Shown piece by piece: positions 1 to 51,698 of a stretch of DNA of 51,698 nucleotides. Each line of letters opens with the position of its first letter. Positions within the stretch are counted from its first letter, which is position 1. Position numbers and translations under genes: made by a program. The notes below the pieces were generated by a model. It was not told where the DNA came from. It worked only from the letters and a program-made list of their open reading frames with translations, and searched no databases. Source of the stretch: an uncultured Bacteroidia bacterium (GTDB lineage: Bacteria > Bacteroidota > Bacteroidia > Bacteroidales > UBA932); the NCBI GenBank assembly GCA_902774145.1, contig CACYHC010000011.1, positions 1 to 51,698 on the forward strand. Direction: 5' to 3'.

Positions 1-154
1 TACAATATTGTCAATGAACTGGATGGTTCAAGTGAACCAACTTTGTTTTAAATGTTAAACTTATAATAATCGTCCACAACTTTTAGTGGACACGCATGAT
101 TCAAATATTCAACGAACTTGCGAAACTTGGGTCAACTATGTTTATCTTTGCGGC
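1..154. other. AT-rich non-coding left edge with two inverted repeats
   Basis: No credible gene lies here. Two inverted repeats are visible: TGGTTCA/TGAACCA at 24-39 with a 2-nt spacer, and GTCCAC/GTGGAC at 72-77 and 86-91 with an 8-nt loop. The segment is much richer in A/T than the genes to its right. It could be the 3' flank of a gene, or the border of an element, that lies outside the window. The right part (about 117-150) carries the promoter of the next gene. Confidence 0.4.
143..150 (+). promoter_or_regulatory. -7 box of the pseudouridine synthase gene
   Basis: TATCTTTG matches the Bacteroidota -7 consensus TAnnTTTG. A CTTG at 117-120 lies 22 nt upstream and could be the -33 element. 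Only 4 nt separate the box from the chosen ATG at 155, so the mRNA would have almost no leader. Confidence 0.6.
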
Positions 155-874
155 ATGATTTATCGGAAATTGAGCGCGCAGGAGTATGCGGACCTGGAAG
201 GCCGCATCCTCTACGAGGACAACCACATCCTTGCCATCAACAAACGCGTTGGCGAAATCACCCAGGGGGACAAGACCGGCGACGAGTGCGTCGCAGATGC
301 CTACAAGGCCTTTATCGCCCAGCGCGACGGCAAGCCGGGACAGGTCTTTATGGGGGTGCCGCACCGCCTGGACCGCCCCTGCAGCGGCATTACCCTGCTC
401 GCCAAGACCTCCAAGGCCCTGAGCCGCCTGGCCGGCATGTTCCGGGACGGCAGCGTCCACAAGACCTACCTGGCGCTCTGTTGCAGCAAGCCCGAGCCGG
501 AAGAAGGCCTGCTGAAAGACCTGCTCGTCCGCAACGAGGCACAGAACAAGTCCTATGTGACGAACAAGCCCTCACCGGCGGCCAAAGAGGCCAGGCTGGA
601 ATACCGCTACCTCTGCAGTACGGAGCGCTATCACCTGATTGCGGTGAACCTGCTGACCGGCCGCCACCACCAGATCCGCTGCCAGCTCAGCCACATCGGC
701 TGTCCCATCAAGGGCGACCTAAAATATGGCGCGCCGCGTTCCAACCCGGACGGCGGAGTCTGCCTCCACGCCTACAGGGCCGCGTTCGTCCACCCCGTGA
801 GCCACAGGGAGCTCAGCATCACGGCCCCTGTTCCCGCATCTTGGAAAGGTGTTGCTGCGGACTCTCTCCCATAA
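155..874 (+). CDS. RluA-family RNA pseudouridine synthase
   Basis: 239-residue protein of the RluA family, which isomerises specific uridines in rRNA or tRNA to pseudouridine in the cytoplasm. The catalytic motif HRLDRPCSG is visible, with the catalytic Asp at about residue 73, and the family motif GRHHQIRCQL occurs in the C-terminal half. There is no N-terminal S4 domain. The open frame extends upstream to 86, but the ATG at 155 fits the family N-terminus and lies just after a -7 box, so I chose it. The 3' end overlaps the convergent AraC gene by 56 bp (819-874). The exact RNA target (RluA, RluC, RluD or TruC type) cannot be told from sequence. Confidence 0.9.
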   Translation: MIYRKLSAQEYADLEGRILYEDNHILAINKRVGEITQGDKTGDECVADAYKAFIAQRDGKPGQVFMGVPHRLDRPCSGITLLAKTSKALSRLAGMFRDGSVHKTYLALCCSKPEPEEGLLKDLLVRNEAQNKSYVTNKPSPAAKEARLEYRYLCSTERYHLIAVNLLTGRHHQIRCQLSHIGCPIKGDLKYGAPRSNPDGGVCLHAYRAAFVHPVSHRELSITAPVPASWKGVAADSLP

Positions 875-1685
875 TCATCCGGAAGGCCGCCAGAAAGACA
901 TTTGTAGAATTGAAGCCCGACGAATGGGCAATCTGCTTGATGTTCAGGGAGGGATTCTCCCGCATCAGGGCAATGGCGTGCCGTACCCTATAGGTGTTGA
1001 GCAACATTTTGAAGGTCATCCCCGCCACGGCATTGATGCTCTGTGACAAATAGACACGGTTGGTAAACAGGGCCTTGGCCATTTCATCCTCCCGGTAATG
1101 CGCGTCCAGGAAGGGTTTTTCGCGGGCCAGGTAGCGCTCCGCCCTTTCGAAAAGGAAACGCATCTGCGCCGGGTCGCACTTCCCGGCTTCCGAGCGCCGG
1201 CGGAAGCGGGACAGGTACAGGATCAGCGTAAAGGCATTGCCGCTGTAGCAGAGAACATACATCACGGCATAAAAGGGCACCAGGGGAAGCCCTTGGCCCA
1301 CGCCGCAGAAGGCCAGCACCAGAAAGGCATACAGCATACGGTTTTCACTGGCCGCCCCCCGGGAGGCCGGACAGCGGCGTATCCAGAGGGCCAGGGCGAG
1401 CAGCACCGGGAGGCCGCCCGACCAAAGGATGCGGTGAACCAGGGGCTGGCACGCTCCCGCCACCATCAGGACGGCGACCAGGACGGCCTGCAGGAGGGCG
1501 TGACGCCCGTTCTCTCCCTTCAGGGGGTAGAGGAGCAGGAGCAGGCAGCCCCCGAGGCACGCATCGCCCGCCCGGGCCATCCAGGCCGCTCCGGGGTCCG
1601 CCAGCATTCCCAGCACCAGGAGCACGGCCACCAGCAGCAGGGAGAGCATCCTGATGACAAAACGGTATGCAACAACTTTTTTCAT
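819..1685 (-). CDS. Membrane-anchored AraC-family transcriptional regulator
   Basis: 288 residues. The first ~160 residues are strongly hydrophobic and look like five or six membrane spans (roughly 8-28, 40-55, 62-80, 84-103, 116-160). Residues ~195-285 form an AraC-type double helix-turn-helix, with the typical second-helix signature around IKQIAHSSGFNSTNVF and the closing phenylalanine-rich segment AFRMIMGESPQQ. This architecture, a membrane sensor joined directly to an AraC DNA-binding domain, is common in Bacteroidota. The ligand is unknown and no obvious target operon adjoins it. The gene is monocistronic, with its own -7 box at 1703-1710, and converges on and overlaps the pseudouridine synthase gene. 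Confidence 0.85.
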   Translation of the reverse strand: MKKVVAYRFVIRMLSLLLVAVLLVLGMLADPGAAWMARAGDACLGGCLLLLLYPLKGENGRHALLQAVLVAVLMVAGACQPLVHRILWSGGLPVLLALALWIRRCPASRGAASENRMLYAFLVLAFCGVGQGLPLVPFYAVMYVLCYSGNAFTLILYLSRFRRRSEAGKCDPAQMRFLFERAERYLAREKPFLDAHYREDEMAKALFTNRVYLSQSINAVAGMTFKMLLNTYRVRHAIALMRENPSLNIKQIAHSSGFNSTNVFLAAFRMIMGESPQQHLSKMREQGP

Positions 1686-1702
1686 CGGCGCATTCGTCGT
1701 GC

Positions 1703-1710
1703 CAAAGATA
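1703..1710 (-). promoter_or_regulatory. -7 box of the AraC-family gene
   Basis: The minus strand reads TATCTTTG, a full match to TAnnTTTG, 17 nt upstream of the ATG (1683-1685). I see no clear -33 TTG at the usual distance. Confidence 0.5.
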
Positions 1711-1717
1711 AGAAATA

Positions 1718-1746
1718 CCCCTTCCCGACCTTGCGCCGGAAAGGGG
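1718..1746 (-). terminator. Stem-loop between yitT-type gene and AraC promoter
   Basis: CCCCTTCCC (1718-1726) and GGAAAGGGG (1738-1746) can pair over 9 bp in the minus-strand RNA, with one G-U pair and an 11-nt loop. It sits after the 3' end of the M28/leuS/YitT operon and just before the AraC -7 box. The downstream sequence is only mildly T-rich, so it may be a weak terminator or an operator. Confidence 0.35.
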
Positions 1747-1780
1747 CATCCAACCTCCCAAATGTGAGATTTTTACGTTT

Positions 1781-2728
1781 TTATATCTTTTTTTTACGTT
1801 TTATCGTGCTTCCTTTGATGGTATCGAAGCCTTCGCCGTACACGCCCATCACATTGGACACGGAAAGGAACGCACTCGAGTCGATACTCTTGATGGCCCG
1901 CAGGAAAAGATTCAGGTCGCTCCGGCGGGTGATGATCATCAGCACCTGGGCCTGCTGTTTGGTGAACCAGCCCTTCCCGTCCAGCACCGTCACGCCGCGC
2001 TTGAGTTCCGTCGTGATGTAATCGGCGATTTCCGCATACTTCTTGGAGAGCACGAACAACTGGACGGACTGCTTGGTTCCGGAAAGATACATGTCCAGGG
2101 ACATATTCTCAATCCCCACCATCAGATAACCGTAGACGATAGTCACAATCTTATCGGTCAGCGGCATCAGGGTACCGTCTTCCGTATACGAAGGGAACAG
2201 CATCGAGGAAAGGATGATCACCACATCCATCATCATCATCAGCCGGCCCGGCGAGATGTTGTGCTTCTTGTTGATCATCAGGGCGATGATGTCGGTACCT
2301 CCGCTGGAACCGCCCTGGGACATCGAAATACCGATGCCCACGCCGACAATGATGGCCCCCATCACGGCGGAAATGAGCTTCCCGTTATCCAGGGCGAGGC
2401 TTTGAATTACCTCGTGCGGGATAATCGACTGGAACACATTCAGGCCGACCGAGGCCAGGACCATCGCATAAATCGTCTTGGTGCTGAAGCCCTTGCCGAG
2501 CGTCCGTATCGCCAGGAGCAACAGCACCGCATTCACCGTGAAATAGGTGTAACCGATGGTAATCTTCCCGTGCGTGGCATACTGGATAATGGCGGCGATA
2601 CCGGTCACTCCCCCGCCCACGAGGTTGTTCGGGGCAAGGAAAACGCACCACGCCATGACATACATCAGTATCCCGAGGGTGATGAGGGCGTATTCCTTGA
2701 CGCCCGTTAAAATACGCTTCCCGTCCAT
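1781..2728 (-). CDS. YitT-family membrane protein (DUF161 plus DUF2179)
   Basis: 315 residues. About five or six membrane spans cover residues 12-180. They carry the two glycine-rich family signatures, GGGVTGIA near 38-45 and GGSSGGTDIIA near 139-149. The C-terminal ~75 residues form the cytoplasmic DUF2179 domain (VTVLDGKGW... to ...VSNVMGVYGEGF). The family is widespread, with unknown transport or regulatory function. The start codon overlaps the leuS stop by 1 nt (TAATG), suggesting translational coupling. The protein ends in a basic tail, KRKKKI. It is the last gene of the operon that begins at 6790. Confidence 0.88.
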   Translation of the reverse strand: MDGKRILTGVKEYALITLGILMYVMAWCVFLAPNNLVGGGVTGIAAIIQYATHGKITIGYTYFTVNAVLLLLAIRTLGKGFSTKTIYAMVLASVGLNVFQSIIPHEVIQSLALDNGKLISAVMGAIIVGVGIGISMSQGGSSGGTDIIALMINKKHNISPGRLMMMMDVVIILSSMLFPSYTEDGTLMPLTDKIVTIVYGYLMVGIENMSLDMYLSGTKQSVQLFVLSKKYAEIADYITTELKRGVTVLDGKGWFTKQQAQVLMIITRRSDLNLFLRAIKSIDSSAFLSVSNVMGVYGEGFDTIKGSTIKRKKKI

Positions 2729-5463
2729 TACTTCAACACGACATTGACAATCCGTCCGGGGACGACGATGACTTTGACAATCTGCTGTTCCCCGACATAT
2801 TTGGCCGTCTGTTCCTGGGCGCGTACGAAAGCTTCCACCTCGGCGGGCGTCGCGCCCTTGGGCTGCTCGACGGTGAAGCGCGTCTTGCCGTTGAAGGAAA
2901 CGGGATAGGTGCAGCTGTCCTCAACGGTATAGGCCGCAACATATTCAGGGAAAGCGGCGTAGGTGATGCTGTCCTTGTGCCCGAGCGCTTCCCAGAGCTC
3001 TTCGGCGATATGCGGGGCGAAGGGCGAGAGCAGCACGGTCAGCGGCTCGAGGATTTCGCGCTTGTGGCAGTCGAGCGAGACGAGGTCGTTCATCGCGATC
3101 ATAAAGGCGCTGACGGTGGTGTTGTAGGAGAAGTTTTCGATGTCCTCCTGCTCTTTGCCGATCAGGCGGTGCAGCACCTTGAGTTCCTGCGCGGAGGCCT
3201 TTTCATCCGTCACCAGCCACTGGTCACGGTCCCAGAAAAGCTTCCAGAAACGCTTGAGAAAGCGGTTTACGCCGTCGATGCCCTTGGTATCCCAGGGCTT
3301 GCTCTGCTCCAGCGGTCCGAGGAACATCTCGTACAGGCGCAGGGTATCCGCCCCGTAGGTGTCGCAGATGTCGTCCGGATTCACCACGTTGAACATACTC
3401 TTGCTCATTTTCTCCACCGCCCAGCCGCAGATGTACTCCCCGTTTTCGAGGATGAACTCCGCATCGGCGAATTCCGGACGCCAGGCGCGGAAGGCGTCGA
3501 TGTCCAGCCGGTCGGCCCGCACCAGTTTGACATCCACGTGAATCTGCGTGGTCTCATACTTGTCCTTGAGGCCCAGCGACACGAAGGTGTTGGTCCCCAC
3601 GATACGGTACACGAAGTTCGAACGCCCCTGGATCATCCCCTGGTTGATCAGTTTGCGGAAAGGCTCGTCCTCGCAGACATACCCCAGGTCATAGAGGAAC
3701 TTGTTCCAGAAGCGGGAGTAAATGAGGTGGCCGGTCGCGTGCTCCGTTCCGCCGATATAGAGGTCCACGTTCCGCCAGTAGGCATCCGCCTCCGGGCTCA
3801 CGAGCGCATCGTCGTTCCGGGGATCCATATACCGCAGGTAGTAGGCACTGGAGCCCGCGAAGCCCGGCATCGTGCTCTTTTCCAGCGGATAACCGTTCCA
3901 GGTCCAGTCCTTGGCGCGCGCGAGCGGCGGTTCCCCGTCCGGCGAGGGCTTGTAGGAACTGATTTCGGGCAAGGTCAGCGGCAGGGCGCTTTCCGGCAGC
4001 GGACAGGGGATGCCGTCCTTGTAATAAATCGGGAACGGCTCACCCCAGTAGCGCTGACGCGAGAAAATCGCATCGCGCAGGCGGTAGTTGGTCTTCCGGC
4101 GGCCGATGCCCTTCGCTTCGGCATAATCCTTCGCCGCTTCGATGGCCTCCTTCACGGACATCCCGTTCAGGAAACCGGAATTGCACATCCGGCCTTCCTT
4201 CGCGTCGAAACTCTGCTCCGACACGTCGCAGCCCTCGATGATGGGGACAATCGGCAGGTCGAACTTGCGGGCGAAGGCATAGTCGCGGCTGTCGTGCGCC
4301 GGCACTGCCATAATGGCACCGGTGCCGTAACCGGCCAGCACATATTCGGAAATCCAGACGGGCACCTTCTCCCCCGTCAGGGGGTTGATGGCCCAGGAAC
4401 CGGAAAAGACGCCGGTGACGCTGCGGGTCTCCGCCATACGCTCGCGCTCCGTCTTCTTCTTGACGGCCTGGAGGTAGGCATCGACGGCCTCCTTACAGGC
4501 GGCGGAAGTCAGTTCGGGCACCAGCTCGCTTTCCGGCGCGAGCACCATGAAGGTCACGCCGAAGATGGTATCGACGCGGGTGGTGAAAATGGTAATGTCG
4601 CGCTCGCGGCCGTCGCATTCGGTGTGAAAAACGACTTCCGTACCGTCGGAGCGGCCAATCCAGTTGCGCTGCATTTCCTTGAGGGAATCCGTCCACGCCA
4701 GTTTGTCCAGCGACGAAAGCAGGCGCTCCGCATACGCGGAAATCCGCAGCTGCCACTGCGCCATCTTCTTCTGCTCCACGGGGAAGCCGCCGCGCACGGA
4801 AAGCCCGTCCTTCACCTCGTCGTTGGCCAGCACGGTCCCCAGGCCCGGGCACCAGTTGACCGACGATTCCCCGAGGTACGCGATGCGGTAGCCCATCAAG
4901 ATATCGGACTTCTCCTTTTCGGAAGCCGCTTTCCAGGCCGCAGGCGTCACATCGCCGTACCCTGTGGTCTCGAACTTCTCGATGAGCGTGGCGATGGGAC
5001 GTGCCTTGTCCTCCTGGGGGTCGTACCAGCTGTCGAACATCTTGAGGAAAGCCCACTGCGTCCACTTATAGTAACCCGGATCACAGGTGCGCACCTCGCG
5101 GTCCCAGTCATAGGAGAAGCCCAGCCGGTCCATCTGGGAACGGTAACGGTTGATATTGTCCGTGGTGGTCTTTTCGGGGTGCTGTCCGGTCTGGATGGCA
5201 TACTGCTCGGCGGGTAGGCCGAAGGCGTCGTAACCCATCGGGTGCAGTACATTGAAGCCCCGGAGGCGCTTGTAGCGCGAATAAATGTCACTGGCGATAT
5301 AGCCCAGCGGGTGTCCCACGTGCAGTCCCGCCCCGGAGGGGTACGGGAACATATCCAACACATAGTACTTGGGCCTGGAAGCATCCTCCTTCACTTTGAA
5401 GGTCTTCTCCGCGGCCCAGCGGGCCTGCCACTTCTTCTCGATTGACTTAAAGTTGTACTCCAT
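2728..5463 (-). CDS. leuS: Leucine--tRNA ligase
   Basis: 911-residue class I aminoacyl-tRNA synthetase that charges tRNA-Leu. The HIGH signature appears as HVGH at residues 48-51, and KMSKS lies at about 683-687. Between them sits the long CP1 editing insertion, and a C-terminal anticodon-binding region ends with the small LeuS-specific domain. The length fits Bacteroidota LeuS. The frame is open upstream to 5517, but [13 protein letters not shown] is the conserved N-terminus, so I start at 5463. Only 1 nt separates this start from the stop of the M28-fold gene, so leuS appears to be transcribed from that gene's promoter. No T-box or leader fits in the gap. Confidence 0.97.
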
Positions 5464-5464
5464 C

Positions 5465-6790
5465 TTATCTTCTTCTTTCCAAAATAAATTCAACATAGAG
5501 CGACACTTCGCTGACAACGGGTTTCCCCCGCACCTTGCCGGGCTTCCAGCGGGGAGACGCGCCCACGACCTTCACCGCCTCGTTGTCCAGCAGCGGATGC
5601 ACGCCCTTGAGCACGTGCGCATTCTTGACATTCCCCTTTTCGTCGATGAGGAAATCCACCAGCACCCGGCCGCGAATGCCCTGCCGGACCGCCTCCTCGG
5701 GATAATGCAAGTACGCATACACCCACTTCTGGAGGAACACGCCCGGGTCCGTACTGCCCAGGAAAGTCGGCTTGACATCGCACTCGTAATAGGGCACGAC
5801 CACTTTCCCGTCCAGCTTGGCCGCCGTCTCCTCGCTGACGCGGAACACCGGCTTGGGACCGTTGCAGAGCTGCACCGTAAAATTATAGATATACTCGAGT
5901 TCCCGTTCCATATTGTCGTACTCGAGGATACTTTCCGTATCTTTCTCGCTGTTGTATTCCGGGTACATTCCGGTCGTAAAAAACACCGAGGGTATCTCCT
6001 TGTCATAGAAGGCCTTGTGGTCCGAGAAACAGGGTTCGCGCAGCACCACCTGCGGGACAACCGGCTGCAGGGTGGCGGACAGGTTCTCCAGGAAATGCGT
6101 CAGGTCCTTGTTGCCCGAAGGCCAGGCATAAAAGCCCGACGACCCCGTCCCCAGCATATCCAGATTGATCATCGCGTCGATTTTGTCCACCGCGCCGAAG
6201 TTCCGGTTCAGGAAATACCAGGAGCCCGCGCCGAGGGTACAGGAAGCACCGAACGCCGCAATGAGCACCGAACGCCGCAACAGCACCCTGTTCCGCTGCA
6301 GCATTGCCGCAAGCTGCACGAGCATCGCCAGTCCGGAGGCGTTGCCGTTGGCGCCATAGCAGATACGCGTCCGCTTCTCGCCGTCCACCGTCACCTCGTA
6401 GGTCCCGATATTGTCCAGCCGCGCGCCGATGACGATGTAATGGTCCGCGACCGTCTTGTCATAACCCGGAATAAAGGCCAGCACATTGCGCGAATGGAGG
6501 GTATCGCCGCTCTCCTGCCGGATGCCGAAAGGTTCTCCGTCCGGTCCCGTCAGTACGTCGATGCCTTCCGCCTCCAGCCTTTCGCTGACATAACGCGCCG
6601 CTTCCTTCTCCCCTTCCGATCCCGCTTTCCTGCCTTCCAGGGCCGCCGATGCGAGGAAACGCACGTCGCTGCGCATCGCCGCCACCGCAGAACTCTCATT
6701 GAGTTCCCCGTACGGAAGCGTACGGTACTGGCCGGCGAGCGGCCGCACCGTCAGCAGCAAAACCGAGAGGACAAGTAAAAGTCGTTTCAT
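5465..6790 (-). CDS. Degenerate M28-fold peptidase homologue fused to a TonB C-terminal domain
   Basis: 441 residues with a Sec signal peptide (hydrophobic 3-15, cleavage probably near AGQ 19-21). Residues ~35-305 follow the M28 aminopeptidase fold in order, but key residues are replaced. The first zinc-ligand motif reads GARLDNIG (Arg124 where His is expected), the bridging-Asp motif reads GANGNASG (Gly149 for Asp), the catalytic Glu-Glu pair is Ser183-Cys184, and the last His is Asn280. Only the Asp of INLDMLG (211) is kept. Residues ~353-437 match a TonB C-terminal domain ([12 protein letters not shown]... [12 protein letters not shown]). It is probably a non-enzymatic periplasmic protein. 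First gene of an operon with leuS, and divergent from the DUF389 gene. The fold assignment is good; its function is unknown. Confidence 0.8.
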
Positions 6791-6804
6791 AAAAGTACAA
6801 GATG

Positions 6805-6812
6805 CAAATTTA
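6805..6812 (-). promoter_or_regulatory. -7 box of the M28-fold/leuS/YitT operon
   Basis: The minus strand reads TAAATTTG (TAnnTTTG), 14 nt before the ATG at 6788-6790. It lies in the 71-nt divergent gap shared with the DUF389 gene. Confidence 0.5.
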
Positions 6813-6834
6813 ACAATAATTCAAAATAGATTCT

Positions 6835-6842
6835 TATTTTTG
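6835..6842 (+). promoter_or_regulatory. -7 box of the DUF389 gene
   Basis: TATTTTTG, 19 nt before the ATG at 6862. It is back to back with the promoter of the M28-fold operon, and no TTG is seen at -33. Confidence 0.5.
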
Positions 6843-6861
6843 CAGGCAATAAATAAGGAAT

Positions 6862-8229
6862 ATGAGCGTTTTCAATACATTGTGGAAAAGGCTGAAGCGG
6901 ATCGGGTACATCAACGATTCGATGGACCCGCTGGCAGCCGCCGAGACCATCAAGTCCAACATCACCATCAAAGGCCCCAACCTTTGGATCCTGAGCTTCG
7001 CCATCATCATCGCCTCGGTGGGCCTGAACGTCAACTCCACGGCGGTCATCATCGGCGCCATGCTCATCTCGCCGCTGATGGGCCCGATTTTCGGCTCGGG
7101 CCTGGCCCTGGGCACCAACGACATCCGGCTGCTCAAAATCTCGGGCAAGAACCTGCTGGTGATGGTGGGCGTATCGCTCCTGGCCTCGACGCTCTACTTC
7201 CTGATGACGCCCCTCAACCTCGTGAATCCCACGGAGTTGGAGGCGCGCACCAACCCGACGATCTACGACCTGCTCATCGCCCTCTTCGGCGGCGCCGCCG
7301 GCATTTTTGAAATGTGCCGCAAGCAGAAAGGCACCGTGCTCTCCGGGGTGGCCATCGCCACGGCCCTGATGCCGCCCATCTGCACGGCCGGCTACGGGCT
7401 CGCGAACGGAAATATGCATTTCTTCTTCGGTGCGCTGTACCTCTTTACCATCAACGCGATTTTCATCACGCTCTCCACCTACCTGATGGTCAAGTACCTG
7501 AAGTTCCCGATGACCGCCCAGCTGGACGACGCCCAGAGCCATCGCAGCAGCCGCATCATCACCGCCGTCGTCGTCATCGTGGCCGTTCCCAGCCTGATTA
7601 CCGCCATCAACGTGATTCGCGCCAACAATTTCAGGAACAACGCCATCGAGTTCGTCGCCCAGAACAAAACGCTGGAGCGCAGCTATGTGTACGATTACAG
7701 CATCGACGACCGCGAAAAGACCGTTTACCTCTACATCGGCGGCGAGCCGCTCAAACCCTACGAAAAGGACAAACTGCGCGAAGCGGCGAAGGAATCCGGT
7801 CTCAATCCGGACAAAGTGTTCTTCAAGGAGCGCATGATGGATGACAGCGACAACGCTTCCGCAGAATCCGAGCGCCTGATGCAGGGCATCTACGCCCGCA
7901 CCGACAACGAAATCAACAAGCGGGAAGCGCAAATCCGCTTACTGGAGGGACAGTTGCGCGAAATGAAGAGCGCCGAAATTCCCTACACCCAGATTTACAA
8001 CGAAGTCAAGAGCCAGTATCCCAACCTCGGGGAAATCTATCTCGCCCGCGGGGCGAATGTCCGGAAGGACAGCACCACGCACGAAGACCGCTGCATCATA
8101 ATGCTGACGGTCTCGGGCAAACCGATGCCCGAGACCGAAAGGAAAAAACTGGAGTCGTGGCTGAAAATCCGCCTTTCCGACACCACCGTCGTGGTGCTCA
8201 ACCACACCGGCCGGGTTATTCACCCTTGA
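6862..8229 (+). CDS. DUF389-family integral membrane protein
   Basis: 455 residues. About seven membrane spans lie between residues 41 and 250, including the family core NSTAVIIGAMLISPLMGPIFG (about 58-78) and the ATALMPPICTAGYGLA segment (about 166-181). Unlike short DUF389 proteins, it carries a long polar C-terminal region (~255-455), with a heptad-like charged stretch near 335-370 (NEINKREAQIRLLEGQLREM) and a final alpha/beta segment. The function of the family is not established. The gene has its own promoter, and its 3' end overlaps the convergent TPR gene by 14 bp. Confidence 0.85.
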   Translation: MSVFNTLWKRLKRIGYINDSMDPLAAAETIKSNITIKGPNLWILSFAIIIASVGLNVNSTAVIIGAMLISPLMGPIFGSGLALGTNDIRLLKISGKNLLVMVGVSLLASTLYFLMTPLNLVNPTELEARTNPTIYDLLIALFGGAAGIFEMCRKQKGTVLSGVAIATALMPPICTAGYGLANGNMHFFFGALYLFTINAIFITLSTYLMVKYLKFPMTAQLDDAQSHRSSRIITAVVVIVAVPSLITAINVIRANNFRNNAIEFVAQNKTLERSYVYDYSIDDREKTVYLYIGGEPLKPYEKDKLREAAKESGLNPDKVFFKERMMDDSDNASAESERLMQGIYARTDNEINKREAQIRLLEGQLREMKSAEIPYTQIYNEVKSQYPNLGEIYLARGANVRKDSTTHEDRCIIMLTVSGKPMPETERKKLESWLKIRLSDTTVVVLNHTGRVIHP

Positions 8230-9574
8230 GGTAGTCGGCGTATTTCTTGTTCAGCTCCTTATACTTGTTGCCAAGGGCTTCATTGTCCTGGCGGCTATAG
8301 GCGGAATAAAGGTTGTAGCAGACAATCTTGAGATACTGCGCCGCTACGTCCTTGTTGTTCTTGTCGTCCGAGATATTGAAGAAGGATTCGAAGGGGTCCA
8401 CGCACTGGACCAGCGCGTCCATATACTGGTTCACCAGTTCCTCGTACTTCTTGTTGTCGTCCTCGCGCTGGGCCGTGTCGTAGATGGCCATCGCCTCGTC
8501 ATAGTAGAACTTGCCGATGCAATAGAAGCCGTAGGCATACTTGGGATCCACTTCCACACTCTTCCGGTAGCCGGCAATCGCCTGCTCCTTCATCCCCAGT
8601 TTCGCGCGCACGTCCGCCTCCACGGCGTAGAGTGACGCGTTCTTCGGATCCTGCTCCTTGGCTTTGGCAAAGAGGCCGAAAATCTCCTCGGGATCTTCCT
8701 GCATCTGGATCTTCTGGTTGATCAGGTTGATGACAATCTCCTGGTTGAGCGGATACTTGGCGATACCCTGCTCCAGGTAGCCCTTCGCCTCCTGACGGAG
8801 GGCCAGGCTGTCCGCAGCGGTCGTCGCCTGTGCCAACTCCGCATCCGTCACATAGAACAGCGCGGAATACACCTTACCCTCACTGTCATAACCGAAGGAG
8901 AGGCACTTGTTCAGGATATCCTTCGCCTTGGCGTTGTCTCCGGCAAGCCGGGCGGCCACCGACGCATTGAAGAGCGCCATCGTATCCAGCTGCGAGAGGG
9001 GCGGCTCCGCGGACACCAGCGCCGACTGCTCGAAATTGTAGGAGGCCTTGTCCAGTTTCTGCATATAATAGTAGAGGGTGGCCTCGTCCTGGAACTTCTT
9101 GGAGATGTTCTTGTAGGCTTCGGCGATTTCCTTTCCCTTCTTGGGATCCAGTTCATAGGCCTTCTTGTAGGCACCGAAAGCCTGCTCGAGCGCATCGTCG
9201 TAGGCCTTGTTCTTCACCTCGGTAAAGAGGAGCTGGCCGCTCTGGGCGCTGAAATAGAGGTTCGCGTTCTCGAAGGAGAGCTTTTCGACGGAAGTCCCTT
9301 CCAGTTGCATGACTTCCGTGCGCTTGGGCTTCAGGCCCAGGTCGCTGAGCTGTACCTTGTACTGGACGTTGGCGAATTCCTTGACGGGGGCGTTGTAGGC
9401 CTCCAGCATCTTCTTGCCGAAATTGGTCCAGGAAGCGGCCTTGGCGGCGCCTTTGGGGTCTTCCGTGGCGAGGCGCGCCTTCTCGGCGGCCTTCCTGGCG
9501 TTCTCGATATTGCTCTGCGCGGCCGCCGGCAGAAGGGCGAGAAGCGCAAGGGTCAAAAGGACAATCTTTTTCAT
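8216..9574 (-). CDS. Secreted tetratricopeptide-repeat protein
   Basis: 452 residues. An N-terminal signal peptide (KKIVLLTLALLALLP, then AAAQS) points to the periplasm. The rest is alpha-helical with degenerate TPR units. The clearest are around FGAYKKAYELDPKKGKEIAE, then VEADVRAKLGMKEQAIAGYR followed by KSVEVDPKYAYGFYCIGKFYY. It has no enzymatic motif. Such proteins usually act as scaffolds or in envelope biogenesis, but nothing here specifies a partner. It follows gyrA by only 8 nt and has no promoter of its own that I can see, so it is probably the second gene of the gyrA operon. Confidence 0.8.
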   Translation of the reverse strand: MKKIVLLTLALLALLPAAAQSNIENARKAAEKARLATEDPKGAAKAASWTNFGKKMLEAYNAPVKEFANVQYKVQLSDLGLKPKRTEVMQLEGTSVEKLSFENANLYFSAQSGQLLFTEVKNKAYDDALEQAFGAYKKAYELDPKKGKEIAEAYKNISKKFQDEATLYYYMQKLDKASYNFEQSALVSAEPPLSQLDTMALFNASVAARLAGDNAKAKDILNKCLSFGYDSEGKVYSALFYVTDAELAQATTAADSLALRQEAKGYLEQGIAKYPLNQEIVINLINQKIQMQEDPEEIFGLFAKAKEQDPKNASLYAVEADVRAKLGMKEQAIAGYRKSVEVDPKYAYGFYCIGKFYYDEAMAIYDTAQREDDNKKYEELVNQYMDALVQCVDPFESFFNISDDKNNKDVAAQYLKIVCYNLYSAYSRQDNEALGNKYKELNKKYADYLKGE

Positions 9575-9582
9575 AGTTTTGG

Positions 9583-12126
9583 TTATTGTTCTGTTTGTTC
9601 TTGTTCACTGTTCGCGGACGGCGCGTCCTGCTCTCCTTCACTTTCCTCATTGCGGTTCACCACCGACACGGAGGCAATCGAATCATTCTCCCGGATGTTG
9701 ATGAGCCGCACGCCCTGGGTGGCCCGGCCCATCACCCTGATATCGGAAGCCGGCATCCGGATCGTCAGGCCGGACTGCGTGATGATCATCAGGTCATTGT
9801 CGTCGCTGACGTTCTTTATCGCAACGACCGTGCCAGTCTTGTCCGTGATGTCCAGGGTCTTCACGCCCTTGCTTCCGCGCGCGGTCAGGCGGTAGTCTTC
9901 CGGATTCGAGCGTTTGCCGTATCCGTGCTCGCTCACCACGAGGATGCTCTGGGCGGACGCCGTCTCCTCGTCAGGATTGTAGGCGATCATGCCCACGACC
10001 TCGTCGCCCTCGTCCAGGCTGATGCCCCGTACGCCGGAGGAAACGCGGCCCAGGCTGCGGGCGTCCTCTTCGTTGAAGCGGACACAGCGGCCGCCCCGGG
10101 CGGCAATCATCAGCTGCGCGTTGCCGTCGGTCAGCAGGGCCTCGACCAGCGCGTCGCCCTCGCGGAACTTGATGGCGGTGATGCCCTTGTTGCGGGTGCG
10201 GGAGTTGGCGTATTCCGTGAGCAGGGTCTTCTTGATGACGCCTTCGCGGGTGACCATCACCACATAGTGACCGTCCGTATATTCCTTGTTTTCAATCGAC
10301 TTGGCGTTCAGATAGGTGATGATGCTGTCGTCCGCCTCGATGGGACGGAGGTTGCGGATGACGCGTCCCTTCGACGTGCGGTTCCCCTCGGGGAGTTCGT
10401 AAACCTTGATGCGGTAGCACATTCCCTTGGCGGTGAAGAAGAGCATCGTCGAATGCATATTCGCCACGTAGATGTGCTCGATGAAGTCCTCGTCGCGGGT
10501 GGCGCCGCCCTTCGCGCCCGTGCCGCCGCGGGCCTGGGTGCGGAATTCGGTCAGCGCGGTGCGCTTGATATAGCCGAGGTGCGAGATGGTGATGACCACG
10601 TCGTCGTCGGCGTAGAAGTCCTCGGGATTGAATTCTTCGGCGGAGAGGGTGATTTCGGTGCGGCGTTCGTCGCCGTACTTGGCCTTCATCTCCATCGTTT
10701 CCTCCTTGACGACCTTGAGCTGCTCTTCCTCGCTGCCGAGAATCTCCTGACAGCGGGCGATGAAGCGCTCGAGTTCGTCGTATTGCGCCTGGAGCTTTTC
10801 CTTCTCCATTCCCGTCAGCTGGCGCAGGCGCATTTCGACGATGGCCGTCGCCTGCGGCTCGGTGAAGCCGAAGGTGGCCATCAGTTCGTTGCGGGCGTCC
10901 TCGACGGTCTTGGAACGCTTGATGATGGCGATGATTTCGTCAATCACGTCGATGGCCTTGAGCAGGCCTTCGAGGATATGGGCGCGGCGCTGGGCGGCGT
11001 CCAGGTCGAATTTCGTGCGGCGGACCACCACTTCGTGGCGGAAATCCACGAACTCGGCGATGATTTCCTTGAGCGACAGGGTGCGCGGACGGCCCTTCAC
11101 CAGCGCCACGTTGTTGACGGCGAAACTGCTCTGCAGCGCGGTGTACTTGTACAGGGTATTGAGGACGACATTGGAGTTGTGCCCCTGCTTCACGCGGAAA
11201 ATCACGCGGAGGCCTTCGCGGGAGGATTCGTCGTTGAGGTAGGTGATGCCCTCGATTTTCTTGTCCTCCACCATCTGGGAAATGCGCTCCAGCATCTCCT
11301 TCTTGTTCACCATATACGGCAGTTCCGTAACGACGATGGTCTCGCGCCCGGAAGCATCCTCTTCGATTTCGGCCTTCGCGCGGACCACCACGCGGCCGCG
11401 GCCGGTCGTATAGGCGTCGATGATGCCCTGCCGGCCCTGGATGATGCCGCCCGTCGGGAAATCGGGGCCCTTGATGTGTTCCATCAGCCCCTCGACGGTG
11501 ATGTCCGGATTGTCGATGTAGGCGCAGATGGCGTCGCAGCATTCGCCGAGGTTGTGGGGCGCCATGTTCGTCGCCATACCGACGGCGATGCCGGCGGAGC
11601 CGTTGAGCAGCAGTAGCGGCAGCTTGGTGGGCAGGACCGTGGGTTCTTCGAGCGAATCGTCGAAGTTCAGCATCATATCCACCGTATTCTTGTCGATGTC
11701 CGCGAGCGTGTCTTCCGCCATCCGGGCGAGTTTCGCCTCGGTGTAACGCATGGCCGCGACCGGATCTCCGTCCATGGAACCGAAGTTGCCCTGGCCCCAG
11801 ACCAGCGGGTAACGCTGGTTCCACCACTGGGCGAGGCGTGCCATGGCGTCGTAGACGCTCGAATCGCCGTGCGGATGGTATTTACCCAGCACCTCACCGA
11901 CGATACGGGCGGATTTCTTGGTCTGCCCGCCATAGTTCAGCCCCAGTTCGCGCATCCCGAACAAAACCCTCCGCTGGACGGGCTTCAGGCCGTCCCTCGC
12001 ATCGGGAAGCGCACGGGAAACAATGACCGACATCGAGTAGTCGATGTAGGCCGAGCGCATCTCTTGATCGATTTCCACCGGCTCGATCAGGCCGTGTATC
12101 TCTGTCTGATTTTCCATATTCTCCAT
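9583..12126 (-). CDS. gyrA: DNA gyrase subunit A
   Basis: 847 residues from the ATG at 12126. The breakage-reunion domain carries the catalytic Tyr in [16 protein letters not shown]. The quinolone-resistance region reads [15 protein letters not shown], so the Ser83- and Asp87-equivalent positions are the sensitive-type Ser and Asp. The C-terminal DNA-wrapping propellers include a GyrA-box variant, QARGGTG, and the protein ends in an acidic Glu/Gln-rich tail. ATGs occur at 12132, 12126 and 12117. The first nearly abuts the -7 box (12134-12141) and is unlikely to be transcribed with a leader; 12117 is the main alternative. Followed by a TPR gene after 8 nt and divergent from the Clp gene. Confidence 0.96.
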
Positions 12127-12133
12127 AATCATA

Positions 12134-12141
12134 CAAAGATA
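12134..12141 (-). promoter_or_regulatory. -7 box of gyrA
   Basis: The minus strand reads TATCTTTG. It is 7 nt from the ATG at 12126 and 1 nt from the ATG at 12132, so the gyrA mRNA leader is very short. It is 23 nt from the opposing Clp promoter. Confidence 0.55.
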
Positions 12142-12164
12142 ATAAAAATATCGGGAAAATATGC

Positions 12165-12172
12165 TATTTTTG
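12165..12172 (+). promoter_or_regulatory. -7 box of the ClpA-like gene
   Basis: TATTTTTG, 21 nt before the chosen ATG at 12194. It overlaps the more upstream in-frame ATG at 12161, which argues against that start. Confidence 0.5.
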
Positions 12173-12193
12173 CCCCGAAGAAAGCGCTTTTTT

Positions 12194-14527
12194 ATGCAAT
12201 TGAAAATTTCCCCCGAACTGCACGAAATCGTTGGATACGCCCGCGATGAGGCCATGCGTACCGGAAGCTATTCCATCAGCACGGACCACCTGTTTCTGGG
12301 CATCCTCCGGCAGGGGGACAACGGCGCCTGCCGCTGCCTTTCTTCCCTGGGCGTGAACCTGGAAGATTTCAAGGCCTACCTGGACCGCTGCACCATCAGC
12401 GGGGAGCTGATTTCCTATTCGGAAATCGACAAAGTGGTCTTTTCCCGGCTCTGCCAGAACGCCCTGAACCTGACCATCCTGGAGGCCACGCGCGAACGCA
12501 GCGCCTCCGCGGACAGCCGGCACCTGCTGCTGGCCCTGCTCCGCTCGACAGGTGGCGTAGCCCGGACCTATCTCTCCGACCTGGGCATCACGGCCCGCCT
12601 GGCCGCGCAGCAGATGGGCGGAGCGCCCGAAAACGAAGAAGGCGAGACGGAGGAAACGCCGAAGGCGGCGGAAAACGAAGCCCCCGCATCCCCGGCGGCA
12701 CCCGAAAAGGAAAGCCTCCTGGAGGAATTTGCGCGGGACCTGACCGCCGAAGCGCTGAGCGGCCATCTCGACCCCGTGGTGGGCCGGGACCGCGAAATCG
12801 AGCGCGTCGTGGAAATCCTCGGCCGCCGCAAGAAGAACAATCCGATGCTGATCGGCGAACCGGGCGTCGGGAAATCCGCCATCGTCGAGGGGATTGCGCT
12901 GCGCCTGGCTTCCGACAACGTCCCCGCCCCGATCCGCGGCAGGAAACTCTATTCGCTGGATATCGGCTCCGTCGTGGCGGGCACGCGCTACCGCGGGGAT
13001 TTCGAGAAGCGCATCAAAGGCATCATCGCCGAATTGCGCGAAAGAACGGACGTCATCCTGTTCATCGACGAATTCCATACGATGGTCGGGGCCGGCGGCG
13101 CGCAGGGCAGCCTGGACGCCGCGAATATGCTCAAACCGGCACTGGCGCGCGGAGAACTCCAGTGCATCGGCGCGACGACGATGGACGAATTCACTAAAAT
13201 CGTCGAGAAGGACGGCGCGCTGGACCGCCGCTTCCAGAAAATCGTCGTGGAAGCGACCGACATTCCCCAGACCCTGGAAATCCTGACGCAGCTTGCGCCG
13301 CAGTACGAACAGTTCCACGGCGTACACTATACGAAAGAGGCCCTGGAGGCCTGCGTGCGGCAGACGGACCGCTATATCCCCTCGGCGCAGCTGCCGGACA
13401 AGGCCGTCGATGCGATGGACGAGGCCGGTTCGATGGTACGCCTGCGCGGCGGGAGGACTGTCGGGGTGGAAGACATCGCCGCAGTGGTGTCGAAAATCAC
13501 CGGTATCCCTGCGGGGAAAGTGGCGCGCGAAGAAGGACAGCGGCTGCTGGAGATGCGGCGGCGCCTGGGCGGCAGCGTCATCGGGCAGGACGAAGCGGTG
13601 GAACGCGTCTGCCGGGCGATTTGCCGGAACCGGGCGGGGCTCAAGGACCCCGCGCGTCCCATCGGCACCTTCCTTTTCTTCGGCCCGACCGGCGTGGGCA
13701 AGACCAAACTGGCGAAGAGCCTGGCCGGCTACCTGTTCGATTCCGAGGAAAACCTGATCCGCATCGACATGAGTGAATACGGCGAGAAAATCGCCTCCTC
13801 GCGGCTCGTGGGCGCGCCCCCGGGCTATGTGGGCTACGAAGAGGGCGGACAGCTCAGCGAGGCGGTGCGCCGCAAACCCTACAGCGTGGTCCTGCTGGAC
13901 GAAATCGAGAAAGCGCATCCGGACATCTTCAACCTGCTGCTGCAGGTGCTCGACGAGGGCCGGCTCACCGACAGCAACGGCCGGACGGTGAACTTTCGCA
14001 ACACCATCGTGATCATGACCTCGAACGTGGGGTCGCGCGACCTGGAAGACTACGGCGGGGGCATCGGCTTCGGACGCTCCGAAGAGGACTTGGAACAAAG
14101 GCGCAGGAACGTGCTGGACAAGGCGGTGCGCAAGGCCTTCCCGCCGGAGTTCATCAACCGTATCGACGAGCAGGTTTTCTTCCGCAGCCTGGGACGCGAA
14201 GACCTGGAGAAAATCATCGAACTGGAACTGGAAGGGCTGAAAGCGCGGGCCCTGGAAGCGGGATACCGGCTGTCCGTCGGCCCGGCCGCCCGGCGTTTCG
14301 TGGCGGAGCAGGGCTACGACCCGGCCTTCGGCGCGCGTCCCCTCAAACGGGCCATTACCCGCTATATCGAAGACCCCGTATCGGAATTCATCCTCTCCGA
14401 CAAACTGTTACGCCGCCCCAAGGGGAGCGGCGAAAAGTCACTGAGTATCGTCCTGACGCCGGACGGCGCCGACACCCGGATCAGAGTTTCGGGTCAGCGG
14501 CGGCGTAAATGTCATCCAGAGACTTGA
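12194..14527 (+). CDS. ClpA/ClpC-type AAA+ unfoldase of a Clp protease
   Basis: 777 residues. It has an N-terminal Clp_N repeat domain (1-150), an acidic Ala/Glu-rich linker (~150-180), a first AAA+ domain with Walker A GEPGVGKS (~220-227), and a second with GPTGVGKT (~497-504). An IGF tripeptide at 624-626 is in the position of the ClpP-docking loop, so it should deliver unfolded substrates to ClpP. No coiled-coil M domain is visible between the first AAA+ core and [10 protein letters not shown], which makes it ClpA-like rather than ClpB or typical ClpC. No clpP or clpS is in the window. The 3' end overlaps the convergent esterase gene by 47 bp. Confidence 0.9.
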
Positions 14528-15437
14528 GGTTCACCCAGGGTTCGATGGCGCTGTCCGTAACGGTGGCGTCTTCCACGAAAGGCTTCTCCCCCGCCACATT
14601 GGCCCGGATAAAGCGGTCCATCAGGGAATAGTTGCGCTCCATCGAGCCGGCCACTTCGTGTCCGATGCCCTTGAAGCGGTAAATCGCACAGGGAACGCCG
14701 GTCTTTTCCAGGATTGGGAACAGGGTGTCGCTGCCGGCGAAACACAGGTTGAAGAAACTGATTTTCTTATAGGTGACAATCTTGTCGTCGATGCCGTGGA
14801 AAAGCAGCGTGGGAGCGGGGCTGGCCTGGCGGTAACGCGGTTTCCCCTGCTTGGAATAGATGGCGCCGGAGAAGGAAACAACCCCGGCGAAGGCGAAGTC
14901 CGCGGGCAGCGCCGCCGCCACCGCACCGCCGTTGCAGCGCTCCCAGTCCGCCTGCAGCACGGTAATGGCCCCGGCGGAAGAACCGCAAAGCACGATTTTC
15001 GCGGGGTCCACGCCCGTCGCCTGCGGATTGGCAAGCAGGAACGCCGTCGCCGCATAGAGGTCTTCCACGGCCATATCGATGGCCTTTTTGAGCAGTTCGC
15101 GCTGGGCGATGCCCATTTTTTTCACGTCCTTGAGCCCCAGCCGGTAGTCAATGGCCACCACGCGGTAGCCGCTCCCGGTCAGTTGCGTGAAGAAGGGCAT
15201 CAGGTACTCGTGGTCCCGGCTGCCGGTCTTGAAGCCGCCGCCGAACACATAGAGCACCGTAGGCAGGTTCAGTTTCTCCGTCCCCTTGGCGGGGGCATAG
15301 ATATCCATCCAAAGTTGACCGTCCTCCCGCTCGGCAAAAAGGAACGAGGACGTGGGCTTGAGGACCGGCTCCGCTTCGGCTGGCAGGGACACCGCAATCA
15401 TACAGGCGGAGAACAGGGACATAAGCAGGCGCTTCAT
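14481..15437 (-). CDS. Secreted alpha/beta-hydrolase (esterase/lipase-like)
   Basis: 318 residues with a signal peptide (hydrophobic 4-17, cleavage after about AEA 20-22). The alpha/beta-hydrolase triad is visible: nucleophile Ser154 in GSSAG, an Asp at 217 or 218 in FHGIDDKIV, and His260 in GIGHEV. The oxyanion motif is FGGGF at 65-69, in place of the usual HGGGF of the hormone-sensitive-lipase group. It is probably a periplasmic carboxylesterase; the substrate is unknown. The ATG overlaps the uridine phosphorylase stop by one base (TGATG), and it ends the LytTR operon. The same frame stays open upstream to 16157, but that part is only a shadow of the phosphorylase gene. Confidence 0.82.
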   Translation of the reverse strand: MKRLLMSLFSACMIAVSLPAEAEPVLKPTSSFLFAEREDGQLWMDIYAPAKGTEKLNLPTVLYVFGGGFKTGSRDHEYLMPFFTQLTGSGYRVVAIDYRLGLKDVKKMGIAQRELLKKAIDMAVEDLYAATAFLLANPQATGVDPAKIVLCGSSAGAITVLQADWERCNGGAVAAALPADFAFAGVVSFSGAIYSKQGKPRYRQASPAPTLLFHGIDDKIVTYKKISFFNLCFAGSDTLFPILEKTGVPCAIYRFKGIGHEVAGSMERNYSLMDRFIRANVAGEKPFVEDATVTDSAIEPWVNLKSLDDIYAAADPKL

Positions 15438-16306
15438 CACAGTTTCTCGGCAAGGATATCCAGACACAGCTGCACCAGCTCCTCGATTTTCCGCTTGTAA
15501 TTGGGGTTGCTGTCCTTGAGCTGACGGTTGGCAATCGCGCAGCAGACCGTACCGGCGTCGTGGCCGAGTTTGGCCGCGAGTCCCGCCAGCGCGGAGCTTT
15601 CCATTTCGAAATTGTTGATTTTCATCCCGCTGAAGCGGAAAGCGGAGATACGGTCCAGCATATCGGGCATCGCCAGCGGAAGCCGGACCACGCGCCCCTG
15701 CGGGCCGTAGAAGCCGGGGGCGGAAATCGTCATTCCCTGGATGGTCGAGCCCTCGAAGGCCTGGGCGATGCGCTCGGAGGCACGCACGAAATACGGGTCG
15801 GGCAGGTGGGGATTCCAATTCATATGCGCCTTGAACGCCGCCTCGAAATCGTCGAGGGATTCGCGGTCCGCATACCAGTTCATCAGGCCGTCGAAGCCGA
15901 TGGACACCCGGGAAAAGACATAGGAGCCGATGGGCACATCCGGCTGGAGCGCGCCGCAGGTTCCGATGCGCAGGATGGTCAGTTTCCGGTGTTCGGGCTT
16001 CACCTCGCGGGTGGAAAAATCGATGTTGGCCAGGGCGTCGAGCTCGGTCATTACGATATCGATGTTGTCGGTGCCGATGCCGGTGGAGAGCACGGTAAAG
16101 CGCTTTCCTTTGTAACTGCCCGTCACGGAAACGAACTCCCGCGACGCATTGCGGCATTCGATACTGTCCAGGAAGACGGCAATCTGGTCCACGCGGCCGG
16201 GATCGCCGACGACGATTACGCGGTCCGCCAGCTGTTCCGGCTTGATGTGGATATGGAACGCGGAGCCGTCGGAATTGATAATCAGTTCGGATTCAGGGAT
16301 TCTCAT
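15437..16306 (-). CDS. udp: Uridine phosphorylase (PNP/UDP family)
   Basis: 289 residues of the nucleoside phosphorylase family: cytoplasmic phosphorolysis of uridine, or a related nucleoside, to the base and ribose-1-phosphate. Family signatures are VVGDPGRV (phosphate site, ~32-39), STGIGTDNIDIV (~74-85), RIGTCGALQ (~113-121) and the substrate-binding NNFEMESSAL near the C-terminus. It is longer than E. coli Udp (253 residues). It lies between a DUF4293 gene (4-nt gap) and the esterase gene (1-nt overlap). The specificity for uridine is inferred from family resemblance. Confidence 0.87.
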   Translation of the reverse strand: MRIPESELIINSDGSAFHIHIKPEQLADRVIVVGDPGRVDQIAVFLDSIECRNASREFVSVTGSYKGKRFTVLSTGIGTDNIDIVMTELDALANIDFSTREVKPEHRKLTILRIGTCGALQPDVPIGSYVFSRVSIGFDGLMNWYADRESLDDFEAAFKAHMNWNPHLPDPYFVRASERIAQAFEGSTIQGMTISAPGFYGPQGRVVRLPLAMPDMLDRISAFRFSGMKINNFEMESSALAGLAAKLGHDAGTVCCAIANRQLKDSNPNYKRKIEELVQLCLDILAEKL

Positions 16307-16310
16307 CGTG

Positions 16311-16739
16311 TTATCTCTTATGTTTTGCGGAGCGCAGGCGGGAAGCGCTGCGCACCATCAGTTCATCGGCGTAAATGCCCTTGATGGCCAGGATCATCAG
16401 GATGCCCGCGACGAGCGGGAAAACCGCCGTATAGCGGAAGACAATGGAACTGTCCGCGGAAAAATAGTCCCAGGCGAGCCAGCCCTGAAGGCCGAAGGTC
16501 ACCACCATCGCCGCAGCGGCGACGCGCAGCTGGAACATCCGGTGACGGAAGCTCAGCAGGGCGAGGAGGGTGCCCGCGGCGGCAACGCTCAGGAGCACCA
16601 GGTACGGCAGTTTCTCGGTATAGCGGATGGGCTCCACCTCGCCGCCGGGGCCGATAACCACCGCAGCATCGCTCCAGAAGAGCGAAATGAGCAGCGCAGC
16701 CGCCAACGCGAGGTATAGCGTTTGTATTCTTTGCCACAT
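16311..16739 (-). CDS. DUF4293-family small membrane protein
   Basis: 142 residues with four predicted membrane spans (about 6-22, 44-62, 70-90, 104-122) and a basic C-terminal tail (RLRSAKHKR). The opening MWQRIQTLYL is characteristic of the DUF4293 family, found in Bacteroidota. Function unknown. It is 2 nt downstream of the LytTR gene and 4 nt upstream of the uridine phosphorylase gene, so it is certainly co-transcribed with them. Confidence 0.85.
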   Translation of the reverse strand: MWQRIQTLYLALAAALLISLFWSDAAVVIGPGGEVEPIRYTEKLPYLVLLSVAAAGTLLALLSFRHRMFQLRVAAAAMVVTFGLQGWLAWDYFSADSSIVFRYTAVFPLVAGILMILAIKGIYADELMVRSASRLRSAKHKR

Positions 16740-16741
16740 AA

Positions 16742-17617
16742 CTATCTGGAATTGAATCTGTTCAACACGGACTCCTCATAGGTCTTGGAGACCGGGATGG
16801 GCTCCACACCCGGCACATCGAGGGTCAGGTAATAGCCGTCCTTCTCGCTGGAGAGCACCTCCACCTTGTTGATGTTCACGAGGAATTTGCGGTGGCAGCG
16901 CACCAGGTCGCTGTCCAGGAAACTGTCCTCGATGGTCTTGAGCCGGCAGCGGAGCATATACTGTTTCATCGCCCCGGAAGCGTCCGTGTACCACACCTTG
17001 ACATAGTTGTCGTCGGACTCGACATAGTAGAGCTTGTCCTGCGTCAGGGAGAGTTTGATGACGCCGGCGTTGTCGAAGAGCGTGATGCGTTTTTCATCCT
17101 GGGCGGTGAGCGGCAGGTCGGTCACCACCGACGAATAGTTCATCACCCGCATCGTATTGTTCTTGTCCTCGATGGCAAAATACTGGGCGACAAGGATATA
17201 CGGCACGCCCATCGCCACCGACGCCGCCATCAGCGAACGGGCGAACAGGGTGCGGGCAGGTACCGTCGATGCGGGCAGGCCCAGCGCCGGCGCCGCCGCG
17301 GAAAGGCCCGTATAGAGCAGCGCGACCGCCACGACTTCCGCCACCATCCAGAGGATGTAGCCCAGGTAGGTGATGGGCTCGTCCCGGTTGACATACATCA
17401 GGCGGCGGCTCAGGCAGAGCAGGCCGATGGCCAGCGCATAAAAAGCCATCATATAGCCCGACGAGACGGCGTCATCCAGCGAAAACCAGGTATCCAGGAA
17501 GAAACGGCTCACGAGCAGGATGCAGACCAGCGAAAAAAGGGCGGTGAAGAGCACCGTCGTCATCAGCTGGTATTTTCCCAGCAAATATTTCGGAATCCTG
17601 TCGGAAAGCGAAAACAT
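16742..17617 (-). CDS. Membrane-anchored LytTR transcriptional regulator
   Basis: 291 residues. Residues ~20-165 contain four membrane spans, and ~185-290 form a LytTR DNA-binding domain (LYYVESDDNYVKVWYTD, then VRCHRKFLVNINKVE). There is no receiver domain, so it is not a classical response regulator; sensing would go through the membrane part. The conserved-looking N-terminus (LSDRIPKYLL) supports the ATG at 17617, which is only 3 nt from the -7 box (17621-17628) and predicts a leaderless mRNA. First gene of an operon with DUF4293, uridine phosphorylase and esterase genes. Divergent from fabF. Confidence 0.87.
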   Translation of the reverse strand: MFSLSDRIPKYLLGKYQLMTTVLFTALFSLVCILLVSRFFLDTWFSLDDAVSSGYMMAFYALAIGLLCLSRRLMYVNRDEPITYLGYILWMVAEVVAVALLYTGLSAAAPALGLPASTVPARTLFARSLMAASVAMGVPYILVAQYFAIEDKNNTMRVMNYSSVVTDLPLTAQDEKRITLFDNAGVIKLSLTQDKLYYVESDDNYVKVWYTDASGAMKQYMLRCRLKTIEDSFLDSDLVRCHRKFLVNINKVEVLSSEKDGYYLTLDVPGVEPIPVSKTYEESVLNRFNSR

Positions 17618-17620
17618 GCT

Positions 17621-17628
17621 CAAAGATA
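17621..17628 (-). promoter_or_regulatory. -7 box of the LytTR operon
   Basis: The minus strand reads TATCTTTG, 3 nt before the ATG. It is 12 nt from the opposing fabF box, giving a very compact divergent promoter that one bound regulator could affect in both directions. Confidence 0.55.
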
Positions 17629-17640
17629 AGATTTTTTCGC

Positions 17641-17648
17641 TACATTTG
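17641..17648 (+). promoter_or_regulatory. -7 box of the ketosynthase gene
   Basis: TACATTTG, 19 nt upstream of the ATG at 17668. No -33 TTG is visible. Confidence 0.5.
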
Positions 17649-17667
17649 CAGCATATTGCGTGAATTT

Positions 17668-18915
17668 ATGGAAGGACGGAGAGTAGTCATTACCGGGATG
17701 GGCACGGTTTCTTGCCTGGGGAACGATATCAACACATTCTGGCAGAACCTGGTGGACGGGGTCTGCGGCATCGACTTCATCACGGAGTTCGACACGGACG
17801 CCCTGCCCGTCAAGATCGGCGGGAAGGTGCGCGGATTCGACCCCCTGGACTTCGGTATGGACAAGCCCTTCATCCGCAAACAGGACCCCTTCACGATTTA
17901 CGCGATGGCCGCCGCCTGGCAGGCGTTCCGCGATGCGGGCCTCACTTCCGGGACGAACATCGACCCGTTCCGCCTGGGCGTCTATATCGGCTCCGGCGTG
18001 GGCGGTTTCACCGTCGCGCACCGGGAAATCAACAAGATGTACGACGACCCGTCCGGCCGCTGGCTCTCCCCGATGTTCATCCCGACGATGATTTCGAACA
18101 TCGCCAGCGGACAGGTGGCCATCAAGTTCGAAGCGAAGGGCCCCTGCATCGACATCGTCACCGCCTGCGCCACTTCCACGCATTCCATCGGCGAGGCCTA
18201 CCGGGCGGTCAAGCACGGGTACGCCGACGCCATCGCCGCGGGCGGCACGGACAACTGCACCATTCCGCTCGGACTGGTCGGCTTCGGCAACCTGAAGGCC
18301 CTGTCCCGGGCGACGGACCCCAAATACGCTTCCCTGCCCTTCAACCTGAACCGCGGCGGCTTCGTAATGGCCGACGGCGCGTCCGTCCTGATCGTCGAAG
18401 AATACGAACACGCCAAGGCGCGCGGCGCGAAGATTTACGCCGAAATGGTGGGCTACGGCAGCACCTGCGACGCTTATCACTCCACGGCACCCCGGCCCGA
18501 CGGCAGCACCCAGGCGCGCTGCATCACCGACGCCTGCGAAGAAGCGCGCTTCGACCCCGCGGCGGACACGGTCTATATCAACGCGCACGGCACCGGCACG
18601 AAACTCAACGACGTCGCCGAGACGCTCGCCTACAAGCTGGCCTTCGGCGATTTCGCCTACCGCTGCCATATTTCTTCCACGAAATCGATGCACGGACATA
18701 TGCTCGGGGCCACCGGCGCCACGGAAGCTATTGCGGCGATCCTTGCGCTGCGCGACGGCATTGTCCCGCCGACCATCAACCTCGACACGCCTGACCCGGA
18801 GTGCGACCTGGACTACACGCCCAACAAGGCCGTCCGCGCCGGCATCACCCTCTCCCTGAGCGACTCCTTCGGCTTCGGCGGGCATAACGCCTGTCTGGCA
18901 TTCAGGAAGGCCTGA
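17668..18915 (+). CDS. fabF: 3-oxoacyl-[acyl-carrier-protein] synthase, FabF type
   Basis: 415 residues of the condensing-enzyme family, which elongates acyl-ACP with malonyl-ACP. The catalytic triad is present: Cys167 in VTACATSTH, His307 in NAHGTGT and His344 in KSMHGHMLGA. Lys339 and the C-terminal FGFGGHN loop are also kept. The residue between Met and Gly of the third motif is His342, where FabF usually has Thr. No acpP or other fab gene is adjacent, so a role outside housekeeping synthesis is possible. The last codons form the left arm of a perfect hairpin, and the stop codon lies inside the first unit of an 85-bp repeat. Confidence 0.9.
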   Translation: MEGRRVVITGMGTVSCLGNDINTFWQNLVDGVCGIDFITEFDTDALPVKIGGKVRGFDPLDFGMDKPFIRKQDPFTIYAMAAAWQAFRDAGLTSGTNIDPFRLGVYIGSGVGGFTVAHREINKMYDDPSGRWLSPMFIPTMISNIASGQVAIKFEAKGPCIDIVTACATSTHSIGEAYRAVKHGYADAIAAGGTDNCTIPLGLVGFGNLKALSRATDPKYASLPFNLNRGGFVMADGASVLIVEEYEHAKARGAKIYAEMVGYGSTCDAYHSTAPRPDGSTQARCITDACEEARFDPAADTVYINAHGTGTKLNDVAETLAYKLAFGDFAYRCHISSTKSMHGHMLGATGATEAIAAILALRDGIVPPTINLDTPDPECDLDYTPNKAVRAGITLSLSDSFGFGGHNACLAFRKA

Positions 18916-18925
18916 ATGCCAGACA
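18892..18925 (+). terminator. Perfect 15-bp hairpin across the fabF stop codon
   Basis: TGTCTGGCATTCAGG (18892-18906) pairs perfectly with CCTGAATGCCAGACA (18911-18925) across an AAGG loop. The left arm is fabF coding sequence and the right arm contains the stop codon. No U-run follows, so it is not a textbook intrinsic terminator. It could still protect the 3' end or help termination. Confidence 0.65.
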
Positions 18926-19156
18926 TTATTATTCATTAGGGGAAGGTTCCCCTAAGACCCCTCTGTCGCGGCTCTGCCGCTCCGAATCCTGCGCGCCTGA
19001 ATGCCAGACATTATTATTCATTAGGGGAAGGTTCCCCTAAGACCCCTCTGTCGCGGCTCTGCCGCTCCGAATCCTGCGCGCCTAAACGCCAGACATTATT
19101 ATTCATTAGGGGAAGGTTCCCCTAAGACCCCTCTGTCGCGGCTCTGCCGCTCCGAA
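18911..19156. repeat. Three tandem copies of an 85-bp stem-loop repeat
   Basis: Units lie at 18911-18995, 18996-19080 and 19081-19156 (the last truncated at 76 bp). Units 1 and 2 are identical by eye; unit 3 differs at two positions (4 and 7). Each unit holds a 9-bp inverted repeat TTAGGGGAA-GG-TTCCCCTAA (18936-18955, 19021-19040, 19106-19125) and a GCGGC-TCT-GCCGC hairpin (18968-18980, 19053-19065, 19138-19150). The first 15 bases of units 1 and 2 are the reverse complement of the fabF 3' coding end. At 85 bp the unit is not a multiple of three, so it is not a coding repeat. It separates the convergent fabF and lipoprotein genes. Confidence 0.95.
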
Positions 19157-19189
19157 CGGATTGTCGCCCTTTGACATTCCCTGGCGAAT

Positions 19190-20728
19190 TCAATTAAGGC
19201 TGATGTTCACCCTTACCACCGAAATCGTTCCTGCATTGCAGGTCCAACTCTTGGAAACCTCCCTTGTAGCGAGAAGCTGATTATCCTGATCAAAGAACTC
19301 CACCTTCAAATAACTGAATGATTGCGGACTGATGGCCAGGACAACTTCATTATCCCCGTCATTATCGTACAAGACGGCGGAATTATAAAACAGGCCCGGA
19401 AAACCGCCCTGATCCCCAAAGGTATAATCCTGCATAGGGCCATACAAACAGTATCCGGCGAGTTGCGCATCGCTGTTGACGGTTACGCGAACCCAGGAAA
19501 AACCACTACTGGCAATAATATCCAGGAATCCCGTCAAGCAAGACAACTGCACTTCCGCTGACTGCTGCGTATACTCACAATAGCCATAAAAAGCGCAGGA
19601 ACGGTCAATAACCGTCGACGGGAAATCTACGGCTACGCAACCTTCCGTCCAAGACACATTGTCTGCAGGGTAGCCCAAATAATAACGTTGTGCAGCAGGA
19701 ACGGCGATTTCGCGCGATTCCGGGATTGTATAAATCTTATCGTTAATCCAGATTTCCGTCCCTGCGGGGATGGGATTATCGGACATTTGATCGGAAAAAG
19801 AACTTTTGGTCGTACTCTCAGCACCGGAATAAATGGAATTGAGAATCTTGAGAATCTGCTTCTCGGGCTCATATTCCTCCCAATCCGTAAGGCCTTCGTC
19901 GATACTATCCAACATTCCGAAAACGGAACGCTTGACAACGATCGGAGCGTCCATAACCTTGACGGCATATCGGTCAGCCGTATAGAGCGTAGCGGTCAAC
20001 CCCTCCGCGTGAGCGTGCGGCAGCATCGCGGCGAAGTAGTTTGTACCAGGAACGAAACCGCCTTCAGGGGCCTTCACGACAACGGAATCAACGGGTTCGG
20101 CGAAATCAAGAATTTGTGGTTTATTATCTTCGCCGAAGCTAAGCTGGACCTTGCCTGACATCGGGCTGCCGTCGTTAGATCGGAAAACAATCCTCCTAAT
20201 GCCTTCACGCGTTACGCTGAACCGCGCGCCGCCGCAGACATTCCAGAAAGAAAGCAGGAAATTGTTGCTCCTTGCAACAGCGGGGAAGAACTTGTCGGCA
20301 AAACCGTTGGCCTTCCCTTCCTGGATACACGGCAATGACAGGGTAATACTTTGTCCGTCACAACTATTCTCAGCATCATAAGGATAAGCAGCCCAATATC
20401 CGGGGAAAGCGCCTTCTTGTTCTATAACACCGATGAGCACATTCCCGACAAAACTCACTACGCCCTGCGGCTGGGTATTGGTTGAAACGAATCTGGCGGA
20501 CACGTCGTTACCGATAAAGACATTGATTTCCTCATTCGCGCTCCACCAGATGCTGGTTCCGTCATCCTGCAGTACAGTCCTGGAATCTGTATCCTTCTCA
20601 TCAGCCCAATCGGCGGTGAACTCCATCTTCGTTCCGGGCTTCAACAGCCCGGAGTCTTCCGTCCCCCTCGCACAAGAGAGGCAAGCCATTGCCACCGCAG
20701 CGGCATACAACAAGGATTTCGTTCTCAT
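19190..20728 (-). CDS. Secreted lipoprotein, fimbrillin-like
   Basis: 512 residues. A signal peptide ends in ACLSC (Cys19), a loose Bacteroidota lipobox. The segment at ~33-85 (EFTADWADEKDTDSRTVLQD, then SIWWSANEEINVF) resembles the N-terminal beta-domain of Bacteroidota fimbrillin/Mfa-like lipoproteins; the rest is beta-rich and unrecognised. It is probably exposed at the cell surface. GC is low: 25/60 at 19261-19320 and 24/60 at 19801-19860, against 40/60 at 18241-18300 in fabF and 32/60 at 21121-21180 in prfA. The start overlaps the prfA stop by 1 nt (TAATG), and the gene ends the long minus-strand run just before the repeat array. The family call is tentative. Confidence 0.65.
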   Translation of the reverse strand: MRTKSLLYAAAVAMACLSCARGTEDSGLLKPGTKMEFTADWADEKDTDSRTVLQDDGTSIWWSANEEINVFIGNDVSARFVSTNTQPQGVVSFVGNVLIGVIEQEGAFPGYWAAYPYDAENSCDGQSITLSLPCIQEGKANGFADKFFPAVARSNNFLLSFWNVCGGARFSVTREGIRRIVFRSNDGSPMSGKVQLSFGEDNKPQILDFAEPVDSVVVKAPEGGFVPGTNYFAAMLPHAHAEGLTATLYTADRYAVKVMDAPIVVKRSVFGMLDSIDEGLTDWEEYEPEKQILKILNSIYSGAESTTKSSFSDQMSDNPIPAGTEIWINDKIYTIPESREIAVPAAQRYYLGYPADNVSWTEGCVAVDFPSTVIDRSCAFYGYCEYTQQSAEVQLSCLTGFLDIIASSGFSWVRVTVNSDAQLAGYCLYGPMQDYTFGDQGGFPGLFYNSAVLYDNDGDNEVVLAISPQSFSYLKVEFFDQDNQLLATREVSKSWTCNAGTISVVRVNISLN

Positions 20729-21816
20729 TATTCTCCGGCCTCTTTGAGGCGCTCGGCGTTTTCCGCGACCTGGAGCTGGTCGATACAGGCCTGGATGTCC
20801 CCGTCCATAAAGACGGGCAGGTTGAACATGCTCCAGCCGGTGCGATGGTCCGTCACGCGGCCCTGGGGGTAATTGTAAGTACGGATTTTGGCGGAACGGT
20901 CGCCGGTGGAAACCATCGTCTTGCGCTTGGCGGAAATCTCGTCGAGATACTTCTGGTGCTCCAGGTTATAGAGCCGGGTACGAAGTTCCTCGAACGCGCG
21001 GTCCTTGTTCTTGAGCTGCGAGCGCTCCTCCTGACACTGCACCACGAGCCCCGTGGGGATATGCGTCAGGCGCACGGCGGAATAGGTGGTGTTCACGCCC
21101 TGGCCGCCGGGACCGGACGAACAGAACAAATCCAGCCGGATATCGTCCCAACTCAGGTCCACGTCGAATTCTCCCGCTTCCGGGAAGACCGCGACGGAAG
21201 CCGCCGAAGTCTGGATACGGCCCTGCGTTTCGGTCTGGGGCACACGCTGCACGCGGTGCACGCCGGATTCGTATTTCATCGTGCCGTAAACCGTATCGCC
21301 GGACAGCTTGAAGACAATCTGCTTGTAACCGCCGGAGGTGCCGGGCGTCTGGTCGGTGACCTCGAGCTTCCAGCCCTTCGATTCGGCGTAATGGGCATAC
21401 ATACGGAAAAGGTCGCCGGCAAAGATGGCCGCCTCGTCGCCGCCGGTACCGCCGCGAATTTCCACGATGGCGTTCTTGGCATCGTCCGGATCGGCGGGAA
21501 TCAGCAGCAGACGGATGCGCTGCTCCATTTCCGGCAGCTTCGGCTCAATCTCGGAAATCTCCTCCCGCGCCATCTCCTTCAGCTCGTCATCCTTCTCATT
21601 GAGCAGGATATCCTTCGCCGAGGCAAGGTCCGACAGCATCTTCTTATACTCCAGTCCCGCCGCGATAATCGGCTCCAACTCCTTGTAATCCTTGTTCAGC
21701 TGGACATAACGCTTCATATCCTGCATCACCTCCGGACTCGCCAGCTGGTCCTGCAGCGACTGGAACTTGTCCTGCAGCGACAACACCTTCTCCAATAAAT
21801 GATTATTCTCTGCCAT
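20728..21816 (-). CDS. prfA: Peptide chain release factor 1
   Basis: 362 residues. RF1 reads UAA and UAG and triggers peptidyl-tRNA hydrolysis. The GGQ motif is at 237-239 (SSGPGGQGVN). The codon-recognition tripeptide is PQT at 193-195 (RVPQTETQGR), the PxT form that marks RF1 rather than the SPF of RF2. The frame extends to 21840, but MAENNHLLEK at 21816 is the natural start and overlaps the upstream stop as ATGA. No prmC (the GGQ methyltransferase) is adjacent. The gene lies between an acetyltransferase and a lipoprotein gene in the long minus-strand run. Confidence 0.96.
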   Translation of the reverse strand: MAENNHLLEKVLSLQDKFQSLQDQLASPEVMQDMKRYVQLNKDYKELEPIIAAGLEYKKMLSDLASAKDILLNEKDDELKEMAREEISEIEPKLPEMEQRIRLLLIPADPDDAKNAIVEIRGGTGGDEAAIFAGDLFRMYAHYAESKGWKLEVTDQTPGTSGGYKQIVFKLSGDTVYGTMKYESGVHRVQRVPQTETQGRIQTSAASVAVFPEAGEFDVDLSWDDIRLDLFCSSGPGGQGVNTTYSAVRLTHIPTGLVVQCQEERSQLKNKDRAFEELRTRLYNLEHQKYLDEISAKRKTMVSTGDRSAKIRTYNYPQGRVTDHRTGWSMFNLPVFMDGDIQACIDQLQVAENAERLKEAGE

Positions 21817-22937
21817 CACACAATGTCTTTCAGATAACACCTGCGCCGCATAAACGGCTCTCGCTCATAACTGTTCCAGATATTCACCGCACTGTTGCTC
21901 TCAATCTGGGGATTGGAAATGGCCCAGCGGTTCCCGATCTTGAGCGCCTTGTCCGCCATCTCCTCATAATACACCGCCGACACCCCCTTGTTCTGCCACT
22001 GGGGCGCCGCTCCGTTCACCATCAGGTCCGTCGTCTCATAATTGCGCATCGCCCGCAGCAGATGCCACCAGCCGAAGGGGAACAAATGCCCCTTCGCCTT
22101 CTGGAGCGCCACGGAAATCGACGGAAACGAAATCCCGAACGCGACGATGTCGTTGTTCTCGTCCAGCAGCATACAACTCGCCTTATCGGTAATGAAAGGC
22201 ATCACGGACGCCGCCTCTTCCTCGATTTCTTCGTCGGTCAGCGGAATGTAATTCAGCACCGCCTCCGCAAAACTGTCGTTGTACACCTGGAAGAACCGGC
22301 GCACCAGCGCCTTGTCCTTCTTGAGCTCGTCCAGGCTCCCGACGTGCAGGTTGTACCGCTCCTTCACCAGCTTGGACACGCGGCGCGCCTTGTCGGGTAC
22401 CCCGTGGTTCGCCACCATCTTGTACTGCACCCAGTCGCACTCCTTGACAAAGCCGAGGCGCGTCATAAAGTCGTTGTAGTACGGATAGTTATACAGACAG
22501 TTGAAGGGCGGGATATTCTCGAAACCCTCCACCAGCATCCCCTGTTTGCCGAAGGTATTGTAGTAGAGCGGCCCGTGAATCTCGGTCATCCCCTGCGCCT
22601 TCGCCCAGGCCGTGGCCGTATCGATGAGGAGCTGCGACACGGCAAAATCCTCGATACAGTCGAACCAGCCGAAACGGGCGCGCTTCTTGTCATAGCGCTC
22701 GTTGTAGCGGGGGTTGATCATCCCACAGATGCGTCCGACCACCTTGTCGCCGTCCAGGGCCAGCCACATTTTGCGCTGGCAATACGCAAGCGGAGCCGCC
22801 TTCGTCAGGTTCTGCTCTTCCTGTCCGTGCAGGGCGGGAACATACTGGGGGCAGTTTTTGTACAGTTCGTCCGGGAAACGGATGAACTGCTTCAACGCCT
22901 TCTTCGTGAGGACTTCTTCGATGCGGTAGTCGTGCAT
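21816..22937 (-). CDS. GNAT-like N-acetyltransferase, YghO type
   Basis: 373 residues with two GNAT-like halves. The N-terminal half has KVVGRICGMINPRYNE (~65-80), and the C-terminal half runs from about 230 to 360, including WQNKGVSAVYYEEMADKA and INPQIESN-like ISNPQIESNS. It resembles the large cytoplasmic GNAT-fold proteins related to E. coli YghO. Acetyl-CoA transfer is inferred from the fold; the substrate is unknown. A TAACTTTG box at 22958-22965, inside the 3' end of ribF, could provide an internal promoter for this gene, prfA and the lipoprotein. Confidence 0.78.
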   Translation of the reverse strand: MHDYRIEEVLTKKALKQFIRFPDELYKNCPQYVPALHGQEEQNLTKAAPLAYCQRKMWLALDGDKVVGRICGMINPRYNERYDKKRARFGWFDCIEDFAVSQLLIDTATAWAKAQGMTEIHGPLYYNTFGKQGMLVEGFENIPPFNCLYNYPYYNDFMTRLGFVKECDWVQYKMVANHGVPDKARRVSKLVKERYNLHVGSLDELKKDKALVRRFFQVYNDSFAEAVLNYIPLTDEEIEEEAASVMPFITDKASCMLLDENNDIVAFGISFPSISVALQKAKGHLFPFGWWHLLRAMRNYETTDLMVNGAAPQWQNKGVSAVYYEEMADKALKIGNRWAISNPQIESNSAVNIWNSYEREPFMRRRCYLKDIV

Positions 22938-22940
22938 AAT

Positions 22941-23852
22941 TCAGTGGCTATAACTTGCAAAGTTAACGCATTTGCGCGAAATTTCCAATCGGTCCCGGCC
23001 GAGCTGGGCGGAGAGCGCGTCGAGCGAATCGAAGCGCCGCTCCTCGCGGATCCGTTCCAGGAAGCGGATGCGGATATCCAGTCCGTAGATATCCTCGTCA
23101 AAGTCAAGGATATGGGTTTCGACGGTCACGCCCCGGCCATCGCCGATGGTGGGCCGCACGCCGATGTTGGTCATCCCGAAATACTGCCCGCCGGCCACTT
23201 CCACCCGCACGAGATACACCCCGTTCGCCGGCACCAGCAGGCGCGGCTCGTAGAGTTGCATATTCGCCGTGGGGAAGCCGAGGGTCCGTCCGATGCGGTT
23301 TCCGGCCACCACCGCGCCCTTGAGGGTATAGTCCCAGCCGAGCATCGCCCGCGCGTCGCCGATACGGCCTTCGGAAAGGCAGCGGCGTATGGCGGTCGAA
23401 CTGACGGCCCGTGCACCGCCGGGGGCGGGAACGCTGTCGCAAAGCCGCACGTCCATGCCCAGGGCCGCGGCCAGTTCCGCGGTCTCGCCGGGCGGGAGCA
23501 GGTCCGCGCCGATGCGGTTGTCATAGCCCAACACGAGCGCCGCCGCACCGAAACGCGCCTGCAGTTCCCGCAGGTACGCTTCCGTAGACAGGGCGCCGAA
23601 TTCGCGGGAAAAGGGCAGGACCTCCACGCGGTCCACGCCCAGGGCCCGGATCATCGCCGTCTTGTCCTCAAGCGAGGTCAGCAGGGAGAGCGTATCGGCT
23701 TCCTGTTGGAGAACCGCCCGGGGGTGGGGCCAGAGCGTCACGACGACGCTCTCCTCTCCCCTTTCGCGCGCCAGGGAGACGAGCCGTGCAAGCACAAGAC
23801 GGTGCCCGAGATGGACACCGTCAAAAAATCCTGTCGCTACGCTTACAGCCAT
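22941..23852 (-). CDS. ribF: Bifunctional riboflavin kinase / FAD synthetase
   Basis: 303 residues. The N-terminal adenylyltransferase domain has the nucleotide-binding GFFDGVHLGH at 8-17 and the later STAIRRCLSEG. The C-terminal riboflavin kinase domain has GRTLGFPTANM with the PTAN motif. It makes FMN and then FAD. The ATG lies 10 nt inside the 3' end of the phosphorylase gene, so it is translationally linked to the glycogen module. No FMN riboswitch is visible or expected in that overlap. Confidence 0.94.
   Translation of the reverse strand: MAVSVATGFFDGVHLGHRLVLARLVSLARERGEESVVVTLWPHPRAVLQQEADTLSLLTSLEDKTAMIRALGVDRVEVLPFSREFGALSTEAYLRELQARFGAAALVLGYDNRIGADLLPPGETAELAAALGMDVRLCDSVPAPGGARAVSSTAIRRCLSEGRIGDARAMLGWDYTLKGAVVAGNRIGRTLGFPTANMQLYEPRLLVPANGVYLVRVEVAGGQYFGMTNIGVRPTIGDGRGVTVETHILDFDEDIYGLDIRIRFLERIREERRFDSLDALSAQLGRDRLEISRKCVNFASYSH
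22958..22965 (-). promoter_or_regulatory. Possible internal -7 box for the acetyltransferase-prfA segment
   Basis: The minus strand reads TAACTTTG, 20 nt before the acetyltransferase ATG, within the last codons of ribF. The match and spacing fit other promoters in the window, so it may give prfA expression independent of the glycogen genes. Confidence 0.4.
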
Positions 23853-26410
23853 TTTACGAGAGGGAGGTCCTGCCGGTGGGGCAGCAGGGGGTTCCGGGGA
23901 TAGACCCTGGTCCCGACCTGGTACAGACCGGTACGCTCGGGCACGGTATCCACGGCATAGCGGGCCACTCCGTTCTCAAAAGACTCCAGCTTGAATTCGC
24001 GATGCTCGCTGATATGCTGCTTTCCGGTCTTGTCGCTGACGGTAAAGAGAATCTCCACACCGACATCCTCCGGTTTGAGGCGCCCGAGGTCCAGGACGAC
24101 CTCGCAACGCATGGGATGCGCCTCGGAAAGGGTATAGGTCGCCTCGGGACGGGTGTAGGAAAGGACCTTCACATTGTTCCATTCCTCGCCCACCTGCTTC
24201 TTCCAGGCCGCAATCTCGCGGGCCTGGGCGCCGCCGTTCGCCGTAAGCGCGGAATAACGCTCATACAGCGGCTGGTAGTAGCGCTCGCAGTAGTCGGTCA
24301 GCATACGATTGGTGGTAAACTCGCTCGCCACCTTGGCAATGGTGTTCTTGATATAGCCGATCCAGGTCTTGCTGAGCCCCGTGGCCTTGTCCACCTTGTA
24401 GTAGGCCGGCGCAATCTCGTTTTCTAAGATGTCGTAAATCGACGCGGAATCCAGTTCGCTCTGGTAATTGTCGTCCTCGTAGGCGCGCTCCATCGGAAGG
24501 GCCCAGCCGGCATCCTTCTTGTAACCTTCCACCCACCAGCCGTCCAGCACGGAGAAGTGCATCACGCCGTTCATCGCGGCCTTCTCGCCGGAAGTACCGG
24601 AGGCCTCGAGGGGACGGGTCGGGTTGTTCAGCCACACGTCGACGCCCTGCACGAGCCGCTTGGCCAGGGTAATGTCGTAGCCCGGGACAAAGACGATCTT
24701 GCCGATGAAACGGTCCTGCTTGGAGATTTCGATGATTTGCCGGATCAGGTCCTGGCCGGCGCCGTCGGCGGGATGCGCCTTGCCCGCGAAGATGAACTGC
24801 ACGGGGCGTTCGGGGTTGTTGACGATGGCGTCGAGCCGGTCGAGGTTGCGGAACAGCAGGGTCGCCCGCTTGTAGGTGGCGAAACGGCGCGCAAAGCCGA
24901 TGGTCAGCACCTCCGGCCGCAGGTTCTTGTTGATGGTCACCACCTGGCTGGGGGAATAATGACCGCTCACCGCAGGGTCGGCCAGGCGCTCGGAAATGGC
25001 GCGGAACAGGTCCTTCTTCATGTTCTTGCGGACCGCCCAGATCTGCTCGTCCTCCACGTCGTAGATGCCCTCGAAACAGCGCTTGTCGTAGTGATGGGTC
25101 TTGAAGGCCTCGCCGAAGACCGGGGCGTGCAGTTCCTTCCAGGCGTGGGAGGCCCAGCTGGGATAGTGGACGCCGTTCGTCACATAGCCGATATGCAGTT
25201 CTTCCGGCAGATAGCCCGGATACATATTCGAGAAAATCTCCTGGCTGACCTTGCCGTGCAGCATCGATACGCCGTTCACGTTCTGGGAGATATTGGCGGC
25301 CAGGATGCTCATCGAGAACTTTTCTTCCTTGTCGTAGGCGTTGATCTTGCCCAGCGCCATCATCGTCTCCCAGCTGACACCCAGCAGGCGGGCGTACTCA
25401 TCCAGGTACTTGTGGAGCATTCCCTCGTCGAAGGCGTCGTGCCCGGCAGGCACCGGCGTATGCGTGGTGAACAGACCGGACGCACGGACCACCTCCAGCG
25501 CTTCGTCGAAGCTGTATTCCCCGCTCTGCACATATTCGCGCAGACGCTCCAGGCCGATGAAGGCGGCGTGCCCCTCGTTACAATGGTACACATGCGCATC
25601 GTTGATGCCAAGGGTCCGCAGCAGGCGGATACCGCCGATACCGAGCAGCAGCTCCTGCTTGAGCCGGTTTTCCCAGTCGCCGCCGTAGAGCTGGTGCGTA
25701 ATCTGCCGGTCTTCCGGGGAATTGGCCTCGAAATCCGTATCCAGGAGGTAGAGGTCGGTGCGGCCGACCGCCACTTTCCAGATGCGGGCGTGAAGGGTGC
25801 GCCAGGGGAAGGCCAGGGTGATGGTTTTCCACTCCCCGTTCTCATCGAGTACCGGTTCGGCCGGGGTACGGAGAAAGTCCTGCGCATCGTACTGCGCCAC
25901 CTGGTTGCCCTGGGCCGTGATTTTCTGGGTGAAATAACCGTAACGGTAGAGGAAACCCACCGCCACCATATTCACGTTCATGTCGCTGGACTCCTTGAGA
26001 TAGTCGCCGGCCAGGATACCCAGACCGCCGGAATAAATCTTCAGGGAAGTGTCCAGACCGTATTCCATACAGAAGTAGGCAATCTTCGGGTCCTTGCGCT
26101 GGGCCTTGAGTTCCATATAGGCGTTGAACTCGGTCATTACGGCCCGGAGCATCGACAGGAAAGCCACGTCCTTGGCCAGCTCCTTGTAGCGCTTGAGGCT
26201 GACCTTGTCCAGGATGGCCATCGGGTTGTGCCCGGATTTGTGCCAGAGGTCCGGATCCACGGTCTTGAAGAGGAGTTTGGCGTTGTCGTTCCAACACCAC
26301 CAGAGGTTCTTACACAGGGTTTCAAGGCCTCTGAGCTCGTCAGGAAGCCGGCGCGTCACCATAACGCTCTGCCAAGACGGGGAGCCCGTCTCGTTTCTGT
26401 TGTACTGCAT
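23843..26410 (-). CDS. glgP: Alpha-glucan phosphorylase (GT35)
   Basis: 855 residues of the bacterial alpha-glucan phosphorylase group, which releases glucose-1-phosphate from glycogen or maltodextrin. A short N-terminal region (ETLCKNLWWCWN) precedes the catalytic core. YFCMEYGLDTSLKIYSGGLGILAGD (split: YFCMEYGL, then KIYSGGLGILAGD) and the PLP-lysine segment EASGTSGEKAAMNG are visible, with SVLDGWWVEGY following. It is the most downstream enzyme of the glycogen module, 22 nt after the GH57 gene, and its 3' end overlaps ribF by 10 bp. Confidence 0.94.
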   Translation of the reverse strand: MQYNRNETGSPSWQSVMVTRRLPDELRGLETLCKNLWWCWNDNAKLLFKTVDPDLWHKSGHNPMAILDKVSLKRYKELAKDVAFLSMLRAVMTEFNAYMELKAQRKDPKIAYFCMEYGLDTSLKIYSGGLGILAGDYLKESSDMNVNMVAVGFLYRYGYFTQKITAQGNQVAQYDAQDFLRTPAEPVLDENGEWKTITLAFPWRTLHARIWKVAVGRTDLYLLDTDFEANSPEDRQITHQLYGGDWENRLKQELLLGIGGIRLLRTLGINDAHVYHCNEGHAAFIGLERLREYVQSGEYSFDEALEVVRASGLFTTHTPVPAGHDAFDEGMLHKYLDEYARLLGVSWETMMALGKINAYDKEEKFSMSILAANISQNVNGVSMLHGKVSQEIFSNMYPGYLPEELHIGYVTNGVHYPSWASHAWKELHAPVFGEAFKTHHYDKRCFEGIYDVEDEQIWAVRKNMKKDLFRAISERLADPAVSGHYSPSQVVTINKNLRPEVLTIGFARRFATYKRATLLFRNLDRLDAIVNNPERPVQFIFAGKAHPADGAGQDLIRQIIEISKQDRFIGKIVFVPGYDITLAKRLVQGVDVWLNNPTRPLEASGTSGEKAAMNGVMHFSVLDGWWVEGYKKDAGWALPMERAYEDDNYQSELDSASIYDILENEIAPAYYKVDKATGLSKTWIGYIKNTIAKVASEFTTNRMLTDYCERYYQPLYERYSALTANGGAQAREIAAWKKQVGEEWNNVKVLSYTRPEATYTLSEAHPMRCEVVLDLGRLKPEDVGVEILFTVSDKTGKQHISEHREFKLESFENGVARYAVDTVPERTGLYQVGTRVYPRNPLLPHRQDLPLVKWL

Positions 26411-26432
26411 TGTCTTTTAAGGTTCTATACTA

Positions 26433-27626
26433 CTACTTTTGCGCAAGCGCATCATTCACACGAATCATAAAGTCACTCAGGACGTTCATATAATTGATGA
26501 ACGCCTCGTAGGGAGTGTCATAAGGATTGAACTGCTTGTGGATTTCCCCGTCGGAGAAGAACTTGGTGCACATATAGTACAGGTGGTCGCTCTCCTGGAG
26601 ATGGCCGAAGTCTTCCCACAGCACGGGATCGTTGAGCAGGGAGAGCTTCTCGGTCAGGGAATAGAGCTTGTTGAAAGCATCCTGCTGCAGTTCATTGCCC
26701 AGCCACGCGGTGAGGTCACGCTCCTCGTCCGCCCAGGAAATGGCCTCGGGGACGGAGAGTTCCGACACACTCTTGTGGCGGCGCGCCACCTCGGAGGGCG
26801 TCTGGAAGTCCATCGTCTTGTCCGCGAGGACCGTGTCCGGCAGGGCGCGCATGAAATCAAAGATACCGCTCTCGGCGCTGCGGTGCTCGCCGAAGGTCTC
26901 GTAATCCATAAAGAGGTTCACCACCTCCCCTTCCGCAGCGGCGAGCCAGGCCGTAAACTTGTCGGCGGTCAGCGGCCACTCCGGCCAGGCGCGGTTCTCG
27001 AAGCGGAAGGCGATGTCGTCGGAAAGACCGTAGTTCCGGAGCAGAAGTTTCAGCTTCGGCTGGAAATCATTGGTATAAACATAGTTGGGACTGCGCCAGC
27101 CCATAATGTGGCGGGCACCTTCCGTCAGCATTGTCTTGAAGCCCAGTTTGTAGACCTCCTCGCCGATGGCGTCCGAATAAATCAGCTCGGTATTGCGGAA
27201 GGCCTGCGGCTTGACGCCGAAGTGCTCCTCGATGGCCGCCTTGTGCTTGAGCACCTGGTGGCTGAATTCCGCGGGGCTGGACAGCGACGCGAGCGAATGG
27301 TAATAGGTCTCGCAGAGGAACTCGACGCAGCCCGTATCGGCGAGCTTGCGGAAGGATTCCGTCACCTCGGGTGCATAGCGGTCGAACTGCTCCAGCGCCG
27401 ATCCGGAGATGGAGAAAGCGACCTTGAACTTGCCCTTGTGCTTTGCGATGGCTTCCAGCAGCAGCTGGTTCATCGGGAGGTAGCACTTCTGCGCCACCCG
27501 GCGGAGTATGGTCCGGTTTTCGAAATCGTCGTAATAATGGCTGTCCTTGCCAATGTCGAAGAAGCGGTACAGCCGGAGTCGTCTGGGCTGGTGTACCTGG
27601 AAATACAGGCAAATCGATTTCTTCAT
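26433..27626 (-). CDS. Glycoside hydrolase family 57 alpha-amylase-like protein
   Basis: 397 residues, intracellular (no signal peptide). GH57 motifs are present in order: HQP at 12-14, FLCETYYHS near 103-111, the putative nucleophile Glu147 in NTELIYSDAIG, and the putative acid Asp241 in DYETFGEH. It probably cleaves or transfers alpha-1,4-glucan chains of the cell's own glycogen. The gap to the upstream glycosyltransferase is 3 nt. The same neighbours (debranching enzyme, glycosyltransferase, GH57) are known from other Bacteroidota. Confidence 0.9.
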   Translation of the reverse strand: MKKSICLYFQVHQPRRLRLYRFFDIGKDSHYYDDFENRTILRRVAQKCYLPMNQLLLEAIAKHKGKFKVAFSISGSALEQFDRYAPEVTESFRKLADTGCVEFLCETYYHSLASLSSPAEFSHQVLKHKAAIEEHFGVKPQAFRNTELIYSDAIGEEVYKLGFKTMLTEGARHIMGWRSPNYVYTNDFQPKLKLLLRNYGLSDDIAFRFENRAWPEWPLTADKFTAWLAAAEGEVVNLFMDYETFGEHRSAESGIFDFMRALPDTVLADKTMDFQTPSEVARRHKSVSELSVPEAISWADEERDLTAWLGNELQQDAFNKLYSLTEKLSLLNDPVLWEDFGHLQESDHLYYMCTKFFSDGEIHKQFNPYDTPYEAFINYMNVLSDFMIRVNDALAQK

Positions 27627-27629
27627 ATT

Positions 27630-28925
27630 TTACTGCATATTGGTTACTGATTCGTACACGGCCTTCATCTTGGCAGCCGCGTTGTTCCATTTGAGGTTGT
27701 TCACCTCGTCAAAGCCCTGGGCGCCCGCAAAATGCGAAAGGGCGGGATAATTGATCAGGGCGTAAATGTCGTCGGCGAGGGCGTCCACATCCCAGAAGTC
27801 CACCTTGAAGGCATAGCGGAGCACCTCGGCGGCACCCGACTGCTTCGAAATGACCGACGGGACGCCGGTACGCATCGCTTCGAGCGGCGAAATGCCGAAA
27901 GGCTCGGAGACCGACGGCATGATGTACACGTCCGAAAGGGCGAACATCTTCTGCACCTCCGCGCCGCGCAGGAAGCCCGTGAAGTGGAAACGGTCGGAAA
28001 TGCCCAGGCGCGCCGCGTGACGGATGCAGCGGTTCATCATATCGCCGCTGCCGGCCATGACGAAACGCACGCCTTTGGTCCGCTTGAGGACCTTCGCCGC
28101 CGCGTCGATGAAGTATTCCGGGCCCTTCTGGAAGGTGATGCGCCCGAGGAAGGTCACGACCTTGTCCTTCACGCCACGCTCCGCGACGATGTTCTCGCGG
28201 CCGCTGAAATCCACCGCATTGTGCACGGTCACCACCTTTGCAGGGTCGATGCCGTACTTGTTGATGACGATGTTGCGCGTGAGGTCGCTGACCGTAATGA
28301 CGCGGTCCGCCGCCTCCATGCCGCGCTTTTCGATGGCATAAACGCGGGAATCCACCATATCGTCGGTGCCGCGGTCGAAAGAGGTCGCGTGCACGTGCAC
28401 CACCAGGGGCTTTCCGGTCACTTCCTTCGCGGCGATGCCGGCCAGGTAGGTCAGCCAGTCGTGCGCGTGGATGAGGTCGAATTCGCCGTCCCGCTCGCGG
28501 GCGATGGTGGCCGCCACCTGGGCGTACTTGGAGACCTCGTCCAGCAGATTTGCCCCGTATTTGCCGGAGAACTTGTATTTCTGGCCGTACTGGATACGGA
28601 ATTCCTTGTTCTCTCCCCGCTTCTCGTTCTCGATGGCCTCGCGGAAGGCCTCTTCGTCAAGATAGGGCTTGAGGTTGGAGCCGATGCGCACGAACTGCAC
28701 CTTCTCCAGGAATTCGTCCACGGACTCGCTGAAATTCGCCACGGCGACGTCGCTGGCATTGACGATGGTCGTGGCACTCTGGTCCTCGTCGCCGGAAGCG
28801 GAAGGCATCACGAAAATCGTCTGCACGCCGTTCGCCGCAAGACCTTTGACAATGCCTTCGCAGGCGGTGCCGAGTCCGCCCGCAATGTGCGGGGGAAACT
28901 CCCATCCGAACATCAGGACTCTCAT
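27630..28925 (-). CDS. Glycogen-synthase-like glycosyltransferase (GT-B fold)
   Basis: 431 residues. It begins MRVLMFGWEFPPHIAGGLGT, the Gly-rich donor-side loop typical of glycogen synthase and GT4 enzymes. The C-terminal half has SVSEPFGISPLEAM and GVPSVISKQSGAAEVL, the E-x7-E nucleotide-sugar signature region. In this setting it is the likely glycogen synthase, adding glucose to the alpha-1,4 chain. Whether the donor is ADP- or UDP-glucose cannot be seen; no glgC is in the window. It overlaps the debranching enzyme gene by 4 nt (ATGA). Confidence 0.88.
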   Translation of the reverse strand: MRVLMFGWEFPPHIAGGLGTACEGIVKGLAANGVQTIFVMPSASGDEDQSATTIVNASDVAVANFSESVDEFLEKVQFVRIGSNLKPYLDEEAFREAIENEKRGENKEFRIQYGQKYKFSGKYGANLLDEVSKYAQVAATIARERDGEFDLIHAHDWLTYLAGIAAKEVTGKPLVVHVHATSFDRGTDDMVDSRVYAIEKRGMEAADRVITVSDLTRNIVINKYGIDPAKVVTVHNAVDFSGRENIVAERGVKDKVVTFLGRITFQKGPEYFIDAAAKVLKRTKGVRFVMAGSGDMMNRCIRHAARLGISDRFHFTGFLRGAEVQKMFALSDVYIMPSVSEPFGISPLEAMRTGVPSVISKQSGAAEVLRYAFKVDFWDVDALADDIYALINYPALSHFAGAQGFDEVNNLKWNNAAAKMKAVYESVTNMQ

Positions 28926-30865
28926 AACTTACCCTCCTTCTTGAAACGGTTGATAAAGTATTCCACCGAGAGGAGCGCCGCCGTACTGGTGGCGCTGGAA
29001 ATGGCGCCGTGCGGTTCGTGCGGGGGGTCTCCGTCGTAGAGTTCGGAGAAGGCGCCCACGCCGTGCTTGCCCAGATCTTCAAAGAAGCCCTCGATGAGCC
29101 ATTCGGCTTTCTTGACGAAGGCCTCGCCCTTCACCTTCAGGCAGACCTCCACATAGGGAGCGAGCAGGAAAGGCCAGCAGGAGCCCTGCTGGTAGGCCAG
29201 GTCGCGGTCGATCTGCGTGCCCTCATAGACCCCGCGGTACTTCACGTCGCGCGGCGACAGGGTACGGATGCCGCGGCGGGTCACCAGCTCCGCGTCAAAG
29301 ACGCGCAGGATCGGAGGAATCAGTTCGTCGGGGACGGGACTGTATTCCAGCGCCAGGGCGTAAATCTGGTTGGGACGGATGTCGGGGTTGCGGCCGCCCG
29401 CGTCCACAACATCGGCAAGACAGCCGGTTTCCGGGTTCCAGAAGGTGGGGATGAAACTCTCCAGCACCTGGTCCCGGACGGGCGTCCAGCGGGCGACGAA
29501 ACTGCCGCCGGCGGAGCCGAAACGGGTTTCCATATCGATGGCGAAGCACAGGGCGTTGTACCAGAAGGCATTGGTTTCCACCTGGAAGCCCGCCCGCTCG
29601 GTCACGGGGCTGCCGTAGGCATAGGCGTTCATCCAACTGAGCGCCACGCCGTTCATCTGGGCCCAGAGCAGACCGTTGGGCTGCAGGGAGACTTCCTGCC
29701 GCTCACCGGGCGCATAACTCTCGATGATGCCCCGCACGATGACGCCGTACTTCTTCCAGACCTTTTCCGGCGATGCGCCGAACTTGATGTATTTCTGGAG
29801 GATCACCGGCAGGTACAGGGGCGCTTCCACCTGCGTGGTGCGGCGGAAGAGGCGCTCCTGCTCGTCGGCGATCAGGTTGTCGAGAATTTCTTCGAATTCT
29901 TCGGGACGGCCGGCGCAGAGGGTAAGCCCGGGCAGTGCCAGCAGGGTTTCCCGCAGCAGGCCGGTCTTCAGCCAGGAGAAGCCCGCGTTGATGCGCTTCC
30001 TGTTGTTGTGATTGACAATCAGCAGGTTGGCGCAGCGCACCAGCTGGTCATGGAAATTGGTAATCGCCGGCATCGCCGCATAAACGGCGTTGAAGGTACG
30101 CTTGAGCTGAGCGGGATTGGCTTCCGCGATGGACGCGGAAAAGACCACATCTTCGCCCTTCTTCAGCGTCAGGACCAGATTCCCGGGGACGAACAGGTCC
30201 TCGCGGCAGTCGAAGCCGCGGCGGTATTCGTCGGAATAGGTAATGCCCTCGTACCAGGACGGGGAAGACTCGAACACCGCGCTGCGGGTGTTGAGCTGCA
30301 GGAAGAGGTCCGGGAAGCCGGGATAGAGTTTGAAGGAGACGCCGCCGGGCACCTCGCGCGGGGCCGTCATCGCGGCGTCGTTGCGGTGCGTCAGGTCGTG
30401 TACGTTGCGGAAGGCCAGGAAGGGCTTGAGCAGCAGTTTCACGGACGCGGGGCCCTCCACCAGGGAATAGCGGATGAGCACCTGGTCGCGGTCCTGGTTG
30501 AGCAGCAGGGTCTTGGTGAAGACCAGGTCGCCTACCTTGTAGGTAATCTTCGGCGCGGGATCCGCCTCGAAGTCGACGATATACTTGTGGCCGCGGGGAT
30601 CGTAGACGTCGCCGTAGCAGTGAATGCCCAGGTTGAAGCGCTTGCCCGAGAGGTCGAGCGTTTCATCGAGGGACGAAAGGAGCAGGTACTTGTCGCCGCC
30701 GAAGCGGTCGAGCGTCACCGAGAGCAGGCCGTGGTAGCGCCGGGTGTTGCAAGTCACCGTGGAGGTGTTGCAGACGGCGCCGCTCTTGTTCGCCAGCAGG
30801 ATTTCCCGCTTGAGCGAATAAGAGAGGTTGACCAGCTCCGCCTTGTTGAATTTCAGAAATGACAT
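28922..30865 (-). CDS. Glycogen debranching enzyme (amylo-alpha-1,6-glucosidase type)
   Basis: 647 residues. The N-terminal domain (~1-230) is the bacterial-archaeal GDE N-domain, including CNTSTVTCNTRRYHGLL. The C-terminal (alpha/alpha)6-barrel domain contains NAFWYNALCFA, YALALEYSPV and AYQQGSCWPFLLAPYVE. It removes alpha-1,6 branch stubs from glycogen. It starts 1 nt after the branching enzyme stop and overlaps the glycosyltransferase start by 4 nt, so making and removing branches are tightly coupled in expression. Confidence 0.9.
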   Translation of the reverse strand: MSFLKFNKAELVNLSYSLKREILLANKSGAVCNTSTVTCNTRRYHGLLSVTLDRFGGDKYLLLSSLDETLDLSGKRFNLGIHCYGDVYDPRGHKYIVDFEADPAPKITYKVGDLVFTKTLLLNQDRDQVLIRYSLVEGPASVKLLLKPFLAFRNVHDLTHRNDAAMTAPREVPGGVSFKLYPGFPDLFLQLNTRSAVFESSPSWYEGITYSDEYRRGFDCREDLFVPGNLVLTLKKGEDVVFSASIAEANPAQLKRTFNAVYAAMPAITNFHDQLVRCANLLIVNHNNRKRINAGFSWLKTGLLRETLLALPGLTLCAGRPEEFEEILDNLIADEQERLFRRTTQVEAPLYLPVILQKYIKFGASPEKVWKKYGVIVRGIIESYAPGERQEVSLQPNGLLWAQMNGVALSWMNAYAYGSPVTERAGFQVETNAFWYNALCFAIDMETRFGSAGGSFVARWTPVRDQVLESFIPTFWNPETGCLADVVDAGGRNPDIRPNQIYALALEYSPVPDELIPPILRVFDAELVTRRGIRTLSPRDVKYRGVYEGTQIDRDLAYQQGSCWPFLLAPYVEVCLKVKGEAFVKKAEWLIEGFFEDLGKHGVGAFSELYDGDPPHEPHGAISSATSTAALLSVEYFINRFKKEGKL

Positions 30866-30866
30866 A

Positions 30867-32867
30867 TCATCTGTCGTTTTGTTCCAATACTATCGCGCAG
30901 CGGCACGGGAGGTACAGGTACAGGGTATGGTCGTACGCCTGGTTCCCGTTCGGGCAGTGTTCCGCCACGGCAATGTGCCTTTCGCTGCCGGGGAGACGTC
31001 CGAATCCGCCGAACTCCGGCTCGTCCGAATTGAAGGCCATTTTCCACTCCCCCTGCGGCGCTGAAAATCCGTAATTCTCAAAGGAATTCTCCGGATTGAA
31101 ATTAAATGCAAAGATAGTGTTTTGTCGCTTGAAAATCAAGATTTTTTTCTCTTCGTCGGCGACAAGCAGTTCAGGACGCGCCGAGAGAGCCGCGCACGCG
31201 CGGAGATAGTGCACCATTTTGCCGTCGAAGGCGCTGAGGAAACGGTAGCGCAGGAAGGGGCTGTCTTCCAGCGACCACTGCCGCCGGGCGTACTTGTACG
31301 ACCAACCGTTCCCCTCCCGCGGGAAGTCGATCCACTCGGGATGTCCGAACTCGTTGCCCATAAAGGTCAGGTAGCCGTCCCCGGCGGTAGCGGCGGTCAC
31401 CAGCCGGATCATCTTGTGCAGGGCGACGCCCCGGTCCACCAGCAGGTTCTGCGATTCCGTGTTCATCGACCAGTACATCTCCTTGTCGATCAACCTGAAA
31501 ATCAGCGTCTTGTCACCGACGAGCGCCTGGTCGTGGCATTCGGCGTAACTGATTGTCCGCTCGTCGGCGCGCTTGTTGGTCAGCTCCCACCAGACCTCGC
31601 CCATCGACCAGTCCCAGTCGGATTTTTCCTTGATCCACTTGATCCAGTGGTCGGCGATACCCATCGCCATCCGGTAGTCGAAGCCCTGTCCGCCCGCCTC
31701 GAAGGGCGCGGCCAGGCCCGCCATTCCGCTCATGTCCTCGGCGATGGTGATGGCATCGGGGTTGATTTCGTGAATGAGTTTGTTCGCCAGGGCCAGGTAA
31801 CTGACGGCGTTTTCATCGACGCCCTGGTCGAAGTACAGCGCATAATCGCCGAAGTCCTTCCCCAGGCCGTGGTCCCAGTAGAGCATACTCGTCACCCCGT
31901 CGAAGCGGAACCCGTCGATGTGGTATTCCTCCATCCAGTATTTGCAGTTGGCGAGCAGGAAATACTTCACCTCGTCCTTGCCGTAATCGAAGCAGCGGGA
32001 CCCCCAGGCGGGGTGATGCCCCTGCGGTCCAGCGTAAAAGTAGAGGTCGTCGCGTCCGTCCAGCCGGCTCAGGCCCTCCGCCTCGTTCTCCACGGCGTGG
32101 GAATGCACGATGTCCATGATGACGGCGATGCCGCGGCCGTGCGCGTCGTCCACCAGCCGCTTGAACTCTTCCGGCGTGCCGAAACGCGAGGACAGCGCGA
32201 AGAAATTGGAGACCTGGTAGCCGAAGGAACCGTAGTAGGGATGCTCCTGCAGGGCCATGATCTGGATGCAGTTGTAGCCGAGCTTCTGGACACGGGGCAG
32301 GACGTTTTTCCGGAAATCCTCGAACGAGGCCACTTTCTCCTCTTCGGAGGACATCCCGATATGGCACTCGTAGATGAAGGGATTGTCGATTTTTCCGGGA
32401 CGGCGATGGCGCCATTTCCAGCGGGGCGTATCCCAGACCTGGGCGCAGAACACCTTGGTCTCGGGGTCCTGGACCGCCCGCGTCACATAGGCTGGCAGCC
32501 GTTCCCCGGCGCCGCCGGACCACTCCACGAACATCTTGTAGCGCTGTCCGTGGCTGAGGAACCCGGCGGGAATCTTCAGTTCCCAGTTGCCGCCGCCGAT
32601 GGGCTGCAGCGCCCAGGCCGGCGTGCGCTTCCAGTTGTTGAAGTCGCCGGTGAGATAAATGCGGTTGGCGCTGGGCGCCCATTCGCGGAAGACCCAGCCC
32701 CCGTCCTCCGTGCGGTGCAGGCCGTAATAGAGGTGGTTGTTGACGGAAGTGCGCAGGCTCTTTTTTCCGCAGAGTTTCTTGCAGTCCGCCAGAATGCGCG
32801 CGTGGCGTGCCTCGATGGCTCCTTTGAAAGGTTCCAGCCAGGGATCGGTTTCGTAAATCTTCTTCAT
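30867..32867 (-). CDS. glgB: 1,4-alpha-glucan branching enzyme (GH13, eukaryotic-like)
   Basis: 666 residues. The N-terminal CBM48-like domain has WVFREWAPSANRIYLTGDFNNW. The GH13 barrel carries the catalytic Asp in DGFRFDGVTSM (about 321), Glu in ITIAEDMSGM (about 377) and Asp in YAECHDQALVGD (about 444). The compact N-terminus and these motifs resemble plant and animal branching enzymes more than E. coli GlgB. It introduces alpha-1,6 branches. The start overlaps xseB by 4 nt (ATGA), linking the glycogen module physically to exonuclease VII. Confidence 0.94.
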   Translation of the reverse strand: MKKIYETDPWLEPFKGAIEARHARILADCKKLCGKKSLRTSVNNHLYYGLHRTEDGGWVFREWAPSANRIYLTGDFNNWKRTPAWALQPIGGGNWELKIPAGFLSHGQRYKMFVEWSGGAGERLPAYVTRAVQDPETKVFCAQVWDTPRWKWRHRRPGKIDNPFIYECHIGMSSEEEKVASFEDFRKNVLPRVQKLGYNCIQIMALQEHPYYGSFGYQVSNFFALSSRFGTPEEFKRLVDDAHGRGIAVIMDIVHSHAVENEAEGLSRLDGRDDLYFYAGPQGHHPAWGSRCFDYGKDEVKYFLLANCKYWMEEYHIDGFRFDGVTSMLYWDHGLGKDFGDYALYFDQGVDENAVSYLALANKLIHEINPDAITIAEDMSGMAGLAAPFEAGGQGFDYRMAMGIADHWIKWIKEKSDWDWSMGEVWWELTNKRADERTISYAECHDQALVGDKTLIFRLIDKEMYWSMNTESQNLLVDRGVALHKMIRLVTAATAGDGYLTFMGNEFGHPEWIDFPREGNGWSYKYARRQWSLEDSPFLRYRFLSAFDGKMVHYLRACAALSARPELLVADEEKKILIFKRQNTIFAFNFNPENSFENYGFSAPQGEWKMAFNSDEPEFGGFGRLPGSERHIAVAEHCPNGNQAYDHTLYLYLPCRCAIVLEQNDR

Positions 32868-33052
32868 AGGGACTCGTCCGTTTTTTCCCAGCCTTCGCGG
32901 AGCGTGCGCAGATAGGACCGGCAGGCCTCCACCCGTTCCGCCGACTCCCTGAGGTACTTTTCAATCTCAGGAAGTCCCGTCGCGGGATCTTCGATGCGGG
33001 CGGCAATCTCCTCCAGGCGGGAAAGTGCCTCAATATAGTTAAAATTTTTCAT
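32864..33052 (-). CDS. xseB: Exodeoxyribonuclease VII small subunit
   Basis: 62 residues, short even for this family. The typical signature is present: NYIEALSRLEEIAARIED followed by a second helix (IEKYLRESAERVEACRSYL). It forms the helical small subunit that binds the XseA coiled coil. It overlaps xseA by 4 nt upstream and glgB by 4 nt downstream. Confidence 0.9.
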   Translation of the reverse strand: MKNFNYIEALSRLEEIAARIEDPATGLPEIEKYLRESAERVEACRSYLRTLREGWEKTDESL

Positions 33053-34182
33053 ATTTTCTTATCCACTATGCATTTAAGGCTTCCGTCGAGGAACAGGACA
33101 TCAATCCAGTCACCCGGGCGGAGGCCCTCCGCGCGCTTGAGCACCACGCCGGCCGCATCCGTCACCAGGGAATAGCCGCGCTCCAGCACCTTCTTCGGGT
33201 CCGACGCCAGAATCCGCTCTTCCAGGCCCCGCACCCGCTGTTCTTCCGCCGACAGGCGCGAAAGGGCCGACAGACGCAAGGCCGCGGCCGTCGAGAGCAG
33301 GCGTTCGTCCTCAGCGGCAAAAGCGTCGATGAATTCGTCCGCGAGGGCCGTCGGCGTCTTGACCGCGCGGAAGGCCACCCGGTCGGCGATATGGTGGTCC
33401 CGCTCGTGCCCGATAGCGGTAAATACCGGAAGCGGGCAGGTCGCAATCGCAAAGCAGAGGTCGTAATCGTCGAAGCAGGACAAATCGCCGGCAGAACCGC
33501 CGCCGCGCAGGATCAGCACCGCGTCGAAGCGCTTGTCCGCCGTTTCCACCCGCTGCAGCGCATCCGCGATGGAAGCCGGTGCGCCCTCCCCCTGCATCGC
33601 CGCTTCAAACAGTTCCACGCCGAAGGCGAAGCCGTAGTCATTGCCCGTGAGATGCCGCACGAAATCGCCGTAACCCGCCGCCGTGGCCGCCGAAATCACC
33701 GCCAGCGCATAGGGCAGGTCCGGCAGGGAAAGCGCCTGCTGCGCGTCGAGCAGCCCCTCCCGCTCCAGCTTCTCGAGCGTACGGCGACGTTCCAGTTCCG
33801 CGGCGCCGAGCGTAAATTCCGGCTGGATTTCGTCGATGACCAGGGTCAGCGAATAGATGCCGCTGTAACTGACCTGCACACGGGCGAGGATCTGCATCCC
33901 CGCCTGCAGTTCCCCGCCGAGGGCTTCCAGCAGGAAAGGACGCAGCAGGCGGTAGCGGGAACTCCAGACCACCGCCTTCGCCCGGGCCAGCACGCTGCCG
34001 TTCTCCTGCTCGACGAGATCCAGATAACAATGGCCGTTGGCCTTGACGGAAACAGATGCGATTTCCGCCTGTACCCAGCATTTGGCGGGACAGGCGGACT
34101 CGACGCCCTCTTTGATTCGCCCCTGCAGTTCGGACAGGGCGAGCGGCGTTACTTCTTGCGGCAGAAAATCTGGACCGGGCAT
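33049..34182 (-). CDS. xseA: Exodeoxyribonuclease VII large subunit
   Basis: 377 residues. An N-terminal OB-fold (~10-105, with [20 protein letters not shown]) is followed by the catalytic domain with [28 protein letters not shown] and [12 protein letters not shown]. It degrades single-stranded DNA to short oligonucleotides. The coiled-coil part after the catalytic domain is only a few tens of residues, against a much longer one in E. coli XseA (456 residues). The protein ends with the conserved [13 protein letters not shown] and a small beta segment. The ATG lies 34 nt inside der; no better start is seen. Confidence 0.92.
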
Positions 34183-35462
34183 CCTGTCAGGTTAAAATGT
34201 TCACGAAGCTGGTTCTCCAGGAAACGCTTGTAGGGTTCCTTGATATACTGGGGCAGATTGCAGAAGAAGGCAAAGGCCGGGAAACGCGTGGGAAGCTGCG
34301 TCACATACTTGACTTTCACATACTTCCCCTTCCAGGCCGGGGGCGGGGTTTCCTCGATGACGGGCAGCAGGGCCTCGTTGAGCCGCGCCGTGGGAATCTT
34401 CTGGGAATAATTGGCATACACCTGCTCCACGGCATCCAGCACGTCGGCGATACGCTGCTTCTTCTCCACGCTGGTAAAAATCACGGGCACGTCGTCAAAA
34501 GGGGCGACGCGGGCCTTGATGCCCCGCGTATATTCCCGCATCGTATTGCTGTCCTTCTCGAAAAGGTCCCACTTGTTCACCACCAGCACACAGGCCTTGC
34601 GGTTGCGCACGATCAGGTTGAAAATATTCATATCCTGCGCCTCCATACCGGAAGTGGCGTCAATCATCAGGACACAGACATCCGCGTTTTCGATGGCGCG
34701 GATGGACCGCATCACGGAATAAAACTCCAGGTCCTCCTTCACCTTCGCCTTGCGGCGGATACCGGCTGTATCGACCAGCATCAGGTCGTGGCCGAACTTG
34801 TTGTAGCGGGTGGAAATGGAATCGCGGGTCGTCCCGGCAATCGGCGTCACGATATTGCGCTCCTCGCCGAGCAGGGCGTTCGTCAGCGAAGACTTGCCCA
34901 CATTGGGCTTACCGATAATCGCCACGCGGGGAATACCTTCCAGCGGATCGGCGGCATCGGCGGGGGTTTCGGGCGGAAGGGAGGCGACCACCGCATCCAG
35001 CAGGTCGCCGGTACCGCTGCCGTTCGCCGCGGAAATCCCGTACAAATCGCCCAGGCCCAGGGAATAGAACTGATAGGTATCAAACACCTTCTCGCCCGAA
35101 TCCACCTTGTTCACGCAAAGAACGACCGGCTTCTTGCTCCGACGCAACATCGCGGCGATGGCGGAATCATAATCGGTCACACCCGTCCCCGCCTCCACGA
35201 CGAAGAGCACCACGTCCGCCTCCTCGACGGCAATCTCCACCTGCGAACGGATGGCCTTCTCGAACACATCCTCCGACGCATTCGTATAACCGCCCGTATC
35301 CACGACGGAAAATTCGCGGCCGCACCACTCGCAGCGGCCGTAATGACGGTCGCGGGTCACGCCGGACTCGTCATCCACAATGGCCTGACGCATCCCGACC
35401 AGGCGGTTAAACAGTGTGGATTTCCCTACATTCGGTCGTCCTACAATCGCTACAAGACTCAT
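34149..35462 (-). CDS. der: Ribosome-associated GTPase Der (EngA)
   Basis: 437 residues with tandem GTPase domains. The first P-loop is GRPNVGKST (8-16) and the second is GKPNVGKSS (~183). G3 motifs are DTGGYT and DTAGIRRK, with NKVD and NKWD as G4, followed by a C-terminal KH-like domain. It is needed for 50S subunit assembly. The frame opens with a TTG at 35468, but the ATG at 35462 gives the canonical N-terminus MSLVAIVG. It is 38 nt downstream of a small membrane-protein gene and overlaps xseA by 34 nt. Confidence 0.96.
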
Positions 35463-35500
35463 ACACAAGTTTCACCGGTTATTAAGTTATTCGCAATCTT

Positions 35501-35716
35501 TCACTTCGTTACCCGCTCGCAGGCGTCGCAATCACTGCAAGGACGAGGATGAAAGGATGCATCCTCATCCTTGAAACAGCGGATTCCCCGCTTGCGCATC
35601 TCCTCGTTACTGCCTACATCGAACTTCGGGAACTCCTTGCGCCTCAGCAGAATATTGAAGCACAACAGCAGCACGCAAAGCGCCACGATGAGAATAGACA
35701 GTATAATCAGCTTCAT
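35501..35716 (-). CDS. Small Cys-rich single-span membrane protein
   Basis: 71 residues. Residues 2-23 form one membrane span (with Cys14 and Cys19). The soluble remainder contains a basic patch (RRK, MRKRGIRC), Cys47 and a CxxCxxC cluster at Cys60, Cys63 and Cys66 close to the C-terminus. A tail like this could bind a metal or an Fe-S centre, but that is inference. I recall similar short membrane proteins in Bacteroidota genomes but know no function. It is 3 nt after prs and 38 nt before der, both housekeeping genes. Confidence 0.75.
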   Translation of the reverse strand: MKLIILSILIVALCVLLLCFNILLRRKEFPKFDVGSNEEMRKRGIRCFKDEDASFHPRPCSDCDACERVTK

Positions 35717-35719
35717 CCT

Positions 35720-36691
35720 TTAAAACATAAAATCAGGACTGATCGGCTCGTAGTTATATACTTTATGGATGATACGGGCAAAGACTTCCGTCATGGAGAC
35801 GATGCGGATCTTCGGATCCTCCGCCAGCTCCGGATGCGGAATCGTATCCGTAATATACACGGTCTCCAGCGCCGACGCATGAATCCGCTCCAGCGCCTTT
35901 CCGGACAGGATACCGTGCGTCGCACAGGCACAGACGCTCGCAGCCCCCTTCTCCTTGAGGACATCCGCCGCCTTGCACAGCGTCCCCGCCGTATCGATCA
36001 TATCGTCGACGATAATGACATTCTTCCCCTCCACCTCGCCGATGGCCGTAATCGACCCGACGACATTCGCCCGCTCGCGCGTCTTGTGACAGATAATCAC
36101 CGAAGCGGCCAGCGCCTTGGCATAGGTATTGGCCCGCTTGGCACCGCCCATATCCGGCGCGGCTATCGCCAGGTTCTCGATATTCAGCGAGGCCAGGTAC
36201 GGAATGAACACGCGGCTGGCATACACATGATCCACAGGAATGTCGAAAAAGCCCTGGATCTGCTCGGCGTGCAGGTCACAGGTCATCACCCGGTCGGCAC
36301 CGGCGGCCCGCAGCAGGTTCGCCACCAGTTTCGCGCCGATCGCCACGCGCGGCCGGTCCTTGCGGTCCTGGCGCGCCCAGCCGTAATACGGCATCACCGC
36401 AATCACCTTGTCCGCCGACGCCCGCTTCGCCGCATCGATGGTCAGCAGCAGCTCCATCAGGTTGTCTGCGGGCGGAATGGTGGACTGGAGAATGTACACC
36501 GTAGCCCCCCGGACGCTGTCCGAAAAGTGCGGTTGGAATTCTCCGTCGCTGAACGGCGTCACTTCCAGATTTCCGAGATGCAGTTCCGGCTCGCCGGGCG
36601 AGCGGAGCTGGTTGAGATGTTCAATCACGCGGCAGGCGAAGGCTTCCGAAGCCCTGCACGCGAACAATTCCATTCTGTGGCTGTGAATCAT
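35720..36691 (-). CDS. prs: Ribose-phosphate pyrophosphokinase
   Basis: 323 residues. It makes PRPP from ribose-5-phosphate and ATP for nucleotide, His and Trp synthesis. Visible motifs are the ATP-flexible-loop region YYGWARQDRKDRPR, the Mg-binding CDLHAEQIQGFFDIPVD, and the PRPP loop VIIVDDMIDTAGT. Its start overlaps the engB stop by 4 nt (ATGA). Confidence 0.95.
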   Translation of the reverse strand: MIHSHRMELFACRASEAFACRVIEHLNQLRSPGEPELHLGNLEVTPFSDGEFQPHFSDSVRGATVYILQSTIPPADNLMELLLTIDAAKRASADKVIAVMPYYGWARQDRKDRPRVAIGAKLVANLLRAAGADRVMTCDLHAEQIQGFFDIPVDHVYASRVFIPYLASLNIENLAIAAPDMGGAKRANTYAKALAASVIICHKTRERANVVGSITAIGEVEGKNVIIVDDMIDTAGTLCKAADVLKEKGAASVCACATHGILSGKALERIHASALETVYITDTIPHPELAEDPKIRIVSMTEVFARIIHKVYNYEPISPDFMF

Positions 36692-37290
36692 TGTTTATGT
36701 TGATTAAATAGGTCCTGTATATAGTCCAGGATTTCCTCCCGGCCCTTCCCGCTCGACGACGAAGTGACGAACACCGGCGGGAGCGACTCCCACTGCTCCA
36801 GGAGCGCCGCCTCGTTGCGCTGCATCTGCGCCTTAAGCGCCTCTGGGCCCAGTTTGTCCGCCTTGGTGTACACCAGCGCGAAGGGGATGCCGTTCTCCCC
36901 CAGGAAGGTAATGAATTCCCGGTCCGCCTTCTGCAGGTCGTGGCGGGAGTCGAGGAGTACAAAGAGCTGCACAAGCTCTTCGGAGCGAAGCACATAATCG
37001 GAAATCATCGCCTTCAGGGCATCACGCAACTTCCCGGGAAGCCGCGCATAGCCGTAGCCCGGCAGGTCCACCAGGTACCAGCTGTCATTCACCAGAAAAT
37101 GATTGACGACCTTGGTCTTTCCGGGCGTGGCGGAAGTCATCGCCAGCTTCCGGTTGCCGCAGAGCAGATTGATCAGGGAGGATTTCCCCACATTGGACCG
37201 TCCGATAAAGGCGAATTCAGGGAGGCGACGCTGCGGCCTGCCTTCTATCCTGGCACTGCTGCCCGCAAATTTTGCCTCCGTGATTTTCAT
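36688..37290 (-). CDS. engB: GTP-binding protein EngB (YihA/YsxC)
   Basis: 200 residues. The P-loop is GRSNVGKSS, G3 is DLPGYGYARL and G4 is TKADKL; the family assists ribosomal 50S assembly. The frame runs upstream to 37323, but MKITEAKFAG at 37290 is the natural start and lies 4 nt from the -7 box at 37295-37302, so I chose it. It is the first gene of the 15-gene minus-strand run that reaches 19190. Confidence 0.95.
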   Translation of the reverse strand: MKITEAKFAGSSARIEGRPQRRLPEFAFIGRSNVGKSSLINLLCGNRKLAMTSATPGKTKVVNHFLVNDSWYLVDLPGYGYARLPGKLRDALKAMISDYVLRSEELVQLFVLLDSRHDLQKADREFITFLGENGIPFALVYTKADKLGPEALKAQMQRNEAALLEQWESLPPVFVTSSSSGKGREEILDYIQDLFNQHKQ

Positions 37291-37294
37291 ACGA

Positions 37295-37302
37295 CAAAGA
37301 TA
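37295..37302 (-). promoter_or_regulatory. -7 box at the head of the long engB-to-lipoprotein run
   Basis: The minus strand reads TATCTTTG, 4 nt from the engB ATG, in the 29-nt gap after wecB. It may be the main promoter for up to 15 genes (18.1 kb), and the mRNA would be nearly leaderless. Confidence 0.55.
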
Positions 37303-37319
37303 CTCTCTGCCGCGCAAAT

Positions 37320-38498
37320 TCACAAAATATTTTTCCGCCAGACCATCCGGTTCACAATCCCCGTGTAAGACTGGATGATTTTCACCACCTTGGTGGAGAC
37401 GTTCTCGTCCGTATAAACGGGCACCGGCGTACCGTAATCACCGGCTTGGTTCATTGCCACCGCAGTATCTACGGCCTGGAGCAAGGACTTTTCATCGATG
37501 CCGGCGAGGATGAAACAGGCCTTGTCGAGGGCCTCCGGACGCTCGGTCGACGTGCGGATGCAAACGGCGGGGAACGGATGGCCGACGCTCGTGAAGAAAC
37601 TGCTTTCCTCGGGCAGGGTACCGCTGTCGGACACCACCGCGAAGGCGTTCATCTGCAGGCAGTTATAATCGTGGAACCCGAGCGGTTCGTGCTGTATTAC
37701 GCGAGAATCGAGCTGGAATCCCGACGCTTCCAGACGCTTGCGGCTGCGCGGGTGGCAGGAATAGAGAATCGGCATATTATACTTCGCCGCAAGGGCGTTA
37801 ATGGCGCCGAAGAGCGACAGGAAGTTCTTCTCGGTGTCGATATTTTCCTCGCGATGCGCGCTGAGCAGGATATAGCGGCCCTTTTCGAGCCCCAGGCGGG
37901 CGTGTACGTCGCTCGCTTCGATATCGGCGAGGTTGGCGTGCAGGACCTCCGCCATCGGCGAACCGGTCACATAGGTGCGTTCCTTGGGCAGCCCGCATTC
38001 GGCGAGGTAGCGGCGCGCGTGCTCGCTGTACGCGAGGTTCACGTCGGAAATGATGTCGACGATGCGGCGGTTTGTTTCTTCGGGCAGGCATTCGTCCTTG
38101 CAGCGGTTGCCCGCTTCCATGTGGAAAATGGGGATGTGCAGCCGCTTGGCGCCGATGACGCTCAGGCAGCTGTTCGTGTCGCCCAAGACCAGGACGGCAT
38201 CCGGCCGGACCGCCACCATCAGCTTGTAGCTTTCGGCGATGATGTTGCCCATCGTCTCGCCGAGGTCCGCGCCGACGGCATCCATATACACCTCCGGGGC
38301 CGCTAGCTTCAAGTCCTTGAAAAACACACCGTTGAGGTTGTAATCATAATTCTGTCCGGTATGCGCGAGCAGGGTGTCGAAGTATTCCCGGCACTTGCTG
38401 ATGACCGCCGCCAGGCGGATGATTTCCGGGCGCGTGCCCACGATGATCAGGAGTTTCAGGCGGCCGTCGCCCCTGAAAGAAACGTTAGAATAGTCCAT
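37320..38498 (-). CDS. wecB: Non-hydrolysing UDP-N-acetylglucosamine 2-epimerase family protein
   Basis: 392 residues with the GT-B-like epimerase fold. The N-terminal VGTRPEIIRLA (19-29), HTGQNYDYN, GDTNSCLS and HMEAGNRCKDECLPEETNRRIVD (split: HMEAGNRC, then LPEETNRRIVD) are visible. The HMEAGNRC form resembles the C-2 epimerases of UDP-L-FucNAc-type pathways (Cap5G/FnlC/WbjD) more than classical WecB, so the substrate may not be UDP-GlcNAc. No other polysaccharide gene is nearby. It is monocistronic or reads into engB, and its own -7 box is 4 nt from the ATG. Confidence 0.88.
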   Translation of the reverse strand: MDYSNVSFRGDGRLKLLIIVGTRPEIIRLAAVISKCREYFDTLLAHTGQNYDYNLNGVFFKDLKLAAPEVYMDAVGADLGETMGNIIAESYKLMVAVRPDAVLVLGDTNSCLSVIGAKRLHIPIFHMEAGNRCKDECLPEETNRRIVDIISDVNLAYSEHARRYLAECGLPKERTYVTGSPMAEVLHANLADIEASDVHARLGLEKGRYILLSAHREENIDTEKNFLSLFGAINALAAKYNMPILYSCHPRSRKRLEASGFQLDSRVIQHEPLGFHDYNCLQMNAFAVVSDSGTLPEESSFFTSVGHPFPAVCIRTSTERPEALDKACFILAGIDEKSLLQAVDTAVAMNQAGDYGTPVPVYTDENVSTKVVKIIQSYTGIVNRMVWRKNIL

Positions 38499-38502
38499 AG
38501 CG

Positions 38503-38510
38503 CAAAGATA
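38503..38510 (-). promoter_or_regulatory. -7 box of the 2-epimerase gene
   Basis: The minus strand reads TATCTTTG, 4 nt from the ATG. A TTG (38527-38529) 16 nt upstream falls inside the tRNA-His terminator stem. Confidence 0.5.
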
Positions 38511-38514
38511 ATAG

Positions 38515-38549
38515 AAAAAATGAGAACAACCGTCCGGCCGCTCTCATTT
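38515..38549 (-). terminator. Intrinsic terminator of tRNA-His
   Basis: Just after the tRNA on the minus strand, AAATGAGAGCGGCC can pair with GGTTGTTCTCATTT. This gives a 14-bp stem (38536-38549 with 38518-38531), including three G-U pairs, and a GGAC loop, followed by further T residues (38515-38517). Stem and U-run make it a convincing intrinsic terminator. Confidence 0.75.
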
Positions 38550-38553
38550 CTTT

Positions 38554-38630
38554 TGGGGTGCGATGTGGGACTCGAACCCACGACACCCAGAACCACAATC
38601 TGGTGCTCTACCAACTGAACTAATCGCACC
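38554..38630 (-). tRNA. tRNA-His (anticodon GTG)
   Basis: 77-nt cloverleaf on the minus strand. The acceptor stem is GTGCGAT/ATCGCAC with the extra G at -1 opposite C73, as in tRNA-His. The D arm is GTTC...GAGC, the anticodon arm is CCAGA-TTGTGGT-TCTGG with anticodon GTG, and the T arm is GTGGG-TTCGAGT-CCCAC. The 3' CCA is encoded (38554-38556). It has its own promoter and terminator. Confidence 0.97.
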
Positions 38631-38647
38631 GTGTTGGATAGGGACTG

Positions 38648-38678
38648 CAAAAGTAGCAATTAATTTTTTCCCTTGCAA
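38648..38678 (-). promoter_or_regulatory. Promoter of tRNA-His with both -33 and -7 elements
   Basis: The minus strand carries TTG (38676-38678), a 20-nt spacer, then TACTTTTG (38655 down to 38648). This matches the Bacteroidota TTTG/N19-21/TAnnTTTG pattern better than any other promoter in the window. The tRNA begins 17 nt downstream. Confidence 0.7.
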
Positions 38679-38684
38679 GATTTT

Positions 38685-40004
38685 TTAAGCAAGTTCGCAG
38701 AGCAGCGTGGCCGAGGTGCAGTCCCGGACCACCACGTCCAGATACTCCCCCGCCCTGGCGTGCGGGGCCTCGAAGACGCACATCTTGTTGTTGGAGGCGC
38801 GTCCGCAAAGTTGTCCGGAGCCTTTCTTGGACGGGCCCTCCACCAGCACGCGGAAGGTCTTTCCGATGTCGGCGCGGTAACTTTCCAGGCTCTTGCGGCC
38901 CTGCAGGGCAATGATTTCGTTGAGGCGCCGCACCTTGACCACCTGCGGCACGTCGTCGGGATATTTGCGGGCGGCCAGGGTCCCGGGGCGCTCGGAATAG
39001 CAGAACATAAAGGCGGAATCGAAGCCCACCTCCTCGAAGAGCGAGAGCGTATCCCGGTGGTCTTCTTCGGTTTCCGAGCAGAACCCGGCGATGACATCGG
39101 TCGTCAGGCCGCAGTCCGGAATGACGCTGCGCAGGAAGGCCACCCGCTCCAGGTACCACTCCCGCGTGTAGCGGCGGCGCATCTTTTCCAGCATCCGGTT
39201 GCTGCCGGACTGCACCGGAAGGTGGATGTGCCTGCAGATATTTTCGTGGCGGGCCATCGTGTAGATGACCTCGTCGGAAATGTCCTGGGGATTGGAGGTG
39301 GAGAAGCGGACGCGCAACGCCGGGGACACCAGCGCCACCTGCTCCAGCAGCTGCGCAAAGTTCACCTGCGAGCCGTCCGCGCCCTTCCACAGATAGGAAT
39401 CGACGTTCTGGCCCAGGAGGGTCACTTCGCGGTAGCCGCGCTGAAATACGTCGCAGGCCTCGCGGACGATGCTGTGCGGGTCCCGGCTGCGCTCCGCCCC
39501 GCGCGTGAACGGCACCACGCAGTAGGAACAGACATTGTTGCAGCCGCGCATAATGGAAATGAAGGCGGAAACGCCCGCTTCGTCGGTGCGGACCGGGGTG
39601 ATATCGGCGTAAGTTTCTTCACGCGAAAGCAGCACGTTCACCTGCGGATGCCCGTCGAAAGCCGCTTCCAGCAGCGCAGGCAGGCTGCGGTAGGCGTCGG
39701 GGCCCGCGACGATATCGACCTTCCCACTTTCCGTCAGCGCTTCTTTCAGGCGTTCGGCCATGCAGCCGAGGATGCCTACGAGCACCCCCCGGCGCGCCTT
39801 GCGGTACTGCGCGAAGTAGTCGATGCGTCCGCGGATGCGCTGTTCGGCATTGTCGCGCACGGAACAGGTGTTCGCGAGGATGACATCGGCCTCAGCGATA
39901 TCGGCGGTACGCGCATAGCCCGCATCGGCGAGCAGGGAAAGCACCACCTCGCTGTCGCTGACATTCATCTGGCAGCCGTATGTCTCGATATAGACCTTTT
40001 TCAT
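38685..40004 (-). CDS. miaB: tRNA-2-methylthio-N6-dimethylallyladenosine synthase
   Basis: 439 residues. Methylthiotransferase N-domain with Cys11, Cys47 and Cys81 for the auxiliary [4Fe-4S] cluster, then a radical-SAM core with CNNVCSYC (Cys155, 159, 162) and a C-terminal TRAM domain (~375-437). It methylthiolates i6A37 of tRNAs. The ATG at 40004 matches the family N-terminus KKVYIETYGCQMN; the frame is open far upstream to 40688, but only as a shadow of the next operon. The -7 box at 40010-40017 is 5 nt away. Confidence 0.96.
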   Translation of the reverse strand: MKKVYIETYGCQMNVSDSEVVLSLLADAGYARTADIAEADVILANTCSVRDNAEQRIRGRIDYFAQYRKARRGVLVGILGCMAERLKEALTESGKVDIVAGPDAYRSLPALLEAAFDGHPQVNVLLSREETYADITPVRTDEAGVSAFISIMRGCNNVCSYCVVPFTRGAERSRDPHSIVREACDVFQRGYREVTLLGQNVDSYLWKGADGSQVNFAQLLEQVALVSPALRVRFSTSNPQDISDEVIYTMARHENICRHIHLPVQSGSNRMLEKMRRRYTREWYLERVAFLRSVIPDCGLTTDVIAGFCSETEEDHRDTLSLFEEVGFDSAFMFCYSERPGTLAARKYPDDVPQVVKVRRLNEIIALQGRKSLESYRADIGKTFRVLVEGPSKKGSGQLCGRASNNKMCVFEAPHARAGEYLDVVVRDCTSATLLCELA

Positions 40005-40009
40005 CGGCG

Positions 40010-40017
40010 CAAAGATA
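40010..40017 (-). promoter_or_regulatory. -7 box of miaB
   Basis: The minus strand reads TATCTTTG, 5 nt from the miaB ATG (leader CGCCG). It is 13 nt from the opposing box at 40031-40038. Confidence 0.55.
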
Positions 40018-40030
40018 GAGATATTTTTAT

Positions 40031-40038
40031 TATATTTG
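40031..40038 (+). promoter_or_regulatory. -7 box of the lipoprotein/SPOR/rpoN operon
   Basis: TATATTTG, 5 nt (CCCCG) before the ATG at 40044. The whole divergent gap is 39 nt, leaving no room for a separate -33 region that avoids the opposite promoter. Confidence 0.55.
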
Positions 40039-40043
40039 CCCCG

Positions 40044-40505
40044 ATGAAACGATTCCTTCCCGCTTTGCTGCTCTGCTGCGCGCTGCTTTGCAGTTGCGTC
40101 AGTTCCTACAAGGACATCCGGGTGACCGACTGCAGGCTGCACTCCGTCACGCCGACGGGGCTGCGTTCCCTGGACGCCATCCTCGTCCTGACCGTGGACA
40201 ATCCCGCGACGGACTTGATTATCCGGGATGCGCAGGGCATGATCAAGCGGAACGGGGAGAACTTCCTGAAAGTCAATGCCTCGGACATTTTTGTCGAAGG
40301 GAAGTGCGTCAAGGACTACAAGGTTCCGCTGGGCGGAGAACTGCAGGGCGAGGGCGGCGTACTGTCGCTTTTCTCGTCGCTGAACGGGAGCGCCCAGTCG
40401 GAGTACACCGTCGATATCGTGGCCCTGATTTCGCTGAAAAGCGGACTGCGGCACACCTTTGAATACAAGGACGTCCCGATGGCGGACCTGCTGAAACTGT
40501 TCTGA
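40044..40505 (+). CDS. LEA type-2-like lipoprotein
   Basis: 153 residues. A lipoprotein signal ends at LLCSC (about Cys18). The remainder has the pattern of LEA14/LEA_2 beta-domains, with LDAILVLTVDNPATDLIIRDAQGMI (split: LDAILVLTVDNPA, then LIIRDAQGMI) near 43-67. Function unknown; such domains sit in the envelope. It is the first gene of an operon, 4 nt before the SPOR-like gene and followed by rpoN. The start is fixed by the promoter, only 5 nt upstream. Confidence 0.75.
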   Translation: MKRFLPALLLCCALLCSCVSSYKDIRVTDCRLHSVTPTGLRSLDAILVLTVDNPATDLIIRDAQGMIKRNGENFLKVNASDIFVEGKCVKDYKVPLGGELQGEGGVLSLFSSLNGSAQSEYTVDIVALISLKSGLRHTFEYKDVPMADLLKLF

Positions 40506-40509
40506 AACG

Positions 40510-40995
40510 ATGAAAAAGACGCTGACCCTCCTCTTCCTTCTCCTGGGCTGCCTGGCGGCCCGGGCGCAGTCGGACATCCTCTCCGAGCTGTCCCCTGCCG
40601 TGAAAGTGCGGCAGAGCGAGGCGGTGCGCAGCGCTTTTGAGGAGCAGTTGCTGCTCAACGAAAAATACAGCATGAACGGGTTCCGCATCCGGATTTACAC
40701 GGGCAACGGCAAGGATTCCGACCTGGAGTCCGCCCGCGCCCTGACCCTTTTCAAGGGCACTTATCCGGACCTGCCCGCCGAGCGCAGTTACTCGCACTCC
40801 AGTTACAAGGTGACCGTCGGCTATTTCCGCACCAAGACCGATGCCGCGCGGGAACTGAAACGCATCCAGCAGACCTTCCCGGGCTGTTTCATCGTGGGGG
40901 AATCCTTCCGCTATCCCGTCCTTCCCAGTGAACGGAAAGCCGTCCTGGAGGCCATTGCGGCCGCGGCGGAAGCAACGGCAGAAGAGGGAGAATAG
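40510..40995 (+). CDS. Secreted SPOR-domain-like protein
   Basis: 161 residues with a signal peptide (KKTLTLLFLLLGCLAARAQ). Residues ~55-135 (GFRIRIYTGNGKDSDLESAR..., YKVTVGYFRTKTDAARELKRIQ, FPGCFIV) follow the SPOR fold, which binds denuded peptidoglycan glycans at division sites. It ends in an Ala/Glu-rich tail. It lies 4 nt after the LEA-like gene and 3 nt before rpoN, so all three are one transcript. Confidence 0.78.
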   Translation: MKKTLTLLFLLLGCLAARAQSDILSELSPAVKVRQSEAVRSAFEEQLLLNEKYSMNGFRIRIYTGNGKDSDLESARALTLFKGTYPDLPAERSYSHSSYKVTVGYFRTKTDAARELKRIQQTFPGCFIVGESFRYPVLPSERKAVLEAIAAAAEATAEEGE

Positions 40996-40998
40996 CCT

Positions 40999-42411
40999 AT
41001 GCCAACGCTCGGACAGGGGCTGGAACTCAAACAGCAGCAAAAACTTTCTCCGCTCCAGATTCAGACCATCAAGCTGATCGAGCTCCCCGTCCAGGAGCTG
41101 GAACAGCGCATCCGCGCCGAACTGGAACAGAACCCCGTCCTGGACGACACGCCCAATCCCGAAAGCGAAGAGGAACGCACCGAGGTCTCCCTGGACGAAC
41201 TGCAGGAAGACGACAGCATCGCCCCCTACAAGCTCCGGGTCAACAACCGGGGCCGGGACCCGATGCCGGAATACAACACCTTCTCCATCCACGAAAGTTT
41301 TACGCAGGGCCTGCGCGACCAGCTGGGCTACTGCGAACTGACCCCTCACGAACGGGAAATCGCGCTGTTCATCATCGGCAGCCTGGACGACGACGGCTAC
41401 CTGCGCCGCGACCTCCCGACCCTGGTGGACGACCTCGCCTTCCGCGCCGGCATCCAGACCGACGAGGCGGAAGTGGAGCGGATGCTGGCCGTGGTACAGA
41501 CCCTGGATCCGCCCGGCATCGGCGCCAGGGACCTGCGCGAGTGTCTGCTGCTCCAGTTGCGCGCGGAAAAGCCCGGCGAGGCCGTGCGCAACGCCATCCG
41601 CATCCTGGAGTCCTGTTATACGGAGTTCTCGAACCGGCACTTCGACAAAATCATGGCGCGGCTGCAGCTCGGCGCCGATGAACTGAAGGCCGCCACGGCC
41701 AAGATCCTGCGCCTGAACCCGGCGCCCGGCGGGCAGGTGGACAGCGCCTACGAAGACCGCACGCAGCAAATCGTGCCGGATTTCGTGCTGACCGAGGGCG
41801 AAGACGGACGCCTTTCCTTCGAAATGCCGCGCTTCAACATCCCCCAGCTCCGGGTGAACCCCCAGTACGCCGAGATGATCCACCGGTCGCAGGGCGCATC
41901 GCAGCGGGCGCAGAAGGATGCCGTCACCTTCGTGCGGCAGAAACTCGATGCCGCCAAATGGTTCATCGAAGCGGTCAAACAGCGGCACAACACCCTGCAA
42001 AAGACGATGCAGGCTATTCTCGACTACCAGTACGACTTTTTCCTGAGCGGCGACGACGCCGACCTCAAACCCATGGTACTCAAGGATATCGCCGCCGTCA
42101 CCGGCTTCGACATCTCCACCGTCTCCCGCGTCGTCAGCAGCAAATACATCGAAACGCCCTTCGGCATCTATCCGCTCAAGTATTTCTTCTCCGAAGGCAT
42201 GGAGAACAGCGAGGGCGAAGAAGTATCGACGCGCGAACTGAAGAAAGCGCTGTCCGAGTGCGTGGCTGCGGAAGACAAGCGCAAGCCGCTGACCGACGAG
42301 CAGCTCGTCGACGCGATGCGGCAGAAGGGCTACGACGTGGCGCGCCGCACCATTGCCAAGTACCGCGGACAGCTGGGCATTCCCATCGCCCGCTGGCGGA
42401 AAGAATTATAA
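40999..42411 (+). CDS. rpoN: RNA polymerase sigma-54 factor
   Basis: 470 residues. Region I is Gln/Leu-rich (LELKQQQKLSPLQIQTIKLI), followed by an acidic region II, the core-binding region III, a helix-turn-helix (DISTVSRVVSSKYI) and the RpoN box ARRTIAKYR at about 448-456. It directs transcription from -24/-12 promoters with AAA+ activators; none is in this window. The stop lies 6 bp inside the convergent radC gene. Confidence 0.95.
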   Translation: MPTLGQGLELKQQQKLSPLQIQTIKLIELPVQELEQRIRAELEQNPVLDDTPNPESEEERTEVSLDELQEDDSIAPYKLRVNNRGRDPMPEYNTFSIHESFTQGLRDQLGYCELTPHEREIALFIIGSLDDDGYLRRDLPTLVDDLAFRAGIQTDEAEVERMLAVVQTLDPPGIGARDLRECLLLQLRAEKPGEAVRNAIRILESCYTEFSNRHFDKIMARLQLGADELKAATAKILRLNPAPGGQVDSAYEDRTQQIVPDFVLTEGEDGRLSFEMPRFNIPQLRVNPQYAEMIHRSQGASQRAQKDAVTFVRQKLDAAKWFIEAVKQRHNTLQKTMQAILDYQYDFFLSGDDADLKPMVLKDIAAVTGFDISTVSRVVSSKYIETPFGIYPLKYFFSEGMENSEGEEVSTRELKKALSECVAAEDKRKPLTDEQLVDAMRQKGYDVARRTIAKYRGQLGIPIARWRKEL

Positions 42412-43092
42412 CTCCCGGGCAGCCTCCTCCTCAAAGGAATAGAAACTCCCGTCCGAAAGGATGACGTGGTCCAGCAGCTTCAGCGTGACGGCCGCGAGGG
42501 CCTTTTTGAGGTTGTTCGTCCCGCTGATGTCCGCCCGGCTGGGCAGCGGGTCCCCGGAGGGATGGTTGTGCACCAGGATCAGCGAAGACGCTCCGCGCTC
42601 CAGCGCCGCACGGGCGATCTGCTTGATATCCAGCGAGGTGGATGTCCATCCGCCGGAGGTCATCCGTTCACATGCGAGCGGGAAATTCCCGATATTCAGG
42701 TAAATGATCCAGAGTTCTTCGTGGTCCAGGCCCTTGAGGCGCGGCAGCATATACTCCGCCACGGCCCGGCCGCAGGAGAGCGGCGTGCGCTGCAGGGACG
42801 GCTTTTCCGCCAGGAAGCGGCGCCCCAGTTCCAGGGCGGCCATCACCGAGGACGCCTTGTAAGGGCCGATGCCCTTGAAGGCGGCCACCCCCTTTCCCGA
42901 CAGGGCGAACAGGCCGGTGAGCGTACCGCCGGCGGCGGCCAGCAGTTTCCGTCCCTGGTCCAGGGCCGTCTCTCCCTTCGTTCCCGTCCGCAGGAGAATG
43001 GCCAGGAGTTCTCCGTTGCTGAGCCCCGAGGGGCCCAGTGCGAGCATTTTTTCTCTCGGCCGCTCGGCAGCCGGCAAATCCTTTAGCTTCAT
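42406..43092 (-). CDS. radC: RadC-family JAB/JAMM-domain protein
   Basis: 228 residues. An N-terminal helix-hairpin-helix-like region (ALSGKGVAAFKGIGPYKASS) precedes a C-terminal JAB domain, with the metal motif His175-x-His177...Asp188 in HNHPSGDPLPSRAD. The name RadC is historic; the biochemical role remains unclear. No good -7 box is seen in front of it. It overlaps rpoN by 6 bp at the 3' end. Confidence 0.92.
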   Translation of the reverse strand: MKLKDLPAAERPREKMLALGPSGLSNGELLAILLRTGTKGETALDQGRKLLAAAGGTLTGLFALSGKGVAAFKGIGPYKASSVMAALELGRRFLAEKPSLQRTPLSCGRAVAEYMLPRLKGLDHEELWIIYLNIGNFPLACERMTSGGWTSTSLDIKQIARAALERGASSLILVHNHPSGDPLPSRADISGTNNLKKALAAVTLKLLDHVILSDGSFYSFEEEAAREL

Positions 43093-43147
43093 ACGGCCAA
43101 AGGTGGCGGTAAAAAACGTAAAAAAATGTCAAAAAAATAAAAATTGT

Positions 43148-43155
43148 TAACTTTG
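43148..43155 (+). promoter_or_regulatory. -7 box of the DPP III-ALDH operon
   Basis: TAACTTTG, 22 nt before the ATG at 43178, in an 85-nt AT-rich gap after radC. Confidence 0.5.
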
Positions 43156-43177
43156 ACGCTGCGAAAACCACATTTCT

Positions 43178-45163
43178 ATGAAAACGATTGCAAAAATGTC
43201 ACTGATTGCCCTGGCGGGAATCGCCGCCTTCTCCTGCAAACCCGAAAAAGAAAAAGATTTCAAATACACGCTCGACCAGTTCGCGGACATCAAGGTCATG
43301 CGTTACACGGTGCCCGGCTGGGAGGAACTGAGCCTGCAGCAGAAGGCCTACGCCTATCACCTGGCCGAGGCCGCCAAGTGGGGAAACGAAATTCACTGGG
43401 ACCAGAACTGTAAGCATAATATCACCCTCAAGCACACCCTGGAAGCCATCTTGAAGGACTATGACGGGGACAAGTCCGGCGCGGAATGGGCCGCCTTCGA
43501 GGAATACGCCAAGCGGGTGTTCTTCTCCGCCGGCATCCACCACCATTACGCGGAAGACAAATTCTTCCCCGGCTGCCCGGCACAGTATTTCGACGCCCTG
43601 ATGAGCGCCGTGGGAACGGACGAGGACACGCGGGAACTGCTGCTCGCCTATATGTATGACCCGGACCTCTATCCGCAGCGCCGCAGCACCCGTACGGACG
43701 GGGATATCGTCGCACTTTCCGGCGTCAATTTCTATGACGGCGTGACCCGCGCCGAGGTGGAACGCTACTACGCCGGCATCGAGGACTCCGCCGAAGCGCA
43801 CCCCGTTTCCACGGGCCTTAACACCAAGGTCGTGAAGGAGAACGGCCGCGTCGTGGAACTCCCCTGGAAATCCGGCGGCATCTACGGCCCCGCCATCGAC
43901 AAGATCTGCGCAGAGCTGGAAGCGGCGGCCGGCTTCGCCGAGAACGAGATTCAAAAGCAGGCCCTGGCGCGCCTGGTGGCCTATTACCGCAGCGGCGACC
44001 TGCGGGAGTGGGATGCCTTCAATATCGAATGGGTGAAGGACACCATCGGGACGGTGGACTTCGTGAACGGATTCGTCGAGGACTACAACGACCCGCTGGG
44101 CCGCAAGGGTTCCTGGGAAGGCCACGTGAACATCAAGGACGCGGCCGCGTCGCAGCGCACGGAACTGCTCGCCGCGAACGCCCAGTGGTTCGAGGACAAC
44201 TCCCCCACCGACCCGCGTTTCAAGAAAAGCACCGTGAAAGGCATCAGCGCCAAGGTCATCAACGCCGTCTGCCTCGCGGGCGACGCCTATCCCTCCACGC
44301 CGATCGGCATCAACCTGCCCAACGCGGACTGGATCCGCAAGGAGTACGGTTCGAAGTCCGTCACCATCGCCAACATTACGCACGCCTATGACTTCAGCGC
44401 CGAGGAAATGCCCAACAGCACCCTGAAGGAGTTCGCCTGGGACGAAGCGGAAATCGAACTTGCGCACAAGTGGGGCTCCTATGCCAGCGAGGTGCACACC
44501 GACCTGCACGAATGCCTCGGACACGGCTCCGGACAGCTGCTCCCGGGCGTTTCCGCTACGGCGATGGGCGAATATGCCTCGACGCTGGAAGAAGCGCGCG
44601 CAGACCTCTTCGGCCTGTGGTATGCCGCCGACCCGAAGCTTGTCGAACTGGGCATTATGCCCGACCCCGAGGCCTACAAGGCCGAATATGCCGCTTATAT
44701 CCGCAACGGGCTGATGACGCAGTTCACCCGCGTGGAGCTAGGACGGCCGAATACCGAAGCGCATATGCAGAACCGCAAGCTCATCGCCGAATGGTGCTAT
44801 GAGCAGGGCGGCGCTATCGAGAAGCGCGAGCGCGAGGGCAAGACCTATTTCTGCGTGACGGATTATGCCCTGCTGCGGGAGCAGTTCGGCGCGCTGCTGG
44901 CCGAAATCCAGCGCATCAAGTCCGAAGGCGATTATGCCGCGGGGAAGGCGCTGGTGGAGAAGTATGCCGTGAATATCGACCCGCAGATTCACCGGGAGGT
45001 GCTGGAGCGCTACAAGGCGCTGGGGCTCAAGCCGTATGGCGGGTTCCTCAATCCGGATATCGTGCCGGTGGAGAAGGGCGGCACCGTGGTCGACTACAAG
45101 TTGGTCTATCCCGAGAGCCTGCTCGGCCAGATGCTCAACTATACCAAGTATAATACCTTATGA
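43178..45163 (+). CDS. Dipeptidyl peptidase III (M49), putative lipoprotein
   Basis: 661 residues. A lipoprotein-type signal ends in AFSC (Cys20). The zinc site is HECLGH at 444-449, the 6-residue variant known from Bacteroides DPP III, with the third ligand Glu472 in LEEARADLFG. It removes dipeptides from peptide N-termini, probably in the periplasm or on the outer membrane. It overlaps the ALDH gene by 4 nt (ATGA). The signal suggests export, unlike the mainly cytosolic eukaryotic enzyme. Confidence 0.93.
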   Translation: MKTIAKMSLIALAGIAAFSCKPEKEKDFKYTLDQFADIKVMRYTVPGWEELSLQQKAYAYHLAEAAKWGNEIHWDQNCKHNITLKHTLEAILKDYDGDKSGAEWAAFEEYAKRVFFSAGIHHHYAEDKFFPGCPAQYFDALMSAVGTDEDTRELLLAYMYDPDLYPQRRSTRTDGDIVALSGVNFYDGVTRAEVERYYAGIEDSAEAHPVSTGLNTKVVKENGRVVELPWKSGGIYGPAIDKICAELEAAAGFAENEIQKQALARLVAYYRSGDLREWDAFNIEWVKDTIGTVDFVNGFVEDYNDPLGRKGSWEGHVNIKDAAASQRTELLAANAQWFEDNSPTDPRFKKSTVKGISAKVINAVCLAGDAYPSTPIGINLPNADWIRKEYGSKSVTIANITHAYDFSAEEMPNSTLKEFAWDEAEIELAHKWGSYASEVHTDLHECLGHGSGQLLPGVSATAMGEYASTLEEARADLFGLWYAADPKLVELGIMPDPEAYKAEYAAYIRNGLMTQFTRVELGRPNTEAHMQNRKLIAEWCYEQGGAIEKREREGKTYFCVTDYALLREQFGALLAEIQRIKSEGDYAAGKALVEKYAVNIDPQIHREVLERYKALGLKPYGGFLNPDIVPVEKGGTVVDYKLVYPESLLGQMLNYTKYNTL

Positions 45164-46527
45164 TGGATATAGAAAATCTGGTCGCAGCGCAGCGGGCGTA
45201 TTATGCGAGCGGGGAGACGAGGGAGCTGAAGTTCCGGAAGGAGCAGTTGCGGAAGCTGCGTGCGGCGCTGTCCAAGTGGGAGCAGCCGCTTTGCGATGCG
45301 CTGTGGACGGACCTGCACAAGGGGCCGGAGGAGGCGTTCCTGACGGAGTTCGGGTTATTGTACGGAGAAATCGGAGAGGCGCTGAAGCATTTGGAGCGCT
45401 GGACGCTGCGGCGGCGCAAACCCACGCCGCTGACGCTCTTTCCGTCGCGCACCTACCTGATGCGCGAGCCGCTGGGCTGCAGCCTGATCATTGCGCCGTG
45501 GAATTATCCGGTGCAGTTGTTGCTGAGCCCGCTGGTGGGCGCCATCGCCGCGGGATGTACCGCTATCCTGAAGCCCTCCCCCTATGTGCCGGCGGTTTCT
45601 TCCTTGCTGGCGCAGATGATTGCCGAAACCTTTGCGGAGCGTTATATCGCCGTTGTCCTGGGGAACCGGGAAGTGAACACCGCGCTGCTTGCGCAGCGTT
45701 TCGATGTCGTGTTCTTCACCGGGAGTCCGGCGCTCGGGAAGGTGGTGATGGCCGCGCAGGCGAAGTACCTCACGCCACTGGTGCTGGAGCTGGGCGGCAA
45801 GAGCCCCTGTATCGTGGACAAGGACGCGGACCTGCGGATGGCAGCCCGGCGCATTGCCTGGGGGAAGTGCCTCAACAGCGGCCAGACCTGCATCGCGCCC
45901 GATTACCTGTTCCTGCACGAAGACATCAAGGAGGCGTTTATCGCGGCCTTCCAAGAGGCGCTCGCGGCGCTTTATCCGGAAGGGACGGAACATTCGCCGC
46001 ATTATGTGCACCTGGTGCGCGACCTTGCGTTCGAGCGGGTAACGGGCTACCTGAAGGACGGCACCGTGGTGGCCGGCGGGCGTTATGATGCGTCTACGCG
46101 CTGGATGGAACCGACGCTACTGGACGGGGTGAGCCCTGATGCACCCGTGATGCAGGAAGAGATTTTCGGCCCGGTGTTTCCGATACTGACCTTCCGGGAA
46201 CGCGACGAAGTCGTTTCCTTCGTGAACGCGCGCGAAAAGCCGCTGGCCTTCTATTATTTCGGACGGCGGCGCCACGGGCTGGAGATGCTCGCCCGGACCA
46301 CTTCCGGCGGAGCCTGCATCAACGATGTGATTATGCACGTAGCCAACGGCAAGGTACCCTTCGGCGGCGTGGGGAATTCCGGCATGGGCAGTTACCACGG
46401 CGAGCGCAGTTTCCTGGCGTTCAGCCACGAGCGCACCGTACTGGATACGCCAGCGCGGCCCGACCCGGGCTTCCGCTATATGCCCTACCGGCTGATCGGC
46501 CTGGCCCGGCGGATGATGAAGCGATAA
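45160..46527 (+). CDS. Aldehyde dehydrogenase, class-3 type
   Basis: 455 residues. ALDH motifs are Asn115 in APWNYP, Glu210 in LELGGKSP and the nucleophile Cys244 in NSGQTCIAPDY. The short N-terminus and the end (VPFGGVGNSGMGSYHG) place it with class-3, fatty or aromatic aldehyde dehydrogenases. It oxidises aldehydes with NAD(P). ATGs at 45160 and 45163 are both possible. It is translationally linked to the DPP III gene, though no shared pathway is obvious, and is followed by a bidirectional terminator. Confidence 0.92.
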   Translation: MMDIENLVAAQRAYYASGETRELKFRKEQLRKLRAALSKWEQPLCDALWTDLHKGPEEAFLTEFGLLYGEIGEALKHLERWTLRRRKPTPLTLFPSRTYLMREPLGCSLIIAPWNYPVQLLLSPLVGAIAAGCTAILKPSPYVPAVSSLLAQMIAETFAERYIAVVLGNREVNTALLAQRFDVVFFTGSPALGKVVMAAQAKYLTPLVLELGGKSPCIVDKDADLRMAARRIAWGKCLNSGQTCIAPDYLFLHEDIKEAFIAAFQEALAALYPEGTEHSPHYVHLVRDLAFERVTGYLKDGTVVAGGRYDASTRWMEPTLLDGVSPDAPVMQEEIFGPVFPILTFRERDEVVSFVNAREKPLAFYYFGRRRHGLEMLARTTSGGACINDVIMHVANGKVPFGGVGNSGMGSYHGERSFLAFSHERTVLDTPARPDPGFRYMPYRLIGLARRMMKR

Positions 46528-46563
46528 AAAAACAGCGCAGACGGTTGCCTGCGCTGATTTTTT
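46526..46563. terminator. Bidirectional intrinsic terminator between ALDH and SusD
   Basis: CAGCGCAG (46533-46540) and CTGCGCTG (46549-46556) form a perfect 8-bp stem with an 8-nt loop. An A-run lies to the left (46526-46532) and a T-run to the right (46558-46563), so it can stop transcription from both convergent genes. Confidence 0.85.
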
Positions 46564-46582
46564 ATCCGAAAAGTCGAATAGA

Positions 46583-48157
46583 CTATCGTTTTCCGCCTGC
46601 CCACCAGACATTCTCGGTGTAGACATAGCTGCCGTCACCGAAAGCGTTCTTGATGTTGGGGTTGGTCGTCGTGTCGGACGAACCGTAACCGCAGCGCAGG
46701 GGGAACTTGGTGGCATTGTTGGGGTTGGCCAGCGCGATGTATTCCGCCGCCTCACCGCCTTCCGCCTTCAGACGACGCACGTCATTGAAGGCCTCCACGC
46801 TGCCGCCGTTGGCATTGTGGAAGAAGAGGTACTTCTGCACCATAATCTCGGCGAGCAGTTCCGCGTCGTCCAGGGTATCGAACACGCGGGCGGCATAAGC
46901 CTCCGCATCCGCCGGGGTCAGATAGTCACCATCGTAGTTGGGACCATAGACACCATATCCCTGCGTATCCGTAAAGTTACACGAAGACTTCACGTTCACA
47001 TTGACGTTCACGAAGGTGGCGGCAAGGGCCTCTTTGAGGGCGGCACGCGCCTCCGTATAGATTCCCGTGCGCGCAAGCACCTCGGCCTTCAGGTACTGAA
47101 GTTCCGCGTAGCTGAGCAGATGGGTGGGAGCATCCACCGCATAGAGATACACATCGTCGGTGTACCACTCCTGCGCCTCGAAGCCCTCTCCGTTGGGGAC
47201 GGGGTCGAACTCTTCCTCGGGATCCGTAGGATTGAACCAGCCCACCCAGGGATAGCAGTAAATCATCGCGAGACGGGGATCCTCGCGTTCCGCCAGTTTG
47301 TCGTACAAGCTCCCGGAGGCGGCAATGGCCTCACGGGCAATCCAGAACGCGAACAGCGGATTGAGATTGTTCACACCGTCATACTGGGTGAAACTCGCCT
47401 GGTCTTCCGCCGATTCGAAGGAGTTCTCGATATCGCTCAGAATAGAAGCATAGGCAGCCGCCTTGTCCGCAGCGCGCAGGATGTTATGCATCGTCAGGCG
47501 GGCGCGCAGACCATAGGCGAATTTCAGCCACTTGTCGGCCTTTCCGCCATAGATGAAGTCATAGCTTCCAGTACCGATGGAGCCCGCATCTTCAAGGCCG
47601 GCAATCGCCTCGTCGAGCAGGGTGAAGATCGTCTTGTAGATATCTTCCTGCTTGTCCAGGTCGGGCGTCTTGTACTTGTCATAATCACAGGCCTGCGAAT
47701 AGGGGGTGTCGCCGAAGAGGTCGGTCAGCACCGCCGAATCATAGGCCAGCAGCACCTTTGCGGCCGAGGCAAGGGCGGTATTCCCCGCATCCGTGGTTCC
47801 GGAATTGGGATCGCACTTGGCAATGATGGTACGGGCGTCAGAGATGGCCTTGTAGGTCTGTGTCCAGGCATTGTCGAAGCAGGACGAGGAAATCCACTCA
47901 CCATCGCGCTGATCCGCCTTGTAAAGCTGGTTGTGGCATCCGCCCCAGTGCTCGACGGCCACGCCGAGATAGGTGTTGAAATCACCGCCGGCCACATTGA
48001 AGGCCGACGAAAGGCACAGGTCGGCGAAGACGAACTTCGCATCGGCGGTCTGGGGATGGTTAAGATCCGCATTTACGGCGTCAAGCGCATCGTCGGAACA
48101 AGACGCAAATACGGTCAGGCATGCAGCCGCAAGCGAAAGGTATAATAATTTTTTCAT
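46583..48157 (-). CDS. SusD/RagB-family outer-membrane lipoprotein
   Basis: 524 residues. A lipoprotein signal ends in FASC (Cys20), followed by an alpha-helical TPR-like body. VEHWGGCHNQLY, SAAKVLLAYDSAVLTDLFGDTPYSQA (split: SAAKVLLAYDSAVL, then TDLFGDTPYSQA) and the C-terminal VQKYLFFHNANGGSVEAFNDVRR match the SusD superfamily, probably the SusD-like_2 branch. It is the lid that captures substrate for its SusC partner, whose gene ends 5 nt upstream. The substrate is unknown; no glycoside hydrolase or peptidase adjoins on the same strand. Confidence 0.92.
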   Translation of the reverse strand: MKKLLYLSLAAACLTVFASCSDDALDAVNADLNHPQTADAKFVFADLCLSSAFNVAGGDFNTYLGVAVEHWGGCHNQLYKADQRDGEWISSSCFDNAWTQTYKAISDARTIIAKCDPNSGTTDAGNTALASAAKVLLAYDSAVLTDLFGDTPYSQACDYDKYKTPDLDKQEDIYKTIFTLLDEAIAGLEDAGSIGTGSYDFIYGGKADKWLKFAYGLRARLTMHNILRAADKAAAYASILSDIENSFESAEDQASFTQYDGVNNLNPLFAFWIAREAIAASGSLYDKLAEREDPRLAMIYCYPWVGWFNPTDPEEEFDPVPNGEGFEAQEWYTDDVYLYAVDAPTHLLSYAELQYLKAEVLARTGIYTEARAALKEALAATFVNVNVNVKSSCNFTDTQGYGVYGPNYDGDYLTPADAEAYAARVFDTLDDAELLAEIMVQKYLFFHNANGGSVEAFNDVRRLKAEGGEAAEYIALANPNNATKFPLRCGYGSSDTTTNPNIKNAFGDGSYVYTENVWWAGGKR

Positions 48158-48162
48158 ACGGC

Positions 48163-51100
48163 TTAGAATTTAAGGGTTAAACCGAATCCGTAGCTGGAAG
48201 CACCGGGCAGCGAGAAGCGCTCGAATGCACCACCCATGTTGTTGTTACCCTGGGAAGCCTCGGGATCGAATCCCTTCAGATTGCTCCAGAGAATGAGGTT
48301 GCGGGCAAAGGCGCTGAGCGTCAGGGACACCCGCTTGCCGAAGGTGAAAGGATAACTCAGGGAGAGTTCGCGCAGCTTGAGGAAGGAAGTGTCGTGCACG
48401 AAGGACTCGGAAATGTAGTTCAGACGATCATAGTAGTAATAAGCATCGCTTCCGCTGATGTAGATGTCGTTGGGGGCATAGCCGCCGTTCGCGGTACGCT
48501 TGACGGCGCCGGCTTCCTCGTCAAAGAGGAACTTCTCCATCTTGCGGTATTCCCCGGAGCGCTTGCTCGTGCCGTAGTAATCCATCATCGTGTAGGAACC
48601 GCAGTACATCTGTCCGCCGCACTTCCAGTCGAAGGTGGCGCTCAGACGAACCTTGAATACCTCGAGAGAGGTGGTCAGGCCCAGCTGGAAGTCAGGGGAC
48701 ACGCTGCCGATCACCTTCTCCTCGCCGATCTCGGGAAGACCGTCCTCGTCGACGACGACGTGTCCTTCCGGATCACGGACATAGCCCACACCGTAGATGA
48801 CGGGGAACTTGTCGCCGATACCGGCACGGACCTGGGGCTCCGTGAAGCCGCCGAGGTAGATGCTCTCGACACCTTCCGCCAACTCGTCCACATAGTTGTC
48901 GATCTTGGTGAAGTTGAAGTCGAAATTCAGGTTGACGTCACGCGAACGGACGGGGTTGATGCCGAGGGTGAGCTCGTGGGCGTCGGTATGGATGGAACCG
49001 GCGTTCATCATCTTGTACTGGTATCCGGTGGAACCGGCGAGCGGGACCTCGAAGATCTGGTCCTTCACAAGCTGACGGGAATAGGTATATTCCAGGGAAA
49101 CGAGTCCCTCCCAGAAGGCGAGTTCGGCACCCACTTCGTAGGAACGGGTGTTCTGCGGACGGAGGTTCTCATCATACAGGACGGAATAGGGCGAATAGGC
49201 CACGATGCCGTTCAGCGGGTAGCTGATCGGGGAACCGGAATAGAAGCCGCCGCCATAGGTCGGTACGGAATAGAAGGACTTGTAGTACTGTCCGGCCATA
49301 CCCACTTCGGCGTAGGAAGCACGCAACTTACCGAAGGTCAGGACATTGTTCCTGAGCGGCTCGATTTCGGTAAACACGAAGCCCAGGGATACGGAAGGAT
49401 AGAAGAATCCACGGCTGCCGCGCGGCATCTTGGAAACGAGGTCGTAACGGCCGGTGGTATTGAAGTAAAGGATGCTCTTCCAATCCAGGGCGATGTTGTA
49501 GAAGTTACCGAAGGAGAGGTAGCGGTAGCGGCTTATGGAAGACGAATAGTTGGAAGCATTGTTGAGGTTGTTCCAACCGCTGAAGTTGAAACTCTGTCCC
49601 CAGGCATCCACGAAGGAGGTCTGGTTATAGACGACCTCATTACCGTAGAGGATGTTGAGGTGCAGGTCCGGGGTGATCTTCCAGTCGAAGGAAGCCGTGA
49701 AGAGGGAGTTGAGCTCGTTGCTGGTGTAGCTCATCTCGTCGATTTCACCCTGGCCGTTGGACATACCGTAACCGAATACATCGGTGTAGGTGGTGGTGTA
49801 GGCATCGTCGCCGATCTGGTATTTCAGGTCGAGGAACATATCCGGGGAGAAGGGATAACGGAAATCCAGGTAGGCGTTGCCGAAGAAACGCTGGGACTTC
49901 TCCTTGAAGGTATTGTTCTCCATCGCCCAGTAAGGTGCAGGGAAGCCGCCGGTTGCACGGTAGGTATTCTGCTGCTCGGGGTGATCCTTCTTGTGGCTGG
50001 GGATGCCCTTGAGGTCGTAGCTGGCCGGAGCGCCATAAACCATGGCGGTGATACCGTCATTCGCACCGGACTGCTTGTTCACGTCCGTCATCACGAAGTT
50101 GGCGCTGGCGCCGGTCGTGAAGTACTTGCCGAGTCTTGCGGAAGCATTGAGCTTGGCGTTGAAACGCTCCATTCCCGTGGAGGGGACGATACCGGTCTGG
50201 TGGGTATTGCCCAGGCTGAAGGAATACTCGCCGCGGCCCAGGTTCTGGGCTACGCTGACGTTATTGCTCTGGGTAAAACCAACCTGGAAGAAATCGCCGA
50301 TATTGTCATACGCCCGCGGGGTGGCCCAGGGATCAAGCCCTGCGGCGGCCCGCTGGGGAACATAATACTGTCCGGGGTGCAGATCGGTTCCGCCGGCCGT
50401 ATAAGTGTTGGCCGTATTGCCACCATAGTTAGGGTCATCGGCAAGGGTGGAGATTTCCGGCCCCCAGTTCAGCGAAGTGTTAGGGTTGAAAACACCGCCG
50501 GAACCCTGGGCAAAATCCGTCTGTACTTCGGGCTTTACCGAAAGCGTGGACCACGCGAAGGTGGAATTGAAGGTCACGGACGGACGGGTGTTGGTGAGGT
50601 TCTTTCCGCTCTTGGTGGTGATCACGATGACACCGTTGCTGGCGCGCATACCGTACAGGGCGGACGCAGCCTGGCCCTTCAGGATGTTGACGCTCTCGAT
50701 GTCGTTGGGATCGATATCCAGGGCACGGGTCGCATAGTCGGCGCCGGTAACACTCTGGTCAGTGCTCAGGTCCGGCGTGGACGCGATGGGCATACCGTCG
50801 ATCACGTACAGCGGCGAGTTGTTCCCGGTGAAGGAACGGGCACCACGGATGACAATCTGCGTGGATGCACCGGGCATGCCGGAAGACGGCTTGATCTGTA
50901 CGCCGGAAACCTTGCCGGACATTGCGCTGGCAAGATCCGTCGCCGCGGCGGTAGTGAGTTCATCGCTCTGAACGGCCTGCGTGGCATATCCCAACGCTTT
51001 CTTCTCGCGGGAGATACCCATGGCCGTCACGACGACCTCTTTGAGGAATTCCCTGTCCTGTTCCAGTGAAACAGTGACAGTGGGAGCAACGGGAACTTCC

Positions 51101-51339
51101 TTGGTCTGCATGCCCAGGAAAGCTACCACCAGGGTTCCGGAGGCGGGAGCCGTGAGGGTGAACGCACCCTCCGTGTCCGACATGACTCCGGTGGTGGTGC
51201 CCTTGATGAGGACATAGGCACCAACCAAAGGTTCTCCGTCCGATGTCGTTACCTTACCTTTCACGGTCGTATTCTGCGCGAAGGCAGACATACCGAGGGC
51301 AAGGAACAGAATCGGAAGCAAAAACTTGATTCTCTTCAT
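48163..51339 (-). CDS. SusC/RagA-family TonB-linked outer-membrane receptor
   Basis: 1058 residues from the ATG at 51339. Signal peptide (1-21), then a carboxypeptidase-D-like regulatory domain (~23-95, TTVKGKVTTSDGEPLVGAYV), the SusC hinge FLKEVVVTAMG (98-108), a TonB plug (~110-230, with DGMPIA and LKGQAASALYG), and a beta-barrel ending in the aromatic GFGLTLKF. No STN or sigma/anti-sigma partner is present. It imports oligosaccharides or peptides with SusD and TonB. The frame is open to 51408, but the signal peptide fixes the start. The -7 box at 51376-51383 leaves a 36-nt leader. Confidence 0.95.
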   Translation of the reverse strand: MKRIKFLLPILFLALGMSAFAQNTTVKGKVTTSDGEPLVGAYVLIKGTTTGVMSDTEGAFTLTAPASGTLVVAFLGMQTKEVPVAPTVTVSLEQDREFLKEVVVTAMGISREKKALGYATQAVQSDELTTAAATDLASAMSGKVSGVQIKPSSGMPGASTQIVIRGARSFTGNNSPLYVIDGMPIASTPDLSTDQSVTGADYATRALDIDPNDIESVNILKGQAASALYGMRASNGVIVITTKSGKNLTNTRPSVTFNSTFAWSTLSVKPEVQTDFAQGSGGVFNPNTSLNWGPEISTLADDPNYGGNTANTYTAGGTDLHPGQYYVPQRAAAGLDPWATPRAYDNIGDFFQVGFTQSNNVSVAQNLGRGEYSFSLGNTHQTGIVPSTGMERFNAKLNASARLGKYFTTGASANFVMTDVNKQSGANDGITAMVYGAPASYDLKGIPSHKKDHPEQQNTYRATGGFPAPYWAMENNTFKEKSQRFFGNAYLDFRYPFSPDMFLDLKYQIGDDAYTTTYTDVFGYGMSNGQGEIDEMSYTSNELNSLFTASFDWKITPDLHLNILYGNEVVYNQTSFVDAWGQSFNFSGWNNLNNASNYSSSISRYRYLSFGNFYNIALDWKSILYFNTTGRYDLVSKMPRGSRGFFYPSVSLGFVFTEIEPLRNNVLTFGKLRASYAEVGMAGQYYKSFYSVPTYGGGFYSGSPISYPLNGIVAYSPYSVLYDENLRPQNTRSYEVGAELAFWEGLVSLEYTYSRQLVKDQIFEVPLAGSTGYQYKMMNAGSIHTDAHELTLGINPVRSRDVNLNFDFNFTKIDNYVDELAEGVESIYLGGFTEPQVRAGIGDKFPVIYGVGYVRDPEGHVVVDEDGLPEIGEEKVIGSVSPDFQLGLTTSLEVFKVRLSATFDWKCGGQMYCGSYTMMDYYGTSKRSGEYRKMEKFLFDEEAGAVKRTANGGYAPNDIYISGSDAYYYYDRLNYISESFVHDTSFLKLRELSLSYPFTFGKRVSLTLSAFARNLILWSNLKGFDPEASQGNNNMGGAFERFSLPGASSYGFGLTLKF

Positions 51340-51375
51340 AGGTAGAAAATTTAGGTTGAACCAACAATAAACGCG

Positions 51376-51383
51376 CAAAGATA
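51376..51383 (-). promoter_or_regulatory. -7 box of the susC-susD operon
   Basis: The minus strand reads TATCTTTG, preceded by a long T/A tract. It is 36 nt upstream of the SusC ATG, the longest leader in the window. Confidence 0.55.
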
Positions 51384-51408
51384 AAAAAATTTTTTTATTG
51401 TTGTTCAC

Positions 51409-51451
51409 CCGGGGGAAAGCGTGGGACCTCCCCGTGGCCGCGATGCGGCCC
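51409..51451. other. GC-rich stem-loop spacer beside the Rpn-like gene
   Basis: A perfect hairpin GGCCGC-GAT-GCGGCC (51436-51450) follows a G-run (51411-51416) and a GACCTCCCC stretch. The order G-run, GACC/C-rich stretch, short GC hairpin recalls the second half of the 85-bp repeat units at 18911-19156, though the sequences differ at many positions. Confidence 0.5.
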
Positions 51452-51698
51452 TTATAACGCTTGAACCTGTTCGGGCGTCAGGCCGGTAGATTGAACGATT
51501 TGAGTTTCCGGGATGCCCAGCGCCTTCATGCTCCGGGCAATCTCGTCAGTCCTGGCGGAGGCCCCTTCCGCCCGTCCTTTGGCTTCGCCTCTGGCTTCTC
51601 CCTCCTGCCTCGCGTACCAGATTTCGGATTGTATGTCAAATGCGCTTTCCATATTCCTGATGTATAAATCCCTGTCTTCGTCATTGAGTGCCTGCACC
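51452..51698 (-). CDS. C-terminal fragment of an Rpn-family nuclease/transposase-like protein
   Basis: The last ~81 residues of a gene that continues beyond the right edge, so the start is not visible. The segment LNDEDRDLYIRNMESAFDIQ, followed by the Gly/Glu/Arg-rich linker EGEARGEAKGRAEG and a C-terminal helical segment (KALGIPETQIVQSTGLTPEQV), is typical of the tail of Rpn (recombination-promoting nuclease, PD-(D/E)XK) proteins common in Bacteroidota. The catalytic core is outside the window. Confidence 0.75.
   Translation of the reverse strand, partial: VQALNDEDRDLYIRNMESAFDIQSEIWYARQEGEARGEAKGRAEGASARTDEIARSMKALGIPETQIVQSTGLTPEQVQAL

Follow-up and report, generated by a model that had tools for sequence, protein, structure and literature searches.

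We propose that the tandem array downstream of fabF is probably an amplified insertion of a palindromic element interspersed through the genus, with an arm produced by fold-back (template-switch) synthesis. The window, i.e., the whole stretch of 51,698 nucleotides analysed here, comes from contig 11 of a 2.23-Mb draft genome (G000, hereafter the own genome) and holds a single array at 18910–19156 (TRF: period 85, 2.9 copies, 98% matches). Each unit consists of A′ (the host gene end, copied in inverted form), a segment X and a conserved C-rich core of ~45 nt, in this order. The features are listed below; G276 and G233 are sister species and R1 is a model of the core.

17680–18915, + strand: fabF coding sequence including the stop (18913–18915), beta-ketoacyl synthase (PF00109, PF02801); its 3′ end supplies arm A
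18892–18906, + strand: arm A, fabF codons pairing with A′ of units 1 and 2 (100% complementary arms)
18911–18925, + strand: A′ of unit 1, in which the fabF end is copied in inverted form and which holds the fabF stop (complementarity); 4 bases longer than in G276 and G233
18926–18935, + strand: X of unit 1, T-rich spacer with a terminator-like tail (terminator pattern scan)
18938–18991, + strand: core of unit 1, C-rich conserved element (model R1, E 1.7e-10)
18996–19010, + strand: A′ of unit 2, identical to that of unit 1 (complementary arms)
19023–19076, + strand: core of unit 2 (model R1, E 1.7e-10)
19081–19095, + strand: A′ of unit 3, reading CCTAAACGCCAGACA and differing at two positions from that of units 1 and 2 (sequence comparison)
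19108–19161, + strand: core of unit 3 (model R1, E 3.4e-10); the TRF repeat match ends at 19156
19190–20728, − strand: convergent gene of 512 aa without a Pfam match (ORF, Pfam search); its ortholog lies 3′ of the stub in G233

As assembled in the draft genome, the units measure 85, 85 and 76 bp and start at 18910, 18995 and 19080, units 1 and 2 being identical across 85 bp. The 15 nt of fabF at 18892–18906 are 100% complementary to 18911–18925 across a 4-nt loop (AAGG) and equally to 18996–19010 in unit 2, with which arm A could possibly pair instead of unit 1. The final fabF codon is GCC (18910–18912) and the stop TGA (18913–18915). An earlier note on this DNA had described the 85/85/76 tandem units, the exact complementarity to fabF of the first 15 bases (from 18911) of units 1 and 2, and the codon and stop bases at the unit start; TRF and repeat comparison bear it out on these points. 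The inner palindromes of the unit are TTAGGGGAAGGTTCCCCTAA and GCGGC-TCT-GCCGC. The hairpin at the fabF end (18885–18935) has a predicted energy of −27.6 kcal/mol, equalled by none of 200 shuffles, and the fold of the 291-nt region has a z score of −5.9. The array lies between fabF (+) and the convergent 512-aa gene (−); a signal-like start was the sole basis for calling the latter a lipoprotein, and its protein has no Pfam match.

Searching the own genome for the unit with up to 3 mismatches returned three matches, all within the array, and model R1 likewise matched the three array copies only. Since scattered copies are absent from this genome, the amplification itself is local, consistent with the tandem amplification at fabF that had been suggested. 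By DNA similarity search the 85-bp unit was absent from 60 relatives (G276 and G233 not among them).

The core belongs to a family dispersed in the genus. A pattern for its C-rich half matched 27 of 300 congeners, and the reversed control pattern was not among the matches listed in the same search. Model R1 was built from 28 pattern-found sequences, one of them from the window, and is thus partly self-trained for the window cores. It found the core in 61 of 120 congeners (≥90% completeness), with up to 30 matches per genome, and in an order-wide sample of 119 genomes (112 genera) it matched the own genome alone; stricter genome filters applied to both sets. An exact core pattern retrieved 61 stretches from the GTDB collection, 59 of them labelled Bacteroidales or Bacteroidia and two Selenomonadales/Clostridia; the last two (L226, L248) are short core-bearing contigs that are possibly misbinned Bacteroidales DNA. 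Many of the congeners' records in this collection are from ruminant stomachs. Cores follow tRNAs or genes, or lie in frame within enzyme genes, and tandem arrays of arm plus core occur elsewhere (G089 contig 7, G275 contigs 19 and 30, G008 contig 57). L129, L132, L136, L139, L143, L146–L149 and L152–L154 carry a core variant lengthened by an additional CCCCC...GGGGGACT block ahead of GAGGGGCGTTCCCCTC, and several of these are in frame within a gene. The orientation of the core at one convergent gene pair differs between species: in L107 it is opposite to that in L044, L049, L053, L064 and L097.

The family was not recognised as a known RNA or phage sequence. Rfam returned sub-threshold matches only for window positions 18500–19500 and tRNA matches only for 20 related loci, i.e., no RNA family reached the gathering score in either set. 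The phage search gave no exact match and four loose ones, of which the three that were scored look like chance.

The 5′ neighbour of many cores is an inverted copy of the adjacent host DNA, and the DNA copied may be the 3′ end of a tRNA together with its terminator, the end of a gene or a gene's interior. With a loop of 3–8 nt and a score of at least 10 required, 56 of 91 elements had such a copy 5′ of the core, versus 10 of 1820 control windows (same loci, >260 nt distant), and 8 of 91 had one 3′ of it. The loops of the 56 are mostly of 3–5 nt (53/56): 4 nt in 30, 3 in 15, 5 in 8, 6 in 2 and 7 in 1. Additional elements drawn from the GTDB collection behaved alike (19 of 31, three of the 31 being loose viral matches, versus 2 of 620 controls). 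When 125 elements were pooled, the repeat accompanied 24 of the 25 with an upstream tRNA and 55 of the 100 without; counted once per site cluster, it was present in 42/72. The 45 non-tRNA elements that show no repeat at this threshold may have decayed or may never have had one. For 47 of the 55 that do, an ORF of 120 codons or more, on either strand and possibly spurious in some cases, contains the host arm. A direct repeat of an arm segment lies 3′ of the core in 19 of 123 elements (12/72 site clusters) versus 3 of 1230 mismatched pairs. These element counts take in orthologous sites and array copies, except where site clusters are counted. A set of 63 elements from 60 stretches, picked from the listed model matches mostly by score, was inspected.

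Eleven proteins were chosen from ORFs spanning a core, and ten were recognised: TatD, TsaB, MutY, DnaG, HemW, PurH, PurL, ArgD and MnmA by NCBIfam, and RlmN by Pfam. The protein of L129 had no NCBIfam match. DnaG, HemW, PurL and ArgD score below the curated cut-off, partly because of truncated loci. The core of MutY and DnaG sits beyond the matched domain, and the second arm of HemW (L144) may belong to the host sequence and not to an insert. Elements in enzyme genes are often antisense to them. Two genes can be read with and without the element. PurL carries 33 additional residues in G033 and 30 in G114 before the conserved RWLLMFKNETHNHP, including an inverted copy of its own DNA, whereas in all 11 other loci this stretch is short and has no A′. 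TsaB has an insert before IVPMLDARRMEVY in G061 and G005; of the 23 other loci, 18 have neither insert nor A′ and five were unreadable by the pattern used.

At fabF, comparison with the sister species shows that unit number varies. FabF of the window shares 93% identity with that of G276 and 91% with that of G233, and by fabF DNA the three species are about equidistant (1046, 1040 and 1041 of 1230 positions identical). G276 has two 82-bp units and additional arm copies after fabF. In G233 (locus L009) there are the arm and a decayed stub, and the next gene corresponds to the convergent one of the window. The fabF hairpin measures 15 bp in the window, 11 in G276 and 9 in G233, the window A′ having four extra fabF-complementary bases that both sisters lack. 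There is also a paired substitution, GCA in fabF and TGC in A′ in the window versus GCG and CGC in both sisters. Because unit 3 keeps the sister-like C, this paired change probably arose after the array existed, and units 1 and 2, being identical, were probably duplicated later still.

Arm matching is kept at some sites and lost at others. In 10 selected comparisons, two of which share the window, 15 arm columns differed: nine had changed on both sides and stayed paired, and six had changed on one side. Matched changes occurred in PurL (3/4 columns), TatD, fabF, one MutY pair and tRNA-Leu, and one-sided changes in PurH, L126/L133, L104/L105 and another MutY pair. The cross-species comparison covered 18 chosen groups, with L015 missing. 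At the orthologous tRNA of L094, L127 and L135, the whole terminator stem differs between species yet is perfectly paired.

Across 30 fabF loci, a stop-straddling repeat (score ≥9) was present in 6/6 with the core and 6/24 without; one of these core-less six is the stub of L009. By eye, L020, L028 and L029 show other C-rich palindromic sequences after fabF, again with the fabF end copied in inverted form; in L029 they make up a partial array. Inverted host copying may therefore not be tied to this particular core. A genome-wide habit of stop-overlapping inverted repeats seems an unlikely source of the fabF arm: among 34 greedily picked ORFs of the window, two had a repeat across the stop (ends 35552 and 46527). 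The pick contained an antisense ORF instead of fabF, which is thus outside the 34. The first, at 35538–35572, is an inverted repeat (CAAGGACGAGGATG / CATCCTCATCCTTG) across the predicted stop at the ORF end 35552, with no core match; the other, at 46523–46565, is a hairpin (GATAAAAAAACAGCGCAG / CTGCGCTGATTTTTTATC) between convergent ORFs and resembles an ordinary bidirectional terminator.

In the scheme that we favour, each copy is A′–X–core, and the core is presumably the mobile part, judging by its dispersion alone. At or after insertion, the host 3′ end would fold back on itself with a loop of 3–5 nt, and a polymerase would extend the folded end by template-switch or snap-back synthesis, so that A′ would repeat in inverted form the host DNA immediately 5′ of it, here the end of fabF. 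Later rounds could lengthen the arms and match them again, and the A′–X–core block at fabF may have been multiplied by slippage or by unequal recombination between direct repeats. The loop size, the one-sidedness, the match to the host and the A′-free empty genes all fit fold-back synthesis. More tentatively, integration itself might involve fold-back priming that copies the neighbouring host strand, and each insertion would then bring a hairpin matched to its host. Such a mobile palindromic element could insert in frame into essential enzyme genes, its arm afterwards being kept matched by repeated template switching.

A different order of events is that hairpins such as terminators or quasi-palindromes come first and the core inserts into them, A–A′ being the target and not the product. 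It would explain why the repeat is nearly constant beside tRNAs (24/25), where terminator hairpins are expected, and why the repeat occurs at some fabF loci that lack this core; the direct arm-segment repeats flanking the core in 12/72 site clusters look like a target duplication. However, the element-free PurL and TsaB genes have no A′, perfect hairpins of 10–19 bp are unexpected inside enzyme genes, and one is present in 36 of the 63 non-tRNA elements whose core is traversed by an ORF (either strand, some spurious). We therefore consider this order unlikely.

Selection on RNA structure, in which the hairpins would be terminators or mRNA stabilisers with arms kept matched by compensatory change, draws on the stable fold and T-rich tail at fabF and on the two-sided changes in 9 of 15 differing columns. 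We judge it improbable, since enzyme genes harbour such elements too, also in antisense, and the terminator scan expects 0.7 matches by chance. That scan found a single match in the region, a 15-bp stem followed by TTATTATTCA at 18892–18925, so the termination raised by the earlier note has a possible structure. The hairpin and TTATTATTCA may end fabF transcription; such a role, if present, would be secondary. A regulatory switch between the two pairings, as raised by the earlier note, would be speculative, and the same architecture in enzyme genes, often antisense, argues that regulation is not why it exists. In our view, the array is an insertion that fabF tolerates and may use as its 3′ end; we do not regard it as an evolved control system.

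The earlier note's own reading, local amplification of fabF's 3′-end/terminator block with no mobile element involved, accords with every core copy of the own genome lying in this array. It had named a unit scattered with a different 5′ end as the finding that would refute it, and in relatives the core half is dispersed over unrelated loci with other, varied 5′ arms, which contradicts a unit made merely of the fabF end and renders this reading very improbable. An assembly or amplification artefact, with chimeric inverted copies and a wrong copy number, might be suspected from draft assemblies and the identity of units 1 and 2; it is scarcely credible given the same insertions with diverged arms in different species (PurL in G033/G114, TsaB in G061/G005) and the fabF array of G276's own.

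The fold-back insertion proposed here can be compared with several known systems. The Rickettsia palindromic elements are likewise short palindromic repeats found in frame in conserved-protein genes as well as between genes (PMC3733652); this trait is seen in the congeners, the window copy lying at a gene end. They differ in sequence and host, the likeness is one of description, and a host-matched inverted arm is not mentioned in the part of that source available to us. REP/REPIN sequences, the GTAG- or CGTC-tagged repeats, are also small, GC-rich dispersed hairpins, often downstream of genes (PMC3733652, PMC6006769, as far as consulted). The same part of PMC3733652 states that REPs may occur in frame within genes and that Y1 enzymes are associated with GTAG REPs, and some Bacteroidetes Y1 genes are flanked by atypical structures, according to the part of PMC6006769 seen. 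Many dispersed copies, as in REPs, occur in the congeners (up to 30), the own genome having just the three array copies. The core differs in its host-copied arm and in its tags: no unpaired GTAG/CGTC stands at the hairpin end in the core alignment and its flanks, where mostly ACT or ATT precedes, and a YGTC (TGTC in the window) lies 3′ within the core, away from the hairpin foot. Without these tags, we did not file it as a REP.

A mobilising Y1 enzyme (RAYT) was also considered. Y1_Tnp is present in 57/61 core-bearing versus 37/59 core-free congeners (Fisher 4e-5, kinship not controlled), a tally that combines two lists on the assumption of the same 120 genomes, the own genome being an exception. 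Cores lie near 3 of 39 Y1 loci and flank none on both sides, so there is no clear Y1 gene between cores as in RAYT-linked REPs, and neither the own genome nor G276 has a Y1 match; a Y1 enzyme is at most a candidate for moving the core.

A MITE has terminal inverted repeats, whereas the single 5′ arm of this element matches the host and not the element's other end; the direct arm-segment repeats in 12/72 site clusters could correspond to a MITE's short target duplication. An intrinsic (rho-independent) terminator is resembled by the hairpin and T-rich tract after fabF, but the same architecture occurs inside genes and antisense to them, with a stem that copies coding sequence. In the open-access literature searched, we found no description of inverted host copies beside bacterial palindromic repeats. 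If fold-back copying is part of insertion, it would be an integration process for small bacterial elements of which we likewise found no description. Template switching is described, in the part of PMC8794818 consulted, as creating reverse-complement copies that form perfect stems and as repairing stems by paired changes. Such quasipalindrome correction is a mutation process of replication; here it would recur on one side of a dispersed element. PurL, TsaB and fabF with and without the core are natural before-and-after states in which the origin of a stem by template switching could be read directly. Co-varying stems, which are commonly read as proof of a functional RNA, can arise in coding sequence beside a dispersed element.
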